From positions 1-64,000 of the forward strand of contig NZ_FRBS01000004.1 of NCBI RefSeq assembly GCF_900142675.1: DNA of 64,000 bases, given 5' to 3'. This DNA is from Shouchella rhizosphaerae. GTDB lineage: Bacteria > Bacillota > Bacilli > Bacillales > Bacillaceae_D. This document shows, piece by piece, positions 1-64,000 of the stretch. The position numbers and the translations under genes were made by a program. The notes below the pieces were generated by a model that had not been told where the DNA came from, did no database searches, and saw nothing but the letters and a program-made list of their open reading frames with translations. Positions within the stretch are counted from its first letter, which is position 1, and each line of letters starts with the position of its first letter.

Positions 1-104
1 TTGCACAACCGAAGTTGTGGCTCACTATGATTGACGAGATACCTTGTATCTCTTTTACGCTTGGCTTTTGTTCAGTTTTCAAAGGACTCGGTTGCGACTT
101 CATG
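1..104 (-). other. leader of an rRNA operon (16S lies outside the window)
   Basis: Read on the minus strand this segment carries the boxA-like antitermination motif CCTTTGAAAACTGAAC (about 70-85), typical of Bacillus rRNA leaders and 16S-23S spacers, followed by a small hairpin CACAAC-TTCG-GTTGTG (about 4-20). No 16S sequence is present, so the rRNA gene should start just left of base 1. The B. subtilis counterpart of this locus (perR-ygzB) also sits beside an rRNA operon. Inference from motif and synteny. Confidence 0.75.
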
Positions 105-205
105 ATCTTAACATAGCGAAGACCATTCAGTCAATTTGTTTTTCAATGAATCGCCAGTTCGTTGGCGACATGAAATAATATATCATGGCTACAGAAATCG
201 GTCAA
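105..205 (-). promoter_or_regulatory. tandem sigma-A promoters of the rRNA operon (P1 and P2)
   Basis: On the minus strand P1 has -35 TTGACC (200-205) and -10 TATATT (177-182) with a 17-bp spacer, preceded by an A/T-rich UP-like tract (about 206-228). P2 has -35 TTGACT (129-134) and -10 TAAGAT (105-110) with an 18-bp spacer. Two promoters about 70 bp apart upstream of boxA is the normal arrangement for Bacillus rRNA operons. Confidence 0.75.
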
Positions 206-351
206 CACTTTTTTTGAAATTTTTTTTGGGAATGATCTCCTTCTATTTACAGAAGCGCTTTAACGAGATCGGTTAACCTATGTTATACTATACTCGATTC
301 GTTTTATTGAATGTAAGTTGCTATTTCAGATAAACACCAGGAGGGCAAGCA

Positions 352-717
352 ATGAAGCTAAAGTATACAAACAAAATCAACAAAATACGCACATTCGCAC
401 TAAGCTTAGTGTTTGTCGGGATCCTCATTATGTACGTCGGCATCTTCTTTAAAGAGCATCCAGTCATTATGGTCATCGCTATGATACTCGGTTTTCTAGC
501 CGTTATCGCTAGTACAGTTGTCTATTTTTTTATTGGCCTTCTTTCGACGCGGGCGGTTCCTGTCATATGCCCGTCATGCGAAAAGCAAACAAAAGTACTC
601 GGCCGTGTCGATGCGTGCATGCATTGCGATCAGCCACTAACGATGGACCGTTCACTTGAAGGAAAGGAATTTGACGAAGCTTATAACTCTCCCGCTTCCA
701 AAAAGTCACAAACATAA
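352..717 (+). CDS. ygzB: YgzB family (UPF0295) membrane protein
   Basis: Small membrane protein of unknown function, 121 residues, about the length of B. subtilis YgzB. Two hydrophobic segments (roughly residues 15-32 and 39-64) are followed by a soluble tail with two Cys-x2-Cys pairs (C73/C76 and C89/C92) that resemble a zinc ribbon. The start is supported by the ribosome site GGAGG 8 bases upstream. It converges with perR, the same neighbour as in B. subtilis. A shared terminator hairpin separates the two. Family assignment is from recognisable sequence and context; no biochemical role is known to me. Confidence 0.85.
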
Positions 718-731
718 AAACGGTATAGAAA

Positions 732-772
732 GGAAAAGAGGAAAGAGCGCTGGCTATTTCCTCTTTTTTCTT
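732..772. terminator. bidirectional terminator between ygzB and perR
   Basis: Inverted repeat AAAGAGGAAA...TTTCCTCTTT (about 735-744 and 757-766) with T tract on the plus side and A tract on the other, placed between the convergent stop codons. Confidence 0.75.
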
Positions 773-787
773 TCCTATCAGGTGCCC

Positions 788-1219
788 TTAACGCGCTTTT
801 TTGCAATCTGGGCATACGCCGTAAATTTCCATGCGATGATTGTCAACTTCAAAACCTGTCACATGCTCTGCAAGGGTTTCCACTTCATCTAGTCCAGGAT
901 AATGGAAGTCAACAATTTTACCGCATTGCGTGCAAATGACATGGTAATGGTTGCTTGTCACGCAATCAAAACGGCTTGAAGCGTCGCCATACGATAACTC
1001 TTTTACAATGCCAACTTCCTTAAAAACACGCAGATTGTTATATACAGTCGCTACGCTCATATTCGGGAAGCGCCCTTCTAATGCTTTATAAATTTCATCC
1101 GCTGTAGGGTGTGTCATTGATTCATACAAAAACTCCAAAATCGCGTGGCGCTGCGGTGTCATACGCACTCGTGTGCTTTTAAGCGCATCAATTGCTTCCG
1201 ATAAGCCTCGATTAGCCAT
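788..1219 (-). CDS. perR: peroxide-sensing Fur-family repressor PerR
   Basis: Metal-dependent transcriptional repressor of the peroxide stress regulon. 143 residues, close to B. subtilis PerR. The winged helix occupies about residues 15-80. The regulatory metal ligands H37, D85, H91, H93 and D104 all fall at the classical PerR positions, and the structural zinc site is C96/C99 plus C136/C139, so iron-catalysed histidine oxidation sensing should be intact. It is probably autoregulated: a near-perfect PerR box overlaps its -10 element. Likely targets in this window include katA (PerR-type boxes seen) and possibly bcp (none seen). Confidence 0.97.
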
Positions 1220-1254
1220 ACTATGCGCCTCTCTTTCGGAAAACTATTCTTTCT

Positions 1255-1269
1255 TTATATTAATTATAA
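1255..1269 (-). promoter_or_regulatory. PerR box overlapping the perR promoter
   Basis: TTATATTAATTATAA matches the PerR consensus TTATAATnATTATAA at all but one position. On the minus strand it overlaps -10 TATAAT (1263-1268), which has -35 TTGCTT (1286-1291) at a 17-bp spacing. This geometry predicts autorepression of perR. Confidence 0.8.
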
Positions 1270-1320
1270 GTTGTAACTTGGCTTTAAGCAAGAGCAGGCA
1301 AAAATTTGCTGTTTAGATGC

Positions 1321-1348
1321 AAAAGAACCACCCTATATGGGCGGTTCT
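1321..1348 (-). terminator. Rho-independent terminator of the bcp operon
   Basis: On the minus strand AGAACCGCCC-atata-GGGTGGTTCT followed by TTTT. It lies after the DarA-like gene, with a copy of the dispersed repeat filling the space between stop codon and hairpin. Confidence 0.7.
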
Positions 1349-1420
1349 CAGACTAGAGGCAAACACCAAGCATCTGCTCATTCTATTCAGATTGCACTCT
1401 TCGCCTGACAAGCGTTTTTG
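1349..1420 (-). repeat. dispersed 3'-UTR repeat, shortened copy
   Basis: Minus-strand sequence begins with AAAACGCTTGTCAGGCGAAG, continues through GAATAGAATGAGCA and ends in TCTAGTCTG. The same blocks in the same order occur in the copy at 5820-5944; the middle ~45 bp are missing here. It starts 7 bp after the stop codon at 1428 and ends exactly at the terminator hairpin. See findings. Confidence 0.65.
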
Positions 1421-1427
1421 ATCGTGT

Positions 1428-1724
1428 TCATGTTTGTACGAACAACGGTGTTGCGTTTGCAGCTGGAACTAGAAAAGAGGTATAACGATGTGTTTTTTTA
1501 TCTTTTCGCTGCCGCTTTGATTCAACATTTAAGCATGCATTTTTTAGAGCAGCTTGAAGCTGTTCCAAGTCCGATTCATGAACGCCAAACAAAAACGTTG
1601 TGCTGCCCTTTCTTAAAAAGCCGCCTGAACTAGAAAGTTCGGTCATCCGATACCCTTGTTTGCGCAAATCTTTTTCTACATCATCAGCGTAAAAATCATC
1701 AATAATGCATACTAACAGCTTCAT
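1428..1724 (-). CDS. PII-like protein of the DarA/YaaQ (DUF970) family
   Basis: 98 residues with the family's N-terminal strand (MKLLVCIIDD) and the conserved segment SGGFLRKGSTTFLFGV at about residues 33-48. The family prototype DarA binds cyclic di-AMP as a trimer; the phosphate-binding Asn of the GNTT loop is Ser here (GSTT) and the C terminus is shorter than DarA's, so nucleotide binding is uncertain. It has a strong ribosome site (GGGAGGG) and follows the 2-hydroxyacid dehydrogenase by 17 bp in an operon that starts with bcp. It is probably a paralogue, since the canonical darA sits near the replication origin in Bacillus. Function in this setting unknown. Confidence 0.75.
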   Translation of the reverse strand: MKLLVCIIDDFYADDVEKDLRKQGYRMTELSSSGGFLRKGSTTFLFGVHESDLEQLQAALKNACLNVESKRQRKDKKTHRYTSFLVPAANATPLFVQT

Positions 1725-1741
1725 CGTTTTGATCCCTCCCT

Positions 1742-2707
1742 TTAGTATCCTTTTTCAAAACAAACGATGTTTTTAAGATCCTCGTTGTTTATAAAGGCTT
1801 TTAAATTTTCCATAAAAATAACAAGAGCTCTTTTCATGTAATGGGATGTTGCTGCCGAAACATGAGGGGTAATCGTCACCGCCTTATCGTCCCACAAAGG
1901 TGAATCAAGGGGAAGCGGTTCTTCTGCAAAAACATCTAAATAAGCGTGATCAATTTGTTTTAATTTTAATGCATCGAGCAAATCCGTTTCAACTACGGAT
2001 TTTCCTCTACCCAAATTAATAAATACTGTGTGCCCCTTAAGTTGCCTAAACGCCTCTTTATTCAAAATGCCATGCGTTTGTTCTGTATAAGGAAGGATGT
2101 TGATCAGAACATCAGCCTTCCTCAATGCTTTATCCCATTCTTCCATAGAAAATGTCTGCTCAAAATGTTTTTGCGGACGGCCATCTGTATTAACGCCAAT
2201 TGTTCGCATACCAAACATGTTGGCCCGTTCAGCCGTTTTTGAAGCGATGGCGCCCGTGCCAAGAAAAACAGCTGTCATCCCAGTAAGTTCCTTCGGCTTG
2301 ATGCTTTTATCCCATTGTTTGTTTTGTTGCAACATCCGATAACGAGTAGCGTGTTTTACATAATCAAGCATCGCCCAAATAGCGTGTTCGGACATCGGCT
2401 CAGCATGAATGCCTCTGCTATTGGTTACCAACACGCCTCTATCATGCAAAAGGCGCAGAGGCAACCCTTCAATGCCAGCTGACATGACGTGAATCCACTT
2501 AAGTAAAGACGCTTTGCTCACAAGCGATTCCGTAATATCGTCGCCAAACGTAACAAGAACATCCGCCGTTTTTAAAATTTGATCGCTAGGAACTCCTTTT
2601 TTATCAGGAAAATAAAAGGACGTATTTGCAAAAGAGTGTTTAAGTAGCTCTTGCCTTTCCTCTGTTTGTTTCATAAAGAAAACAACCGATGCGTTCTCAC
2701 TCATCAT
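1742..2707 (-). CDS. D-isomer-specific 2-hydroxyacid dehydrogenase family protein
   Basis: NAD(P)-dependent dehydrogenase of the D-lactate/phosphoglycerate dehydrogenase fold, about 321 residues. The Rossmann motif GTGAIA is near residues 150-155. The catalytic triad can be placed as Arg in NLGRG (about 234), Glu in AEEP (about 263) and His in TPHVSA (about 282). Substrate cannot be told from sequence. I chose the start at 2707 because the ribosome site AAGGGA lies just before the ATGATG pair and the longer reading frame would run deep into bcp; the second ATG (2704) is equally possible. It overlaps the bcp stop, suggesting translational coupling. Confidence 0.85.
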   Translation of the reverse strand: MMSENASVVFFMKQTEERQELLKHSFANTSFYFPDKKGVPSDQILKTADVLVTFGDDITESLVSKASLLKWIHVMSAGIEGLPLRLLHDRGVLVTNSRGIHAEPMSEHAIWAMLDYVKHATRYRMLQQNKQWDKSIKPKELTGMTAVFLGTGAIASKTAERANMFGMRTIGVNTDGRPQKHFEQTFSMEEWDKALRKADVLINILPYTEQTHGILNKEAFRQLKGHTVFINLGRGKSVVETDLLDALKLKQIDHAYLDVFAEEPLPLDSPLWDDKAVTITPHVSAATSHYMKRALVIFMENLKAFINNEDLKNIVCFEKGY

Positions 2708-3167
2708 TTTGTCCCTTAACAAAAGCGAGTACATCTTCAACATGGTTTTTCACTTTTACATTGCGCCATTCTTTGAGAACCGTAAAGTCTTTGCCAATTA
2801 CAAACGTAGAGCGAACAATGCCCATGTACTCCTTGCCAAAGTTCTTTTTAAGCTGCCAAACTCCGTACGCTTTTGCAGCCTCCAAGTCCTCATCTGCCAC
2901 AAGCGGATAAGGCAGACCATGTTTTTCGGCAAATTTGTCATGTTTGTCTGCCGGATCGGGGCTTACACCTAGTACGATCGCTCCCTCTTTTTTAAAGGCT
3001 TCAGTTTGGTCGCGAAAATCACACGCTTCCGTCGTGCAGCCAGGGGTCATATCTTTCGGGTAAAAATAAAGGACAATGTAAGAGCCTTTGTAATCAGACA
3101 AACGAATCGTCTTTCCGCCATTTGCCGGCAGTTCAAAATCAGGTGCTTTTTCTCCTTGTCGTACCAT
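2697..3167 (-). CDS. bcp: thiol peroxidase Bcp (atypical 2-Cys peroxiredoxin)
   Basis: Reduces hydrogen and organic peroxides with thioredoxin as electron donor. 156 residues, the normal Bcp length. Peroxidatic Cys44 lies in the motif TPGCTTEAC with resolving Cys49 five residues later. It corresponds to B. subtilis ygaF, at the same place between gsaB and perR. Ribosome site AAGGAG. A plausible promoter on the minus strand is TTGAAG-17 bp-TAATCT in the 155-bp divergent gap with gsaB. First gene of an operon with a dehydrogenase and a PII-like protein. No PerR box is evident upstream. Confidence 0.93.
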   Translation of the reverse strand: MVRQGEKAPDFELPANGGKTIRLSDYKGSYIVLYFYPKDMTPGCTTEACDFRDQTEAFKKEGAIVLGVSPDPADKHDKFAEKHGLPYPLVADEDLEAAKAYGVWQLKKNFGKEYMGIVRSTFVIGKDFTVLKEWRNVKVKNHVEDVLAFVKGQNDE

Positions 3168-3270
3168 TCTATTACGCTCCTTTTCGATCAGTTACTCTCT
3201 CTTAAAAGATTAGCGGAATTGGCGAAATTCTTCAATGAAGAGATTTTTCTGTTGGCATATGCCCTTTTCT

Positions 3271-3299
3271 CTGACTTGCTATAGGACATATGCTATGAT
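3271..3299 (+). promoter_or_regulatory. probable sigma-A promoter of gsaB
   Basis: CTGACT (3271-3276) and TATGAT (3294-3299) with a 17-bp spacer, about 36 bp before the gsaB start codon. Confidence 0.5.
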
Positions 3300-3334
3300 A
3301 AGCGGGAGAAGTTTATTAGCAGATGGAGGTCCTT

Positions 3335-4639
3335 ATGAATCGCAAAACATCAGAATCCCTTTACCAGGAAGCTCAACATGTAATTGTAGGTGGTGTAAAT
3401 AGCCCTTCTAGAGCCTACAAAGGAGTGGGCGGCGGCACGCCTGTTTTCATGGAAAGGGGAGAAGGTGCCTATTTTTATGATGTTGACGGCAACCGCTATA
3501 TTGATTATTTAGCGGCATACGGCCCCATTATCACCGGTCACGCCCATCCAGTCATTACAAAAGCTATACAAGACCAGGCCGCCAAAGGCGTTCTTTTTGG
3601 CACGCCAACTCGGCTTGAAAATGAATTTGCACAGGAACTAACAAATGCCATTCCATCCCTTGAAAAAGTACGCTTTGTAAATTCGGGAACTGAAGCGGTC
3701 ATGACGACGATTCGCGTCGCAAGAGCGTATACAGGCAAAGAAAAAATCATTAAATTTGCTGGATGCTACCATGGCCATTCTGATCTCGTTCTCGTAGCTG
3801 CTGGATCAGGCCCTTCTACACTCGGCACTCCAGACTCAGCTGGCGTTACAGCTGCAACGGCAAGTGAAGTCATTACCGTTCCCTTTAATGACATCGAGGC
3901 ATTTAAAGAAGCGCTAGCCCATTGGGGAAGCGAAACAGCCGCTGTCCTTGTTGAACCAATCGTTGGCAATTTTGGCATTGTCGAACCTGAGCCAGGCTTT
4001 TTAGAAGCTGTTAATGACCTTGCTCATAGCGCCGGCGCTCTCGTGATCTATGATGAAGTCATTACGGCTTTCCGCTTTATGTATGGAGGCGCTCAAGACT
4101 ACTTGAATGTGAAGCCAGATATGACCGCTCTAGGAAAAATTATTGGCGGCGGATTGCCAATTGGCGCATACGGCGGCCGGATGGATATTATGGAGCAAGT
4201 CGCTCCACTTGGACCCGCCTACCAAGCTGGGACAATGGCCGGAAACCCTGCATCCATGAGCGCAGGTATTGCTTGCCTCGAAGTCTTGCGAACAGAAGGC
4301 GTATACGAGAAACTCGATGAACTTGGGGCACGCCTTGAAGAAGGCCTCTATTTAGCGGCCGCAAAAGCGAATGTTCCGATTTCAATTAACCGGTTAAAAG
4401 GAGCGCTAACCGTTTATTTTACAGATGAGCCCGTCATTGATTATGAAGGAGCCAAACGTTCTAACGGCGATCAATTTAGCGTCTTTTTCAAAGCGATGTT
4501 AAATGAAGGAATTCACTTGGCGCCTTCCAAATACGAAGCTTGGTTTTTAACGATTGCCCATACCAAAAATGACATTGATGAAACAATTGAAGCTGCGTAC
4601 CGTTCATTTAAAACAGTCGCTGCGGATTTCTATAGCTGA
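3335..4639 (+). CDS. gsaB: glutamate-1-semialdehyde 2,1-aminomutase
   Basis: PLP enzyme that converts glutamate-1-semialdehyde to 5-aminolevulinate, the first tetrapyrrole precursor. 434 residues from the chosen start. The PLP-binding lysine is K268 in [18 protein letters not shown]; the aminotransferase class III residues NSGTEAVM (about 119-126) and the DE of YDEVI are present. I chose ATG 3335 because GGAGG stands 5 bases before it; an in-frame upstream codon gives an unsupported 4-residue extension. Position next to bcp/perR matches the B. subtilis paralogue gsaB rather than the hemAXCDBL operon copy. Confidence 0.93.
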
Positions 4640-4729
4640 TCAGCGCATGAAACAGCCGCGACTCAAATATACTAGAAAGGCCCAGAACGGAATGCCATGT
4701 TTTTAAACTGAGAAAGGACAATGCGATAC

Positions 4730-5794
4730 ATGAGACTAGGAGCTCGTATCTTGAAAACGGGGCTTGCAGTCGTACTTGCCCTTTATCTGGCCAATTGGCT
4801 CCAATTTAATCCACCGACATTTGCCGCGATTGCTGCCGCTTTCGCGATTCAGCCTTCGCTGTTTCGGACATTGCGGACTTTCAGCCACCAAGTGCAAGCC
4901 AATTTGATTGGCGCTATTATTGGTGTCATCTTTGTAATGACATTTGGGCATGCGCCTTTCGTAGTTGGTGTTGTAGTAATGCTTTCCATTGCGATCTTTA
5001 TTAAATTAAAATTGGAGCCGGCTATTATTCCAACAGCAATTGTGACTGTGATCATCATCATGGAGAGCCCGTCCGATAATTTCCTAGAATTTGCAGCACA
5101 AAGGTTTATCCTTGTTTTGATAGGCATCCTTGCCGCTTTTCTTGTGAATTTAGCTTTTATACCGCCACGGTATGAGAACAAAGTTTACGACAAGCTGTCT
5201 TCCACGACAGACAGCTTGCTCGAGTGGCTAGAACTTGTTGCCCGCCGTGAGGCTGACTCGATTGCTTTGCGTGAAGACATGAAAGCGCAAAAAAACCATT
5301 TGGATAAAACAAATGACTTGTTTAATTTGTTCAGGGAAGAACGCAATTATTTTCGCTCGAAAACATTTAACCAACGCCGGAAAGTCGTCGTGTTTAGGCA
5401 AATGATTTCTACTAGCGAAAAAGCATACCGTGTCTTGGAAATGCTTGAGCATCGCTCTGAAGACTTTAGCAATCTCCCTGACCGTGTGAAAGGCAGAATC
5501 GAAGAGCAAATTACATCGTTGACCGATTACCACCGCCGCATTATTTTGCGTTACAACGGGAAGGTCAGCACCAATGCCCTTGAAGATTATGTGAACGAAA
5601 TTGAAGAAGGGCAATCGACAATGACGAATCTGTTTGTTACTCTTTATGAAGAAGAAGCGTTTGACTTGGCTCAATGGCATTCTTTCCTGCCAGCAATTTC
5701 AGCCATTATTGAATACCAGCAAGAGTTGGAGCACCTTGATACGCTTGTCGAAAACCACCAAATCCACACAACTGAAGACGATGCAAATACGTAA
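4730..5794 (+). CDS. ygaE: YgaE-type (UPF0421) aromatic acid exporter family membrane protein
   Basis: About 354 residues. The N-terminal ~145 residues hold several transmembrane segments typical of the FUSC/aromatic-acid-exporter fold (for example VVLALYLANWL and the stretches near 60-90 and 110-140). The remaining ~200 residues are charged, helical and probably cytoplasmic. Transport substrate unknown. Start ATG 4730 is chosen because the family begins MxLGARI; an ATG nine bases upstream is closer to AAAGGA and may be used. It lies downstream of gsaB in the same direction, as in B. subtilis, and ends in a shared terminator. Confidence 0.85.
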   Translation: MRLGARILKTGLAVVLALYLANWLQFNPPTFAAIAAAFAIQPSLFRTLRTFSHQVQANLIGAIIGVIFVMTFGHAPFVVGVVVMLSIAIFIKLKLEPAIIPTAIVTVIIIMESPSDNFLEFAAQRFILVLIGILAAFLVNLAFIPPRYENKVYDKLSSTTDSLLEWLELVARREADSIALREDMKAQKNHLDKTNDLFNLFREERNYFRSKTFNQRRKVVVFRQMISTSEKAYRVLEMLEHRSEDFSNLPDRVKGRIEEQITSLTDYHRRIILRYNGKVSTNALEDYVNEIEEGQSTMTNLFVTLYEEEAFDLAQWHSFLPAISAIIEYQQELEHLDTLVENHQIHTTEDDANT

Positions 5795-5819
5795 AAAAAC
5801 CGCCTTTTAGGCGGTTTTT
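5793..5819. terminator. bidirectional terminator of ygaE and ygaD
   Basis: Perfect hairpin AAACCGCC-tttta-GGCGGTTT with T tracts on both strands, between convergent ygaE and ygaD. The dispersed repeat at 5820 begins directly at its ygaD side. Confidence 0.85.
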
Positions 5820-5944
5820 CAGACTGTAGAAAAACGCTCGCATACTTCGTCGTTTGCCTCGGTCATATGCTCATGAACCCACGTTCTATTCGCATCTTCC
5901 CTCGCCTGCACTCCTCGTCTGACAAGCGTTTTCTATCAGCCTGA
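5820..5944 (-). repeat. dispersed 3'-UTR palindromic repeat, near-complete copy
   Basis: On the minus strand it opens TCAGGCTGATAGAAAACGCT and closes AGCGTTTTTCTACAGTCTG, so the ends are inverted repeats. By eye it is about 80% identical over its length to the copy at 35740-35865. It begins 4 bp after the ygaD stop codon and ends exactly at the terminator hairpin 5793-5819. Confidence 0.8.
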
Positions 5945-5948
5945 TCCT

Positions 5949-7697
5949 TTACGCTTCCAATTCTTGGACGCTGTATAGTTTGTAATAGGAACCTTGCTTT
6001 TCCATTAATTCTTTATGAGTGCCTTGTTCGACTACTTTTCCGTCGTCTATGACCACAATCGTATCGGCATTCGTAATGGTCGACAAACGATGTGCAACGA
6101 TAAACGTTGTCCGGTCTCGGGCCAGCTTTTCTAGTGCTTCTTGGATAAAATGTTCGCTTTCCAAATCGAGTGCTGACGTCGCTTCGTCAAAAACGAGAAC
6201 AGGTGGGTTTTTTAAAAATACGCGGGCAATGGCAATGCGCTGCTTTTGCCCTCCAGATAGTTTGACTCCCCGTTCGCCAACTTCAGTATCATAGCCATTT
6301 TCCAGCTTGCAAATAAATTCATGGGCGTTGGCTGCTTTTGCTGCCTGAATGACTTCTTCATCTGTTGCATCAGGCTTTCCAATTTTGATGTTCGATTTTA
6401 CGCTGTCGCTAAACAGGATATTATCTTGCAGTACCATGCCAATATTGTCGCGCAGACTTCTCACGACGAGGTCACGAATGTCTTTGCCGTCAATCAGAAT
6501 CCGGCCTTTTGTAACATCGTAAAACCTCGGTATCAGGCTGACGAGCGTGCTTTTCCCTCCACCGCTCATGCCAACAAGGGCAACCGTCTGCCCAGCTGGA
6601 ATGTTTAAATGGATATCTTGTAGTGCCGGGGCCGCTTCATTGTCGTAGGAAAAGGTCACATGTTCAAATGTCACAGCTCCTTTGACATCAGTCAACACAT
6701 CTGCTCCTTCTTTGTCTGTAATATCGTATTTCTCATCAATAAACTCAAAAACGCGGTCCATCGAAGCAATGGACTGTGTTAACGTTGTCGATGAATTGAC
6801 AAGCCGCCGTAACGGGCCGTATAGCCGTTCCATATAAAGGACAAAAGCACTCATGGCCCCGAGCTCTAAGCTGCCATTTAGCACAAACAGCGCCGATACA
6901 AACAGAACAAGAAGCGGGGCAATGTCCGTCACAGTATTGACGACGGCAAACGTTTTTGCGTTCCAAGCCGTATGATCAAGTGCTTTCGCTAAAAAGCGTT
7001 GGTTGCGAACAGCAAATTGCTTTTGTTCATAGTCTTCATTGGCAAAACTGCGGATGACATTCATCCCTTGGACGCGCTCATGCAAATGGCCTTGTACATC
7101 CGCAAGCGCTTGTGAACGAGTCCGCGTCAGCTTCCGCAAACGTTGGTAAAAATATTTAATCGAAAACCCGTAAAACGGAAACATCGAAATAGCAACAAGC
7201 GTCAACCATACGTTTAATTGGAGCATAATTGCAATCGCGATTAAAATCGTCGCCAAATCGAGCCATATGTTCATAAGGCCAGTGATCACAAAGTTTTTCG
7301 TTTGCTCGACGTCGTGGATGACCCGGGAAATGACTTCCCCCACTTTGCGGTTTGAGTAAAAGCGCAAACTCAGCTTTTGAATATGCGTGAACAAGTGGTC
7401 ACGAATATCGTATAGTACTTTGTTGCCGATCCATTGGGCAAAATACTGCCTGTAGTATTCAATTGGCGGGCGCAAAACGATAAACAAAAACGCCATGCCG
7501 CCAATAATCCAATAAAGTTGTGAAGATTGTTCAGCAATAGACAACTCTTCATTGAGAAGAACATCGTCAATAATGTACATCATCGCAAGTGGAAATAACA
7601 GCGGGATGCCAAATTTCAGCAACCCAATTAAAATCGTTCCAATAATTTCTTTGCGGTATGGCTTTACAAACACCAAATACCTTTTGATTGTCTTCAA
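5949..7697 (-). CDS. ygaD: ABC transporter, fused permease and ATPase (exporter type)
   Basis: 582-residue half-transporter of the MsbA/LmrA-like exporter class. Six membrane segments fill about residues 15-320. The ATPase domain has Walker [10 protein letters not shown] (about 375), signature LSGGQKQR (about 479) and Walker B VLVFDEAT (about 499), all intact. It should work as a homodimer at the membrane; the substrate is unknown. It starts with TTG, supported by AAGAAGGGG five bases upstream. Orthologous in position to B. subtilis ygaD, downstream of ygaC with a terminator hairpin between them. Confidence 0.9.
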
Positions 7698-7715
7698 GTA
7701 AACCCCTTCTTTTTC

Positions 7716-7743
7716 TATAAAGAAAGCCTGAAGGCTCAGGCTC
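7716..7743 (-). terminator. terminator after ygaC
   Basis: Minus-strand AGCCTGA-gcct-TCAGGCT followed by TTCTTT, directly after the ygaC stop and before the ygaD start. Confidence 0.6.
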
Positions 7744-8271
7744 TTAGCGGTATTGCAAATACCGTTCGTACCAGTTTTCTACAAATTGGGGCGCAAACGG
7801 CCCTTTTCTCTGGTGGATCCACGATATAAGCTCGTCTACACTTTTTCGTAATATAACATCAAGTTCTGGCGGATACTTCATGAGCTTGCTATGCAGTTCG
7901 TATTCATCTTCATCGAGCAGCTTCATCGTCATATCCGGATACACTTTAATGTCCAAGTCATAATCAATATACTTCAACGCTTCTTCATCCCATGTAAAAG
8001 GCGTTCCAAGATTGCAGTAGTAATAAATGCCATCAGCGCGAAGCATGCAAATCATGTTGAACCATTGCTCGGCATCAAAATAACAAATCGCTGGTTCACG
8101 CGTCCGCCAATTTCTTCCGTCCGCTTCCCTGACAATGATGCGGTCATTTCCTGCTACTACGACTTTAGACGTTCCTTTCAACACAATCGTATCTTCCCAA
8201 ATGCGGTGAAGCTTCCCATTATGCTTGTAGCTGTGTATCTGGATAGTGCTGCCTTCCTTAGGAAAGCTCAT
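7744..8271 (-). CDS. ygaC: YgaC, DUF402-family nucleoside tri/diphosphate phosphatase
   Basis: 175 residues, closely resembling B. subtilis YgaC along the whole length, with the family's core YYCNLGTPF and [11 protein letters not shown] (about residues 95-130) and the tail RKGPFAP. DUF402 proteins hydrolyse nucleoside tri- and diphosphates with divalent metal, the acidic pair in the core serving as ligands. The start at 8271 is chosen because AAAGGAG lies six bases upstream; a longer frame adds nine residues without support. Syntenic between sspE and ygaD. Confidence 0.88.
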
Positions 8272-8415
8272 AGCGGGCTCCTTTCTCTCAATTTCCACAC
8301 ACGCAGACTCTTCTGCTATCCTTCACAATTTGAATGTACATCCTCTATTATACAAGGTTCAGGTCGTATTTAAAACGTTAAGGCTCGCAAAGGCAAAAGT
8401 AGCTTCGTTTTGACA

Positions 8416-8459
8416 AAAAAAGACACCCCTTAACCTAGTTGGCAAAGGGTGTCTTTTTG
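8416..8459. terminator. terminator after sspE
   Basis: Long stem AAAAAGACACCC...GGGTGTCTTTTT (8417-8428 and 8447-8458) with A and T tracts on both sides. It lies just past the sspE stop codon on the minus strand. Confidence 0.75.
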
Positions 8460-8484
8460 CGCCAAAGCGCTCGCGTTTCACAAA

Positions 8485-8637
8485 TTATTGTTGGTTCTTT
8501 TTAGCTGCTGATTGAGCGTTTTGTTGTTTTACTTCTTGTACGTCTGTCTCGCTCGCAAATTCAGCATTGTATCCTTGTTCAGAAGCTTGGTTTTGCTTCT
8601 TTACTTGGTTTTTGTTTGTTTTTGATGCTTTGTCCAT
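8485..8637 (-). CDS. sspE: gamma-type small acid-soluble spore protein
   Basis: 50-residue spore protein, rich in Gln, Asn, Lys and Ala and lacking hydrophobic core residues. It contains one copy of the gamma-type block GYNAEFASETD (residues 22-32), the site cut by the germination protease GPR. B. subtilis SspE has two such repeats and is about 84 residues, so this is a single-repeat form. Ribosome site GGAGGTGA seven bases before ATG. It serves as an amino-acid store in the spore core. Same place as sspE in B. subtilis, between fabL and ygaC. Confidence 0.88.
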   Translation of the reverse strand: MDKASKTNKNQVKKQNQASEQGYNAEFASETDVQEVKQQNAQSAAKKNQQ

Positions 8638-8704
8638 GGTTTATCACCTCCACGCTATATACTTTTCCCGTGGAGTTTTTTTCTATGCAAAAAAAAATAA
8701 AACG

Positions 8705-9475
<771 letters not shown>

Positions 9476-9559
9476 TCAGTACGATTTATCCATTATAACG
9501 CATAGGCAGGCGCTCGAACAGCCAAACTACACGAAAGCACAGGAAAGGAGCATTTTAGT

Positions 9560-9760
9560 GTGTATGACGGCAGGGATTTAACCGAGTTGGAAGGCATTTC
9601 GCCACACATGTGGACAGACGAAGAACTTGCTTTTTTCCACCACGGAATGCAACAACTTAGTGCCTATTTGAATATCCAAGGAAATTCGCGCCACAACCAA
9701 ATTTTAAAAGAAATTGAACGCCGGGGCGGCTTGCAAAAAGTAGACCAATCCTTTTCTTAA
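9560..9760 (+). CDS. hypothetical protein, first of a small pair
   Basis: 66 residues, GTG start at 9560 with AAAGGAG nine bases upstream. Soluble, no membrane segment; a short helical core (TDEELAFFHHGMQQLS) and a basic tail (KEIERRGGLQKV). Not a family I can name, though small proteins of this kind occur beside fabL in Bacillus. Fifteen bases separate it from the next gene, with which it probably forms an operon divergent from fabL and closed by the terminator at 10125. Confidence 0.7.
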   Translation: MYDGRDLTELEGISPHMWTDEELAFFHHGMQQLSAYLNIQGNSRHNQILKEIERRGGLQKVDQSFS

Positions 9761-9775
9761 CAGGGAGGTAATAAG

Positions 9776-10126
9776 ATGGATAAACAATTGTATTACGTTA
9801 ATTTAAATCCGATAAGTATGGACACAATTAGCAACGTGCGTGTAAATGACGGCCAATTAATTGAATACGAAATCGCCGCCACTGAAGAAGAGAAAAAGCA
9901 GTTTGAAGAATTGCTCAGGCAAGTCAATAAACACGATGTCGAGCTCGGCAACCTTTTCTCATTTAGACATTTTGACGAACGTGCCGGCGATGCCGATAAA
10001 AATGAATTTCAAGTTGGCATGAACGATGTATACGAACGCCTATACCAACTTGGCACCGAAGAAACAAAAGCCAAAATAAAAGAAATTAACTTGCTGAATG
10101 AAGACGACACAGAGCCTGGCATCTAA
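9776..10126 (+). CDS. hypothetical acidic protein, second of a small pair
   Basis: 116 residues, acidic and predicted mostly helical, with no signal peptide or membrane segment. Ribosome site GGGAGGTAA just before ATG. The opening (LYYVNLNPISMDTI) suggests a short beta strand before helices rich in Glu. I do not recognise the family. Follows the 66-residue gene by 15 bp and ends at a strong terminator, so the two are likely co-transcribed. Confidence 0.75.
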   Translation: MDKQLYYVNLNPISMDTISNVRVNDGQLIEYEIAATEEEKKQFEELLRQVNKHDVELGNLFSFRHFDERAGDADKNEFQVGMNDVYERLYQLGTEETKAKIKEINLLNEDDTEPGI

Positions 10127-10158
10127 AAAACACACCGCGGTTTCGGCGGTGTGCTTTT
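10125..10158. terminator. terminator after the 9560-10126 pair
   Basis: CACACCGC...GCGGTGTG (10131-10138 and 10146-10153) flanked by A and T tracts, between convergent genes. Confidence 0.8.
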
Positions 10159-10159
10159 C

Positions 10160-10909
10160 CTATATATTCGATTTTGACTGGCCGCCGTCTACCACTAGTG
10201 TAGCTCCAGTTACCCAGCTCGCTTTATCTGATCCTAAAAACACGACGACATCTGCTACTTCTTCTGGAGTTCCAAACCGACCGGCCGGAATGTCACGATT
10301 CACAAATTCGGTGATCCCCTCTGGATCGGCATCAAGGCGTTTTTGCCAATTTCCAGTCGGATGAAGTATCGAGCCCGGGGCTATGCTGTTGACGCGGATG
10401 CCTTGTTTTGCCGTCTCGTCAGCAAGAGCTTTTGTGAAACTAATAAGCGCCGCTTTTGCGCTATTATAAGTCGCTTTCCCACCTGATTCACGACCAAATA
10501 TAGAAGAAATATTGATAATCGTTCCTCTCCCTGCCGATTTCATCGCTGGCAGTGCAAGCTTTGAGAAATGGACAGCAGAGAAATAATTAAGCTCGAACGC
10601 TTCATAAAACACATCCATCGCCGTTTCGGAAATTGCTCCGCCATTGCTGCCGCCTGCATTGTTAACCAATATGTCAATCGGTCCGATCGCTGCTGACGCC
10701 TCGGTAAACATTCGCTCACGCTCAGCCGCTTTGGTCACATCGCCGCTAATCGTTTGAATACCTGCTAGTAGTCCCTCTATGCCTTCTGTCACCCTTGCAC
10801 AAACAGCCACTTTGGCTCCTTCTGCAGCAAAAGCGTTGGCAATTGCTTTGCCAATCCCTTTTGTTCCTCCTGTTACGAATACGCGTTTTCCCGTTAAGCC
10901 CAAATTCAT
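10160..10909 (-). CDS. short-chain dehydrogenase/reductase, translationally coupled to mutY
   Basis: 249-residue SDR oxidoreductase. TGGTKGIG (cofactor Gly motif) near residues 14-21, NNAGG near 85, catalytic Ser-Tyr-Lys with YNSAK near 150-154. Substrate unknown; 3-oxoacyl reductase or sugar/polyol dehydrogenase are the usual guesses. The start at 10909 overlaps the mutY stop by four bases (ATGA) with GGAGG upstream, so the two are coupled; the long frame upstream is inside mutY. This gene is not in the B. subtilis order mutY-fabL and looks like a local insertion. Confidence 0.85.
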   Translation of the reverse strand: MNLGLTGKRVFVTGGTKGIGKAIANAFAAEGAKVAVCARVTEGIEGLLAGIQTISGDVTKAAERERMFTEASAAIGPIDILVNNAGGSNGGAISETAMDVFYEAFELNYFSAVHFSKLALPAMKSAGRGTIINISSIFGRESGGKATYNSAKAALISFTKALADETAKQGIRVNSIAPGSILHPTGNWQKRLDADPEGITEFVNRDIPAGRFGTPEEVADVVVFLGSDKASWVTGATLVVDGGQSKSNI

Positions 10910-11988
10910 AGCCATCCCTCCTCCAAACAATGATTCAACAATTTTTGCTGTGAAACTGGAAAGGCATACTGCTCTAGTTCTTCCGCTTTTATGATGCGGC
11001 AATTCGCCGGTAGTTCACCATTTCGATTCGCCATGCCTACGTACAACTCAATTTCCCAAATTAAATGGCTAAATATATGTTTCACTTGAAAATTAGCAGC
11101 ACTGGGCTCCGCTTCTATATGGTATTTTTCAGCCAACTTTTGTTGGCGCTCCCCTGGATCAAACCGTCCTTCAAGCACAGGAAGCTGCCATAAGCCAGCT
11201 AATAGCCCCTTGTCTGGACGCTTTTCAATCAGCAGTTCGCCCTTTTCTGTTTTCAATAAAAACGATTCAAGCTCAATCGATTTTGCTTTTTTCTTTTTCA
11301 TTTTTATCGGCAGCCGCTCTTGTTGTCCTCGTTCATAGGCGAGGCATTGCGTTCGCACGGGACAAAGCAGGCAGCCTGGCGAAGTCGGTGTACACACAAG
11401 AGCGCCTAGTTCCATTAATCCTTGGTTAAAACTTGATGGGTCGCTCTTGTCAATTAGTTCATATAAAATCGCTTCATGCTTTTTTCTCGTTTGCGGTTTG
11501 CCAATATCATCTTCCATGCAAAAAACGCGCGACAATACACGCATCACATTGCCGTCAACGGCAGGTTCTGCTTTTGCATAAGCAATACTTAAAATCGCAC
11601 CGGCGGTATAGGGGCCGACTCCTTTTAATTGTTCGATTTCCTTGCGCGTATCGGGCACGACGCTGCCATAGTGTTCTACGACTTCCCTCACAGCGGCCTG
11701 CAAATTGCGGACACGGGAATAATAGCCAAGCCCTTCCCATACTTTCAATATCTCTTCCTCTTCAGCGTAAGCAAGATCTTCCATCTCAGGAAATTTACGC
11801 ATGAATTGTTCATAGTAAGGAATAACCGTATCGACTCTTGTTTGTTGCAGCATAATTTCTGACACCCATATATGGTAGGGATCGTTCGATTCACGCCAAG
11901 GCAATTCCCGTTTATGAGCCTGATACCACTCGACTAGCTGGCGCCTAAAATCGCTGTATGATATGTTTTCATTGTATGTTTCTGTCAC
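10906..11988 (-). CDS. mutY: A/G-specific adenine DNA glycosylase MutY
   Basis: Removes adenine paired with 8-oxoguanine, preventing G-to-T mutations. About 360 residues. Helix-hairpin-helix LKGVGPYTAG and catalytic Asp in VDGNVMRV are followed by the [4Fe-4S] ligands C-x6-C-x2-C-x5-C (CTPTSPGCLLCPVRTQC). The catalytic Glu is in EIMLQQTRV. A C-terminal NUDIX-like domain reads the oxidised base. I chose GTG 11988, preceded by AGGTGAG; 25 more in-frame residues upstream are unlike MutY. B. subtilis yfhQ position. Confidence 0.92.
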   Translation of the reverse strand: MTETYNENISYSDFRRQLVEWYQAHKRELPWRESNDPYHIWVSEIMLQQTRVDTVIPYYEQFMRKFPEMEDLAYAEEEEILKVWEGLGYYSRVRNLQAAVREVVEHYGSVVPDTRKEIEQLKGVGPYTAGAILSIAYAKAEPAVDGNVMRVLSRVFCMEDDIGKPQTRKKHEAILYELIDKSDPSSFNQGLMELGALVCTPTSPGCLLCPVRTQCLAYERGQQERLPIKMKKKKAKSIELESFLLKTEKGELLIEKRPDKGLLAGLWQLPVLEGRFDPGERQQKLAEKYHIEAEPSAANFQVKHIFSHLIWEIELYVGMANRNGELPANCRIIKAEELEQYAFPVSQQKLLNHCLEEGWL

Positions 11989-12161
11989 TCTTCTCACCTG
12001 ATGTCCCTTTGACTTGACCTGAAAACCAAATGCCTTCATGATGAAGATACGCTTATTTTCCACTAACGTCGGGTATAACTATAGCATAAATTACTTTTAG
12101 GTACAGCCGCCAATTACGAAATTGTGCATGATTGGTTGCAAAAGGAGGATGCTCTCTTCGT

Positions 12162-13142
12162 ATGGATACATCCACACATATTGTAATGGGTGCTGGACTG
12201 GCTGGGCTGGCGACACTTGATGCCCAGATTGCTTCATCGCCTTACATGATGACAGCCGTCCTAGCCACCACACTGGTTGCCTCCAATGCGCCAGATTTCG
12301 ATACCGTTTTAAAATTAAAAAACAATGCAATTTACATCCGCCATCATCGCGGCATGACACATTCCATTCCAGCACTACTGCTTTGGCCCTTCATTATCTC
12401 TGGCGGAATGATGCTCTTCTTTCAAGATGCCCATTGGCCGACGATTCTTCTATGGGCTGCAATTTCCGTATTTTTACACGTATTTGTTGATATTTTCAAT
12501 GCGTATGGCACACAGGCACTCTGGCCATTTTCGAATCGCTGGATCGCACTTGGTGTCATGAATATTTTTGACCCCGTCGTCTTTGGCGCCCATGTTGTCG
12601 GGATTTTATTATGGGCATTGGGCTTTCCCCCAGGTCCATCCTTTGTCGTTATTTATGTAGGATTGGTTTTATACTATGCATGGCGGATTAGTGAGAAGAG
12701 GGACGTTGTCAAGCGTGCAAGGCAACATCACCCAAATGCTACCCATATCTTTGTATCGCCGACAATTCGCTGGAACAAATGGCATCTTGTTATTCGGACA
12801 CCTGATATGCTTTATGTAGCCCAATCAAAAAATAAAAAAATCACTTTCTTTGAACGTTATGCTTTTGACCCGATTCCAACTGATCCTGTCATGCAAGCAG
12901 CGTGCTCCGACAAAAATCTTGCTGCTTTCCTGTCTTTTTCGCCAACATACCGCTGGGAAATGGAGGCGACAACGGACGGCGGCTATGAAGTTCGTTTCTT
13001 CGATTTGCGCTATCGCAGCAAAGGCCATTACCCATTCGTAGCCATTGTGCAGCTCGATGCCGATCTAAACATTGTCACCTCATACACTGGGTGGGTTTAC
13101 AGCGAAGAAGCACTGCAAAAAAAATTGAAAATCATTACGTAA
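12162..13142 (+). CDS. yfhP: YfhP, membrane-bound metal-dependent hydrolase family
   Basis: About 326 residues. The first ~190 contain several membrane helices and the DUF457/YdjM-type motif HHRGMTHS (near residue 60) with further His/Asp (HVFVDIFNAYGT) that could bind metal. The C-terminal ~120 residues are soluble. In B. subtilis yfhP has been reported to affect transcription of its neighbours yfhQ (mutY), fabL and sspE, which are also neighbours here. Start MDTSTH chosen by family length; AAAGGAGG lies 13 bases upstream, a long spacing, so an earlier start is possible. Confidence 0.82.
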   Translation: MDTSTHIVMGAGLAGLATLDAQIASSPYMMTAVLATTLVASNAPDFDTVLKLKNNAIYIRHHRGMTHSIPALLLWPFIISGGMMLFFQDAHWPTILLWAAISVFLHVFVDIFNAYGTQALWPFSNRWIALGVMNIFDPVVFGAHVVGILLWALGFPPGPSFVVIYVGLVLYYAWRISEKRDVVKRARQHHPNATHIFVSPTIRWNKWHLVIRTPDMLYVAQSKNKKITFFERYAFDPIPTDPVMQAACSDKNLAAFLSFSPTYRWEMEATTDGGYEVRFFDLRYRSKGHYPFVAIVQLDADLNIVTSYTGWVYSEEALQKKLKIIT

Positions 13143-13191
13143 TTGGCTATCGCCCTTACACGATGGCAATAAAACTGGTTAGGTTTGCCAC

Positions 13192-13221
13192 CGATAGCGC
13201 CTCGCCATCCCGGACATACTA
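13192..13221 (+). promoter_or_regulatory. candidate forespore (sigma-G-like) promoter of sspK
   Basis: CATACTA (13215-13221) equals the sigma-G -10 consensus. At an 18-bp spacing upstream is CGATA (13192-13196), a weak match to the -35 GHATR. The downstream gene encodes a spore protein, which fits forespore expression. Prediction only. Confidence 0.5.
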
Positions 13222-13243
13222 CAGTTAAGCCGATATGGCGAGG
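13200..13243 (+). repeat. inverted repeat masking the sspK ribosome site
   Basis: CCTCGCCAT (13200-13208) and ATGGCGAGG (13235-13243) are perfect inverted repeats; the right arm overlaps the start of the sspK Shine-Dalgarno sequence. If transcription starts at the sigma-G-like promoter inside the loop, the left arm would be absent from sspK mRNA, so masking would only affect read-through transcripts from yfhP. Confidence 0.5.
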
Positions 13244-13254
13244 GGGTTTCACCG

Positions 13255-13410
13255 ATGCGAAACAAAGCTAAAGGTTTCCCAAACCCGATTTCGTTCAACG
13301 GGAATAAAGCGAATAATGCCGATGAGCACGCGTCTAAGCGTCCTGACGGTACAACGCGCGACCACCCGCAAGAACGAATGAGATCGTCCAACCACTTTAA
13401 CTCGCTTTAA
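13255..13410 (+). CDS. sspK: small acid-soluble spore protein K
   Basis: 51-residue minor SASP. It shows the SspK hallmarks: NKxKGFP at the start and ASKRPDGTTRDHPQERMR near residues 26-43. Such proteins are made in the forespore and packed in the spore core. Ribosome site AGGGGG eight bases before ATG. Position yfhP-sspK-yfhH matches B. subtilis. Its ribosome site can pair with an upstream complementary stretch (see repeat at 13200). Confidence 0.88.
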   Translation: MRNKAKGFPNPISFNGNKANNADEHASKRPDGTTRDHPQERMRSSNHFNSL

Positions 13411-13428
13411 TTTTGGGAGGAATGCCTC

Positions 13429-13587
13429 ATGGGAAAGGAAAACTCGCGTTTCTCACACAGTTTGTATACTGATCCGTTCATGTCACCGCGTGCCAATGCA
13501 AAGCACGCTTTCCACCAAGTGAATGGCGAAACCCAACAAAGCCAACACAATATTGTGCTTGAAGCGCAAATGCGCAAACGCACGTAA
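13429..13587 (+). CDS. YpzG-like small protein
   Basis: 52 residues, hydrophilic, with the segment PRANAKHAFHQVNGETQQSQ that I associate with the YpzG family of small Bacillus proteins. Ribosome site GGGAGG eight bases before ATG. Follows sspK by 18 bp and ends at a strong terminator, so it is probably expressed with sspK, perhaps during sporulation. Function unknown; the family call is from memory and moderate. Confidence 0.7.
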   Translation: MGKENSRFSHSLYTDPFMSPRANAKHAFHQVNGETQQSQHNIVLEAQMRKRT

Positions 13588-13594
13588 ATGTGCG

Positions 13595-13628
13595 AAAAAC
13601 GGGTCTCCTTTTTCGGAGACCCGTTTTT
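13595..13628. terminator. terminator between the sspK operon and recX-yfhH
   Basis: AAAAACGGGTCTCC-(tttttc)-GGAGACCCGTTTTT: perfect 14-bp stem with T tracts on both strands. Confidence 0.9.
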
Positions 13629-13947
13629 AATTTGCTAATTTTTTATCGCCTAACAATGAGATCGGCACCCCGACTAACTCGCGCTCACCAGCGCGGTAGC
13701 CCCAAGCGAAGCGACCATTTAAATAGGAGACTTCAAAAAAAGACTCCCCGTCAGTCATATGGTAAACTTGTCCTGGCTCAATCTCTGCCGGGTCCATTAA
13801 ATACGCTTGCGCAAGTATTTTCCGGCGTTCATAGACGGCGTATTCATTGCTATTTCCTAGCTGCTCCGCTTTTTTTGCTTTTTCGTTTAACATCGCGATT
13901 TCCAGCTTTAATTCGTATTCGTCCATGTCGCTAAATCGTTTTTCCAT
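13627..13947 (-). CDS. yfhH: YfhH (DUF1811) family protein
   Basis: 106 residues, closely resembling B. subtilis YfhH: an N-terminal helical hairpin (residues 5-50) followed by a small beta barrel with SYLNGRFAWGYR near 74-85. Function unknown. Its ATG overlaps the recX stop (TAATG), so translation is likely coupled to recX. Confidence 0.88.
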   Translation of the reverse strand: MEKRFSDMDEYELKLEIAMLNEKAKKAEQLGNSNEYAVYERRKILAQAYLMDPAEIEPGQVYHMTDGESFFEVSYLNGRFAWGYRAGERELVGVPISLLGDKKLAN

Positions 13948-14768
13948 TACGTCTCTTCCCCCTCCATTTCAGTTTGTAAAAAACGGTCAATCTTCGAAAG
14001 CGCGAACCCTTTCCGGTAAAGCGCCTGTTTTAATTTATAAGTCAGTTCCCGTCCATTGTATTTTTTTACATATGATTTTAAGAGCTTCTCCCCTTGGTAC
14101 ACAAGAGCTTCCCACTCATTGTCCTCGTTTGCTTCTCGGTTTGCAAGTGCTGCCTGAATGGCCTCATATTCAAACCCCTTAGCCAACAATTGGTGCGTTC
14201 GTTTCTGCTTTAATTGCTCATTTGATTCGCGCCGATTGACAGCACGCCTTTCCTGTTTATCTAACCATGCTGTTAACACGTCGATTTGCCACTTTATTTG
14301 ATACGGCGAAAGCGCCTTCGCGATTGCCTCGGCGTCTACACCCTTTTGCAAGAGCTGTTGCCTTATTTTATTAGGGCCGATCAGCGTTTGTGCTGTTTTC
14401 GAACGGGCAAATGCTTCGGCAAAGGCGCGGTCGTCGATAAGCTTTTCCGCTTTTAAGGAGACAATCGTTTTTTCAATATGCTCGTCCAGACGGTCCTTTT
14501 CTTTTAAATAATCGCGTATTTCCTTTTCTGTGCGCATGCGATACGATAAATAATGAAGGGCAAGATGATGCGTTTTTTTTAGTTCGTCTGCTTCAATGAG
14601 CGCCTTCATCTCATTTTCGTCCAGTTCCAGCCCTTTTCTCAAGCCGTATTTTACTAAGATGGCTTCGTCCACACTAAACGCGAACCGTTCTGCTCCTGGC
14701 TTGCCGATAAAAACATTGTAGCGCTGTTTTGCTTTTTTTTGGACGGTAATTTTGGAAATCGTCGCCAC
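13947..14768 (-). CDS. recX: regulatory protein RecX
   Basis: Modulates RecA filament growth. About 273 residues, built of repeated three-helix modules typical of RecX (for example LSYRMRTEKEIRDYL and KIRQQLLQKGVDAEAI). GTG start at 14768 chosen for the GGGAGG site nine bases upstream; the longer frame adds 27 residues unlike RecX. Operon with yfhH. B. subtilis order yfhF-recX-yfhH is kept, with yfhF divergent. Confidence 0.9.
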   Translation of the reverse strand: MATISKITVQKKAKQRYNVFIGKPGAERFAFSVDEAILVKYGLRKGLELDENEMKALIEADELKKTHHLALHYLSYRMRTEKEIRDYLKEKDRLDEHIEKTIVSLKAEKLIDDRAFAEAFARSKTAQTLIGPNKIRQQLLQKGVDAEAIAKALSPYQIKWQIDVLTAWLDKQERRAVNRRESNEQLKQKRTHQLLAKGFEYEAIQAALANREANEDNEWEALVYQGEKLLKSYVKKYNGRELTYKLKQALYRKGFALSKIDRFLQTEMEGEET

Positions 14769-14869
14769 GTAGGGACGCCTCCCTTCTTTGTAGTCAATAG
14801 GTGTGAATAACAGCATAAGCGGGTATCGTGTAGAACGAGTGACAGCCAAAGCGAAAAAGGGGATATGCT

Positions 14870-15772
14870 ATGAAAATCGCTATAGCCGGTGGTACAGGGT
14901 TTATTGGTTCTAAACTAGCCAACCGCCTTTATGATGAAGGACATGATATTTACATTTTAACGCGGAACGCCAAAAATAAGCAAAACAAAAAACGCCTGAC
15001 ATTCGTGGAGTGGCTAAATCCAGCTGCCTCGCCACTCGAGCAACTCCAGGGCACAGAAGCATTTGTCAACCTTGCTGGCGAGCCGCTAATGGGCAGGTGG
15101 ACAAAAAGCAAAAAAGCTCAGATTGTCGCTAGCAGGCTTGAGGCTACGAACGAAGTAGTGGCGTTCATCAGCAAGATGGAGCAAAAACCGAGCGTGCTTA
15201 TTCAAGCTTCTGCTATCGGCTATTACGGCCATTCAGACTCCATTACATTTACGGAAGCAGACGGACCGGTTAACAACAACTTTCTAACAGAAGTAGCGAG
15301 AAAATGGGAAAATGCTGCTGTTCAAGCTGAAGCCTATGGGGTCCGTACCGTATTAACCCGGATTGGCATTGTTCTTGATAAACGGGAAGGCGCATTAGCC
15401 AAAATGATCATTCCATACAAACTTTATGCAGGCGGCAAAGTCGGTTCTGGCAGGCAATGGATGTCATGGATCCACATTGATGATGCCGTCGGTTTAATGG
15501 CTTTTGCGATCCAAACGAAGTCAATAAAAGGCCCGCTCAATGTAACAGCGCCCCATCCAGTGCGCATGCAGCACCTCAACCGCTCAGTCGCTAACGTTTT
15601 AGGAAAGCCTTATTGGCTACCAGCTCCCGCTTTCGCCATTAAAGTTGCCCTCGGAGAAATGAGCACATTGGTGCTAGATGGCGCATATGCTTACCCGAAA
15701 AAGGCAGTCATGCATGACTACCCTTTTATGTATACCAATATTGATGCTGCGCTCAAACAAGTGCTAACGTAA
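14870..15772 (+). CDS. yfhF: YfhF, TIGR01777-type epimerase of the extended SDR family
   Basis: 300 residues. Nucleotide-binding motif GGTGFIGSKLA at 7-17, the family motif GYYG near residue 115, and a C-terminal DUF1731-like domain (KPYWLPAPAFAIKVALGEM). Predicted NAD(P)-dependent sugar-nucleotide epimerase; real substrate unknown. The family is linked in several bacteria to cell division (SulA-like naming), but nothing here tests that. Divergent from recX. Confidence 0.88.
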   Translation: MKIAIAGGTGFIGSKLANRLYDEGHDIYILTRNAKNKQNKKRLTFVEWLNPAASPLEQLQGTEAFVNLAGEPLMGRWTKSKKAQIVASRLEATNEVVAFISKMEQKPSVLIQASAIGYYGHSDSITFTEADGPVNNNFLTEVARKWENAAVQAEAYGVRTVLTRIGIVLDKREGALAKMIIPYKLYAGGKVGSGRQWMSWIHIDDAVGLMAFAIQTKSIKGPLNVTAPHPVRMQHLNRSVANVLGKPYWLPAPAFAIKVALGEMSTLVLDGAYAYPKKAVMHDYPFMYTNIDAALKQVLT

Positions 15773-15807
15773 AAAAGCTTAGGTGTATGTGAACCTAAGC
15801 CTTTTTA
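15771..15807. terminator. terminator between yfhF and the 15805 gene
   Basis: GCTTAGGT-(gtatgtga)-ACCTAAGC with flanking A and T tracts on both strands. Confidence 0.85.
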
Positions 15808-16101
15808 ATGGACGAGCACTTGTTCAAAGTAAATGTTTTTTTCATCAATTCCGATCTTGCGCAAAAACTCTTCAGCTTCTTTCAGCGTATCAAGCGGGTA
15901 TTGCGTTTCGCAAAGCAGGGTGGCTCTCCGCAGGCTTTCCTGAAATTGCTTATTCAACGCCAAATCCCGCTTTACATTATACATGGCATTTAATACGCGC
16001 TCATCCCGTTCAAAACTGACGAACCCTTCCGTTTCGTTAAAATAGACAATGAGTGGCACATGCGTATGTGGATGAATGATGTGCGTTTTGTATAAGTTCA
16101 A
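15805..16101 (-). CDS. hypothetical protein
   Basis: 98 residues from a TTG start at 16101, supported by AAGGGGGG eight bases upstream; a longer frame reaches 16134 without a ribosome site. Begins with a beta-strand-like stretch (THVPLIVYFNETEGFVSF) and continues with helices. No membrane segment or signal. I do not recognise the family. Monocistronic, ending in the terminator shared with yfhF. Confidence 0.65.
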   Translation of the reverse strand: MNLYKTHIIHPHTHVPLIVYFNETEGFVSFERDERVLNAMYNVKRDLALNKQFQESLRRATLLCETQYPLDTLKEAEEFLRKIGIDEKNIYFEQVLVH

Positions 16102-16221
16102 GCGTGAAGCCCCCCTTGTTGGTGCATAGGCCACCGTTCTTCTTTATCGTATGGAAAACAAGCGCTTGCGGTCAACTATGAACGCCTAGTTTTACGTTTT
16201 TTTAGCCAAGGCTCTTAAGTG

Positions 16222-17259
16222 CTACCGGACTCCCGGCTCCAAAATGGCAAACGTCCCATTGTTTGCATTGATTTCCCCACGCGCCCCATAAGGCAGCAAA
16301 CATTTCGGCTCGTTATGGCCGAAACTAGCATTGTAAAGGACAGGCAACTGCCCACAATTAAATTCAGCTAGCACTTTTTTTATGACATGCTTATATTCTT
16401 TATAAAATTGGCCATTTTGGGGTTTAGCAAACAGAATGCCGCTTAACCTTTCTAAAATTCCACACACCCCATATTGACGCAGACCGTCTTCAAGCAGCCA
16501 CTCAGGCGCGTGTACTTCAGACGTTTCTAAAAACAAAATTGCTCCATCAAATTGGGAAGGAGCGGGAAACAAGGGCGTTCCTTTTAGAATTTCTAACACT
16601 TCAAAACAACCGCCGATTAACGGCCCTTGCACGACTCCCTCCCCTTGCACCACTTCATAATCATGATTAGGCTTATATGTACGACGCTTCTCTTTGTTGG
16701 CAACCGTCCATTCAAGCCATTCTCCTGTCCATTCGGGAGCCACTGGGATAGGGCCAACTGGAGTACCCGAGAACAATACCGTTTCAATCCATTTAACTGT
16801 GTAAGGGTGCATCCCACCATTCTCTGCAAAGTCATTGAGCACAGAAACGCCATAAAAGCTAGAAAGCCCGGCTTTCAAGCAAATAAGATGAGCAACTGTG
16901 CTATCCGAATAGCCGGTAAAAATTTTCGGGTTTGCGCGAATCAGTTCAAAATCGATGTAAGGGAGCATGCGAATGCTATCATTGCCGCCAATGCAGGAAA
17001 TAATCGCTTTAATGGATGGCTCAGCAAAAGCGGCCATGAAATCTGCCGCTCGCTTTTCTGGATGGCGATATACTTCGTCAGGAGGGCTTAACGTATGGGG
17101 CATCTCTACCACCTCAAGACCGAACACTTCTTCAATCCGCCGCTTCCCTTGTTCATAACGCCAACGAATCTCCTTGTCTCCAGCTCCTCCCCAACTAAGG
17201 CTCACAGTTGCGACTTTATCCCCTTTTTGCAGTCTAGCAGGCTGTAAAAGTTTAAGCAC
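16222..17259 (-). CDS. LD-carboxypeptidase / MccF-like serine peptidase (family S66)
   Basis: 345 residues. S66 peptidases cleave L,D-amide bonds in murein tetrapeptides or detoxify microcin C-type peptides-nucleotides. The nucleophile elbow TGYSDST places Ser118; the partner Glu is in FLETSE and His in FGHNEP, both present. GGNDSIRMLP is the family's oxyanion segment. The GTG start is supported by GGGAGGGA. The sequence is closer in feel to MccF-type enzymes than to classical LdcA, so peptidoglycan recycling versus antibiotic immunity cannot be decided. No neighbours suggest a partner. Confidence 0.88.
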   Translation of the reverse strand: MLKLLQPARLQKGDKVATVSLSWGGAGDKEIRWRYEQGKRRIEEVFGLEVVEMPHTLSPPDEVYRHPEKRAADFMAAFAEPSIKAIISCIGGNDSIRMLPYIDFELIRANPKIFTGYSDSTVAHLICLKAGLSSFYGVSVLNDFAENGGMHPYTVKWIETVLFSGTPVGPIPVAPEWTGEWLEWTVANKEKRRTYKPNHDYEVVQGEGVVQGPLIGGCFEVLEILKGTPLFPAPSQFDGAILFLETSEVHAPEWLLEDGLRQYGVCGILERLSGILFAKPQNGQFYKEYKHVIKKVLAEFNCGQLPVLYNASFGHNEPKCLLPYGARGEINANNGTFAILEPGVR

Positions 17260-17328
17260 GCCATTCCCTCCCTTTTTCGATTGCTCTTTTCATTTTCCTA
17301 GTGTAAACAAACAAGATTTTAACGTTTT

Positions 17329-18744
17329 TTATTTGAGAATCAGCTCAGTTACACTTTCGACTTGTGCCGTCCACGGGAACATATCGACAGGCTGGATGGA
17401 TTGAATCGCATAGCCGCCAGCTTCAATAAGATGCTGTACGTCTTTGGCAAGAGTAGATGGATTGCATGAGACGTAGACAATTCGTTTCGGCTTCGCTTTT
17501 AGCATGCTTTTTAATAATTGGCGGTCACAGCCGCTGCGTGGAGGGTCTACCAAAATAACATCCGGTTTGAATCCTTGCTTTAGCCACAACGGCAGCCATT
17601 TTTCTGCAGGACCGACTTCATATACAGCATCGATTCCATGCTTTTTGGCATTGCTGCGTGCATTTTCAATCGCTTCTTCGGTAATATCCATGCCACGGAC
17701 TTCTTCGGCTTGATCGCCAAGCCATTGGCCAATTGTACCGACACCGCAATAGGCGTCAACGAGCTTTTCTTTTCCCGTTAAATGGGCCGCCTTTTTCGCT
17801 TCATTGTACAATTTAACCGTTTGGCTCGGGTTTAATTGGAAAAAGGCCCGTGCCGATAGGTCAAAGCTGTATTCTCCAAGACGCTCATGGATCGTTTTTT
17901 CACCGTACAAATGAACGATTTTCTCGCCGAATATAAGCGACGTTTTCTCATGGTTGACGTTTTGCATAACGGACGTCACTTCAGGCAGTTTTTCCCGCAC
18001 TTGTTTAATAAGCAGCTCTTTTTTCGGGAGTGCTTCGGTTCTTGTAATAAACACAAGTTGGATTTGCTTTGTTTCAAAGCCAATTCGAGTCACGATCGTC
18101 CGAATGTCACCGCTATGCGTTTTCTCATTATAAATAGGAATTTGCAAATCTCCGAGCAGCTGCTTAACAATTTTTGCCACCCGGTTCAGCTGCTTATGCT
18201 GCACCATGCAAGCGGACAAATCAATTAAATCATGGCTATTTTCCCGATACAGCCCTGCTGCCACTCTGCCGTCTTTTTGCTTGCGCGTTTGCAGCTGGCT
18301 TTTATTGCGGTAATACCAAGGGTTGTCCATGCCTATCGTATTTTTTAGCGGCAGCGTTGATTCTGGCACATTTGTGTAGCGGACAAACGCTTGGCGCACG
18401 ATGTCCTTCTTGCCTTCCAATGTCGTCTCATAATTCATATGTTGCAGTTGGCAGCCGCCGCACTCTTCATAGATGGGGCACGGCGCTTTAACACGGTCAT
18501 TTGATCGCTTGCGGATTTTCTTGATTTTCGCTTCTGAAAAAGAGCGCCCTGCCTTTGTCACTTCAGCGACAACTTCTTCCCCTGGCAAGGCGCCTTTTAC
18601 AAAAACAACATGGCGTTTATAATAACCAACGCCTTCTCCATTAATGCCGATACGTTTGATCGTCAACGGAAACTTTTGCCCTTTGACTACAGACACGCCT
18701 TGGCTTGATCGAGAAGACGTTTTTTGTTTATTGTTCGTTTTCAT
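17329..18744 (-). CDS. rlmCD: 23S rRNA (uracil-5-)-methyltransferase, RlmCD/TrmA family
   Basis: About 471 residues. An N-terminal TRAM domain (residues ~18-75, GVGYYKRHVVFVKGALPGEEV) is followed by iron-sulfur cysteines in CPIYEECGGCQLQH, a Rossmann methyltransferase domain with DAYCGVGTIG, and the catalytic Cys in YVSCNPSTLAKD. B. subtilis RlmCD methylates U747 and U1939 of 23S rRNA; Bacillus also has a paralogue (YfjO), so the exact orthologue is uncertain. Start chosen at MKTNNK with CAGGAG upstream; a longer frame of 49 residues is not supported. Confidence 0.88.
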   Translation of the reverse strand: MKTNNKQKTSSRSSQGVSVVKGQKFPLTIKRIGINGEGVGYYKRHVVFVKGALPGEEVVAEVTKAGRSFSEAKIKKIRKRSNDRVKAPCPIYEECGGCQLQHMNYETTLEGKKDIVRQAFVRYTNVPESTLPLKNTIGMDNPWYYRNKSQLQTRKQKDGRVAAGLYRENSHDLIDLSACMVQHKQLNRVAKIVKQLLGDLQIPIYNEKTHSGDIRTIVTRIGFETKQIQLVFITRTEALPKKELLIKQVREKLPEVTSVMQNVNHEKTSLIFGEKIVHLYGEKTIHERLGEYSFDLSARAFFQLNPSQTVKLYNEAKKAAHLTGKEKLVDAYCGVGTIGQWLGDQAEEVRGMDITEEAIENARSNAKKHGIDAVYEVGPAEKWLPLWLKQGFKPDVILVDPPRSGCDRQLLKSMLKAKPKRIVYVSCNPSTLAKDVQHLIEAGGYAIQSIQPVDMFPWTAQVESVTELILK

Positions 18745-18908
18745 CGTCTCACTCCTGTTAGTGGAGGCGGTCGCACTTTTGTTGATTGGCCAACTCGCTT
18801 CTTCCCTTAGTATAACAAAATCGACTGCTTTCCTAAACTTTCTAATCCATCTTGCCTGCAGTTCTGTTAGAATGGAGAAGGAATTTTGCATAAAGAGGGG
18901 TGAGAGGG

Positions 18909-19271
18909 TTGTCTATACCTACCGATATCGCATCGCTAAAAATAATGGCACATGTATACAAAAAAAAGGACGTTTACTCGATATTCGCTAAAACAGTGGA
19001 AAGCTTAGTCGACACCGTTCCATATATTGATTGGGTCGGTATTTATATGTATGAAAATCTCGGCCATAAGCTTGTTGCTGCCTCCTGCTTTGAAAATGAT
19101 TTGCGCTGGGAATGCAACGGCGAATTAAAATTTCCCGTTAAAAATGCAAACAGTACGGAAATCGGCGTCATGGTCGTGCGCACGAAAGAAGCGATCGCCT
19201 TCGATGTGACAGATGTCGCAACGCTTGAAACGATTGCAAGTGCCATTGGCCATGAATATAGCCTCAATTAA
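18909..19271 (+). CDS. small GAF-domain protein
   Basis: About 120 residues, a single GAF-like domain with the pattern VPYIDWVGIYMYEN (start of the central sheet) and FPVKN...IGVMVV...FDVTDVATLETIASAIG at the end. Related folds include free methionine-(R)-sulfoxide reductase, but its three-cysteine set is not present, so ligand binding rather than catalysis is likelier. TTG start at 18909 chosen for spacing to GAGGGGTGA. Divergent from rlmCD. Confidence 0.75.
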   Translation: MSIPTDIASLKIMAHVYKKKDVYSIFAKTVESLVDTVPYIDWVGIYMYENLGHKLVAASCFENDLRWECNGELKFPVKNANSTEIGVMVVRTKEAIAFDVTDVATLETIASAIGHEYSLN

Positions 19272-19300
19272 CGAAGAGACTGTCCCTATAGCCTCTAAAT

Positions 19301-19343
19301 AAAAAGGGAACTGCCCTAGAAAATACAATCGGCAGTTTCCTTT
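19301..19343 (+). terminator. terminator after the GAF gene
   Basis: GGGAACTGCC (19306-19315) and GGCAGTTTCC (19331-19340) form a stem followed by TTT. Otherwise the 290-bp stretch 19272-19561 shows no gene. Confidence 0.6.
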
Positions 19344-19561
19344 GCGGGACATGCTTGTGCTCACTTCTTATGCCCTCTTTTAGTCAGTACTTCTCTTGCC
19401 ATGATTGCTGCTATATCGACCTAGATACTCAAGCACTAGCTCTTTCAAATGTAGCTACAGCCCAAGCAAAGACTGTTTTTTTCGTTGAACGATCGCGCTC
19501 CCGTTAAGTTTACTGATCGTAGGGATTGGTATAAAAACAATGGATGGATTGATATAACGAA

Positions 19562-19750
19562 ATGATGTATTTACGCTTTTTACTGTACTTCCTTATTGCA
19601 ACGACGATGTTCTATTTTGTAAGTAGATATGTTGCCACTCAGGAAAGTGGTTCTTTTGAATTTATAGTAGGCAATTTTATCCGTGGTCTCATTATTGTTG
19701 TAACAGGTTATTTAGTGGCCATAAAGATGTTTAGAAATGAAAGGAATTAA
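19562..19750 (+). CDS. small two-helix membrane protein
   Basis: 62 residues, hydrophobic segments at about 5-20 and 36-54 joined by a polar loop, with a basic tail. No clear Shine-Dalgarno sequence before the ATGATG pair at 19562, so expression is uncertain. A good terminator directly after the stop codon supports it as a real transcript. Family not recognised. Confidence 0.55.
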   Translation: MMYLRFLLYFLIATTMFYFVSRYVATQESGSFEFIVGNFIRGLIIVVTGYLVAIKMFRNERN

Positions 19751-19782
19751 GCCTAGCTCCAAAGCCAGACTTAATTCCTTTT
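19739..19782 (+). terminator. terminator after the small membrane protein gene
   Basis: AAGGAATTAAG (19741-19751) pairs with CTTAATTCCTT (19770-19780), followed by TT; an 11-bp stem overlapping the stop codon. Confidence 0.75.
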
Positions 19783-19889
19783 GTGTTCCTATCAGCTTAG
19801 ATGCGTTGGTACAAGCGTTTCGCCTTACGCCTCACAACAGTCTTGCTCACAGCAAAATCTCCATCGTCTTTTGTGTCCCCTCAAGCTGA

Positions 19890-20954
19890 CTACCCGATTT
19901 GGGCTTTGCGTGGTACTGGTGCTTCTTCCTTTTGCAAACAGACTGTATCGCCTATCCGATAACGCTCATTTAGTGAGCCGTAAACCGTTACCGTTTCCTC
20001 CTCTAATTGAACAGCATATTGGATTTCCCTTCCTTGATAAAGCACATTCGCTATTGTTGCTTTAATCCCTCGTTGCTGATCGTTGAGTCGCCATTGGTCA
20101 GGGCGAACTGGATACGTTTGCTGTTGTTTAAACGCAGCAGCAATGTCTGTTCCATCCCAACGTAATGTAGGGTCAACGTCAGGATGAAAATCGTTGCCAT
20201 TCCACTTTCCAGATAGAATTGTCGCTTTGCCGACAAATGTCGCGACATACGTGGTTTTAGGATAAAGGAAAATGTCTTCTGGCGTCCCTATTTGTTCAAT
20301 TTCTCCTTCTTTCATAATGACAATTCTGTCTGCCATCGCCAATGCTTCCCCTTGGTCATGTGTGACATAAACGACGGAACTGTTTGTATGCCGGTGCACA
20401 TTCTGAATTTCGCGGCGCATCTCTTCCCGCAGCTCGGCGTCCAAACTGCTTAGTGGTTCGTCCATAAGCAGAAGAGATGGCTGGTGGGCCATTGCCCGGG
20501 CGAGCGCAACCCGTTGTTTTTGTCCGCCAGACAGCTCATTTGGCATTCGTTTTCCTAAATGGCCAAGCCCTACAAGCTTTAAAACGTCAAGAGCCCGTTC
20601 TTTATAGTGCTTTTTCAGGTTAGCAGGCGTATGGGGATGATGGCGCAATGGGAATTCTACCTGCTCCTGTACACTCAAATGAGGCCACAACGCAAAAGAT
20701 TGGAAGACCATGCCGATGTTCCGGCGTTCAGGTGGGACGACATGTTTTTTTGTGCTAACGCAAACCCCGTCCATGTAAATCTCCCCATCTGTTGGCCGTT
20801 CAAAACCAGCGATTAACCGAAGGAGTGTTGTTTTGCCGCAGCCTGACGGGCCAAGCACTGCCACAAATTCGCCAGCTTCAATCGATAAATCGATCGAGCG
20901 CAATGCTTCAAATGCGTCAAATGCTTTTCGTAAGCCTGTGATTTTCGTTGTCAT
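19890..20954 (-). CDS. ABC importer ATPase (iron/phosphonate/polyamine class)
   Basis: 354 residues. Walker A GPSGCGKTT at 35-43, signature LSGGQKQR, Walker B LLLMDEPLSSLD, H-loop THDQGEAL. A C-terminal TOBE-like domain of ~110 residues follows, as in FbpC/PotA/PhnT-type ATPases. Last gene of a five-gene operon; its ATG overlaps the permease stop by four bases. Energises uptake with the adjoining permease and lipoprotein. Substrate uncertain: Fe(III), 2-aminoethylphosphonate or a phosphate ester. Confidence 0.88.
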   Translation of the reverse strand: MTTKITGLRKAFDAFEALRSIDLSIEAGEFVAVLGPSGCGKTTLLRLIAGFERPTDGEIYMDGVCVSTKKHVVPPERRNIGMVFQSFALWPHLSVQEQVEFPLRHHPHTPANLKKHYKERALDVLKLVGLGHLGKRMPNELSGGQKQRVALARAMAHQPSLLLMDEPLSSLDAELREEMRREIQNVHRHTNSSVVYVTHDQGEALAMADRIVIMKEGEIEQIGTPEDIFLYPKTTYVATFVGKATILSGKWNGNDFHPDVDPTLRWDGTDIAAAFKQQQTYPVRPDQWRLNDQQRGIKATIANVLYQGREIQYAVQLEEETVTVYGSLNERYRIGDTVCLQKEEAPVPRKAQIG

Positions 20955-22666
20955 ATGTCCTTTATCCTCCTGTCTCGAACATGCTGAAGCATATACATAC
21001 TGACCATTACAAGCAAAATGGCAGTGACAATGAGCATCGAAAAAGCGGTAGAATGAGTCGAGTACCCGGCTTGCTCAAAGTTAAAGATCATAAGCCCAAT
21101 CGTTTCTGACCCGCTCGACCATAGCAATGAGGAGACAGTCAGTTCCGTTAACGCCGTCAAAAATACAAGGAACGCGCCACTTAAAACACCTGGCAGTAGC
21201 AAAGGCACTAACACGCGGCGCCACTTCGCCATTGACCGTGCTCCGAATAAGCTAGCCGCCTCTTCCATCGACGGATCGACTTGAACCATCGCTGTATAGC
21301 TGCCCCGGACTTGCAACACCATAAACCGAGTGATATAGGCAATAAACAAAATGCCAATCGTTCCATACACGCCTGGATTCCAGCCAGGAATCGGCTCGAG
21401 CCACATAAAAATCATTGCCAGAGCAAGCACCATTCCTGGTAGTGCATATGGGAGGCCGACAAATACTTCAAGCGCCCGATTAAGTACATTTGGGTGACGG
21501 GCACGCATATAGGCGAGTCCAGTGCCGACGAATAGGCAAATCGCCATTGTGCCTGCTGCTAAAAGCAAGCTGTTGCCAATCGCGCCTTGGACACGGTCAT
21601 TCTCAAACAAAATAAAACGGTAATGATCAAGCGTGAGATGATCCGCTGAAAACGGCAAGCCATATGCCTTGACCAAAGACGATTGCAACATAGAAGCAAT
21701 CGGAACAACTGTGATCATCAACAAAAATGCCCATAAAGAGAGTTCAACTGGCAGGCGTAGCCGCCCGAGCTGGTAGCGGGGCTCATGGTCTTGTTGGATC
21801 GTTTCGGTTTGCTTTGCTTTGCGCACAAGCCACCATTGCGCAAATGTGCCAAGTAACGCAACAGCAGCTAAAATGACTGAGAGCGTTGCCGCCCGTGCAA
21901 AAGCAGACGGTCCAAATCCAACCACTTCTTGGTAAATGGCTGTGCTGAGCACTGTAATTTGCGCCGGGATGCCGAGAAACGCCGGGATGCCGAAGTTGTC
22001 TAAATTGGCGATAAAGGCAAGCAGGCCACCACCGGCAAGTCCTGGAAGCGCAAGAGGAAAGGTTACTTGTTTGAATACATGCCAACTGCTTGCCCCACTT
22101 GCCCGTGCAGCCCATTCCATTTCACGGGGAATTTTTCGCAGCACACCTACTGTAAATAAGAAAACAAGTGGAAAATGGGACAAAGCAAGTGTAAAGATGA
22201 TGCCTTCCATCGAATACATTTGCAACGGTTCGAGTGAGAAAGGAAGGAGCTGAAGCAACGATGCCACCCAGCCGTTGCTGCTCATAAGCTGTGTCCATGA
22301 TAATGTCAAAATGTAGGACGGAATAATAAAAGGGACTAAAATCATCAGTTGCAGTAATTTTTTTAAGCGAATGTCGCTATAAGCAACCAGCCAGGCAAAA
22401 ACCAATCCTAACGCGAGCGCGAGCGTTGTCGCCCCCGCTACCATCACAACGGTATTGCCAAAAATCGTCCATGTTCGTGGTTCAGAAAAGATTTGCGTAT
22501 AATAGGATAATGTTAGCTGGCCTTCCTGTAAAAAACTAAGCAAAAACAGTCGGATAACCGGTAGCACAAACAAGCAAAAAATGACCAATGCAAGTACCCA
22601 CGCCAGCAGGCGTCGCTTCTGAAAAAAAGCAAAGCGTTTATGAGCTCCATCTAGTTGTACGCCCAC
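20951..22666 (-). CDS. ABC importer permease, fused double domain
   Basis: About 571 residues with twelve predicted membrane helices, two BPD_transp_1 modules in tandem as in FbpB/SfuB and PhnU2-type permeases. Each half carries an EAA-type loop (EWAARASGASSWHVFKQVTFP and EEAASLFGARSMAKWRRVLVP regions) for docking on the ATPase. I chose GTG 22666 because AGGGGGG stands six bases upstream. Lies between the lipoprotein and ATPase genes. Confidence 0.88.
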   Translation of the reverse strand: MGVQLDGAHKRFAFFQKRRLLAWVLALVIFCLFVLPVIRLFLLSFLQEGQLTLSYYTQIFSEPRTWTIFGNTVVMVAGATTLALALGLVFAWLVAYSDIRLKKLLQLMILVPFIIPSYILTLSWTQLMSSNGWVASLLQLLPFSLEPLQMYSMEGIIFTLALSHFPLVFLFTVGVLRKIPREMEWAARASGASSWHVFKQVTFPLALPGLAGGGLLAFIANLDNFGIPAFLGIPAQITVLSTAIYQEVVGFGPSAFARAATLSVILAAVALLGTFAQWWLVRKAKQTETIQQDHEPRYQLGRLRLPVELSLWAFLLMITVVPIASMLQSSLVKAYGLPFSADHLTLDHYRFILFENDRVQGAIGNSLLLAAGTMAICLFVGTGLAYMRARHPNVLNRALEVFVGLPYALPGMVLALAMIFMWLEPIPGWNPGVYGTIGILFIAYITRFMVLQVRGSYTAMVQVDPSMEEAASLFGARSMAKWRRVLVPLLLPGVLSGAFLVFLTALTELTVSSLLWSSGSETIGLMIFNFEQAGYSTHSTAFSMLIVTAILLVMVSMYMLQHVRDRRIKDI

Positions 22667-22697
22667 TTTATTCCCCCCTGTCAATCATGTCGTTCAT

Positions 22698-23774
22698 TTA
22701 ATGGGCTCCAAAAATAGATTGAAATTGTTCTTTATCTTCTTCTCGCCCTTCCAACAAATCGGCAAGATCGGTTGATAACACATGGAGTTCGTCCCCTCCC
22801 TTGAGTCCAGCTGGTGCGTCTATCCCTTCACGAATCGGCGTGTAGCCAACGTCTTTGCCTAGCTGTTGCCCTTCTTCAGAAAGGACAAAATCGACAAATG
22901 CTTTCGCTGCCCCTTCATTTTTGCTGTTTTTTGTTATCGCAATCGGCTCCGTAATGACTGGCACGCCTTCTTCTGGATAAACAAAATCAATCGGAGACCC
23001 TTGTTCTTTCGCATTGGCTACGACAAAATCAACGACCATTCCATAAGAAGCCTCGCCGCCCGCTACTGCTTGAACCACACCGCCATTTCCTTGAACGACT
23101 GTTGTTTCATTTTCATAAAGCTTCTCATAAAACGACCAGCCAAAATCGTCGTTTCGGCTAAATACACCTGCGTTGTATGCAGCCGCGCCTGAATAAAGGG
23201 GGCTTGGCATTGTCAGTTCCCCTTTGGCATTGTCTGCGGTTAACTCGAACCAAGATGTTGGCGCCTCCTCTACTAAATCGGTGTTATAAGCGAGCACAGT
23301 CGCCATTAGCTTTGTGCCGATATACATATAGTCTTGATCAACAAAATCAGCAGGGATGTGGGCAAGCTCCGGGGACTCGTATGGCAACAGCAAGTCTTTC
23401 TCTTTTAAGTTTTCGAACGTCACTGCATCCGCCAGCAAAAGCACGTCCGCTTGTACCGAGCCCGCCTCCTCTTCCGCCAACAAGCGGCTGACAACTTCTT
23501 CTGTCCCAGAACGGAAAATCGTGACGTCGACATCAGGATACTGTTCACGAAAGCCAGCGACAAGCGCCTCAGCATCGGCATCTGGCTGGGATGTATAAAA
23601 CGAAAGCGTTCCAGCAATTGCATCCGTTCCTTCCGCCTGTTCCGTTTCATTTGTTTCAGATGTTTCTGCCGCGGAATTCACTTGCTCTTGGACATTTTCT
23701 GCTCCGCATCCTGCCAAACTAACAGCACTAAAGACCAATAAAGCAAATGGGACCATTCGTTTTTTTTCTATCAT
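22698..23774 (-). CDS. solute-binding lipoprotein of the ABC importer
   Basis: 358 residues. Signal peptide with lipobox LAGC (Cys23) followed by an acidic linker, then a class-1 periplasmic-binding fold (LSFYTSQPDADAEALV). Similar proteins bind ferric iron or 2-aminoethylphosphonate. The iron-binding Tyr pair of FbpA is not obvious to me. Its ATG overlaps the surE stop by four bases, tying substrate capture to a phosphatase gene. Confidence 0.87.
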   Translation of the reverse strand: MIEKKRMVPFALLVFSAVSLAGCGAENVQEQVNSAAETSETNETEQAEGTDAIAGTLSFYTSQPDADAEALVAGFREQYPDVDVTIFRSGTEEVVSRLLAEEEAGSVQADVLLLADAVTFENLKEKDLLLPYESPELAHIPADFVDQDYMYIGTKLMATVLAYNTDLVEEAPTSWFELTADNAKGELTMPSPLYSGAAAYNAGVFSRNDDFGWSFYEKLYENETTVVQGNGGVVQAVAGGEASYGMVVDFVVANAKEQGSPIDFVYPEEGVPVITEPIAITKNSKNEGAAKAFVDFVLSEEGQQLGKDVGYTPIREGIDAPAGLKGGDELHVLSTDLADLLEGREEDKEQFQSIFGAH

Positions 23775-24571
23775 TGGATGATACCTCCTGTATGTTCCTG
23801 TGGTTGCACGAACAATCGTTCAATCCGTTGAATTTCTTTTTTGTTAACCCGTTTATGTTCAATTGGTGTAATCGTAATATAGCCCTCACGCAGCTTAGCG
23901 TAGTCGCTTTCCTCTGCTAATTCTTCTTGCTTTAGTTGGTTCAAGTGATCTTTTAGCCAGTAATACACGTTCCCGTGTGGGTCATTTAAGCCAACATACC
24001 GGTAGCGTGTAACCGCCAAGTCCATCGGTACAACAGCAAAGCCTTTTATAAAGCTTTTTTGCAAATACGGCAAATTAATGTTTAAAAACAGGCCTGGTTT
24101 CCATTTTCGTTGGAACAACACTTCTAGCACGCCGTAAAATAATTCTTTCGGATAGTGCAATTTGATTGGTTCGTCAAGCTTATTAATCGAAACGGATACG
24201 GCAGGAACATGGTGGAGGACCGATTCAGCTGCGCCTGCCATTGTGCCAGAATAAAATAGATCACGGCCTAGGTTAGGGCCAATGTTCATGCCTGAAAAAA
24301 CAAAATCCGGCTTAGCATCACACAATACTTCTAGCCCCAACTTAACACAATCGGCTGTCGTTCCGTTCACCGCATAAGCGGGTACAGTCTGTCCAAAAAT
24401 CGACACAGGCGTCGCCTTAATCGGCTGCCTGAGTGTAATCGAATGGCTAATCGCGCTCCGTTCTTGATCAGGGCATACAACCAATACATCGCCAAAATGT
24501 TGCAACGTCTCAATTAAAGCCTGTACGCCTGGCGCAAAAATACCGTCATCGTTGGTAACCAGAAACTTCAT
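23771..24571 (-). CDS. surE: 5'/3'-nucleotidase SurE
   Basis: 266 residues. Metal-dependent phosphatase acting on nucleoside monophosphates, short polyphosphate and some phosphate esters. Metal ligands D8 and D9 in TNDDG, Ser in RSAISH, Asn in GMNIGPNLG; GTTADCV is typical. The real start is ATG 24571, with GAGGGG upstream; it overlaps the end of the TIM-barrel gene by 26 bp. In many bacteria surE sits with pcm; here it is in an ABC importer operon, which is unusual. Confidence 0.92.
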   Translation of the reverse strand: MKFLVTNDDGIFAPGVQALIETLQHFGDVLVVCPDQERSAISHSITLRQPIKATPVSIFGQTVPAYAVNGTTADCVKLGLEVLCDAKPDFVFSGMNIGPNLGRDLFYSGTMAGAAESVLHHVPAVSVSINKLDEPIKLHYPKELFYGVLEVLFQRKWKPGLFLNINLPYLQKSFIKGFAVVPMDLAVTRYRYVGLNDPHGNVYYWLKDHLNQLKQEELAEESDYAKLREGYITITPIEHKRVNKKEIQRIERLFVQPQEHTGGIIQ

Positions 24572-25358
24572 ACAACCCCTCTTTCTGCTTTTGTCGAACA
24601 CCTTCCAAATAGTGAAGGTGACAGAGCAGCTTGCGATTTGATAAAGTATCCATGCCTTCAAGCACAACAGGAATGGTGGCCTCTTCCAATAAAGCGAGAA
24701 TCGGCCCCAGCTGAATGTCCCCTTCCCCAAGCGCCAAATGGTAAGCCGAACTGGAAGAGTCACTTAAATGAACTTTGCTAATTTGCTTTGTTGCTAGGTA
24801 CGCTTCAACCACATCCATGTGCAACGGAATATGGGCAACATCAAATGTTACTGAAAAACGTCCCTTGACTGCTTCAAGCAACGTATTCATTTCGTCTGGC
24901 GTTGTAATCAACTCTTTTCCTTTTGGCTCCATCAATTCTAGCGATAACAAAACCCCATACTGCTCCGCTAGTTTAATTAACGTCTCTGTAACAGCGATTT
25001 GCTGTTCTTGGTGCCATTCAAGCCATCCGCCATCTACACTTAACCGCCCAGGATGGACAGTGACATTGCTTGCCCCTAGTTTTGCTGCCGTTTCAAAAGA
25101 CCGCTCCAACTCCCGCAACGACTGCTCACGAATGCCTTTGTTAATCGATATTTGATTCAAATCCCAACTCGGGGCATGAAACGTGTATGCGAGCGGCAAA
25201 TCCCGTTGAGCCCGTTCAACCTCGAAGACGCTCGTCCCGTGCCAGTTCATCTGTTCTGCCCAAATCTCAGCGCCATAGAGCCCAAGTTTCGCAAATTCAG
25301 CCAGCACTTCTGGAATCGGCTTGGACCAAAGAAGCGTGGTTGACGCATATACATTCAT
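24546..25358 (-). CDS. sugar phosphate isomerase/epimerase-like TIM barrel protein
   Basis: 270 residues, xylose isomerase-like/AP endonuclease 2 fold. Probable metal ligands are Glu in LSLELMEP, Asp and His in FDVAHIP, His in HLSDSS and Glu in VLEGMD, in the right order along the barrel. Substrate unknown. First gene of the operon with surE and the ABC importer; AAGGAG ribosome site. The 395-bp gap upstream holds its promoter and that of the divergent Rrf2 gene. Confidence 0.82.
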   Translation of the reverse strand: MNVYASTTLLWSKPIPEVLAEFAKLGLYGAEIWAEQMNWHGTSVFEVERAQRDLPLAYTFHAPSWDLNQISINKGIREQSLRELERSFETAAKLGASNVTVHPGRLSVDGGWLEWHQEQQIAVTETLIKLAEQYGVLLSLELMEPKGKELITTPDEMNTLLEAVKGRFSVTFDVAHIPLHMDVVEAYLATKQISKVHLSDSSSSAYHLALGEGDIQLGPILALLEEATIPVVLEGMDTLSNRKLLCHLHYLEGVRQKQKEGLYEVSGYQR

Positions 25359-25670
25359 GTATAATTCTCCTTTTTACTCGTGTCCTTTTTATCTCACTAC
25401 TTTTTTCAAATGCATGGGCAAGTCAATGATCCGCCCCACCCCTTTCGGCTATTTATTTACAGTGTAGCAGCATGATTTCAAGAGAGATTTAAACAAAGCT
25501 ATCCATTATCTAAATCTTTTGTAAAGAATCCCGTGTTTGAACAGGAATAACAGAAAACCGTGTAAATCGGATTTATCCTTGGGTTCACCTTGAAACGTTG
25601 CGCAAAATTGTAAACATTCTGTTGTGATTTAATCAAACATTCATATTTGCAGCCCGTGAAAGCATGCTTG

Positions 25671-25699
25671 TTGCATTCAAAATCAATTTGACGTATAGT
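25671..25699 (+). promoter_or_regulatory. sigma-A promoter of the Rrf2 gene
   Basis: TTGCAT (25671-25676), 17 bp, TATAGT (25694-25699). The rest of the gap 25359-25670 shows no gene or clear hairpin. Confidence 0.6.
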
Positions 25700-25754
25700 T
25701 AATTACGGACTCAATCGATCTGGAATCACGGCAAAATTGGAGGCGGCTGTAGCA

Positions 25755-26174
25755 ATGAAATATTCAAAGGCAACGAACTATGCACTGCATACAATGGCTT
25801 TTTTGACGCTAAATGAAAAAAACGAAGCGATTGGCGTTGAACAGTTGGCGAAGATGCAAAATCTCTCGCCTACGTATCTGTCAAAAATTTTAACTAAGCT
25901 GGTTAAAGCCGGGTTAATCGAATCAACGCCTGGTGTAAAAGGCGGCTACCGTCTTTTAAAACGCCAGAAGGAAACGTCTTTTCTTGATGTGATCCAAGCA
26001 ATTGAAGGTCAAACGAGCTTGTTTCATTGTTCGCTCGACCACAAAGAGCTCCCACACAATCATGGTTGTTTGATTGAGCAAGTCATGATGAACGCCGAGG
26101 CAAAAATGAAAGCGGATCTCGATGCCACTTACATTGCAGACATCGCCAGACAAATGAAAGAAAAAAGGGCCTAG
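25755..26174 (+). CDS. Rrf2-family transcriptional regulator
   Basis: About 139 residues. Winged helix at 1-65 (YALHTMAFLTLN, SPTYLSKILTKLVKAGLIES, GVKGGYRL), as in IscR/NsrR/YwnA. Only two cysteines (HCSLD and HGCLIE, about 25 residues apart), fewer than the three used for an iron-sulfur cluster, so thiol sensing or another signal is likelier. ATG 25755 follows GGAGG by 11 bases. The next gene, a thioredoxin reductase-like flavoprotein 67 bp on, is the probable target and suggests a redox or electrophile response. Confidence 0.87.
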   Translation: MKYSKATNYALHTMAFLTLNEKNEAIGVEQLAKMQNLSPTYLSKILTKLVKAGLIESTPGVKGGYRLLKRQKETSFLDVIQAIEGQTSLFHCSLDHKELPHNHGCLIEQVMMNAEAKMKADLDATYIADIARQMKEKRA

Positions 26175-26241
26175 TCTCCTTTTCTGCACTTATTACAGAT
26201 ATAAAGAGTCCTTAATATATACAATAAAGGAGCATAGAGCC

Positions 26242-27138
26242 ATGTTTGATTGCATCATTATAGGAGGAGGCCCAGCTGGGCTAAACGCAGCACTTGTACT
26301 AGGTAGAGCGAAACGAAAGGTACTGCTATTGGATGAAAACAAACCACGGAATGCCGTCACCCATGCATCACATGGTTTTCTAACTAGAGACGGGATCAAA
26401 CCGAGCGCGTTTAAAGAAGCAGCATACGCCGATTTAAGAAAATATCCAAATATAGAGTGGGCACAAGTACGCGTAGGCGCAATGACAAAAGAACAAGGCG
26501 GCTTTTCTGTGCAAACAGAAACGAAGGAAACGTATCACGCACGGAAAATCTTGCTTGCCACAGGTTTAAAAGATCAATTGCCAGATATAGCAGGAATTGA
26601 GTCATTTTACGGCTCGAGCTTATTCCCGTGTCCATTTTGTGATGGCTGGGAATTACGCGATCGTCCCCTTGTCGTCATTTGTGAAGATGAGCGCGTCCTC
26701 CACTTAGGAAAACTCATCTGGAACTGGAGCAAAAACTTAGTCATTTGCACAAATGGCCAGCGCTTTTTAACGGATGAGCAGAAAACTGCGTTTCTAGCCA
26801 ACGGCATCAAGGTGATCGAAGAAGAAATCGCGGCCCTCGAAGGAGAAGACGGCCAACTAGAGAACATTCGCTTTGCCGATGGCCAAGAAATCAACAGAGA
26901 GGGCGGCTTTGTGGCAGTCGATTTGCAGCAAGCTGCATCCTTTGGGGAAGCCCTTGGCTGCACATACAACGAGCAAGGCGGCATCAAAACCGATCCGTTT
27001 GGCAGAACAAGCGTCGCAGGTGTTTACGCTAGCGGCGATACTACCTTTAACGGGCCACAGCAACTGATTTTAGCGGCAGCAGAAGGCAGCAAAGTTGGGG
27101 CAGGCATCGTAATTGATTTGGTTGATGAAGAGTTTTAA
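26242..27138 (+). CDS. thioredoxin reductase-like FAD/NAD(P) oxidoreductase
   Basis: 298 residues. FAD motif GGGPAGLNAALVLG near residue 8, a redox-active C130-x2-C133 pair in FPCPFCDG, and the C-terminal FAD motif GVYASGDTT. Shorter than classical TrxB, closer to single-domain-pair flavoproteins that reduce disulfides or quinone-like compounds. The second nucleotide-binding motif is weak (VVICEDERVLHLG), so NAD(P)H use is not certain. Ribosome site AAAGGAG. Operon with the Rrf2 regulator. Confidence 0.85.
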   Translation: MFDCIIIGGGPAGLNAALVLGRAKRKVLLLDENKPRNAVTHASHGFLTRDGIKPSAFKEAAYADLRKYPNIEWAQVRVGAMTKEQGGFSVQTETKETYHARKILLATGLKDQLPDIAGIESFYGSSLFPCPFCDGWELRDRPLVVICEDERVLHLGKLIWNWSKNLVICTNGQRFLTDEQKTAFLANGIKVIEEEIAALEGEDGQLENIRFADGQEINREGGFVAVDLQQAASFGEALGCTYNEQGGIKTDPFGRTSVAGVYASGDTTFNGPQQLILAAAEGSKVGAGIVIDLVDEEF

Positions 27139-27309
27139 TGAGTGGACAAGGTCCTTTCCAGAAAATGACTTGAAGCATTGCTTATGGAACAAACAAAATG
27201 GGCAGTGCACGTAAATATCTGGATATGACCGAATACCTTGAATGGCTGAAACAATAACTAGTCCAGCATGACATCGTTGTGTTACGCACAATAGGCTTTA
27301 CATGGAGTG

Positions 27310-27382
27310 ACGGGCGTGATCACCTTTCGTGTGATGCGAATCTTTCTACACACTCGCCCCTTCGCATTCACATCACGCCCGT
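27310..27382. repeat. long interrupted palindrome in a gene-free gap
   Basis: ACGGGCGTGAT (27310-27320) pairs perfectly with ATCACGCCCGT (27372-27382). Inside it GTGATGCGAA (27331-27340) pairs with TTCGCATTCAC (27361-27371) with one bulged base. Loop of 20 bases. No T tract, so not a simple terminator. The rest of the gap 27139-27537 shows nothing I can name. Confidence 0.7.
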
Positions 27383-27537
27383 AGAGGCTCCGTGTTCAAG
27401 CTGATTCCTTCGTGTTAAGCCGAGGTTGAATTTACACATAAATTTGGCTTGATCAATCAACAAAAGTAGAAATAAACCTGTTTGTTTTCGCATTTATCAA
27501 TCTAGTATAGTCACTGCACCTGCTATTTTACTGTGAA

Positions 27538-27768
27538 TCAAGTACAGCATTCAGTAGCGTCATTCACTGCATCTTCTTGGATGAAGATTTTACCATCTCT
27601 CGTTTCGTAAGGGATATTATTGTCTTCAAGTCTTTGTAAATGTTCTGGTATATCCTCGCTCCCCCAATTAACGTTAAATTCTCCTGTATATTTTCCTTGC
27701 TGTTGACAAGCACTCATTGAGATCGCAGTGAGAACCAAGCAACTAAAAATTATTATTTTTCTTTTCAT
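27538..27768 (-). CDS. small lipoprotein of unknown function
   Basis: 76 residues. Signal peptide MKRKIIIFSCLVLTA with lipobox SMSAC gives a mature lipoprotein starting at Cys21, about 56 residues long, with two adjacent cysteines near the C terminus (ECCT). GGGTG lies 11 bases upstream of ATG, a weak ribosome site. The mature part (IPEHLQRLEDNNIPYETRDGKIFI) resembles small substrate-like domains found in extracytoplasmic Bacillus lipoproteins but I cannot name the family. Confidence 0.65.
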   Translation of the reverse strand: MKRKIIIFSCLVLTAISMSACQQQGKYTGEFNVNWGSEDIPEHLQRLEDNNIPYETRDGKIFIQEDAVNDATECCT

Positions 27769-27847
27769 CTAGTCAAACACCCTTTCTTCCAGCTGTTTGG
27801 ACAACATTCTTCCTCACCCTGTACCCTTTTTCTCTCTTTAATTGTAC

Positions 27848-27897
27848 AAAAAAGCCTGTCGACTGTCTCAATAAAACCGAGACATTGTCAACAGGCT
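27848..27897 (-). terminator. terminator of pdaA
   Basis: Minus-strand stem AGCCTGTtgac-TGTCTC-loop-GAGACA-ACAGGCT followed by TTTTTTG. Outer (27853-27859 / 27891-27897) and inner (27864-27869 / 27879-27884) arms both pair. Confidence 0.8.
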
Positions 27898-27938
27898 GAA
27901 TTGCTTTTGCACCAAATGTTAATTGAGCGGTACATCGT

Positions 27939-28718
27939 CTAAGGCATAGGAGAATGTAACGACAATTCGTCTAAACTGCGGAACGTGTAGCCTTGGCGCC
28001 GGCATTCATCAATGATATCAGGCAATGCTTCGGCATTATCAGGCGATACGGCGTGGATTAACATAATTGCTCCAGGGTGGATTCGTTTCATCACTTGGTC
28101 AAAGGCATACTTTCCGCCCTTTTGTTTATCGACTTCCCAATCTTTATACGCAAGGGACCAAAATACATTCGTATAGCCAAGCTCCTTTGACTTCATGAGC
28201 GTCCGCTCACTAAATTCCCCTCTTGGTGGCCGTAAATAGCGCATCTCCGTCTCGCCTGTTATTTCAGTAAACAATGTTTTCACGTCGTCGAGTTCAGCCG
28301 CTAGCTTGGCATCGCTTGTTTGTGGCAAACTCGGATGGTGGTATGAATGGTTGCCGACAATGTGCCCTTCCGCCACCATTCGTTTCACAAGCTCTGGCGC
28401 TGTTTTTAAATAATGGCCTGTCACAAAAAAAGCGCCTGTAACCTGTTTTTCTTTTAACACGTCAAGGACTTTTTCGGTATAGCCGTTCTCATACCCGTTG
28501 TCAAATGTTAAATATAAAGACTTGCTGTCCCGGTCGCCAATAAAGTAACCATCAGCTTGCTCTAACAGCTCTTTGTACAATGGTTCTGTATCTACAGGCG
28601 TGTGGGCTGGAGCCGGTTTGTAACTCCAATTGTATGTTTTGTTTTCATACCCGAGCGCAAATGAAGTTTGCCCAATGATAATGGAAAGCGAAAGCAGTAA
28701 ACAAAGTGCATTTTTCAT
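27939..28718 (-). CDS. pdaA: polysaccharide deacetylase PdaA (spore cortex muramic delta-lactam)
   Basis: 259 residues with an N-terminal signal peptide (cleavage near residue 23). NodB-type deacetylase with the PdaA-specific motif TFDNGYENGYT in place of TFDDG, metal-binding HSYHHP, and LRPPRGEFS. PdaA de-N-acetylates muramic acid so that it can cyclise to muramic lactam in the spore cortex, needed for germination hydrolases. Length and sequence match B. subtilis PdaA. Monocistronic, own terminator. Confidence 0.93.
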   Translation of the reverse strand: MKNALCLLLSLSIIIGQTSFALGYENKTYNWSYKPAPAHTPVDTEPLYKELLEQADGYFIGDRDSKSLYLTFDNGYENGYTEKVLDVLKEKQVTGAFFVTGHYLKTAPELVKRMVAEGHIVGNHSYHHPSLPQTSDAKLAAELDDVKTLFTEITGETEMRYLRPPRGEFSERTLMKSKELGYTNVFWSLAYKDWEVDKQKGGKYAFDQVMKRIHPGAIMLIHAVSPDNAEALPDIIDECRRQGYTFRSLDELSLHSPMP

Positions 28719-28857
28719 ACGTTTCTCCCTTTCATATGTTTATCCGTAGCTTCCGTCAGCAGAAAGGCTTTTATGCGTTCTTTTTTGTTGCATGTTTTAA
28801 TGGGCTATGGTTTCATTAGCATGATGCTGTTTTTGCGATCAACTAGGAGGATGCTAA

Positions 28858-29679
28858 ATGTTTAACTGGAAAAATGTTTTTCGAGGTGCCGCTATGGGCA
28901 TCACCGAACTTGTGCCAGGTGTGAGCGCGAGCACGATTGCTATGCTTTTGGGCATTTATGAAAAGTTGCTTCAAGCGATTAGCGACTTGACGACAGGCCA
29001 TATAAAACGTGCTTTTCGCTTTTTAGTCCCACTCGGCATTGGCATGGTAGCTGCTGTTGCTTTATTCGTGAAAATCATAGAATATTTGCTTCATGTACAT
29101 AATCAACCGATGATGTTTTTATTTGCTGGGCTCGTTCTTGGTATTTTGCCGTTTTTATGGCGCTCTGCCCATGCTGAAACGAAACATTCGTTTAACCCCC
29201 TCCATTATGTGTTGATGATTGGGGCATTTGTGCTTATTGCCATGACCAGTTTTGTCGGCGAATCAAACCAGGCAGTGATGGAAAACCTTTCATTGCCAGA
29301 CTATATTTATTTATTTTTTTCAGGCTGGCTGGCAAGTACTGCCCTTGTGCTGCCTGGCATTAGTGGCTCGCTCGTTTTTTTAATTCTAGGCGTGTACCAT
29401 ACAGCGATTGCTGCACTCTCGACTATTAATATCCCTGTTATTATCACAATTGGCTGTGGCGTTGGCCTTGGGCTGCTTGTGACAAGCCGGCTCGTCCGTT
29501 TCTTTCTTAAAACGTATACGCAAGCAACCTATTCGCTCATGATTGGGCTTGTTGCCGGTTCTCTTATTGTTATTGTTCCAACTGAGTTGCCTGGGACATT
29601 CCTCTATTGGCTTGTCTCGATTATGGCTCTTTTGTTTGGCCTTGTGACTGCCTTAACGTTTGGGAAAGCAGAGCGTTGA
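28858..29679 (+). CDS. popT: DUF368 membrane protein, PopT-type polyprenyl-phosphate transporter
   Basis: 273 residues, about eight membrane helices and two related half-repeats each with a Gly/Pro-rich motif (LVPGVSASTIAMLLGIYE near 18-36 and LPGISGSLVFLILGVY near 164-180). DUF368 proteins have been identified as C55-isoprenyl phosphate flippases that return the lipid carrier for cell-wall synthesis, with a reported importance at alkaline pH. Ribosome site AGGAGG. Followed by a strong terminator. The functional call rests on family knowledge. Confidence 0.85.
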   Translation: MFNWKNVFRGAAMGITELVPGVSASTIAMLLGIYEKLLQAISDLTTGHIKRAFRFLVPLGIGMVAAVALFVKIIEYLLHVHNQPMMFLFAGLVLGILPFLWRSAHAETKHSFNPLHYVLMIGAFVLIAMTSFVGESNQAVMENLSLPDYIYLFFSGWLASTALVLPGISGSLVFLILGVYHTAIAALSTINIPVIITIGCGVGLGLLVTSRLVRFFLKTYTQATYSLMIGLVAGSLIVIVPTELPGTFLYWLVSIMALLFGLVTALTFGKAER

Positions 29680-29711
29680 TAAACGGAAAACCGCTGTTTT
29701 CACAACCGTAC

Positions 29712-29748
29712 AAAAAGTACCTATCCACGATGGACAAGGTACTTTTTT
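29712..29748 (+). terminator. terminator after popT
   Basis: AAAAAGTACC (29712-29721) pairs with GGTACTTTTT (29738-29747), with an inner TCCA/TGGA stem, then T's. Confidence 0.85.
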
Positions 29749-29776
29749 GAATTGCGCATCAATTTGTTTAAAATGT

Positions 29777-29805
29777 TTGACGTTCGCAATTAATTGCCCT
29801 AAAAT
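29777..29805 (+). promoter_or_regulatory. sigma-A promoter of the CNNM/CorC gene
   Basis: TTGACG (29777-29782), 17 bp, TAAAAT (29800-29805). It predicts a transcript starting near 29812 and a ~285-nt untranslated leader. Confidence 0.75.
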
Positions 29806-29811
29806 GAAAGT

Positions 29812-30097
29812 AGTTTATGCGAGAGCGGGGTGATTCGATGGTGGAGAGTACAAAGTAGATAGAAAAACGGTATCGTGCGTACATGCCGTTTGGAACTTCT
29901 CGATTGCTTTCCAATCGGGTCGGGCTTCCGCTATTCTTGCGAAACCATCTACCACTTAAAAGTAATTGTGTACGCAGCTAGCCTTTCATAGGCAAACCGT
30001 TAGAATTGCGCGTTGCCCTCTGGTTCCAAACTAGGAAACGTTATTCCTAATTTGAAGGACACACAGGAGGTGACTCCCTCTTATACGAGGGGAATAT
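29812..30097 (+). promoter_or_regulatory. long structured leader, candidate riboswitch or attenuator of unknown class
   Basis: Predicted pairings seen by eye: hairpin AAACGGTAT/ATGCCGTTT (29865-29873/29883-29891); hairpin CTCGATT/AATCGGG (29899-29905/29913-29919); closing stem GATGGT/ACCATC (29837-29842/29944-29949) or, exclusively, GTAGAT/ATCTAC; a 7-bp loop interaction TGCGTAC (29876-29882) with GTACGCA (29970-29976); hairpin AAAcTAGGAA/TTCCTAaTTT (30028-30037/30044-30053). The ribosome site GAGGGG (30087-30092) can pair with CCCTC (30076-30080), which can also pair with an orphan AGGAGG (30065-30070). A six-codon frame MVESTK (29838-29858) has a good ribosome site. It does not match the M-box, yybP-ykoY, T-box or ydaO consensus I know. 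Confidence 0.6.
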
Positions 30098-31465
30098 TTG
30101 GACATACAACAGGGATTAAGCTTACTGGCGGTCGCCATTCTTATTGCGTTAACCGCTTTCTTCGTAGCATCTGAATTTGCGATTGTAAAAATACGTAGCA
30201 CACAGCTTGAACCGCACCTTGCTACAGGCAAAAAGTCGGCGATTTACGCTAAAAAAGTGACTTCCAACTTGGATGAATACCTTTCTGCCTGCCAGCTTGG
30301 AATTACAATTACTGCCCTAGGGATCGGCCGCCTTGCAGAGCCGACTTTTGAACAAATGCTCCACCCCTTCTTTGAAGATGTGGTGCCCGCTTCGGCAGTA
30401 ACTTCATTATCGATTGCGGTTTCATTTCTTTTTGCGACATTTTTGCATGTTGTCATTGGGGAATTGGCTCCGAAGACCATCGCTATCCAAAGAGCTGAGC
30501 AGGTTACTCTTCTTTTTGCGCGGCCGCTTGTATGGTTTTACCGTATGCTTTTCCCATTAATTTGGAGTTTGAATGGCTCAGCCCGCCTTTTAATAAAAAT
30601 GTTAGGCTTCAAGCCAATGTCAGAACATGAAGTGACGCATACAGAAGAAGAGCTGCGCCTCATCATTTCCGACAGTTACAAAGGCGGCGAAATCAATCAA
30701 TCCGAGTTTAAATATGTAAGCAAAATTTTTGACTTTGACGACCGGATTGCTAAAGAAATCATGGTTCCAAGGACGGAAATTTCTGCAATTTCAATTGAAG
30801 ACTCGCTTGAAGACAACTTAGCGATCATGCGGGAAGAAAAGTTTACCCGCTATCCAGTTGTAAACGGCGATAAGGATCATATTCTCGGAATCGTAAATGT
30901 ACGGGAAGTTTTATCGGACATCGTCGCCCCTGATGTGACAGAAGAGATAAAGCTTGAAAATTATATTCGTCCAGTCATTAGCGTGATTGAATCTATTCCT
31001 GTTAATGACCTGCTTGTCGAAATGCAAAAGAAACAAACGCATATGGCGATTTTGTACGATGAATATGGGGGAACCGCAGGGCTTATTACAGCGGAAGATA
31101 TCATCGAAGAAATTGTTGGCGAAATTCGCGATGAATTTGATGTGGAGGAAGATCCACTCATAAGCAAAATTGACGAGGATCATTATTTACTTGACGGCAA
31201 AACGCTGATTTCAGAGGTCAACAAACTTTTACATGTCGAGATTAGCGAAGAAGATGTTGACACAATTGGCGGCTGGCTCTTAACGGAGAAATACGACATT
31301 GCAGTCGGCGAAACGCTCACGTTCGGGCCTTATGTGTTTGCGGTTAAAGCTTTTGACGGGCGTCAGATTAAACAAATCGAAGTCTTAAAAAAGGACGAAG
31401 AAAACCGTTTTAAAAAGGACGAAGAAGAACGTTTCGACCCCCCGTATGAAGCGTCTGGCTCCTAA
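30098..31465 (+). CDS. CNNM/CorC-family membrane transporter (DUF21-CBS-CorC)
   Basis: 455 residues. DUF21 transmembrane domain (about 1-190, three to four helices), a CBS pair (about 205-325, with VPRTEISAIS and DEYGGTAGLITAEDIIEEIVGEI) and a C-terminal CorC/HlyC domain (about 345-430). The family includes Mg2+ exporters such as B. subtilis YhdP (MpfA). TTG start at 30098, five bases after GAGGGG. Acidic/basic C-terminal tail has a repeated KKDEE block (EVLKKDEENRFKKDEEERF). The regulated-looking leader suggests control by an ion or metabolite. Confidence 0.9.
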   Translation: MDIQQGLSLLAVAILIALTAFFVASEFAIVKIRSTQLEPHLATGKKSAIYAKKVTSNLDEYLSACQLGITITALGIGRLAEPTFEQMLHPFFEDVVPASAVTSLSIAVSFLFATFLHVVIGELAPKTIAIQRAEQVTLLFARPLVWFYRMLFPLIWSLNGSARLLIKMLGFKPMSEHEVTHTEEELRLIISDSYKGGEINQSEFKYVSKIFDFDDRIAKEIMVPRTEISAISIEDSLEDNLAIMREEKFTRYPVVNGDKDHILGIVNVREVLSDIVAPDVTEEIKLENYIRPVISVIESIPVNDLLVEMQKKQTHMAILYDEYGGTAGLITAEDIIEEIVGEIRDEFDVEEDPLISKIDEDHYLLDGKTLISEVNKLLHVEISEEDVDTIGGWLLTEKYDIAVGETLTFGPYVFAVKAFDGRQIKQIEVLKKDEENRFKKDEEERFDPPYEASGS

Positions 31466-31560
31466 TAAATCTATCAATCTAAATGGCTTGTTGCGAGGAT
31501 GAAAGCAGCCGTATATGAAATGACGAGCAACGTTTTCGTGCTTTCCAACACTCTTGCAAA

Positions 31561-31602
31561 AAGCGAGGCAAACGACACACTTTGGTGCGTTTGCCTTTTT
31601 TC
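31561..31602. terminator. terminator between the CNNM gene and the phosphatase gene
   Basis: AGGCAAACG (31566-31574) and CGTTTGCCT (31588-31596) with T's after; between convergent genes. Confidence 0.75.
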
Positions 31603-32250
31603 TTACAGCAAACCGTGCTTGGCTGTTAAATCGGCACGAACGGTTTCAAGGTGCGCTGTCCGGTTTGTGTAGTGAAGGAGGTAGCGTTCGTCTTCTTCTT
31701 TCCACTCAAGCAAAGTCACACTTGTATTGCCGATGACAAATGGACGTTCAAACGCAGCCCATTGTTCTCCAACTATAGCATACATAAGCAGACAGCTAAT
31801 AAAGCCACCATGCGAAACAAGAATGACCGACTCATCATCACGGTGTGCCTTTTTCAATTGACTGAGCAATGAATTACAGCGCTCTGTTAGCGCTTGGGCA
31901 GACTCTGTGCCATCGATTCCTGAAGCAATCAATGGCTTTCCTGTTGTTTCAGGGAAGCGATCCGCAATTTCAGAACGTGTCAACCCTTGCAGCGGGCCAA
32001 GATGGACTTCACGCAACAATTCCCATTTTCGCGGAGGGAGCTGCGTTTCTTCAGAAATGGCTTGTGCCGTATTAGCAGCCCGTGTTAGATCGCTTGTATA
32101 CAAATAATCAGCAGCAAGTGTTGTACAAAAACGTGCCACTGCTTGCGCTTGTTTTTCCCCAAGGTCCGATAGCGGAAAGTCCATTGACCCTTGGATTTTT
32201 CCTAGCCGATTCCCTTCTGATTCCCCGTGCCGTATCATATATAATTTCAT
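31603..32250 (-). CDS. histidine phosphatase (phosphoglycerate mutase-like) family protein
   Basis: 215 residues. The catalytic RHGE motif at 8-11 (IRHGESEGN) forms the phosphohistidine; the second His is in SHGGFI near residue 145. Probably a phosphatase (cobalamin biosynthesis alpha-ribazole phosphatase-like or broad-specificity PhoE-like) rather than a mutase. Start ATG 32250 with AAGGAGG five bases upstream; a longer frame is unsupported. Substrate unknown. Confidence 0.85.
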   Translation of the reverse strand: MKLYMIRHGESEGNRLGKIQGSMDFPLSDLGEKQAQAVARFCTTLAADYLYTSDLTRAANTAQAISEETQLPPRKWELLREVHLGPLQGLTRSEIADRFPETTGKPLIASGIDGTESAQALTERCNSLLSQLKKAHRDDESVILVSHGGFISCLLMYAIVGEQWAAFERPFVIGNTSVTLLEWKEEDERYLLHYTNRTAHLETVRADLTAKHGLL

Positions 32251-32418
32251 TGTATCCTCCTTGTTAGGGGCAGCTTCCATTGCCTCTATTCGCGCACTTG
32301 CGACATCATTTGCCTTGCACCGCAAGTGTACCAAACATGACGGCCATCCTCAATTGGTCTTTTTCTTTTAGCAAAGATGCGCTAAGATAGGAATGGACAT
32401 TTAAAGGAGATTGATGAA

Positions 32419-33528
32419 ATGAATGTGCAACAGACCATTGCCCCTCACACAGACCCGTGGGAAGCCTATAGGGATATCGAGCAATATGGCGAACTGACCC
32501 TTTCAAACATTGAAGTTACAACGACTACGCTATGCAACATGCGCTGTGAGCATTGCGCGGTCGGCTATACATTATCGCCAAAAGACCCAGACCCCCTCCC
32601 GCTTGATTTACTCATTCGGCGCCTAGATGAAATTCCCCGCCTCCGTGCGTTTAGCATTACAGGCGGCGAACCGATGATGAACATGAAGTCAGTGCGGGAA
32701 TATGTTGTCCCTTTGCTTAAATACGCACACGAACGTGGCGCCAAAACGCAAATCAATTCAAATTTGACGATGCCTCTTGAACGCTATGATCTGATCCTGC
32801 CCTATTTGGATGTCTTGCATATTTCTCACAACTACGGCAGTGTGGATGATTTTTCGCTCATCGGCTTTGCCCATTCAAAGCATAAACCGAAAGAAGAACA
32901 GCGCCATGCGATGTTTCAGCGAATGATTGAAAATGCCAAAGCGTTAACGGCAAGAGGCGTGATCGTTTCAGCTGAAACGATGCTAAATAAACGGACACTT
33001 CCCCATTTGGAGAACATCCATCAGCAAATTGTCGAAATGGGCTGCCAACGCCATGAAGTGCATCCGATGTATCCAAGCGACTTTGCCAGCAGTTTAGAAG
33101 TAGCGAGCTTGGATGAGATTAAATCAGGCATCCACCGCCTCCTTGATTGCCGCAATCAAAACGTTTGGATGCTCTTTGGCACACTGCCATTTTATCCTTG
33201 CAGCAACAACGAAGACGACTTGCAGCTTCAAAAACGACTGTACAGCGAACCGAATGTGACCGTCCGCAATGACCCCGATGGCCGGTCGCGCTTAAATGTA
33301 AACTTATTTAGCGGCGATATCATTGTCACTGATTTTGGCGACGTTCCTAAGCTTGGGAACATTCAAGACAGCCGTTTTGATGAAGCTTACGCCCGGTGGC
33401 GCGATTCAGCGATTAACCGTTCTCTCTCTTGCCATTGTCCTTCTGTGCAATGCTTAGGTCCGAATTTGCTTGTCAAAAACACCTATTACCGTGAAACCGA
33501 TTTTTCAAAACGATCTGCTCATTTTTAA
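32419..33528 (+). CDS. yfkAB: radical SAM protein YfkAB
   Basis: 369 residues. Radical SAM cluster C-x3-C-x2-C in CNMRCEHC (near residues 39-46), glycine-rich GGEP (near 81), and the C-terminal C-x-C-x4-C motif CHCPSVQC that defines the YfkAB family. Reaction unknown; the extra cysteine motif may hold a second cluster or be part of a modification site. In B. subtilis the gene was long annotated as two frames (yfkA, yfkB). Ribosome site AAAGGAG. Its 3' region holds a copy of the dispersed repeat before the terminator. Confidence 0.92.
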   Translation: MNVQQTIAPHTDPWEAYRDIEQYGELTLSNIEVTTTTLCNMRCEHCAVGYTLSPKDPDPLPLDLLIRRLDEIPRLRAFSITGGEPMMNMKSVREYVVPLLKYAHERGAKTQINSNLTMPLERYDLILPYLDVLHISHNYGSVDDFSLIGFAHSKHKPKEEQRHAMFQRMIENAKALTARGVIVSAETMLNKRTLPHLENIHQQIVEMGCQRHEVHPMYPSDFASSLEVASLDEIKSGIHRLLDCRNQNVWMLFGTLPFYPCSNNEDDLQLQKRLYSEPNVTVRNDPDGRSRLNVNLFSGDIIVTDFGDVPKLGNIQDSRFDEAYARWRDSAINRSLSCHCPSVQCLGPNLLVKNTYYRETDFSKRSAHF

Positions 33529-33556
33529 TTGGTGGAAATGAAGAGCGAAAACCACA

Positions 33557-33646
33557 CTCAGACTAAAAGAAACGCTTTAGACGAGGAGTGCAGTCGCAAG
33601 AATAGAACAGAGGTTTATGAGCCTAGGCAAACGCCGACGTATGCGA
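33557..33646 (+). repeat. dispersed 3'-UTR repeat, copy lacking the outer right end
   Basis: Starts CTCAGACTAAAAGAAACGCT, continues with GACGAGGAGTGCAG and GAATAGAAC and ends GACGTATGCG, the same blocks as the copy at 5820 (minus strand), but the last ~20 bp of the right inverted repeat are missing. It lies between the yfkAB stop and its terminator, touching the hairpin. Confidence 0.75.
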
Positions 33647-33690
33647 AAAGAACCCATGCCCTTGTTATGAAAGAGGCATGGGTTCTTTTT
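33647..33690. terminator. terminator of yfkAB (and yfkD)
   Basis: AAGAACCCATGCC (33648-33660) pairs with GGCATGGGTTCTT (33675-33687) then TTT; A tract on the other side, between convergent genes and overlapping the yfkD stop. Confidence 0.9.
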
Positions 33691-34492
33691 ATTTTGGTTG
33701 TGTAGAAGCCATAAACGTAAAAGAGATATTGTCTTGCACAGGAATCCAAGCACTAATGCCTTGCTCGGTTACATTCTTGACATCTAACCTCGGTTTTCCG
33801 CCTTTTATCGTTAAATACACTTCCCCATATGTGACATTTCCTTTTTCTTGGACGGCCGGAACATAGCCGTATAGGTAGCCAACTTGGCGTGATGGCACAT
33901 TGTATTTTTGGTTCTTTTTCGTCCCTTGGCCAACCACTGTATCAAAAGCAAGGGGCAAGCTTGTTTTCTCAGCGGCGCTAATCATCATCATCTTTTTGAC
34001 TGCCTCTCCGTTCGGTATTTTTGCGCTCAAGCCGCCTGTCACTTTTTTCTGTTGTTCTTGCAGGTAAGACATGCTCTTTGGTGCATTTCCGCCACGGTTG
34101 TCAATGTAATTTGTATTGACTTTTTGATACTCCCAATTGACTTCCGTTCCTTTTGATTGGTAAGCTAGAGGCCATTCTCCTAAGTAAATGGAAGCTCTCA
34201 TCGCAAATCCCAATTGCGGAAACTGGATCGACGACTCATTCATTAGCCGAATTAAATCTGGATTTTGAATTTGCTCTTCCGTTGACCGGAGCAATTGTTT
34301 GGCAAACTCGCTTGGCTGCAAATAAGGCAAGTCTTGTGTTGCATTTTTATATGTGTTTTCTTTAGAAATGGATAAGACAGAGTCAGGAATTTTAAAAGAT
34401 GTTTGTTCAGGCTCATTTGCTTCCGACTTTCCGTACGCAGGAGCCGTGATTGCCAACATAAAAGCCAACAATAAAAGCGCAATTCGTTTCAT
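33689..34492 (-). CDS. yfkD: YfkD family exported protein
   Basis: 267 residues with a signal peptide (MKRIALLLLAFMLAITAPAYG). Recognised as the Bacillus YfkD family by length, context (yfkA-yfkD order as in B. subtilis) and sequence such as IPDSVLSISKENTYKNATQDLPYLQPS. Function unknown; probably acts outside the membrane. ATG 34492 follows GAAGGAGG. The final residues are encoded inside the shared terminator stem. Confidence 0.83.
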   Translation of the reverse strand: MKRIALLLLAFMLAITAPAYGKSEANEPEQTSFKIPDSVLSISKENTYKNATQDLPYLQPSEFAKQLLRSTEEQIQNPDLIRLMNESSIQFPQLGFAMRASIYLGEWPLAYQSKGTEVNWEYQKVNTNYIDNRGGNAPKSMSYLQEQQKKVTGGLSAKIPNGEAVKKMMMISAAEKTSLPLAFDTVVGQGTKKNQKYNVPSRQVGYLYGYVPAVQEKGNVTYGEVYLTIKGGKPRLDVKNVTEQGISAWIPVQDNISFTFMASTQPK

Positions 34493-34563
34493 AAGAAGTA
34501 CCCTCCTTCTATCGTTTGTAAAGGTATTGTTTGACATCTCTTTTCGTTTTATCCATCAAAGCC

Positions 34564-34600
34564 ATAAAAAAAACAGCAGCATATCGCTGCTGCTGTTTTT
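34564..34600 (-). terminator. terminator of the YtxH-like gene
   Basis: AACAGCAGC (34572-34580) and GCTGCTGTT (34589-34597) with A/T tracts; on the minus strand followed by TTTTTTTT. Confidence 0.75.
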
Positions 34601-34668
34601 ACCTAAGCCCGATCTATAAGAAAGAACGCCAACCGTTGCTGCCGTCCTTACTTAAAGAATCCCCTCTC

Positions 34669-35019
34669 TTATCTTTCGTTATTCATCTCACGCTGCTTTT
34701 TTAACAGCTTAATTTCGTCAGCAGCTTCCTTTGCTGCTTGGATCGCTTCCTCAGATGTTTCTTTCATATGGCTTGCTGTTTGTGTCAGCGTGCGCACATC
34801 TTCGGAAATGTCTTTCCAAATCGAGCGGACATCCTCCATGACTTCTTTTGCTTGCCCAACCATGTTTTCCCGATTGTCCCGCAAAAAGGCATACGTGTCC
34901 CCTGCCTGCTGCTTCAGTTCCTTCGCTTCTTGGCAAAGACGGTTTCGCCAATCTTTTTTTACAAGTACAGCCCCGATGACAACACCTGCAATCAAAATCC
35001 CCCATTTTTTGCTGGCCAT
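34669..35019 (-). CDS. YtxH-like membrane-anchored helical protein
   Basis: 116 residues. One N-terminal membrane segment (WGILIAGVVIGAVLV) and a long amphipathic, heptad-like helix with many Lys and Glu (residues 25-110). This layout matches YtxH/YhdF-like general-stress and cell-surface proteins. Function unknown. Strong ribosome site AAAGGAGG. Confidence 0.75.
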   Translation of the reverse strand: MASKKWGILIAGVVIGAVLVKKDWRNRLCQEAKELKQQAGDTYAFLRDNRENMVGQAKEVMEDVRSIWKDISEDVRTLTQTASHMKETSEEAIQAAKEAADEIKLLKKQREMNNER

Positions 35020-35124
35020 TTTTATTCCTCCTTTATGTATCCTGTTTCTATTTTAAAACAGATTCTCTCGCATTTGTAAAGCTGAACCCATTCACAAAAA
35101 AATGCCAACCGCAATGGGTCAGCA

Positions 35125-35274
35125 TTAGTTGTATGTTTGCACAAGGCAACGGTCTGTTTCAAGGATTTCGAATTTAGTGTGATGATTGCTGTTTTTTAGC
35201 TCATCCACCTGTGCAGAAAGTTTTTTTATTTGTTTTTCAAGGGCAATCAATTTTTCTTTTTCTGATTGTGTCAT
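35125..35274 (-). CDS. small coiled-coil protein
   Basis: 49 residues from ATG 35274, supported by GGGAGGG seven bases upstream (a longer frame to 35322 is not). Residues 4-30 form a likely coiled coil (EKLIALEKQIKKLSAQVDELK); the tail is polar. I do not recognise the family. Same direction as the YtxH-like gene, upstream of it. Confidence 0.6.
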   Translation of the reverse strand: MTQSEKEKLIALEKQIKKLSAQVDELKNSNHHTKFEILETDRCLVQTYN

Positions 35275-35465
35275 TGTTGGTCCCTCCCCACTTTTAGCTT
35301 GCCCGAACAAGCGCTCAATCACCAGTAAAAAAGATCCCTTTAAGTTAGAAATATTCTACCAGTGTTTTTCATTGATGTAAAGTGTCTTCCCTAAAAGGAT
35401 TTTCTGCTTAACTAGACTTGGTTCGACAAATTTCATCTTTATCAAAAATTTGTAACAAATTACGC

Positions 35466-35510
35466 TTGTAAAATTACGTTTTCATGGTATACTAATGATA
35501 GGAAATATTC
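35466..35510 (+). promoter_or_regulatory. promoter and candidate Fur box of the FbpB-like gene
   Basis: TTGTAA (35466-35471), 16 bp, TATACT (35488-35493). Just downstream TGATAGGAAATATTC (35496-35510) agrees with the Fur box TGATAATnATTATCA at about 9 of 14 positions, a weak match. It is mentioned because the gene product resembles Fur-regulated FbpB. Confidence 0.45.
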
Positions 35511-35531
35511 AGACACAAAAAGGGTGATCAT

Positions 35532-35702
35532 ATGCGTAAACGTCATTTAATCCGTTTTGAGGACTTAATGGCCCAAAATAGAGATGAACTTTTAAACGAT
35601 CCTGAGGCTTTATCCAAAATTGATGATAAATTGGATGAACGTGCCCAAAAGAAAAACCGTTCACTCAAAAAAGCCAAACCAACTAGAACGAGCCGTTTTT
35701 AA
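35532..35702 (+). CDS. FbpB-like small basic protein
   Basis: 56 residues, basic and helical: MRKRHLIRFEDLMAQNRDEL followed by LLNDPEALSKIDDKLDER matches the pattern of Fur-regulated basic protein B (FbpB/FbpC-like), which in B. subtilis helps the FsrA small RNA in the iron-sparing response. GGGTGA lies six bases before ATG. The stop codon lies inside a terminator hairpin, and a repeat element with a second copy of that hairpin follows. Family call moderate; alternative is an unrelated short basic protein. Confidence 0.65.
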   Translation: MRKRHLIRFEDLMAQNRDELLNDPEALSKIDDKLDERAQKKNRSLKKAKPTRTSRF

Positions 35703-35711
35703 GGCTCGTTT
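35687..35711 (+). terminator. terminator hairpin, copy 1, overlapping the FbpB-like stop codon
   Basis: AACGAGCC-gttttta-GGCTCGTT, with only TTT after it. An identical 25-bp sequence recurs at 35866-35890. Confidence 0.7.
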
Positions 35712-35715
35712 GAGG

Positions 35716-35734
35716 TTGTCGACAGAGTCGACAA
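35716..35734. repeat. short palindrome between terminator copy 1 and the repeat
   Basis: TTGTCGAC-aga-GTCGACAA, perfect 8-bp arms. Confidence 0.6.
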
Positions 35735-35739
35735 AATCC

Positions 35740-35865
35740 CCAGGCTGATAGAAAACGCTTGTCAGCCGAGGCGCGAAACCGAGTGAAGATGCGAATAGAA
35801 CATGGGTTCATGAGCATATGAATGAGGTGAGCAACGAAGGATGCGAGCGTTTTCTATCAGCCTGG
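35740..35865 (+). repeat. dispersed 3'-UTR repeat, most intact copy with 20-bp perfect terminal inverted repeats
   Basis: Ends are CCAGGCTGATAGAAAACGCT (35740-35759) and its exact reverse complement (35846-35865). The 126-bp unit has no coding capacity. It is followed immediately by terminator copy 2. The 25-bp direct repeats of the terminator at 35687 and 35866 bracket it, a possible trace of insertion. Confidence 0.88.
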
Positions 35866-35894
35866 AACGAGCCGTTTTTAAGGCTCGTTTTTTT
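35866..35894 (+). terminator. terminator hairpin, copy 2
   Basis: Same hairpin as at 35687-35711, here followed by a longer tract of T's (TTTTTTTA), so probably the more efficient terminator. Confidence 0.8.
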
Positions 35895-35981
35895 ATTCCC
35901 GCAACTTTTCCCTTTTTGTATATTTTTTTGGCAATCGCACAAAGTAATTTCATATAACAAAACGGGAAGCGGGGGTCCCTC

Positions 35982-37319
35982 ATGGATCATGTGCTGCTTG
36001 CACGCATGCTGTTTGGCACGTCAATGGCCTTTCATATTATTTTTGCGACATTAACAGTCGGCCTATCGCTAATGATTTTTTTTGCAGAATGGATGAGGGC
36101 GCTACGCAACGATCTCGATTATGCCGTCCTCGCCAAGCGGTTGACAAAAGGGCTTGCCATCCTTCTTGGCGTAGCGATTCCAACTGGTACGATTGTAGCG
36201 ATCATGCTTTCCCTGCTCTGGCCAGGCTTTATGGAAATCGTCGGTCAAGTAATTGCGCTGCCATTTCAAATTGAAATTTTTGCTTTCTTTTTAGAGTCGT
36301 TGTTTTTGGCTATTTATGTATATGCTGCTGATCGTCTTTCTCCTGCTATGAGAATCATCAGTTCCTTTTTTATTGCCTTTGGCGCTGTGGCCTCTGCTGT
36401 TTTGATCACTAGCGCCCACTCTTGGATGAATACCCCGAGAGGTTTTGACATCATTGACGGCCAAATTGAAAACGTCAATCCGCTTGCGGCTGCCTTGTCG
36501 CCAAGTTTTTGGTCGACCTCGTACCACGTCGTTAGCACGGCCTACATGACAGGCGCTTTCGTGTTATGTGCTGTTGCTGCTTTTAAGTTGTTAAAACCAT
36601 CCATTACAGCGGCAGAAGTCCGCTACCACCAAAAAGGATTAATGTTGGCGCTTGTTTTTGGGTTTTTGATGTCTGTTTGGACTGGTTTTACCGGCCATGA
36701 CACAACGGTCATGCTTTATGAGGAAATCCCAATCAAATTAGCAGCAGCAGAAGGGCTTTTTGACACACAAACCAATGCACCATTGACAATTTTAGGAACG
36801 CCAAGCCCAGAAGCGAATGAAGTGATTGGCGGACTGGAATTCCCTGGACTGCTAAGCTGGCTCGCGACTGGCTCAACGGACGGGGTCGTCCAAGGGTTAA
36901 ATGATTTTCCTGTTGAACAGTGGCCTCCACTTTTTGTTCATACACTATTTAACGTAATGGTCGGCATCGGTTTTGCATTAATTGCTGTTTCAGGCCTTGG
37001 CCTGCTGTTTTCGTTTTTCAGACGCAAACAGGACGGCATCCGGTTTCCAAAATGGCTCTTAATCGCACTTGTTGCTGCTGGCCCCCTTGCGATGATCGGC
37101 ATCGAGACAGGTTGGATTTTTAGTTGCACTGGCCGCCAGCCTTGGATTATTTTCGGCGTACAAACGACCACCGAGGCAGCGACAACTTCCGGGAACCTCG
37201 GCTTGTTATTCTTTTTGTTCTCAACGCTTTACCTTGTTCTGCTCATTTTAACGAGTTTTGTTATGTATTTTTATTTCAAGCGAAATCCGCTCCGCCAAGA
37301 TATGAGCGCGTTCCGTTAG
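35982..37319 (+). CDS. cydA: cytochrome bd-type quinol oxidase subunit I (short Q-loop)
   Basis: 445 residues, about nine membrane helices. Heme ligand His near residue 18 (MAFHIIFA), His in TSYHVVS (near 183) and Met in the later helix; short periplasmic Q-loop as in cyanide-insensitive/YthA-type oxidases, in contrast to long-loop E. coli CydA. Reduces O2 to water with quinol electrons without pumping protons. Ribosome site GCGGGGG. Operon with cydB 16 bp on. In B. subtilis the closest pair would be ythA-ythB. Confidence 0.9.
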   Translation: MDHVLLARMLFGTSMAFHIIFATLTVGLSLMIFFAEWMRALRNDLDYAVLAKRLTKGLAILLGVAIPTGTIVAIMLSLLWPGFMEIVGQVIALPFQIEIFAFFLESLFLAIYVYAADRLSPAMRIISSFFIAFGAVASAVLITSAHSWMNTPRGFDIIDGQIENVNPLAAALSPSFWSTSYHVVSTAYMTGAFVLCAVAAFKLLKPSITAAEVRYHQKGLMLALVFGFLMSVWTGFTGHDTTVMLYEEIPIKLAAAEGLFDTQTNAPLTILGTPSPEANEVIGGLEFPGLLSWLATGSTDGVVQGLNDFPVEQWPPLFVHTLFNVMVGIGFALIAVSGLGLLFSFFRRKQDGIRFPKWLLIALVAAGPLAMIGIETGWIFSCTGRQPWIIFGVQTTTEAATTSGNLGLLFFLFSTLYLVLLILTSFVMYFYFKRNPLRQDMSAFR

Positions 37320-37335
37320 GTATTAGGAGGGATTT

Positions 37336-38376
37336 ATGGAATCTGTCTATGTTGCGGTACTGCTGTTATGGGCATTGCTGTTCATTTATGCTGTTGCGGG
37401 TTCGATTGATTTTGGCACAGGTTTTTGGGCCATGTATTATAGCCGCCAGAACCATTATAAAGCAGCAACGATTGCAAACAACTTTTTATCGCCTGCATGG
37501 AAAGTCACAAACGTTTTCCTTGTCCTTCTCGTTGTTGCATTTGTGGCTCTCTTTCCAGGGGCAGCCCCTACGCTCGGCACATTGATGATCGTACCCTTTT
37601 GCCTTGTCCTGCTGTTGCTTACAATCCGTAGCGCCTTTTTGGTCTACGCGTACAGTACGAAAAAATATTCGCGCATGCTGACGCTCGTCTCTGGGCTATG
37701 CGGTCTGTTCATTCCAGCCATTCTCGTCAGCATTTTACCTGCAGCAATTGGCGGATTTGTTGTCGTCGCTGGCGACAAGCAATACATCCTAGTTAACGAG
37801 CTATTTTTAAGCCCTGCCTTTTATACACATGTTGGCTTTGGCCTCGTCACTCAGTTGTTTATTTCAGCGTTGTTTATGTGCGACTATGCCAAAGAGGCGG
37901 GAGACGAAAGCACTGCCTCTTCTTACCGAAAAAACGCGATTTTCCTTGGTCCTGTCACCCTTGTTTTTGCAGTAGCTGCCATCTTTACGCTTATTCCCGA
38001 AGCGCCGTGGATGTTTGAGAAATTTTTGTCGCTTTGGCATTGGTATACTTTATCCCTGTTTGCTTTTGCGTTAGGGTATAGCGCCTTATGGTGGCGGTCA
38101 AAGACAAGCCATCTCGGTCACCCTCGTGCCGCTTTATTGCTCATTGTTGTCCAGTTTGGTTTAGCGAGCATTGCTTATGGTAGCGCCCATCTCCCGTACT
38201 TGCTTTACCCGAACGTCACGATCTATGATGCCTTTACAAATGAAACCATGTTCCGCTATTTGCTCATTGGCTTCCTAATCGGGCTCGCCATACTCGTCCC
38301 TGTCTTTCTTTATTTTTGGCGGCTTTTCTTTAAAGATAAAGCGTACTTGCAGAGCGATCAGCACGACTATTCATAG
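37336..38376 (+). CDS. cydB: cytochrome bd-type quinol oxidase subunit II
   Basis: 346 residues, about eight membrane helices, with the subunit II opening pattern (LLWALLFIYAVAGSIDFGTGFWAMYY). Partner of the upstream subunit I; needed for assembly and heme insertion. GGAGG ribosome site. No cydCD exporter or small cydX-like gene follows in the window. Confidence 0.9.
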   Translation: MESVYVAVLLLWALLFIYAVAGSIDFGTGFWAMYYSRQNHYKAATIANNFLSPAWKVTNVFLVLLVVAFVALFPGAAPTLGTLMIVPFCLVLLLLTIRSAFLVYAYSTKKYSRMLTLVSGLCGLFIPAILVSILPAAIGGFVVVAGDKQYILVNELFLSPAFYTHVGFGLVTQLFISALFMCDYAKEAGDESTASSYRKNAIFLGPVTLVFAVAAIFTLIPEAPWMFEKFLSLWHWYTLSLFAFALGYSALWWRSKTSHLGHPRAALLLIVVQFGLASIAYGSAHLPYLLYPNVTIYDAFTNETMFRYLLIGFLIGLAILVPVFLYFWRLFFKDKAYLQSDQHDYS

Positions 38377-38437
38377 ACGCCACTGCTTATTCAGTGATCG
38401 TGGTAATCACATCACATAACTAACAGTGGCGTTAATT
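38375..38437. repeat. inverted repeat downstream of cydB
   Basis: ACGCCACTG (about 38379-38387) pairs with CAGTGGCGT (about 38425-38433), with a nested CACTG/CAGTG hairpin. No T tract, so only a possible terminator of cydAB. Confidence 0.5.
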
Positions 38438-38446
38438 ATCGTGCGA

Positions 38447-39247
38447 TTACCGCTCGTCTCGGACTGGAACCCCCTCAACAGGAAAGTCAAATAGCTCTGG
38501 ATCGAAGTCAATGTCTTCTTCAAACGTGGTTAAGATCAAAACTTGGCCTGGCTTGCCTTGATAAAATGCATTTTCCCTTACTAGCAACCCTGTTTCAGTA
38601 TCGAACCACAAATTGATTTCTACATCCCGTTCTTCTGCCGTCGCTTGCACATGGTGTGCGAGGTAGCCGCTGATTTCATAAATGCCTTGATATGTAAGGG
38701 CATAGGGAGATTGCTCAGCTATTAGGTCTTCAAGTGGCTCTGGGGAAAATGGCGGAACATGGTCATCGCTAGCCTCGCTCAGTACAGCAAAGCTATCTGT
38801 GCTCAGGTACACGTTTCTTCCTTCAGGCGTTTGAGTTTCGATTGTTTCCACGCCATTCCCATCTTCATCAATGTTTTCAGATTGTTTAAAAAAGTAATCC
38901 GGGCCATTGTCAGAACGGTATACATGCAACCGCTCAAAAGCATACGCTTCCATGACAGTCCCGTCTTCCGCTACTTCGTGTTTTTGCCACTCTAGGCTAA
39001 AATTCCCCAATTTTTTCTCAGCAACAATCGCTTCCTCGATAACGGATTCAGCTGTTATTGCTGCAACCGTTTCCGCCTCTGCTTCTTCTTCAGCTAATTG
39101 ATTGTGCTCCTTTTTATCGCTTTCTAATGCCGTTTCCTGATCTTCATTTGTGTCATTATCCGTATTTGGTTTTGATGTTTCTGTATCTCCTGCACAGGCA
39201 GAGAGAATGGCAAGTACCGATAACACCGCCATCCACTTCATTTTCAT
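38447..39247 (-). CDS. lipoprotein with LolA-like domain
   Basis: 266 residues. Signal peptide with lipobox LSAC (Cys18), an acidic Thr/Asn/Glu-rich linker (residues 19-60), then a beta-rich domain with repeated strands typical of LolA/outer-membrane lipoprotein carrier-like folds (YFFKQSENIDEDGNGVETIETQTPEGRN split over several strands, and INLWFDTETGLLVREN). Probably extracytoplasmic; function unknown. Single gene. Confidence 0.7.
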   Translation of the reverse strand: MKMKWMAVLSVLAILSACAGDTETSKPNTDNDTNEDQETALESDKKEHNQLAEEEAEAETVAAITAESVIEEAIVAEKKLGNFSLEWQKHEVAEDGTVMEAYAFERLHVYRSDNGPDYFFKQSENIDEDGNGVETIETQTPEGRNVYLSTDSFAVLSEASDDHVPPFSPEPLEDLIAEQSPYALTYQGIYEISGYLAHHVQATAEERDVEINLWFDTETGLLVRENAFYQGKPGQVLILTTFEEDIDFDPELFDFPVEGVPVRDER

Positions 39248-39348
39248 TCAAAAAGGCCTCCTTCTTTGAAGCTCCTAAGTATCGATGACCATGTTCTATT
39301 GTTATTTTACTTCAAACCTAAGTTCCCCTTCTACTATTAATTCTTGCG

Positions 39349-39384
39349 CAAAAAAACAGCGGAGGCTAACCCCCGCTGTTTTTA
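39349..39384 (-). terminator. terminator of pepF
   Basis: AACAGCGG (39355-39362) and CCGCTGTT (39373-39380); minus strand then TTTTTTT. Confidence 0.8.
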
Positions 39385-41142
39385 CTGGACAAATTGATGG
39401 CTGTCTTTTAGCACAACATTGATCGCTTCTTGCCAGAAGTCCGGTTTTGTCAAATCGACTTGTAAATGCTTTTGTGCTAGTTGTTCGGCTGTCATGCTGC
39501 CACTGTCTTGCAGCAACGCAATGTAGTTGTCTTCAAAAGAAGCGCCTGCTTTTAAGGCCCGTGCATATAGGCCCATACTAAACAAATAGCCAAATGTATA
39601 AGGGAAATTATAAAACGGTTGTTTCGTTATGTGAAAATGCAATTTTGATGCCCAAAAATAAGGATCGTATGCTTCTACTTTATTGCCATATGCTTCTTTT
39701 TGTGCCTCAACCATCAATTCATTTAAACGTTCAGTCGGTACAATCCCCTGTTTGCGTTCTTCATAAAAACGCGTTTCAAACAGAAAACGGGAATGGATAT
39801 TCATGAAAAAGGCTAATGAACGAGAGAGTTTGTTTTCCAGCAAATATCGTTTTACATCTGGACTTTCTGCCTCAGACACAAGTGCATCAGCGACAATCAT
39901 TTCGGCGAATGTGGAGGCGGTTTCGGCGATGCTCATTGGATACTGTTTTTGCGACGTGACAGGCATGTCTTTTAAGCACCAGCTATGGTACGCATGGCCC
40001 AGTTCGTGAGCGAGCGTTGCAACATTGTCCATTGAGCCGTCATAGGTCATAAAAATGCGCGATTCTTGACGGAGTGGAAAAGTTGTACAAAAGCCGCCTG
40101 GGCGTTTTCCGGCGCGGTTTTCAGCTTCGACCCAACCGTTGCTAAGCGCCATTTCAGCAAATTCAGCCATTTTCGGGCTGAAGCGGTTAAAATGCTTGAT
40201 GATCAGCTCACAAGCTTCTTCGTACGGAATATCGTTTTTAGACGTTTCGCTTGTCGGCAAAGGAGCGTTGACATCAAACAAGCTAAGTTTTTCCAAACCT
40301 AACAATTCTGCCTTTTTGTCCATGTATGGGTATAGTTTTGACTTGTTTTTCGTAATCGTATCCCACATCGTTGTTAATGTCTCTTCGGAAATTAAATTTA
40401 TGTCCAATGGTTCTTTCAAAACATTGTCCCAGCCCCGCTCTTCATACAGCTTCAAACGGAAACCGGCAAGGCGATTTAATGTTTGTGTAATCAATGGCGC
40501 TTGCTGAGCCCATGCTTGTAGCGACGCTTCATAAGCACGTTTGCGCACAGAACGGTCTTCATTCGATAAACGGTTATGGAGTTGTCCAGCCGACAAATGT
40601 TTCACTTCCCCATTTTCTTCAAACGGGATTTCCATTCGCCCGACTGCTTCATTATAAACGGATCCCCAGGCGTGATAGCCGTCTTTAGCCAACTTGGTTG
40701 CCAACTCTTCCTTGTCTGCGCTCATTTTGTCAGCTGCCCGTTTTCTCGCTTTTTCCAACATAAAAGCTGACGGTTTCATTGCTTCTTCTTCAAGGAGAGA
40801 GGCAAAGGCTTGATCGTCAATCGGTTTCAGTTTTTCTTCAAGGAGCAAGTTTAATTTTTGCCATTTGACTTCAAGCTCTTGTACTTGCTCTTGGCGCAAA
40901 CGCGCCATATCGTCCTTTACATTTTGTGCTAGCAAACAAGAAACAAAGGCACTCGCATGGGCAAGTCGAGGAAAAGTTTGTTCAATTGCCGCAACAAGCT
41001 CTTGTATGTCCACAGGAGCAGCTTCTGTTTCCTGCCAACGGTCGAGCAAACCGTTTGTTTCTTTTAAGAAGTCGCTAAACGCCTCTGACTGGCTTCCTCC
41101 TGCAAAAATCGATTCTAAATCCCATGTTATTGGATATTGCAT
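39382..41142 (-). CDS. pepF: oligoendopeptidase F-type metallopeptidase (family M3)
   Basis: 586 residues, cytoplasmic zinc peptidase that cuts short peptides. Zinc motif HELGHAYH begins at His379, with the third ligand Glu in ETASTFAE downstream. N-terminal helical cap domain covers the channel. Ribosome site CAGGAGG. A 33-residue membrane peptide is encoded 78 bp upstream in the same direction. Confidence 0.92.
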   Translation of the reverse strand: MQYPITWDLESIFAGGSQSEAFSDFLKETNGLLDRWQETEAAPVDIQELVAAIEQTFPRLAHASAFVSCLLAQNVKDDMARLRQEQVQELEVKWQKLNLLLEEKLKPIDDQAFASLLEEEAMKPSAFMLEKARKRAADKMSADKEELATKLAKDGYHAWGSVYNEAVGRMEIPFEENGEVKHLSAGQLHNRLSNEDRSVRKRAYEASLQAWAQQAPLITQTLNRLAGFRLKLYEERGWDNVLKEPLDINLISEETLTTMWDTITKNKSKLYPYMDKKAELLGLEKLSLFDVNAPLPTSETSKNDIPYEEACELIIKHFNRFSPKMAEFAEMALSNGWVEAENRAGKRPGGFCTTFPLRQESRIFMTYDGSMDNVATLAHELGHAYHSWCLKDMPVTSQKQYPMSIAETASTFAEMIVADALVSEAESPDVKRYLLENKLSRSLAFFMNIHSRFLFETRFYEERKQGIVPTERLNELMVEAQKEAYGNKVEAYDPYFWASKLHFHITKQPFYNFPYTFGYLFSMGLYARALKAGASFEDNYIALLQDSGSMTAEQLAQKHLQVDLTKPDFWQEAINVVLKDSHQFVQ

Positions 41143-41219
41143 ATACAGCCTCCTGTCGTCAAATTATTTCGTCTACCGTAACAATTTAAATACTACCACT
41201 ATTGGCTGCTTTTTGCACG

Positions 41220-41321
41220 TTAGATGGCAAAGAAAAAGCTGCTGACCATGGCGAATAGCGTTGCCACCCCGAGCAACAATAAACTTTTTTCCTGATTTGA
41301 ATAGCTCGTCCAACGTCTCAC
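41220..41321 (-). CDS. 33-residue single-helix membrane peptide
   Basis: GTG start at 41321 with AAAGGAG nine bases upstream, ending TAA at 41220. Sequence opens MRRWTSYSNQEKS and continues with one hydrophobic helix of about 20 residues (LLLLGVATLFAMVSSFFFAI). Positive-inside rule predicts the N terminus in the cytoplasm. Between katA and pepF, transcribed with pepF. Not a family I recognise. Short, so the call rests on ribosome site, start and membrane-helix composition. Confidence 0.55.
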   Translation of the reverse strand: MRRWTSYSNQEKSLLLLGVATLFAMVSSFFFAI

Positions 41322-41385
41322 TCGTACCAACTCCTTTCGTTATTGCTACTTTATGAGACGAAAGGCATGGCTATGCGAATAATTA

Positions 41386-41420
41386 TAAAAAAACCAGCGG
41401 ACTAAACAGTCACGCTGGTT
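41386..41420 (-). terminator. terminator of katA
   Basis: AACCAGCG (41392-41399) and CGCTGGTT (41413-41420); minus strand followed by TTTTTTT. Confidence 0.8.
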
Positions 41421-41427
41421 GTTCGAG

Positions 41428-42894
41428 TTAGGAGTTGTTCTCTGATCCATGTTTCACATATTCAGAGATGTCCATTCCAATGGCATCCGCAAGGCGTTGT
41501 CCGTAGTCTTCATCAGCACGGTAAAAGTTGCAAATGGCTCGGAGCGCTGTTTCTGGAGCAACTTGTTTTAAATCATTTGCAATGTTTTTAATAAGCGCGT
41601 CTTGGACATTTTTCGGATAGTTTCGATAGATTTTGCCTGCTTGGCCAAAGTTGTTTTTCTTTTCAATCGCAATTCGTCCTATAGTGCCATTAATAGGCGC
41701 ACGGTAGTCTTCATAGCCTTCCGCTTCTTTTGGCGTATCTTGAAAACGATTCGGTTCATAATTGATCCGGTTTGTTTGTTGGCCGATTGGCATTGCCCCA
41801 TCTCTAGTATTGTTTGCCTTTTGCGCAAATGGGCAGTTAATTGGGAGATCCAAGTAGTTTGCACCGACTCGGTATCGTTGTGTATCCGAATACGAGAAGA
41901 TGCGCCCTTGAAGCATTTTGTCTTCCGATGGCTCAAAGCCAGGGACAAGATTTCCAGGGTTAAAGCCAACTTGTTCCGTTTCGGCAAAGACATTCTCAGG
42001 GTTGCGGTTCAGCGTCATCGTCCCTACTAATTGAGAAGGAATGTCTTCCTCAAGCCAATCTTTCGTTGCATCAAGCGGATGAAAATCGAAATTGTCTAGA
42101 TCGGCTGGATCAAGGATTTGTACATATAAATCCCACTCTGGATAATCGCCACGTTCAATCGCTTCGTATAAGTCTCTCGTTGCATGGTTAAAGTCATGAG
42201 CTTGTATATTGGCGGCTTCTTCCATTGACAAGTTACGGATGCCCATTTTCGGAACCCAGTTCAGCTTGACATAAACCATATTTCCGTGTTCATTGATCCA
42301 CTTGAACGCATGGACGCTTGAACCCCGCATTTCCCGGTAAGAAGCAGGAATGCCTTCGTCCGTAAATAGATGGGTAAGCATGTTTGTTGATTCTGGCGTT
42401 AAGCTCATAAAATCCCAATACCGGTCAGGGCTTTGGATATTCGTACGTGGATCTGGCTTTAAAGAATGGATCACATCCGGAAATTTAATCGCGTCACGAA
42501 TGAAGAAAACAGGCAAGTTGTTGCCGACAAAATCATAGTTTCCTTCTTCTGTATAAAACTTAACAGAAAATCCCCGTGGATCGCGAAGCGTCTCTGGAGA
42601 GGTACCACCGTGTATGACTGTTGAGAAGCGGACGAAAACAGGCGTTTCTTTCCCATCTTCAGAAAGAAAGTTTGCTTTTGTATAACGCTTCATATTGTTT
42701 TTTACTTTGAATACGCCATGGGCACCAGCCCCCCGCGCATGGACAACCCGTTCTGGAATCCGTTCACGGTCAAAATGGGCGAGTTTTTCCACCAAATGGT
42801 AGTCTTCTAACAAAGTTGGGCCATGTTGGCCAGCTGTACGCGAGTTTTGATTGTCGTAAATTGGATGTCCTTGATTATCTGTTAATCGTCGCAT
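41428..42894 (-). CDS. katA: vegetative catalase
   Basis: 488 residues, monofunctional heme catalase of the small-subunit (clade 3) size. Catalytic His in VVHARGAGAHG (near residue 54), Asn in VGNNLPVFF, and proximal heme Tyr in RIFSYSDTQRYR. Detoxifies H2O2. PerR-type boxes lie upstream, in keeping with PerR control in B. subtilis. Start ATG with AAGGGGG upstream. Confidence 0.95.
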   Translation of the reverse strand: MRRLTDNQGHPIYDNQNSRTAGQHGPTLLEDYHLVEKLAHFDRERIPERVVHARGAGAHGVFKVKNNMKRYTKANFLSEDGKETPVFVRFSTVIHGGTSPETLRDPRGFSVKFYTEEGNYDFVGNNLPVFFIRDAIKFPDVIHSLKPDPRTNIQSPDRYWDFMSLTPESTNMLTHLFTDEGIPASYREMRGSSVHAFKWINEHGNMVYVKLNWVPKMGIRNLSMEEAANIQAHDFNHATRDLYEAIERGDYPEWDLYVQILDPADLDNFDFHPLDATKDWLEEDIPSQLVGTMTLNRNPENVFAETEQVGFNPGNLVPGFEPSEDKMLQGRIFSYSDTQRYRVGANYLDLPINCPFAQKANNTRDGAMPIGQQTNRINYEPNRFQDTPKEAEGYEDYRAPINGTIGRIAIEKKNNFGQAGKIYRNYPKNVQDALIKNIANDLKQVAPETALRAICNFYRADEDYGQRLADAIGMDISEYVKHGSENNS

Positions 42895-42976
42895 ATGTAA
42901 TCCCCCTTTTGATCATTAAGCTTTACCAATATGGCATCGTTGGCAAATGAACGATATAACTAAACTTATTCCTTAA

Positions 42977-43049
42977 TTGGAATCATTATCGTTAAATATA
43001 GTGTACGTGGATTGAGGTTGAAAGTCAATGTTATTTATAATAATTTTTA
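42977..43049 (-). promoter_or_regulatory. katA promoter with two PerR/Fur-type boxes
   Basis: Minus strand: -35 TTGACT (43023-43028), 17 bp, -10 TACACT (43000-43005). Upstream of -35, TTATAATAATTTTTA (43035-43049) matches the PerR box at 13 of 15 positions. A second half-perfect box with AATCATTATC (42981-42990) lies near the start of transcription. Confidence 0.65.
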
Positions 43050-43887
43050 AGAACGAATCTATACAAATTACAAACGTACGTTGTTTCCATTCTTTGCTCC
43101 CGTGCTTACGAAGCAGTCGCTACGAGCTAGTACAAGAGCCGTCCTTTCACAATTAGCGCTTCTTACTTGAGAAACCATTTTATTCTGTTTGGACAAATAA
43201 TATGATGGGTTTTAAAACTATTTATGAGAAGGATAAGAGTGATGTGCATGCACAAATGATTGCTAAGTCTTAAAACGGAGATAAATCCCAGGAGGAGCTA
43301 ATAAATTTTGGATGTGCGTCGTTTCCTCATTGTCGTCACACAGAGCAAATTAACGCTTAAAAGGAGGCGAAAGCCCTGGCCCGTTAAGTCGTATTGGAAC
43401 AAAAAATTGTGTAAAGTGGTTCCGGTGACAAGCCGCGCCCCCCTTTTAATCACATAAATGGGTATCCTATTAAACATTGGCAGAAAGCGATGCTTACAAA
43501 ACCTTGTTTTGTAGACTGTTGTCCTAAAGATGCCTGCACGATCAGCCTCCCAGGACTTAAACTATGCCGGGTGGCTTTCTTTTAATTTGCTACTTATTAT
43601 GCTATCTTTTAAATACTTCCCGTTCCTACATTTTATTATAGACATTAGTGATTGATTTAAATTCGGAACGTAAATTATATGGAAGTACTATTCCCTTTTT
43701 CCTCGGATTTTTTAAAGACGATCCCTTATCAACATGATAATAAGATAAATAAACTAATTTTGAACAGTAGGTGGGATCTATGCTATCCAAAGTATTTGTA
43801 ATTTTGTAGGATGGTCTCGCAGGATGTATCACGCCGTCTGTGACTTAGCGGCTCTATTGCGCAATGTGGAGAGGTGCTATTAGAAAA
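43050..43887. other. AT-rich gene-free region
   Basis: About 840 bp with no convincing gene on either strand; reading frames are short and lack ribosome sites. It contains a perfect hairpin TACAAAAC-ctt-GTTTTGTA (43495-43513) and a terminator-like stem (AGCC-t-CCC/GGG-t-GGCT then TTTCTTTT, about 43543-43584). It may be decayed mobile DNA or an unrecognised RNA gene. Confidence 0.5.
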
Positions 43888-44256
43888 ATGAAAAAAATTA
43901 TTTCGGTTACAGTTATTTTAATAGTTTTAATCGTCGGATCTGTTTATATCGCTTTTTTTGATAACCCCTTTTCCGAGAAGAGACGTATTTCTCAAGTTGA
44001 AGAGTATATCGCAAACCAACCTCTAACAAGCGAAATCTCCAATATATACGCGGAGTGGGATGCTAAAAGAGGAGATTATGATATTTTCGTAGTATTCGAT
44101 AATGAACCAAACCTAACGTACAATTACATTATTCATTCAGAAGAAAAGGAAGGAGTTCTATTAATAATTAGAGAAAAAGTTAATGGAAGGACACAAGAGA
44201 TAAAAGAAGGAGAAAACGGTGTAGCAGAAGGTGATCCAGTAAATGAGGATTATTGA
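43888..44256 (+). CDS. DUF3139-like membrane-anchored protein
   Basis: About 122 residues. One N-terminal membrane segment (IISVTVILIVLIVGSVYIAFF) and an extracytoplasmic acidic domain with YIANQPLTSEISNIYAEWDAKRGDYD. The layout resembles DUF3139 proteins of Firmicutes. The ribosome site GGAGAGGTG is a little far (11 bases) from ATG 43888. Base composition is clearly A/T-richer than the neighbouring core genes, fitting recent acquisition with the mobile DNA next to it. Confidence 0.6.
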   Translation: MKKIISVTVILIVLIVGSVYIAFFDNPFSEKRRISQVEEYIANQPLTSEISNIYAEWDAKRGDYDIFVVFDNEPNLTYNYIIHSEEKEGVLLIIREKVNGRTQEIKEGENGVAEGDPVNEDY

Positions 44257-44341
44257 GCAAATTTCATAAATATCAGGAAGTTTACGCTGATTGAATCCAG
44301 AACCGAGTTATAATCCCATTCTGGATTCTTCTTGTATGAGG

Positions 44342-44549
44342 TCATTTATAAACCCTATTTTCTCCCTCAACTTTTTCTTTTATGGAGCGGTTTTGAGGTA
44401 TTTCGTTTTGATGGTAAAGGCTATCAAATGCAACAAATTGAAGAGGAACTTGACGAGTTTCTTTGATCGAGAGCATAGCTGCATGTTTCAAAGTCCAGCT
44501 TTCCTTCTTTATCCAGGGCAACTAGTTCTCCATCAAGCACTGGATCATC
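44342..44549 (-). pseudogene. remnant of an ATP-dependent DNA ligase gene
   Basis: On the minus strand one frame reads DDPVLDGELVALDKEGKLDF, the 'LDGE' motif region of ATP-dependent DNA ligases (LigD/YkoU type). About 50 bases on, in another frame, VPLQFVAFDSLYHQNEI resembles the following ligase motif (FD-hydrophobic-LY). A frameshift separates the two, stops close both, and no N- or C-terminal parts are seen, so this is a decayed fragment. It is fused to the end of a truncated IS200-type transposase. Confidence 0.6.
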
Positions 44550-44806
44550 AACGAACTTTTCCCTTTCAAATACCCCATGAAATACGATACCGACATTTTT
44601 GGCGGAATTTTCACCAGCATGTGTATGTGATCAATCATCGCATGGGCTTCGATAATTTCTACATCTTTCATTTCACATAACCTTCTCAAAATAGCTCCAA
44701 TATCTTTTCGCAGCTTCCCATAGACAATCTTTCGTCTATACTTAGGGATAAACACGATATGATACTTACAATTCCATCTTGTGTGTGATAAACTGTTGTC
44801 ACTCAT
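44522..44806 (-). pseudogene. tnpA: truncated IS200-type transposase TnpA
   Basis: 94 residues from MSDNSLSHTRWNCKYHIVFIP split over the ribosome-site-supported start (AAAGGAG) at 44806. Y1-transposase domain with the HUH metal motif in DHIHMLVKI. Normal IS200 TnpA is about 150 residues; here homology stops at GYLKGKSSLMI, so the catalytic Tyr helix is missing and the protein should be inactive. The sequence continues directly into the DNA ligase remnant. Confidence 0.82.
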
Positions 44807-44945
44807 GGGTGAGATCTCCTTTCGTTGATAGAAGTTGGTTTGGCGGCCAAGTTCTATTATAACGATTGGAGATTTTTTCATCACTAGACCTCTCTAGAAG
44901 TTTCGTTTTCACACGTGCAGAGCACGTGGTTTCAAACCCATATTA

Positions 44946-44979
44946 ATAAAAAACGGAAGCTGCCCCGGTCAGCTTCCGT
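44946..44979 (-). terminator. terminator of the N-hydroxylase operon
   Basis: ACGGAAGCTG/CAGCTTCCGT hairpin (44953-44962/44970-44979), minus strand then TTTTTTA. The last codons of the gene lie within the stem. Confidence 0.8.
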
Positions 44980-46273
44980 CCTCTTCATTGCCAAACTGTT
45001 GAAAAACAGACCCTGGGCTTACTTGGAATACCTCATTGCCGCATAGTTCATTTACAATCCGTGCGTTCCGTTCAACCGATAAAGCGAGATTGGTAGCACT
45101 TGTCCCTAACGCATGTTCGACATTCGTTAAGGAAAACATCCGGTTTTTGCGCGCATCTTTAAAAATGAGTTCTGCATTACGTGTTAGTTTAAACTCGCTT
45201 TCGCCTTCCATTTCCAGCTCAGTCTGCATTGCTTCCAACCAGCGGGGGACATTCGGCTTATAGCCTGTTGCTAAAATGACTTTTTCTGTCTGGTAGGCAA
45301 ACGTCTGCCTTTGTTGTGTTTGTTCTCCGATCACTTGATAGCTCCGCGGTCCCTTTTTCTCAATCGTTGTCACTTCCATATTGGCGCGTATTAAAGCAGG
45401 AGAAGCTTTTTTGGCAATGCTGCGGTGGTACAATAGGTCATAAATGTTGTGGAGTGTTTTAGCTTGCACGCCATTGCGCAAATGCCCGAGCAGTGAAAGG
45501 GTGTCCTTCCTTGTTTCATAGGGAAGTTCATGAAAATAAGAAACAAAATCTGGCGAAAAAAGCTCTTGCCCGATCTTTGATTCTTCTAGTTGGAAAAAGC
45601 CTGGCGATCTTGTAAACCAGTTAAGGGTGTAATGGTGATTCGGTTGGTTCTGTAAAAGGGAGTAAAAAATTTCAGCAGCGCTCTGCCCTGAACCGATTAC
45701 CGTTACCGACCGTGCTTCCTTTATGTCTTTTTCATAAAAGCGATAGTCGCTTGAATGGATGATGTCTTCGTTGCATGCTTTTTCTAAGCTGCCTGGAAGG
45801 AGCGGCACACTACCAGTACCAACAACGATATGGGTTGCATAAACCGTTTTTTCTATTCCAGCCGCTAATAGCACGACTCGATATGCTTCTTTCTCCGCTT
45901 CATACTGAACCTCCAACACCTTTGTGCCAAAATGGCAGTTGCTTAGTTGCCCTGCCACCCATTGACAATAGGCATTGTACTCCATTCTTGGAATGTCAAA
46001 GCGGTTGAAAAAATAAAAGGACATCAGCCTTTTTTCCGCATGAGCATAATTTAAAAAGGTGTAGCGGCTCTGCGGATTAGCCAACGTTATTAAATCTGCT
46101 AAAAAAGGAACCTGAAGGTCGGTTCCATCAAGCAGCATGCCAGGATGCCACAAAAAGACATCATTTTCATCAAAAAAGGCTGCTTTGATATCGGTGCTTT
46201 CTGCTATCATGGCTGCCAGCCCTAAATTATAAGGACCAATCCCTACACCAACAACGTCAAACATATCCTCCAT
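44969..46273 (-). CDS. lysine/ornithine N-monooxygenase (SidA/IucD family)
   Basis: 434 residues, flavin-dependent N-hydroxylase used in hydroxamate siderophore synthesis. FAD motif GVGIGPYNLGLA at about 9-20, NADPH motif VIGSGQSAAE near 190, and C-terminal ATGYKPNVP. Second gene of a two-gene operon, 12 bp after an aldehyde dehydrogenase. No NIS or NRPS siderophore synthetase is present in the window, so the product of the hydroxylation is unknown here. Confidence 0.88.
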   Translation of the reverse strand: MEDMFDVVGVGIGPYNLGLAAMIAESTDIKAAFFDENDVFLWHPGMLLDGTDLQVPFLADLITLANPQSRYTFLNYAHAEKRLMSFYFFNRFDIPRMEYNAYCQWVAGQLSNCHFGTKVLEVQYEAEKEAYRVVLLAAGIEKTVYATHIVVGTGSVPLLPGSLEKACNEDIIHSSDYRFYEKDIKEARSVTVIGSGQSAAEIFYSLLQNQPNHHYTLNWFTRSPGFFQLEESKIGQELFSPDFVSYFHELPYETRKDTLSLLGHLRNGVQAKTLHNIYDLLYHRSIAKKASPALIRANMEVTTIEKKGPRSYQVIGEQTQQRQTFAYQTEKVILATGYKPNVPRWLEAMQTELEMEGESEFKLTRNAELIFKDARKNRMFSLTNVEHALGTSATNLALSVERNARIVNELCGNEVFQVSPGSVFQQFGNEEDGS

Positions 46274-46285
46274 TTCGATCCACTC

Positions 46286-47647
46286 CTATTTGCATATATT
46301 ACGAATAAATGTATTTGCGATTTTCCCTTGTTTGTAACGAAATGGCACATCAAATGTTGTCGATTGCTTTAACAAGCTCTTTTGATGGGAAAAAGTGCGA
46401 AAGCTTTCATAGCCATGGTAAGCACCAATGCCACTCGCTCCTTTGCCGCCGAAAGGAAGGTACGGGTTTGCTGCATGCATAAGTGTGTCGTTAATGCAGC
46501 CACCGCCAAACGAAAGCTGCTCCGTAAATAGCCGTTGTACACGCTCGTTTTCAGAAAATACATAGAGTGCAAGTGGATTCGGCAATGAGCGGACTTTTTG
46601 AATTGCTTCGGCAGGCGTTTTGTATCGGAACACAGGCAAGATGGGCCCAAAGATTTCCTCCTGCATGATCGGCGCATCCCAAGGAACATTGGTTAAGATT
46701 GTTGGAGAGATTAAACGCGCCTGTGGTGAAATTTGACCGCCAAGGGCAATATGACCATTATCTAAATAGCGGCGCAGGCGCTCAAAGTGTTTGTCGTTCA
46801 CAATTTGCGTATAGGTTCCTTCTTTTGTCCTGTCCGAAAAAAGCGTATATGTTTGCGTTTTTAGCTGCTCGAGAAACGGTTCGTACACGTCTTCATCGAC
46901 AAGAGCATAATCGGGAGCGATGCATGTTTGCCCAGCATTTAAAAATTTTCCCCAAGCAATCCGTTTGGCCGCCAATTTCAATTTTGCTTCGCCATCCACA
47001 ATCACTGGACTTTTCCCACCTAATTCAAGCGTACATGGCGTCATATGTTTAGCTGCTTTTTCTAACACGATTTTTCCGACAGCGGCACTTCCAGTAAAGA
47101 AAATAGAGTCAAATGGAAGATTGAGTAGCGTCTCTGCTGTTTTCGCGTCTCCTTCTACCACGGTCACGAGCTCTTTCGGAAATGTGGCCCGGACAGCGGC
47201 AGCCATTATGCTTGAAGTCCGCGGCGTCAACTCAGAAGGCTTGAGCACTGCGGCATTGCCAGCAGCAAGGGCACCAATTAAAGGTGCAAATGTGAGTTGA
47301 ATCGGATAATTCCAAGGGGAAATGATTAAGACGCTACCGTATGGTTCTGTTGCCACCCAGCTTTTTGAACCGGTATGGCTGGTAGGCGTTTTCACTTTCA
47401 TTGGCTTGACCCATTCATCGATTGAGTCCAACGCCAAATCGATCTCTTGGTGTAGAAAAGCCATTTCAACCATCCTAGCTTCAGGCTCTTGTTTATTCAA
47501 ATCCGCTCGTAACGCCGAAAGCAGCTCTTTTTCATACGTTTGCAGCATCGTTTTTAGCTTTTGGAGCTGTTGTTTTCGGTAAGCAACGGCTTTTGTAGCG
47601 CCAGTAAACACATGCTCTTTCTGAACGGCTAGCAATGTCTCGTACAT
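46286..47647 (-). CDS. aldehyde dehydrogenase family protein
   Basis: 453 residues, the short ALDH type (as B. subtilis YwdH). Catalytic Cys in NAGQTCIAPDY, general base Glu in LELGGKSP, NAD-binding FTGSAAVGK. C-terminal hydrophobic/basic tail (RYKQGKIANTFIRNICK) resembles membrane-associated fatty aldehyde dehydrogenases. AAGGAG is 13 bases before ATG. Coupled to the N-hydroxylase gene. Confidence 0.87.
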   Translation of the reverse strand: MYETLLAVQKEHVFTGATKAVAYRKQQLQKLKTMLQTYEKELLSALRADLNKQEPEARMVEMAFLHQEIDLALDSIDEWVKPMKVKTPTSHTGSKSWVATEPYGSVLIISPWNYPIQLTFAPLIGALAAGNAAVLKPSELTPRTSSIMAAAVRATFPKELVTVVEGDAKTAETLLNLPFDSIFFTGSAAVGKIVLEKAAKHMTPCTLELGGKSPVIVDGEAKLKLAAKRIAWGKFLNAGQTCIAPDYALVDEDVYEPFLEQLKTQTYTLFSDRTKEGTYTQIVNDKHFERLRRYLDNGHIALGGQISPQARLISPTILTNVPWDAPIMQEEIFGPILPVFRYKTPAEAIQKVRSLPNPLALYVFSENERVQRLFTEQLSFGGGCINDTLMHAANPYLPFGGKGASGIGAYHGYESFRTFSHQKSLLKQSTTFDVPFRYKQGKIANTFIRNICK

Positions 47648-47723
47648 AACAGCTCAAGCACTCCTTTTCAAAACAAACCGATTTTTTATATCTATACCCT
47701 TAAATTCCCCTTTTTAACGACGA

Positions 47724-48323
47724 TCACTTTCGGCCATAATCGGCTTTTATCTCTCCCCACACATCCGTTTCCCATTTTAACACTGGATTATGGTTAGGGT
47801 TTTCGCGCAGCCATTTCTCCGCCCGTTCCACAAGCGACCAAATTTCTTCCGTTTCTTTTGTCCGGCTTAATGTAGAATTGGCTTTTTTCTTTTTTACCCA
47901 ACCAATTGCAGTCGCAGAATCAGAGTAGACAGGCTTGTCCGTTCCTTGTACATAGGCGAGGCCATGGACAATCGCTAAAAACTCGCCCATATTATTCGTG
48001 CCCATGTTAATGGGCGTCTTTTCAAATAAAATCTCCCCTGTCTTGGTGTCAACCCCTTTGTATTCAACTTTTCCAGGATTCCCTTGGCTACCAACGTCAA
48101 CGCTAACGCTGTCCCAAACAGGTGATTTTTGCGCTTTGTCTTTTGGCCTCACTGAAGAGGCCATGCTTTTGCCTTGGAAAGCAGCCTCTGCTTCTGCAAG
48201 CGTAGGGAATGATTTAAACCTTGCCTGAGGGTACCCTTTCACTTGGGCTTCACAGTCAGCCCATGACCGGAAAATCCCTTGTTTTCTTCCTTTCCAAACA
48301 ACGTAATATTTTTGCTTTGCCAT
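47724..48323 (-). CDS. rnhA: ribonuclease HI with N-terminal hybrid-binding domain
   Basis: 199 residues. An N-terminal hybrid-binding (viroplasmin-like) domain (KYYVVWKGRKQGIFRSW, residues 6-22, ending near 52) precedes a linker and the RNase H fold. The four acidic catalytic residues can be placed: D76 (SVDVGSQGNPG), E114 (NMGEF), D135 (VYSDSATA) and D195 (ADYGRK). Very close to the structurally studied Bacillus halodurans enzyme. Degrades RNA in RNA-DNA hybrids. AAGGAGG ribosome site. Confidence 0.94.
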   Translation of the reverse strand: MAKQKYYVVWKGRKQGIFRSWADCEAQVKGYPQARFKSFPTLAEAEAAFQGKSMASSVRPKDKAQKSPVWDSVSVDVGSQGNPGKVEYKGVDTKTGEILFEKTPINMGTNNMGEFLAIVHGLAYVQGTDKPVYSDSATAIGWVKKKKANSTLSRTKETEEIWSLVERAEKWLRENPNHNPVLKWETDVWGEIKADYGRK

Positions 48324-48391
48324 TTTTTAACCTCCTTGGATCGTATAGTTTCGGACTGCCATGGAAAACGTATGGATGGAGGTGAGGCAAC

Positions 48392-48532
48392 TTGAAACGA
48401 AATAAACAAGCAAAAAAAACATTGACCAATAACCAGACACCAACTGAATCCATGTTTAATGAAGAAGTTGCAAGTGAACTTATTGACAACGGAACAAACA
48501 AATCAACGAGCAAAAAACCGAAACAACGGTAA
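48392..48532 (+). CDS. small polar protein, possibly a spore protein
   Basis: 46 residues, TTG start at 48392 with GGAGGTGA before it. Rich in Asn, Lys, Thr and Glu, with EEVASELIDNGTNK recalling the FASE-like block of gamma-type SASPs, though too short and diverged to be sure. Divergent from rnhA, 68 bp away. Not a family I can name. Confidence 0.5.
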   Translation: MKRNKQAKKTLTNNQTPTESMFNEEVASELIDNGTNKSTSKKPKQR

Positions 48533-48708
48533 TGTTAAAGCTAGTTAGCATACCCGTAAGGCCAAAAGCGGCCTAATTAGGAACGTTTGTCTCTCACCTG
48601 CATTTAGCATACTTGATTTTCCGTTTCAACGAAAGCGCGCTACCACGACGACGATGTATAAATTTGGATCAACCTGGCGATGATTTTGGATAAAGAGGTG
48701 AGCGAAAC

Positions 48709-48960
48709 TTGGACATCCATATTGAACGGAAACGGACCGCTGACAAAGCAGGTGACTTCATTTGTACATCTTCGGACAAGTTATTTGTGCTTATCGTTGA
48801 CCCACCAGAACGCTACCCGTATTTATTGCTATGCCTCGATACGTTCTCAATTGTACAAAATTATAGCAGCATTCCATCGAGAGAAGAATTGGAAGAAGAT
48901 ATCGGGGAAGACATTAAAGAAATTTACAACCAAGAACACGCCACCATTTCGTTTTTATAA
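48709..48960 (+). CDS. hypothetical protein
   Basis: 83 residues, TTG start with AGAGGTGA seven bases upstream. Soluble, with a beta-rich middle (KLFVLIVDPPERYPYLLLCLD) and an acidic helical C terminus (SREELEEDIGEDIKEI). Followed at once by a terminator. Family not recognised. Confidence 0.65.
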   Translation: MDIHIERKRTADKAGDFICTSSDKLFVLIVDPPERYPYLLLCLDTFSIVQNYSSIPSREELEEDIGEDIKEIYNQEHATISFL

Positions 48961-48964
48961 TAAG

Positions 48965-48996
48965 AAAAAGGGCATAGGCAGCAACCTATGTCCTTT
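48965..48996. terminator. terminator between the 48709 gene and abrB
   Basis: AAAGGGCATAGG (48967-48978) and CCTATGTCCTTT (48985-48996); T tract best on the minus strand (CCCTTTTTC). The dispersed repeat at 48997 begins at its abrB side. Confidence 0.8.
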
Positions 48997-49124
48997 CAGT
49001 CTGTAAACAATACTCGAATAGTTTGTCGTTTGCATGTATTCCAACGGAGAATACCATTGCCTATGAGCCTATGCGCTAATCGCTCTCACTCGTTTCACCG
49101 TCTGACAAACGGCTTCTACCTGTC
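48997..49124 (-). repeat. dispersed 3'-UTR repeat, diverged copy after abrB
   Basis: Minus strand starts GACAGGTAGAAGCCGTTTGT, runs through CAGACG and GCAAACGACAAA and ends GTTTACAGACTG. Ends are inverted repeats like those of the other copies. It fills the space from 12 bp after the abrB stop codon to the terminator hairpin. Confidence 0.65.
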
Positions 49125-49136
49125 TAAGCTGTCCGT

Positions 49137-49433
49137 TTAAGCGTTCCCGACAAAACGGCTCTCTTTTTGCTTTAACTCGTCCAATAACTGTTTGGCCGCT
49201 TCCTGGCTCAGCACAACATTTCCGTTTGCAAGCTCCAAATGTTCTTCTGAAGATTCACCTGTTACCATGCATGTTTTGATGGAAGGCTCGTACTTCCTGA
49301 CAATCACACGGTCATCTTCTACATAGATTTCCAATGGGCTGCCAATATCAATTCCCATGGTTTTCCGCAATTCTTTTGGCACGACAATTCGCCCTAGCTG
49401 GTCCACTTTACGGACAATGCCCGTCGCTTTCAT
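49137..49433 (-). CDS. abrB: AbrB-family transition-state regulator
   Basis: 98 residues. The N-terminal swapped-hairpin DNA-binding domain (MKATGIVRKVDQLGRIVVPKE, split at residue 20, to about 53) is highly conserved; the C-terminal multimerisation half matches AbrB/Abh in spacing (TCMVTGESSEEHLEL, LSQEAAKQLLDELK). Represses stationary-phase genes during growth. Cannot be told apart from an Abh-type paralogue on sequence alone. Single gene with the dispersed repeat in its 3' end. Confidence 0.87.
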   Translation of the reverse strand: MKATGIVRKVDQLGRIVVPKELRKTMGIDIGSPLEIYVEDDRVIVRKYEPSIKTCMVTGESSEEHLELANGNVVLSQEAAKQLLDELKQKESRFVGNA

Positions 49434-49584
49434 TCAGCATCCTCCTTATATTCAAACGATTCACATTCCTATTAAACCATGTCAGGGCGCTTCGTTCCAT
49501 AACCGCTCCACTAATTTACTCGAATCGGTGCTTTTTGCTGTATTTTATGGAATTTAACGGAAATAAACTAAGCGGTAAGCATTA

Positions 49585-49613
49585 CGAAAAACCCCTGGCC
49601 ATAAGGCCAGGGG
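49585..49613 (-). terminator. terminator of the 49622 gene
   Basis: CCCCTGGCC-ataa-GGCCAGGGG (49592-49613), minus strand followed by TTTTT. Confidence 0.88.
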
Positions 49614-49621
49614 CGATTGGT

Positions 49622-49942
49622 TTAAGGCATGGAATCTACCGTCTTTTCTTCATACCAGTTATCCAATACTTTCGCATCAAGCACTTGTGCTTCCACATAC
49701 CTGGATTGCTTTTTTGAAAACAGCTTATGCCAGTTAAAGTCGAAGTCTTTTGCGACTTGAACAAGAGTAAGGAGCTCTTGCCAAGCAACGTAGCGCTTAT
49801 ACCAAAAAAATTGGGGCTGTTCGGTCATATATGGGTATAGGTCATCGAATTCAGTGTGTTTGCAATCAATCGTACGTTCAAATTGCACTTTTGCATCGCT
49901 CAACTTTTTCTCAAGATAAACATGCAATTCGTCCTTATTCAC
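49622..49942 (-). CDS. hypothetical protein downstream of the Na+ symporter
   Basis: 106 residues, GTG start with AGAGGGGG upstream. Helical and rich in aromatic residues (PQFFWYKRYVAWQELLTL), no signal or membrane segment. Starts 39 bp after the transporter stop in the same direction, so possibly co-transcribed. I do not recognise the family. Confidence 0.65.
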   Translation of the reverse strand: MNKDELHVYLEKKLSDAKVQFERTIDCKHTEFDDLYPYMTEQPQFFWYKRYVAWQELLTLVQVAKDFDFNWHKLFSKKQSRYVEAQVLDAKVLDNWYEEKTVDSMP

Positions 49943-49981
49943 AATGATGCCCCCTCTTGCTTTTTGCTATTATAACATATT

Positions 49982-51349
49982 TCAAGAAAATAGGAGAGCA
50001 AATAGATTAAATCCAAAAAATTGGTCAATCAAGACAACGGCAATTGCTACAGGAACGATACCGGTCATAATCGTATACCATAATGTAAAAGCTTTTTTGC
50101 CAAGGACGCTGCCCATTTGGAATTCTGCTGCGAGTGTTTGTCGTTTTACTTTAACAAGCAAAAAGATGCATATGAGCAACGAACCAATCGGCATCAATAT
50201 GTTGGATGCAAGAAAATCCACCAAGTCGAAAAAGGGCATACCAAATAGGTGCACATCCCCGATCACGCCAAATGACAATGCAGAAGGAATGCCCATCAGC
50301 AACACAAACAAAGCGATTAGCCAGCTTCCTTTTGCCCGTTTGTCTCCATCCCCTCTCATAAAGGCAGCGACGACAATTTCTAACAGTGAAAAAGCGGTGC
50401 TAAGAGCAGCGAAGAAGAAAAGCATGAAAAAGAGGACAACCACGATATCGCCAAATGGCATTTGCGAAAAAATCGCTGGCACGGCTGCAAAAATAAGCGT
50501 CGGCCCTTCGCTTGGTTCTAGACCGAAAGTGAACACACCGGGGAATATAACGATTCCTGCCAGCATTGCGACAAAAATATTCATTACCCCTAATGTAGCA
50601 GCAGATACAGGCAAATCTTGCTTTTTTGACGCATATGAACTGAAAGTCACCATCACCGAAACGCCAATCGATAAAGCAAAAAAGGATTGGCCAAGGGCGA
50701 ACAAAACTACTTCGCTTGAAAGGCTTTCCCAATTTGGCTTGAACAGAAAGGCCAGTCCTTCCTTAGCTCCATCAAGTGTGAGTGAATAAATCGACAATAG
50801 CACTAAAAGGACAAACAAAGCGGGAATCATCCATTTGCTTGCTCGTTCAATCCCTTTCTGGACCCCTTTTTGCACAACGGCAGCCGTCAATCCTAAAAAC
50901 AACGCCTGTGCCCCGACAGCCAAATAAGGATTTGCGATCAATCCCGTAAATTTAGCTTGGTACCCGCCTACATCAAGGCCGCCTAGCTGGCCAAATAAGG
51001 AGGAACCTAAATAAATCAGCGACCAGCCCCCGACGACGCTGTAAAAAGACAGGATCAAAAAACAAGTGACGACGCCAAGCCAGCCTGTCACACTCCAGAC
51101 CGAACGGGGCGCCAGCATGTTATAGGTTGAAATCGCGTCTCGGCCTGAATGGCGACCAAGCACGTATTCACCGATAAGTAAAGGAACACCTATCAGCAAA
51201 GTAAATGCGAGGAAAAGCACAAAAAAAGCGCCTCCACCGCTTGTGCCTGCAATGTAAGGAAACTTCCATATAGCGCCGAGGCCAATTGCGCTGCCAGCCG
51301 TTGCATATAAAAAACCTAATTTTGAAGACCATTGTTGTGAAGTTGCCAT
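49982..51349 (-). CDS. Na+-dependent transporter of the NSS family
   Basis: 455 residues, eleven to twelve membrane helices, LeuT-like fold. The unwound first helix GSAIGLGAIWKFPYIAG carries the Na+ and substrate site; GGGAFF follows. Probably an amino-acid importer driven by Na+, the preferred coupling ion in alkaliphiles. Substrate unknown. Ribosome site AAAGGAG. B. subtilis relatives are YhdH and YocR. Confidence 0.9.
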   Translation of the reverse strand: MATSQQWSSKLGFLYATAGSAIGLGAIWKFPYIAGTSGGGAFFVLFLAFTLLIGVPLLIGEYVLGRHSGRDAISTYNMLAPRSVWSVTGWLGVVTCFLILSFYSVVGGWSLIYLGSSLFGQLGGLDVGGYQAKFTGLIANPYLAVGAQALFLGLTAAVVQKGVQKGIERASKWMIPALFVLLVLLSIYSLTLDGAKEGLAFLFKPNWESLSSEVVLFALGQSFFALSIGVSVMVTFSSYASKKQDLPVSAATLGVMNIFVAMLAGIVIFPGVFTFGLEPSEGPTLIFAAVPAIFSQMPFGDIVVVLFFMLFFFAALSTAFSLLEIVVAAFMRGDGDKRAKGSWLIALFVLLMGIPSALSFGVIGDVHLFGMPFFDLVDFLASNILMPIGSLLICIFLLVKVKRQTLAAEFQMGSVLGKKAFTLWYTIMTGIVPVAIAVVLIDQFFGFNLFALLFS

Positions 51350-51588
51350 GTTGTTGCTCCTTTATTACACACGATTTTTTTATCGTACCAAAGGAAGCTT
51401 TAAGAAACAAGCCTGCCCTGTTCTGAAAACTTACCGACTTTTGGCTAACAAAGTATCCAGAAAAATGGTTCATTTTTTGTTGCTTTTATGTTTATTACGC
51501 TTTTAAACGGGTATAGAAACTATACAGGAAAACAATGAAAAACCCCCTTCGTTGTTTTCTAAAAGCAAACAACCCTTCCCCCACTACT

Positions 51589-51612
51589 GAAGCGCCCTTT
51601 CCCAGGCGCTTC
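51589..51612. terminator. hairpin at the edge of the composite repeat
   Basis: GAAGCGCC-ctttccca-GGCGCTTC, perfect but without a T tract. Possibly an old terminator. Confidence 0.5.
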
Positions 51613-51780
51613 AACCTGTATACAAACGCTCGCATATTTGTCGTTTGTCTCACTCACTCATCTACTCATGAACCCTCGTTCTATTGGCACCTTTCCTCGG
51701 CTATCAGCCTGAGGACACTCATGTTTTATTGGCAACTTACTCCAATTACACTACGGCTGAACAAGCGCTTTCTAAGTTCA
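51613..51780 (-). repeat. dispersed repeat, composite: one copy plus a truncated second copy
   Basis: On the minus strand the 3' part (51713-51613) reads TCAGGCTGATAG, then CGAGG, CCAATAGAAC, GGGTTCATGAG, ACAAACGACAAATATGCGAG and ends CGTTTGTATACAGGTTG, matching the family. The 5' part (51780-51714) starts TTAGAAAGCGCTTGTTCAGCC and is the left half of another copy. No gene ends just upstream. The rest of the ~620-bp gap 51350-51974 holds no gene. Confidence 0.7.
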
Positions 51781-51974
51781 TAGTCTTAGGTTTAACATCA
51801 ACATTCATTCTTTTTCAGGCGCCTCTTTACATTTGTGTAACAAAATAGGTGATTCGTCTCATCTTTCGACATCAATCCACAACAATTTTCCAACCTTTTC
51901 CCCTTTCTCGCAAACCGTGTCCTTGATAAACTAAACGTTAGCATAGGAAATCTGGAAGAAACGTGGTGGAAATT

Positions 51975-52982
51975 ATGTGGTCATCTTCACAAATTGGCAT
52001 TGATTTAGGAACTGCCAATATTCTTGTTTACTCAAAAGAAAAAGGAATCATTTTAAATGAACCATCTGTTGTCGCTTTAAATACGGAAACACGTGATGTT
52101 CTCGCTATTGGGATAGAAGCAAAAAACATGGTCGGCAAAACGCCAGCCCAAATCGTTGCTATGCGCCCTCTCCGTGACGGCGTGATTGCTGATTTTGACG
52201 TAACAGCTAGCCTTTTAAAAGAAATAATGCGCAAGGCGAGCAAAAACATGGGCATGGCTGTCCGCAAGCCAACCGTTGTTGTGTGCGCGCCGACAGGCTC
52301 AACGTCTGTTGAACGAAGAGCCATCCTTGACGCAGTGCGCAGCTGTGGCGCTAAACAAGTCCATATTATTGAAGAACCTGTAGCTGCGGCGATCGGTGCA
52401 GACTTGCCTGTAGAAGAGCCAACAGCCAATGTGGTAGTCGACATCGGCGGCGGTACAACGGAAGTCGCCATCATTTCGTACGGCGGCGTAGTCTCTTCGA
52501 ATTCTGTCCGGGTCGGCGGAGATAAATTTGATGACGCGATTATTTCATACGTGCGCAAACAATACAATGTCCTCATTGGCGAACGGACAGCCGAGCAAAT
52601 TAAAATCGACATTGGCTATGCGCCAATTGACCATGAAACGCGGACAATGGAAGTGCGGGGCCGGGATCTTGTCAATGGTTTGCCGAAAACGATTGAATTA
52701 AACTCAAAAGAAGTCCAAGGTGCTTTAAGCGAGCTGTTATGGCAATTGCTTGAAGCATTGCGGAGCACATTGGAAGATTGCCCGCCAGAACTGTCAGGCG
52801 ATATTGTCGACCGAGGCGTTCTGTTGACAGGCGGTGGCGCCATGTTAAATGGCTTGCAAGATTGGATTGCCAACCAAATTGTTGTGCCTGTCCACGTTGC
52901 ACCAAACCCACTTGAATCTGTCGCTATCGGTACAGGGCGTTCCCTTGCTTTTATTGATAAACTACAAAAAGCGACTTTGTAA
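51975..52982 (+). CDS. mreBH: rod-shape protein MreBH
   Basis: 335 residues, bacterial actin homologue. Phosphate-binding motifs [13 protein letters not shown] (near residue 6) and [14 protein letters not shown] (near 155), adenosine motif [11 protein letters not shown] (near 283). The sequence is closest to MreBH, which in B. subtilis positions the LytE hydrolase and is sigma-I controlled. ATG 51975 with GGTGGA just upstream. Single gene with its own terminator. Confidence 0.88.
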
Positions 52983-53000
52983 AAGCACGATTTAGCCACG

Positions 53001-53030
53001 CTCAGGCTTTCTAAGGCCTGGGTTTTTTTA
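53001..53030 (+). terminator. terminator of mreBH
   Basis: CTCAGGC (53001-53007) and GCCTGGG (53016-53022), then a run of seven T's. Confidence 0.8.
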
Positions 53031-53046
53031 TTATTTGCTCCTAGTG

Positions 53047-53085
53047 AAAAAGCCTGTTTTGACCGTTATGTCAAAACAGGCTTTT
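53047..53085 (-). terminator. terminator of the fructose operon
   Basis: AAAAGCCTGTTTTGA/TCAAAACAGGCTTTT, a perfect 15-bp stem (53047-53061/53071-53085). Confidence 0.88.
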
Positions 53086-53087
53086 CG

Positions 53088-54980
53088 TTACTTGTTCTCA
53101 ATTGGCTTTTTAATGATTCCATATATGATTCCAGTCACAATCGCGCCAATTGCGATAGCCAACGCATACAGGCCGATGTAAGACCATGTGCTCTCATTGA
53201 CTAGGAACATTGTAAAAATGCCTCCATGTGGCGCAGGGAGCTGTATATGGAACAATCCGGTTAAACCGCCAGCCACAGCGGCGCCGACAACGCTTGCCGA
53301 AATAACACGGATTGGGTCTGCCGCCGCAAACGGAATCGCCCCTTCTGTAATGAAAGAAGCGCCAAGGACATAGTTTGTCCGCCCTGACTCTCGTTGCTGC
53401 TTCGTAAATTTATGCTTCCAAAACGTTGTGGCGATGGCAATCCCTAGTGGCGGCACCATTCCTGCAGCCATGACTGCTGCCTGGGGCCCAAGGTTGCCAG
53501 CATCAATCATCGCAATCCCAAACGTATAGGCTGCTTTATTAATCGGACCGCCCATGTCAATCGCCATCATGATTCCAAGAACCGTGCCTAGAATGACCAT
53601 GTTCCCTGTGCCGAGGTCGCCTAGCCAATTTTGCATTCCTGTGTTCACCCAAGCAAGGGGCGCAATTAAGTAGTACATAATTGTGCCTGTAAACAAAATA
53701 TTTAACACAGGCGTAAATAAGATCGTTTTTAACCCTTCAAGCGATTGAGGAATGCCAGACAGCAATTTGCGTACAAACAAGGCTAAGTAGCCTGCTAAAA
53801 ATCCAGCGAGCAAGCCGCCTAAAAATCCAGAATCGCCATTTACGGCCATAAACCCGCCAATTAAACCAGGGGCAAATCCTGGCCGGTCGGCTATGCTCAT
53901 TGCAATAAACGCAGCAAGAACGGGGATAAAGAGTGCAAATGCATTATCGCCACCAATCGCCATTAACAATTCGCGGATCGGGTTATCTGCGCCAAAAGCT
54001 GTCTCAAATACAAAGCTTAAGGCAATCAAAATTCCGCCGCCAATGACAAATGGAAGCATATTGGAAACGCCGTTCATTAAATGCTTGTAAATAGCAGCGC
54101 CTCCTGATTTTTTCTCTTCGCTTTGCTCGTTTTCGCCTTTGCCGCCACTGCCTTGGTAAACAGGTTCTTTTCCTGAAAGGGAACGATCAATTAACTCTGC
54201 TGGCTTACGGACGCCATCTGCCACTGGAGCAATGACCACGCGTTTGCCGCTAAAACGGTCCATTTCTACTTTTGTATCAGCAGCAACAATGATGCCGTCA
54301 GCTTCGTCAATTTCCGCTGCTGTTAAACGGTTTTTCACGCCTCCAGACCCGTTTGTCTCAACCTTTACTTTATAGCCGCGGTCAGTCGCTTCTTTCTTGA
54401 TCGCATCGGCAGCCATAAACGTATGGGCAATCCCAGTTGGACAGCCAGTCACAGCGAGAATGAATTTGCCAGAATCTTCGGAAGCGCTTTCGGTTTGTTC
54501 CTCTGGCTCCGCTTCTTTGTCTTCCATTGCTTGCTTTTCATCAATCAATGCCAGAATGTCATCCAATGAAGCTGCGTTGAGCAAGCCTTTTCGAAAATCG
54601 TCGTCCATTAAATAAGTTGACAGCTTTGCTAACGTTGCTAAATGTTCATTGTTTGCCCCTTCAGAGGCAGCAATCATGAAAAATAGATGGCTTGGCTGTC
54701 CGTCCAATGCGTCGTAATCAATCCCTGCTTTCGAGCGGCCAAACGCAATCGCTGGCGTTTTGACAGCTGCCGTTTTAGCATGTGGAATCGCAATGCCGTC
54801 GCCAAGGCCGGTCGTGCTTTGCGCTTCCCTTGCCAAAATCGCTTTTTTGTACGCTTCTGCATCGTTTAATCGCCCTGCTTCCCCAAGCTTGGCGATTAAT
54901 TCATCAATAACCGCTTCTTTCGTCGTTGACGCCAAGTCGAGAATCATTGTTTCTTTCTTGAGCAAATCAGAAATTTTCAT
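53088..54980 (-). CDS. fruA: PTS fructose-specific enzyme IIABC
   Basis: 630 residues in the order IIA-IIB-IIC. IIA phosphorylation His in IPHAKTAAV (near residue 64), IIB active Cys in VTGCPTGIAHTF (near 176), then a membrane IIC with about nine helices (from ~300). Imports fructose as fructose-1-phosphate. Follows fruK by 8 bp; AAAGGA ribosome site. Third gene of fruR-fruK-fruA. Confidence 0.94.
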   Translation of the reverse strand: MKISDLLKKETMILDLASTTKEAVIDELIAKLGEAGRLNDAEAYKKAILAREAQSTTGLGDGIAIPHAKTAAVKTPAIAFGRSKAGIDYDALDGQPSHLFFMIAASEGANNEHLATLAKLSTYLMDDDFRKGLLNAASLDDILALIDEKQAMEDKEAEPEEQTESASEDSGKFILAVTGCPTGIAHTFMAADAIKKEATDRGYKVKVETNGSGGVKNRLTAAEIDEADGIIVAADTKVEMDRFSGKRVVIAPVADGVRKPAELIDRSLSGKEPVYQGSGGKGENEQSEEKKSGGAAIYKHLMNGVSNMLPFVIGGGILIALSFVFETAFGADNPIRELLMAIGGDNAFALFIPVLAAFIAMSIADRPGFAPGLIGGFMAVNGDSGFLGGLLAGFLAGYLALFVRKLLSGIPQSLEGLKTILFTPVLNILFTGTIMYYLIAPLAWVNTGMQNWLGDLGTGNMVILGTVLGIMMAIDMGGPINKAAYTFGIAMIDAGNLGPQAAVMAAGMVPPLGIAIATTFWKHKFTKQQRESGRTNYVLGASFITEGAIPFAAADPIRVISASVVGAAVAGGLTGLFHIQLPAPHGGIFTMFLVNESTWSYIGLYALAIAIGAIVTGIIYGIIKKPIENK

Positions 54981-54988
54981 TCCTTTGT

Positions 54989-55909
54989 TTACCCCTCTCT
55001 ATAAATAGTGACCGCTACCTCGTCCATGAGTGCTTCGATCGTCGTCCGTTCAGCAAAGCCTGTTGAAAAGGCTGTAGCGCTTCCTGAAGCAACAGCAAAA
55101 CGGAAAGCTTCGGGAAGGGACATCCCTTCCGCCGTGGCGCCGATAAACCCTGCTACAACGGAATCCCCTGCACCGACGGAGTTTTTGACAGTGCCTCTTG
55201 GCGTCGTTGCCAACAAAATCGATTGCTCTGTAGCAAGCAACGCACCGTCCCCAGCAAATGTAACAAAGACATGGCCGATTCCTTTCGCCACAAGCGCCTT
55301 AGCATGGGGAACAGCCGCTTCGAGAGAATCGATCGCTTCGCCTGCAAACTCAGCCAATTCATGTTGGTTAGGCTTAATGAAGTCTGGCTGTGCAGCAACT
55401 GCTTCTTCTAGCGGTTTTCCGCTAGTATCTATAAAGACAGAAACACCGCGGTCTTTAAGCAACTTGCTCCATTTCGCATATACATTTGTCTCAAGGCTTG
55501 GAGGGACGCTGCCTGCGAAAACGACCACATCGTTTGCTTTCAGTTGTGTCAACTGCTCTTCAAGTGCTGCTACATCATTTGCTGCAATCGCCGGAGAAAC
55601 GCCATTGACTTCTGTTTCCACATCCGCTTTTAGCTTAATGTTGATACGAGTGTCGCCGCTTATTTCAATAAAAGACGTGTGGACACCGTCTGCCTCTACA
55701 TTGGCTTTAATGTATTCGCCTGTAAAACCGCCAATGAAGCCAAGCGCGGTGCTCGGATGGCCGATCCGCTTTAGCACACGGGAGACATTAATGCCTTTGC
55801 CGCCGGGTGCTTTGTAGTCATGGGCTGCCCGGTTTACACCTCCCTTATTTATTGAATCGAGCGCGACAAAGTAATCCATTGCCGGATTTAACGTCACTGT
55901 GTAAATCAT
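54989..55909 (-). CDS. fruK: 1-phosphofructokinase
   Basis: 306 residues, PfkB family. Phosphorylates fructose-1-phosphate to the 1,6-bisphosphate. N-terminal GGKGINVSRVLKRIG and C-terminal anion-hole motif NSVGAGDSVVAGF with the catalytic Asp. Overlaps the fruR stop by four bases (ATGA), so tightly coupled. Confidence 0.95.
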   Translation of the reverse strand: MIYTVTLNPAMDYFVALDSINKGGVNRAAHDYKAPGGKGINVSRVLKRIGHPSTALGFIGGFTGEYIKANVEADGVHTSFIEISGDTRINIKLKADVETEVNGVSPAIAANDVAALEEQLTQLKANDVVVFAGSVPPSLETNVYAKWSKLLKDRGVSVFIDTSGKPLEEAVAAQPDFIKPNQHELAEFAGEAIDSLEAAVPHAKALVAKGIGHVFVTFAGDGALLATEQSILLATTPRGTVKNSVGAGDSVVAGFIGATAEGMSLPEAFRFAVASGSATAFSTGFAERTTIEALMDEVAVTIYREG

Positions 55910-56670
55910 TGTTCTACCACCTTGATTGTCGTCTTAGCTGCAAGTTGTGAAAACAGCTCTGGTTGTTCTTCACGTGTATAAGAGCTTGTGATGATGGCGG
56001 CACGCTCCACATCGGCAATTTTTGAAAACGAAACGTCGCCAAATTTTGTATGGTCTGCTAACACATATGTTTGCCGCCCTCGTTTTAGCGCTTGTACTTT
56101 TATATAGGCTTCTTCAAGATCAGGAGTTGTATACCCATCACTAGGGGTAATGCCATTTGTGCCAAGAAACACAAAGTCAAAGCGAAAGGCATCAATCGCC
56201 TCCAACGCGTTTCGGCCAACAAAAGCGTGTGTGCCTTTTTTTGCATACCCGCCAAGCACATGTGTGTCAATTTCGGCTTCAAGCAAATGGGCAATATTTG
56301 TTAATCCATTTGTCACAACTACAATCTGTTTGCCTTTCAAAAAGGGGATCATTTCATAAGTAGTTGTCCCTGCATCTAAAAACAGGCAATCTCCATCTTG
56401 TACGAGTTCAGCAGCCTGCTTGGCAATTTTTATTTTTTCCTGACGGTTTTTGAGCGTTTTTTGCGCGATTGTTGGCTCATCTCGCATTTTTTTCAATAAC
56501 GTAGCACCGCCATGAATGCGCTTTAATTTATTTCTCTGCTCAAGCTCCGTCAAGTCTCGTCGTATCGTAGACTCAGAAGCACCAGTTTCTACAATTAATT
56601 CTTGAATTTTCACCACTTCGTTCTTTGCGAGAAGGGCGAGGATTTTTTCTTGCCTTTCCAATGTCAGCAT
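55906..56670 (-). CDS. fruR: DeoR-family repressor of the fructose operon
   Basis: 254 residues. DeoR helix-turn-helix at 1-55 (ETGASESTIRRDLTELE), then a sugar-phosphate-sensing domain (DAGTTTYEMIPFL). Likely releases DNA on binding fructose-1-phosphate. ATG 56670 is chosen for GAGGTG six bases upstream. First gene of the operon it regulates. Confidence 0.92.
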   Translation of the reverse strand: MLTLERQEKILALLAKNEVVKIQELIVETGASESTIRRDLTELEQRNKLKRIHGGATLLKKMRDEPTIAQKTLKNRQEKIKIAKQAAELVQDGDCLFLDAGTTTYEMIPFLKGKQIVVVTNGLTNIAHLLEAEIDTHVLGGYAKKGTHAFVGRNALEAIDAFRFDFVFLGTNGITPSDGYTTPDLEEAYIKVQALKRGRQTYVLADHTKFGDVSFSKIADVERAAIITSSYTREEQPELFSQLAAKTTIKVVEQ

Positions 56671-56696
56671 TTCGCACACCTCAGCTCTCTTTGCTT

Positions 56697-56725
56697 AGTA
56701 TACAACCAAAAACATTCAAATTCAA
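56697..56725 (-). promoter_or_regulatory. promoter of fruRKA
   Basis: Minus strand TTGAAT (56720-56725), 17 bp, TATACT (56697-56702). The -35 region contains a direct repeat TTGAATTTGAATG, which could be part of the FruR site. Confidence 0.65.
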
Positions 56726-56773
56726 TCATTTTCACCCAAAAGTAAGCTTTTTGTTGCACCGGGCAAACGGCAA

Positions 56774-56814
56774 GCAAAAAACACAGCAATCCTGACAAGA
56801 TCCTGTGTTTTTGC
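56774..56814 (-). terminator. terminator of the nos-yfmR operon
   Basis: GCAAAAAACACAG/CTGTGTTTTTGC hairpin (56774-56786/56803-56814). Confidence 0.75.
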
Positions 56815-56827
56815 TCGTTCGTATGAT

Positions 56828-58711
56828 CTATTTCGACTGTAATGCTTCTATTTTTTCGGCCAGTTCTGCCCAGCGATTAAGAGCGGCCTCCAACTCACTG
56901 TCCAGCATTTCTTTTTCTTTTAGCAAATCAGCAATTCGCCCATAATCACTGCCTGCGTCGGCAATCGCCTGCTCAAGGATCTGCTGTTTTTCTTCAAGCG
57001 CTGCTATATGGCCATCAATTTGCTCCCATTCGCGTTGCTCATTATATGATAACTTTTTTTGTTCTTTTTTCGGCTGTGGCGTTGGCACTTGTTCGTGCTG
57101 TGGCTGTTTATCGGTGATGTCGTTTCTGCCCGTCATATAATCACTGTAATCGCCGTCATAGCGCAACAAGCGATTGCCTTCGAAAATCAGCATTCGGTCA
57201 ACAACACGGTCAAGGAAATAGCGATCATGGCTAACCACAACAACCGCGCCAGGGAATGTGTCTAAATAGTCTTCTAGTACAGCAAGTGTTTCGACATCTA
57301 GGTCATTTGTTGGTTCGTCGAGGAACAACACATTCGGTTCGCCCATTAGCACGCGCAGCAAATACAAACGTCTTTTTTCACCGCCTGACAAACGGCGAAT
57401 ATAGGTCCATTGTTGCGACCGTGGAAACAGAAAACGTTCAAGCATTTGCTCGGCATAAATAGCATCCCCTTTTGTGGTGTAAACCACTTCAGCAACTTCC
57501 TTAATGTATTCAACCACGCGCAAATCGCCGTCAAGCTCTGCATCTTCTTGGCGGTAATAGCCGATCCGCACTGTTTCGCCCACATCAACCGTCCCGCTGT
57601 CGGGAGCAGTCCTCCCTGCCATCATATTCAGCAACGTTGTTTTTCCGCTGCCATTTTCGCCAATAATGCCAAGCCGTTCATTTTTCCCCATTAAGAAAGA
57701 CAAGTCGGAAAAAAGCATCTTTCCTTGGTACGATTTGCTAACTTGGCGAAGCTCAATCACTTGTTTGCCAAGACGTTTATGGCCAATTGGCATATCCAGC
57801 TGCCTATTGGCATTTGGGCCAGTTTGGGCATTCAGTGCTTCTACCCGTTGAATCCGTGCCTTTTGCTTCGTCGTTCTCGCCTTCGCTCCTCGCTTTAGCC
57901 AGGCAAGCTCCCGCCTAAGCAAATTTTTGCGCTTATCCTCCGCTTGCTCTGCTTGCGCTTTGCGTTCCGCTTTTTCTTCTAAATAGGTCTCAAAGTTGCC
58001 AACATACCGGTATAGCGCTCCCTCTGATAACTCAAAAATGGTATTGGCGACGCGGTTTAAAAAGTAGCGGTCGTGAGTGATCACGATCAATGCACCAGGA
58101 TATTGTTTTAAATGTTCTTCCAACCATTCAACCGTTGCATGGTCAAGATGGTTCGTCGGCTCGTCGAGTAATAGCAAATCAGCTGGCTGAATGAGTGCCC
58201 GCGCCAAGGCAACACGTTTTTTCTGGCCACCTGACAACGTGCCAAGCTTCGCCGAAAGGGCCGAAACCCCAAGTTTGCTAAGAATGGTTTTCGCCTGTGT
58301 AGCCGCTTCCCAAGCGCCAACGCGGTCCATTTCCTCTTGCCATTTCAGAAGCTCAGTTTGGCTCTTGTTATCGTGTGGGTGTGCCTCTAAGTCTTGAAGC
58401 GCCTTTTCATAGCTCGCTACCGTTCGCATCAACGTCGATTCGCTCTTGTAAATATAGCGAATGGCTGTTTCATTTTCTGGCATGTCGAGCTGTTGCGGCA
58501 AGTATTCTAGCGTAAACTCATTGGCATGAAACAAAGCGCCCCCATCAAACCCTTCGACTCCGGCGAGCCCTTTTAACAACGTCGATTTGCCTGTGCCATT
58601 AACGCCAAGCAAGCCAATTCTGTCGCCTTTTTCTAAACTAAAGTGAATCGATTCAAAACAAATCTTGTCGCCAAAAGACTTTGTTAGCCCTTCTGCTCGA
58701 AGTAAACTCAT
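56828..58711 (-). CDS. yfmR: ABC-F ATPase YfmR/Uup type
   Basis: 627 residues, no membrane segments. Two ATPase domains: Walker A GVNGTGKST (near 38) and GENGSGKTT (near 353), signatures LSGGQKKR and LSGGEKRR, each with DEPTNHLD or DEPTNDLD. A linker (about 240-300) and a C-terminal coiled coil (about 550-627). ABC-F proteins act on stalled ribosomes; YfmR is linked in B. subtilis to relief of proline-type stalling together with EF-P. Downstream of nos by 12 bp, so co-transcribed. Confidence 0.9.
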   Translation of the reverse strand: MSLLRAEGLTKSFGDKICFESIHFSLEKGDRIGLLGVNGTGKSTLLKGLAGVEGFDGGALFHANEFTLEYLPQQLDMPENETAIRYIYKSESTLMRTVASYEKALQDLEAHPHDNKSQTELLKWQEEMDRVGAWEAATQAKTILSKLGVSALSAKLGTLSGGQKKRVALARALIQPADLLLLDEPTNHLDHATVEWLEEHLKQYPGALIVITHDRYFLNRVANTIFELSEGALYRYVGNFETYLEEKAERKAQAEQAEDKRKNLLRRELAWLKRGAKARTTKQKARIQRVEALNAQTGPNANRQLDMPIGHKRLGKQVIELRQVSKSYQGKMLFSDLSFLMGKNERLGIIGENGSGKTTLLNMMAGRTAPDSGTVDVGETVRIGYYRQEDAELDGDLRVVEYIKEVAEVVYTTKGDAIYAEQMLERFLFPRSQQWTYIRRLSGGEKRRLYLLRVLMGEPNVLFLDEPTNDLDVETLAVLEDYLDTFPGAVVVVSHDRYFLDRVVDRMLIFEGNRLLRYDGDYSDYMTGRNDITDKQPQHEQVPTPQPKKEQKKLSYNEQREWEQIDGHIAALEEKQQILEQAIADAGSDYGRIADLLKEKEMLDSELEAALNRWAELAEKIEALQSK

Positions 58712-58723
58712 GTGCATCTTCCT

Positions 58724-59815
58724 TTAATGTTCTTCTATTATCCCTTTCCTACAATAGGGTGGCTTTTCTTGGAAGTAATTCGGCGAAACGATGCGATTAT
58801 CAAACGACTGGTGAAAAATATCCGTCTGCGCTGGGGACATCGGCGGGATTAGCCACGTCCAGTCGCCTGTCACGTCGCGCCCTGCTTCTATTTCATTGCC
58901 AATAAAACGTTGAAACTGTTTTGCGGCAGTATGGTGATCGACTATGCTTACGCCTTGTTCCTGATACGAATAGAGAACAGCACGGTTTAATTCAACAAGC
59001 GCTTGATCGCGCCATAGGGATGCTTCACGCTCCATGCTGATTCCGAGCACGGCAGCCACTTCTGGCAAGCGGTTATAGCGGAAATCATCGGCTAAATTGC
59101 GGGCGCCGATTTCCGTGCCCATATACCAACCGTTAAACGGCGCTGCGTAATAAGAAATGCCGCCAATTTCTAGGCGCATATTTGATATAAACGGCACTGC
59201 GTACCATTTAAGGTTCAGCCTTGCAAATGCTTCGTTATCAGGATGGACAAGGGCCACTTCTTTAATCAGATGCTCGGGGATAGGGAATAGCTGAGGGGGA
59301 CGTGCACCCACCGATATGACAAGGGGTAGCACATCAAAATCGCCCCCTGCACCAACCCAGCCAAGCTGCTTGCAAATGTCCGTTAATTCAAGGGAAGCAG
59401 GATCGCCAATAATGCGGCCATCACCGCGATAGCCTGCATAACGGACAAGTTGCGCATTCCAAATGCGGATTGAAGCCCCTTGTTTAAACACCGTAATCGT
59501 CGGAATGACTTTTCCACCGTTTGTCGCATATTCAATATGCCTAAAAAGCGCTTGTGCGACCGCTTCTTCTGTACGTGCTTCCCGTTCATCAATAACGGTA
59601 AGCCGTTCCCAAAATAAGCGGCCAATGCAACGATTGCTGTTACGCCAAGCGAGCCTCGCCCCAAATGCAAGCTCCTCAGCCGTATGCTCGTATGTGCCGT
59701 CTGTACGGATCGCTTCGCAAACGTCGCGAATCCGCGCTTCTTTGCCGTCTAAGCAACGCTCCTCGTAAAAAAGGGAAAGAAACTCAACAGCCTCATCTTC
59801 CAAACGATTTGCCAT
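58724..59815 (-). CDS. nos: bacterial nitric oxide synthase, oxygenase
   Basis: 363 residues, oxygenase domain only, as in other Bacillus NOS. Heme-ligating Cys63 in RNSNRCIGR. The arginine-binding Glu and pterin contacts are in the C-terminal [17 protein letters not shown] region. Makes NO from arginine with a borrowed reductase; NO protects against oxidative stress and some antibiotics. AGGAGG ribosome site. Operon with the ribosome-rescue ATPase yfmR. Confidence 0.95.
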
Positions 59816-59829
59816 ATTGCCATCCTCCT

Positions 59830-59867
59830 AAAAAAACTGTGCAGCGTCCTATGCTGCACAGCCTTTT
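59830..59867 (-). terminator. terminator of the glutathione peroxidase gene
   Basis: CTGTGCAGC-gtcctat-GCTGCACAG (59837-59861), minus strand followed by TTTTTTT. It lies just past the stop and before nos. Confidence 0.85.
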
Positions 59868-60353
59868 CTATGCATCGGCCTTCAGTTCTTCGATGACATC
59901 TGCTTCAATCGTTTCCGGTTTTGTAGCAGGCGCATAACGCTTAATGACTTCGCCTTTTCGGTTGACGAGAAATTTCGTGAAGTTCCATTTAATCTCTTCG
60001 CTCAACATTCCCTTTTTGGCCGCTTTCAAATAGTTGAACAACGGGTTGGCATGTTTGCCTTTCACATCTGTTTTTGCAAACAGTGGGAACGTAACGCCGA
60101 AATTGATTTTACACACCTGTTCCATGTCTTCATCGGCAACCGGCTCCTGGTTTAAAAATTGGTTGCTTGGAAAGCCGAGCACATAAAAGCCTTTTTCCTT
60201 ATAGTCATTGTACAGCTTTTCAAGCCCTGCAAACTGTGAAGCAAAGCCGCATTTAGTTGCGGTATTGACAATGAGCAAAACATTGCCTTTGTAAGCTGAT
60301 AATGAAACGTCTTGGCCGCTACTCGTTTTAACCGAAAAATCGTACACAGACAA
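59868..60353 (-). CDS. bsaA: glutathione peroxidase-family thiol peroxidase
   Basis: 161 residues. Peroxidatic Cys35 in NTATKCGFASQF, Gln in FPSNQF and Trp in WNFTKFLV complete the catalytic set; a second Cys (VCKINFG, near 80) may be the resolving one, so thioredoxin is the likely donor. TTG start at 60353 with AAAGGAG nine bases upstream. B. subtilis BsaA/GpoA type. Confidence 0.92.
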   Translation of the reverse strand: MSVYDFSVKTSSGQDVSLSAYKGNVLLIVNTATKCGFASQFAGLEKLYNDYKEKGFYVLGFPSNQFLNQEPVADEDMEQVCKINFGVTFPLFAKTDVKGKHANPLFNYLKAAKKGMLSEEIKWNFTKFLVNRKGEVIKRYAPATKPETIEADVIEELKADA

Positions 60354-60467
60354 ACGGGTTCGCTCCTTTTACTTTAAGTATACTGCGGTTTGGCACCAAT
60401 TAAAACCGATTTGTTTCACCGGTCGAGCAGCAGCTAAATCGTCCCCACTATGAAAACTGCCATCGAT

Positions 60468-61181
60468 TTAAGGGTTGCGTCTGGCAAAATCAACAAATCG
60501 GAAGCGGTCCGCACGATGGCGTGACTCTGTGTACTGGAAAGGCACAGCATTGTCAAAATACGTATAGCTTCTGACAACGACTACACGGCCACTTTCATCG
60601 AGGTCAAGCATGGCCTCGTCTTCCTCAGTCGCCGCTTCAACGACAATTTCCTTTTTGGCAAAGCTGATAGCAAGGCCTAGTTGCTTCTCAATGTAGGCAT
60701 AAATGCTGCCCGCACAAATGTCTTTCGTTAAACCAGGGACAAGACTGGAAACAAACGTGTCCTTATCCAATATAATTCGTTCCCCATCAATTAAGCGGAT
60801 TCGCTCCACTTGCCAAACTTGCTCACCTGTTTCAATTTCCAACTTTTTTGCGATTGTTTTATCTGCTTTAACAGCTGTAAAGCAGACAACATCCGTCTTA
60901 GCTTGCAAACCAAGCTTTTCATTTAGTTCTTGGAAGCTTGCAACGCCTGAAACCGGGAAATCGAGGCGTGCGACATCAAGCACAACAGAACCTCTGCCTT
61001 GTATCTTTTGAATATACCCGTGTTCTGATAACATTTTCAGTGCTTTGCGAATCGTTTCCCTCGATGCTTGGAACATCTCTGTCAGTTCGTTTTCAGAAGG
61101 CAACGTTTCGCCAGGAGCATAAACACCGCTATTGATTGCTTGTATGAGCGCTTGATAAATCGATTGAAACTTGTTTTTCAC
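60468..61181 (-). CDS. treR: trehalose operon repressor TreR (GntR/HutC family)
   Basis: 237 residues. Winged helix at 1-70 (LPSENELTEMFQASRETIRKAL) and a UTRA effector domain. Senses trehalose-6-phosphate and releases operator DNA. GTG start; AAGGAG is 12 bases upstream. Third gene of treP-treA-treR; a matching operator lies before treA. Confidence 0.92.
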   Translation of the reverse strand: MKNKFQSIYQALIQAINSGVYAPGETLPSENELTEMFQASRETIRKALKMLSEHGYIQKIQGRGSVVLDVARLDFPVSGVASFQELNEKLGLQAKTDVVCFTAVKADKTIAKKLEIETGEQVWQVERIRLIDGERIILDKDTFVSSLVPGLTKDICAGSIYAYIEKQLGLAISFAKKEIVVEAATEEDEAMLDLDESGRVVVVRSYTYFDNAVPFQYTESRHRADRFRFVDFARRNP

Positions 61182-61190
61182 GTGCTTCTC

Positions 61191-62861
61191 TTACTCCTTC
61201 AACTGGAATGCTACCGTTTCATAAGGCTTGAGCGAAAATGTTTTTTCCAGTTTTCGTTTTTGGTTGTAGTTGCTTATTAACTGTGTCGCTTTTAATGATA
61301 CCAGATCTTCTGGGCATTCAAAATCGCAATTTACAGGGTAAAAATTTGAAACGACAAGGAGTTTTTCCGTACCATCCGTGCGCACGTATGCAAATACATG
61401 GTCATGTTCAGGCACGAGCAAGCGGTAATCACCTGTTGTCACAATTGGCAGCTTTTTCCGCAGTGCAATGAGCTTTTGATAGAAATAAAAAATCGAATTC
61501 GGGTCACTGAGCGCTTTTTTGGCATTGATCTCCTTGTAATTGCTGCTCACCTTTATCCATGGCGTGCCCGTTGTAAAACCAGCTTGCTCGCTTGAATCCC
61601 ATTGGACCGGCGTCCGAGAGTTGTCCCGGGATTTCTGTTTAAGGATCGCGAGAATATGTTCTTCAGGCACACCCTCTTCTTTTAAGCGAGCGTACACATT
61701 CAATGACTCTACGTCGCGGTAATCGTCGATGCTTGTGAAATTCGGGTTTGTCATGCCGAACTCTTCACCCTGATACACATAGGGCGTCCCTTGCATGAAA
61801 TGGATGGTCGCAGCCAACATCTTCGCTGATTGGTTATGGTATTCGTCCTCATCGCCATAACGGCTAACAACCCGCGGCTGGTCGTGGTTGCACCAAAACA
61901 ACGCATTCCATCCCCCGCCTTCATGCATACGGACTTGCCATTCCGATAAAATCTGTTTTAGCGCTTTAAAATCAAAATCAGCGACAGCCCATTTTTCTCC
62001 ATTTGGATAATCCACTTTTAAATGGTGGAAATTAAACGTCATTGACAGTTCACGCTGTTTTGGATTGGAATAGCGTATACAGTCTTCAATCGTCGTTGAA
62101 GACATTTCGCCAACGGTTAAGCTATCATACTTGGCTAATACTTCTCGGTTCATTTCCTGCAAGTATTCATGGACACGGGGGCCATCTGTGTAAAATTTGC
62201 GGCCGTCCCCTGGCGCAACTGAACCATCATCGTCAGGGAAGCGTTGGTCTTTCGATATTAAGTTAATGACATCAAGACGGAAGCCATCAATGCCTTTATT
62301 AAACCAAAAATGCATCATCTCGTAGACATGCTTGCGCAGTTGTTCGTTTTCCCAGTTTAAGTCTGCTTGCGTGACATCAAACAAATGCAAGTAGTAATCA
62401 TCCGTTGCTTCATTGTATTCCCACGCAGAACTGCCAAACTTCGATTGCCAATTTGTTGGTGCACCTCCGTCTTTGCCTTCTTTCCAAATATAAAAATCAC
62501 GGTACTTCGCTTGTTTGCTTAGCTTCGCATTTTTAAACCATTGATGTTCAGTGGACGTATGGTTGACAACCAAGTCCATAATTAGCTTCATTCCCCGTTT
62601 ATGGGTTTCATTAAGAAGTTCTTCAAAGTCGGCCATCGTCCCATAGTCTTCATGGATCGCATAATAATCGGAAATGTCATAGCCATTGTCATTTTGCGGG
62701 GAAGCATAAATCGGCGTTAACCAAATGACGTCGATGCCTAGTTCTTTTAAATAGTCTAGCTTTTCAATGATCCCTTGCAAATCGCCAATGCCATTTCCCG
62801 TCGTATCGTTAAAGCTTTTAGGGTAAATTTGATAAACCGTACTCGTTCTCCACCATTCCAT
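61191..62861 (-). CDS. treA: trehalose-6-phosphate hydrolase (GH13)
   Basis: 556 residues. Splits trehalose-6-phosphate into glucose and glucose-6-phosphate. GH13 motifs: DLVVNHTS, catalytic Asp in GFRLDVINLIS, acid/base Glu in TVGEMSS, and NHDQPR. Ribosome site AAAGGTGG. Preceded by its own operator-bearing promoter and followed by treR after 9 bp. Confidence 0.95.
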   Translation of the reverse strand: MEWWRTSTVYQIYPKSFNDTTGNGIGDLQGIIEKLDYLKELGIDVIWLTPIYASPQNDNGYDISDYYAIHEDYGTMADFEELLNETHKRGMKLIMDLVVNHTSTEHQWFKNAKLSKQAKYRDFYIWKEGKDGGAPTNWQSKFGSSAWEYNEATDDYYLHLFDVTQADLNWENEQLRKHVYEMMHFWFNKGIDGFRLDVINLISKDQRFPDDDGSVAPGDGRKFYTDGPRVHEYLQEMNREVLAKYDSLTVGEMSSTTIEDCIRYSNPKQRELSMTFNFHHLKVDYPNGEKWAVADFDFKALKQILSEWQVRMHEGGGWNALFWCNHDQPRVVSRYGDEDEYHNQSAKMLAATIHFMQGTPYVYQGEEFGMTNPNFTSIDDYRDVESLNVYARLKEEGVPEEHILAILKQKSRDNSRTPVQWDSSEQAGFTTGTPWIKVSSNYKEINAKKALSDPNSIFYFYQKLIALRKKLPIVTTGDYRLLVPEHDHVFAYVRTDGTEKLLVVSNFYPVNCDFECPEDLVSLKATQLISNYNQKRKLEKTFSLKPYETVAFQLKE

Positions 62862-62900
62862 TTGTGTTTATCCACCTTTCTCTGTCTCTATTTACCACCA

Positions 62901-62930
62901 GTTTAACACACTTGTATATACAAGTTCAAA
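62901..62930 (-). promoter_or_regulatory. TreR operator inside a promoter before treA
   Basis: CTTGTATATACAAG (62911-62924) is a perfect palindrome identical in core to the B. subtilis TreR operator. On the minus strand it lies between -35 TTGAAC (62924-62929) and -10 TTAAAC (62901-62906), spacing 17. This predicts a second, TreR-controlled start inside the operon. Confidence 0.75.
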
Positions 62931-62932
62931 AA

Positions 62933-62957
62933 AGGAACTGCTAGGCAGTTCCTTGAG
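62933..62957 (-). terminator. hairpin between treP and treA
   Basis: AAGGAACTGC-ctag-GCAGTTCCTT (about 62933-62956), minus strand followed by TTTTTTG. It overlaps the region just past the treP stop codon and would reduce read-through into treA. Confidence 0.75.
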
Positions 62958-62964
62958 GTTGTCT

Positions 62965-64000
62965 TTAATGGTCTTCCTGCAAACTTTTTGGCTGACGGAG
63001 CCTGCCGTATAACAACGTAATGAGGAATGGCAGTACAATCACGATCGCCATGCCAATAAAGAATGGGATCCAGTCTGTTGGACGAATCGATACGAAGCCA
63101 GGCACGCCCCCTACGCCGATCGAATTGGCGATGACGTTTTGCATGGTAATAAACATACCGGCGATTCCCGCACTTACAATTGCCGCATAAAACGGGAAGC
63201 GGAAGCGCAAGTTGACACCGAAAAGGGCTGGTTCTGTAATGCCGAGCCAAGCTGATAAACCTGATGTCCCCGCTAGCCCTTTTAAATTGGCATTTTTGAC
63301 GAGAAAATACATCGCAAACGCAGCTGAACCTTGGGCAATATTAGACAGCGCCAAAATTGGCCACAAGAACGTGCCGTTGCCTGAACCAACGAGTTGCAAA
63401 TCGACAGCAAGGAATGTATGGTGCATCCCCGTAATGACAAGGGGGCCATAAATAATTCCGTATAAGAAACCTGCAATCCAAGGCAGTGTCGCAAACAGCC
63501 AAATAAAACCATCGGCAATCCAATTCCCAATTGCAAATGTAAGCGGGCCTACTGCAATAAATGTAATAAAACTTGTGATGAGCAATGCTAACGGAGCAAC
63601 CGTCAATAAATGGAACGCGTCTGGTATCCGTTTGCGCAAGAATAGTTCCAACTTGGCTAAAATGATCGATGCCACAAATACAGGAAGCACTTGCCCTTGA
63701 TAGCCAAGTTTATTGATTTCAAGACCAAATAAATTCCAAGTTGGGATTTCCCCCGCCTCACGGGCAGCGCCATAATCCCAGGCGTTTAACAAAGCAGGAT
63801 GGACTAGGATTAGCCCCATCACAATTCCAAGCAATGGGTTGCCGCCAAAACGTTTGACTGCAGACCACCCAATCAGTGCTGGCAAAAACGTGAACGCTGT
63901 ATTAGCAATAACGTGGATAATGTCAGCAAAATCAGCCCACTGTGGGTGAACGTCAATAATGGACGCCCCTGTGTAAAAAATGTCATTTCCCGTTAAAATG
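62965..64000 (-). CDS. treP: PTS trehalose-specific enzyme IIBC, 3' part
   Basis: Partial gene: the reading frame runs through the right edge at 64000, so only the last ~345 residues are seen, all in the membrane IIC domain (LPALIGWSAVKRFGGNPLLG and about eight helices). The IIB domain with its active Cys must lie beyond the window. Imports trehalose as trehalose-6-phosphate for TreA. First gene of treP-treA-treR. Confidence 0.92.
   Translation of the reverse strand, partial: ILTGNDIFYTGASIIDVHPQWADFADIIHVIANTAFTFLPALIGWSAVKRFGGNPLLGIVMGLILVHPALLNAWDYGAAREAGEIPTWNLFGLEINKLGYQGQVLPVFVASIILAKLELFLRKRIPDAFHLLTVAPLALLITSFITFIAVGPLTFAIGNWIADGFIWLFATLPWIAGFLYGIIYGPLVITGMHHTFLAVDLQLVGSGNGTFLWPILALSNIAQGSAAFAMYFLVKNANLKGLAGTSGLSAWLGITEPALFGVNLRFRFPFYAAIVSAGIAGMFITMQNVIANSIGVGGVPGFVSIRPTDWIPFFIGMAIVIVLPFLITLLYGRLRQPKSLQEDH

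Follow-up and report, generated by a model that had tools for sequence, protein, structure and literature searches.

The window, as we call the whole stretch of 64,000 nucleotides analysed here, belongs to a genome of 4.24 Mb in 13 contigs (termed G000), and a query protein taken from it is 97% identical to its nearest named relatives, Shouchella tritolerans and S. clausii. Downstream of a small open reading frame (ORF) at 35532-35702, FbpB-like according to an earlier note on this DNA and read by eye, lies a repeat whose 35740-35865 portion is free of overlapping ORFs of at least 80 aa. These limits, given in the earlier note, took in the core and the right end but missed the left end (AGGTTGTCGAC...), and the true left boundary is found 28 nt further out. 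In its complete form, the element consists of an IS1182-like left end, a small GTTGTCGAC hairpin, a palindromic core and a right end finishing in ...CAGCCTG. On either side stands one copy of a perfect 26-nt direct repeat, each copy being itself a hairpin, and a T-tract is present only at the outer hairpin copy. The left hairpin copy includes the stop codon of the small upstream ORF, and the original terminator would therefore have overlapped the end of the gene. When the flanks of 30 copies from the same genome were read, the best-preserved ones were seen to have 28-29 conserved nt (AGGTTGTCGACAAAGTCGATAACCGCCC) ahead of the 125-nt palindrome. Length variants also occur: longer copies carry an extra internal piece (AGCGGTTTTCTTGCGCATGA... 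in L041; also L043, L095, L116 and L120), and shorter ones of 61-90 nt, such as L115, L125 and L145, keep both terminal stretches.

Six copies of a repeat family had been proposed in the window, and this is borne out by a covariance model (named R1) built from 61 complete copies, which is significant for four of them when the whole window is scanned (Table 1). A further match, at 57864, has an E-value of 3.8 and is put down to chance. The decayed copy at 48997 has a collinear counterpart in the Shouchella contigs L001/L003 that scores 55 bits (E 1e-10), the collinearity being deduced from how far each lies from the query gene and not by alignment. The copy at 1349-1420 scores poorly (10.7 bits, E 0.0045 over the 201 bases searched) and shares a 31-nt match (87%) with 5907-5937 of the copy at 5820; it is likely a relic of the repeat. 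At the alignment level, four copies are related by significant matches and the fifth through its counterpart in L001/L003; the sixth, at 1349, is a probable relic only. A hairpin, said to touch the right end of all six, does so at 1349, 5820, 35740, 48997 and 51613 but not at 33557, where the true right end is gone.

Table 1. Positions in the window of the repeat copies and of their adjoining hairpins
Feature	Position	Strand	Remarks
Probable relic	1349..1420	-	Internal deletion; hairpin 1324-1348 adjoins right end
Hairpin of copy at 5820	5795..5819	-	Adjoins right end
R1 match	5818-5974		E 8e-33, whole-window scan
Copy at 5820	5820..5944	-	Without left end; R1 E 8e-33
R1 match	33530-33671		E 2e-6, whole-window scan
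Copy at 33557	33557..33646	+	Decayed, right end missing; hairpin after the break at about 33646-33690
Left hairpin copy (target-site duplication)	35686..35711	+	26 nt; exact match to 35865-35890; without T-tract
Complete element	35712..35864	+	About 155 nt; R1 E 2.4e-32
R1 match (copy at 35740)	35713-35866		E 2.4e-32, whole-window scan
Right hairpin copy	35865..35890	+	T-tract after it, to 35894; presumed working terminator after insertion
Copy at 48997	48997..49124	-	Decayed; hairpin 48967-48996; R1 14.9 bits locally
R1 match	51610-51767		E 7e-10, whole-window scan
Copy at 51613	51613..51767	-	Diverged; hairpin 51589-51612 adjoins right end; R1 E 7e-10

A mobile family at terminator-like hairpins

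Scanning the window, its own genome and related genomes with the covariance model, as the earlier note had suggested, confirmed that the family is multi-copy. The genome of the window holds at least 59 R1 matches at E ≤ 0.01 among the best 150 of 1601 candidates scored, and its blastn matches (at least 48 aligned pieces at E ≤ 1) are far above chance. A 155-nt query, equal to one of its copies, has at least 44 matches there and at least 42 in a second Shouchella genome (G001), where the best match is 100% identical over 153 nt. The family is present in six of the 13 Shouchella genomes, its own included: this query found at least 29 to 44 matches each in G000, G001, G008, G010 and G011, and G006 holds two diverged matches (74% and 70% identical). 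The seven other genomes of the genus gave no match to the 155-nt query at E ≤ 1e-5, and a search of a plasmid collection with the same query gave none either. The left flanks of the copies at 5820 and 35740 recur beside copies of G001 (L149, L150), so both insertions are older than the split from that genome. Sites that lack the repeat were predicted to appear as both flanks joined by one hairpin. For 15 of the 20 sites tested, a contiguous empty site was found in at least one of three other genomes searched, a count that also took in lower-identity or gapped rows for L112 and L025, each having one clear empty site; L084, L085 and L245 lie outside the analysis set. Base-by-base alignment placed a single hairpin at the empty site in 13 of these 15. 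Where the site is filled, there is one hairpin on each side, and the duplication spans the hairpin from foot to foot. The family is real and mobile.

The surroundings of the repeat were compared in 106 distinct copies (30 from G000, 60 from G001 and 16 from four other genomes), which were left of 117 chains after removing those with the same 45-nt right flank and duplicates, chains of fewer than 40 columns being excluded; for G001, 80 regions were taken for 100 matches to the right-end pattern, five of which are ends of an insertion sequence. A hairpin (score of at least 18) begins within the first eight bases past the right end in 93 of the 106, versus 42 of 1607 random positions. At the foot of this hairpin, at least four T within 8 nt are present in 78 of 93 copies, compared with 570 of 3210 random 8-mers. 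The targets are terminator-like hairpins that are unrelated in sequence and varied in length. Of the copies that retain a left end and have sufficient flank (62 in all), 51 display a direct repeat (score of at least 12), versus 4 of 600 mismatched flank pairs. Duplication length (range 18-31 nt) correlates with hairpin length (r = 0.82, n = 50; maximum of 10,000 permutations, 0.57): both are equal in 30 of 50 cases and within 1 nt of each other in 38, versus 19.9 expected by permutation. Not every copy conforms, as 13 of 106 lack a hairpin of this score at the right end, 11 of 62 a recognisable duplication and 43 of 106 the left end, which was probably lost later by deletion.

With its short length (155 nt), its many copies, the lack of a transposase gene, target duplications and empty sites, the repeat has the attributes of a miniature inverted-repeat transposable element (MITE). 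We consider it very probable that it is a non-autonomous MITE of about 155 nt with IS1182-like ends, which inserts at terminator-like hairpins and duplicates them.

Orientation and the RNA-like core

The earlier note had described an invariable order of stop codon, repeat and terminator with one constant orientation, and had offered as explanations either an element that targets terminators or an RNA module of the 3' UTR. The order arises in either orientation; it is a by-product of insertion, because each side receives a copy of the hairpin whichever way the element lies, and it calls for no regulatory function. A constant orientation is not found throughout. The main set comprises 96 copies (those of the 106 with a hairpin score of at least 16, mostly from G000 and G001). 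The gene on the left is the sole one to read into the repeat in 39 of them and the gene on the right, lying on the opposite strand, in 13; both do so in 38 and neither in 6, which amounts to a 3:1 bias (39 vs 13, p = 0.0004). In a second set of 42 loci, from G008 and from other genera, the corresponding numbers are 10, 18, 9 and 5 (10 vs 18, p = 0.18); ORF calling was crude in both sets and followed a simpler rule in the second. These 42 comprise 30 of 40 other-genus loci and 12 of 14 loci of G008 that hold the element; the ten other-genus loci with neighbouring tandem copies or masked letters were left out of the orientation count. The asymmetry between A- and T-tracts was tried as a marker of orientation and abandoned (mean of 4.5 T after and 4.12 A before, n = 50, p = 0.15).

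Conservation of the core extends well beyond Shouchella. Matches to R1 at E ≤ 1e-4 occur, often many per genome, in at least 24 of 199 genomes of the order and in at least 20 of 97 genera, own included, at most the best 15 candidates being scored per genome. From 13 other genomes, 40 loci yielded 49 R1 matches; a hairpin (score of at least 18) stands at the right end in 23 of these loci, and a direct repeat of at least 11 nt across the element is found in 18 of them, from 7 of the 13 genomes (control: 0 of 2000 mismatched pairs). Several of these other-genus elements start with a clear IS1182-type end (AGAGTGTAGACAAAGT). At three loci from two other genera (L296, L308 and L310), core copies are arrayed in tandem, head to tail, at intervals of about 120-130 nt.

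The core also displays features that would be expected from a structured RNA. Within the Shouchella set, 7 of 31 pairs covary (shuffled mean of 3.0, 0 of 500 as high), and among 48 distinct sequences from 13 other genomes 18 of 31 pairs are changed on both sides (11.5 when shuffled, 0 of 500 as high), although both counts lean towards structure, since the Shouchella alignment had itself served to predict the structure and the other-genus alignment was fitted to R1. The covariation score in the other genera reaches 0.259, versus at most 0.052 for slid structures. The sense strand is predicted to fold more stably than the antisense strand in 60 of 60 sequences of one set and 39 of 42 of another, and, when sequences are grouped by genome (1 to 45 per group), in 13 of 14 groups; for the copy of the window, the values are -69.8 and -57.1 kcal/mol, respectively. 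A strand difference of at least 10 kcal/mol is seen in 20% of random 155-mers, so it is the consistent sign alone that counts, and in copies that share descent this predicted asymmetry is suggestive only. Folding both strands replaced a comparison of G.U with A.C counts, which was biased by the RNA folding used to pick the pairs. No Rfam family reaches its gathering cut-off anywhere in the window, and low-threshold searches of the stretch around the copy at 35740 and of seven other-genus loci yielded no more than sub-threshold matches to rnk_pseudo, Phe_leader and STnc100, which are attributed to chance.

Taken together, covarying pairs across genera, the more stable sense strand and the sense bias of the main set lend partial support to the proposal that the repeat is retained for its RNA fold, which would stabilise, terminate or regulate the host transcript. 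As an explanation of the repeats, we nevertheless regard it as unlikely. Three quarters of the tested copies (15/20) are missing at the same site in a relative, the orientation bias is not recovered in G008 and the other genera, some copies are arranged in tandem, the covariation counts are tilted as stated above, and the position in the 3' UTR is accounted for by hairpin duplication.

IS1182-group elements and the target duplication

The search with the right-end pattern revealed in G001 a 1.54-kb insertion sequence in five copies, whose transposase passes the IS1182 model NF033551 (484.7 bits for a cut-off of 270) as well as DDE_Tnp_1_6 and DUF772. Of its terminal inverted repeats, CAGACCGTAGACAAAACG is similar to the right end of the repeat and CAGCCTGTCGACAAAG to the left end; compared by eye, the right end is close and the left end weaker (AGGTTGTCGACAAAG against CAGCCTGTCGACAAAG). 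The repeat thereby appears to share its ends with an autonomous IS1182-group element, closely on the right and less well on the left. Four of the five copies lie between duplicated hairpins. At E ≤ 1e-20, this insertion sequence was detected in one of the 13 genomes of the genus and had no match in G000, where the IS1182-type genes are contig-end fragments of another element; the partner that moved the G000 copies is one that we therefore infer. That other element, IS-B, has two complete copies in G001 and was rejected as a partner because its ends (AGGGGTTGTCCCAAAAG) are unlike those of the repeat and inspection by eye showed no direct repeat at either complete copy. Several G000 contigs end inside IS-B (L206, L214, L222, L225, L227 and L229), and its copies probably broke the assembly. 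Near position 1387 of L230, a complete G001 copy of IS-B lies beside an apparent decayed copy of the repeat. Long duplications of the IS1202 type had been considered and were dropped once the IS1182 partner was found.

Relatives of the G001 transposase are present in 48 of 397 genomes of the order (E ≤ 1e-100). We examined 43 IS1182-group copies, of which 29 came from the order-wide search (the best-scoring of about 95 matches, one per genome), 9 from another search and 5 from G001. In 32 of the 43 (22 genomes of 17 genera), the inverted repeats are immediately flanked by a direct repeat of 19-42 nt that is exact and palindromic, whereas among 3000 trials with mismatched flanks 157 had some repeat and 3 a palindromic one. 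A T-tract after the duplication or an A-tract before it accompanies 31 of the 32. In the 11 copies without a palindromic duplication, four are clipped by a contig end and have overlapping flanks (L274, L279, L280 and L281), and the other seven have no repeat of at least 14 nt (L168, L261, L268, L270, L275, L282 and L283). In G038, IS1182 copies of differing length, apparently with differing internal deletions, all lie between duplicated hairpins (L249 and L251-L254); these could possibly be MITEs in the making. Both autonomous and internally deleted IS1182-group elements of other genera duplicate hairpins as the repeat does. The behaviour is not a trait of the whole IS1182 family, as IS1272 deletes its hairpin and IS-B shows no duplication. 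For ISPse1, a published table appears to list a 4-nt duplication (PMC3281130).

In classical DDE transposons, the length of the target duplication is set by the enzyme. An ordinary duplication of fixed length, about 25 nt, by a transposase that merely prefers terminators would agree with the commonest values in the MITE set, 25 nt (13/50) and 26 nt (11/50), but the lengths vary from 18 to 31 nt in the MITE and from 19 to 42 nt in the insertion sequences and track the hairpin, with exact equality in 30 of 50, which makes this explanation very improbable. Still less credible is a duplication of the hairpin without transposition, through slipped replication or a switch of template at the terminator, since, even if adjacent palindromes are generally known to be prone to slippage, the duplications adjoin the exact ends of the element and are common to transposase-bearing IS1182 elements.

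The idea of an element that targets terminators consequently gains strong support from the duplicated hairpins, the empty sites and the related autonomous insertion sequences. Judged on sequence evidence, the repeat is a terminator-targeting MITE of the IS1182 group. We propose that an IS1182-type transposase would act on it in trans and would join its ends at the feet of a cruciform, which, at a four-way junction, would be close together whatever the length of the arms. Gap filling or repair would then duplicate the whole hairpin. Since the outer copy alone has the T-tract, the host gene would still end at a complete terminator, and the element would be left in the 3' UTR. The sequences document the states before and after insertion, and the intermediate cruciform is our reading of them; a single-stranded hairpin, or recognition of the terminator complex, could play the same part. 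We would give even chances to the wider proposal that the IS1182-group transposase reads DNA shape instead of sequence, joining ends at cruciform feet so that the hairpin sets the length of the duplication, and that its rider is an RNA-bearing MITE superfamily of 3' UTRs, previously undescribed, whose strand-specific structured core is matched in at least 20 of 97 sampled genera of the order.

Hairpin duplication would make terminators a harmless landing place, as a complete hairpin with its T-tract is left behind, and it would explain a class of 3'-UTR repeats that can be mistaken for regulatory RNAs. Bacterial MITEs and repeats of the ERIC, RUP and BOX types are likewise short, non-coding, multi-copy, palindromic and intergenic. 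The present family differs from them by its terminator-like hairpin target, a duplication length that depends on this target and a core that covaries across genera. Group IIC introns also insert next to terminator hairpins; they are not known to duplicate the hairpin, and the repeat differs in having IS-like ends and a length of 155 nt, with no Rfam family at cut-off on the window. Long and variable duplications are reportedly recorded for IS1182 elements in ISfinder and could already cover part of our finding. In the open-licence literature, we found no description of the repeat or of a hairpin-length duplication. Among annotated elements, ISEfa7, an IS1182-like element of an Enterococcus plasmid annotation, has a transposase with about 59% identity to the G001 enzyme.

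The closest parallels are IS1272 and TnSha1, whose IS1182-family transposases act on hairpins that are unrelated in sequence and several of which are terminators (PMC4923244, PMC5678879). These papers describe a partial or complete deletion of the hairpin: the targets in PMC4923244, confirmed terminators among them, undergo partial deletion with no duplication, and the IS1272 data of PMC5678879 correspond to hairpin replacement. Hairpin-replacing transposition of the IS1272 type was rejected for the repeat, which shares the hairpin target but not the deletion, the whole hairpin being duplicated here. Duplication is drawn in PMC5678879 as a hypothetical 'pathway b', with no example in the part of its text seen. 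The natural insertions assembled here, 51 of the MITE and 32 of IS1182-group elements, in which the duplication length follows the secondary structure of the target, provide a large natural sample of this duplicating outcome for full elements and MITE alike, and match that hypothetical branch as it is presented there.
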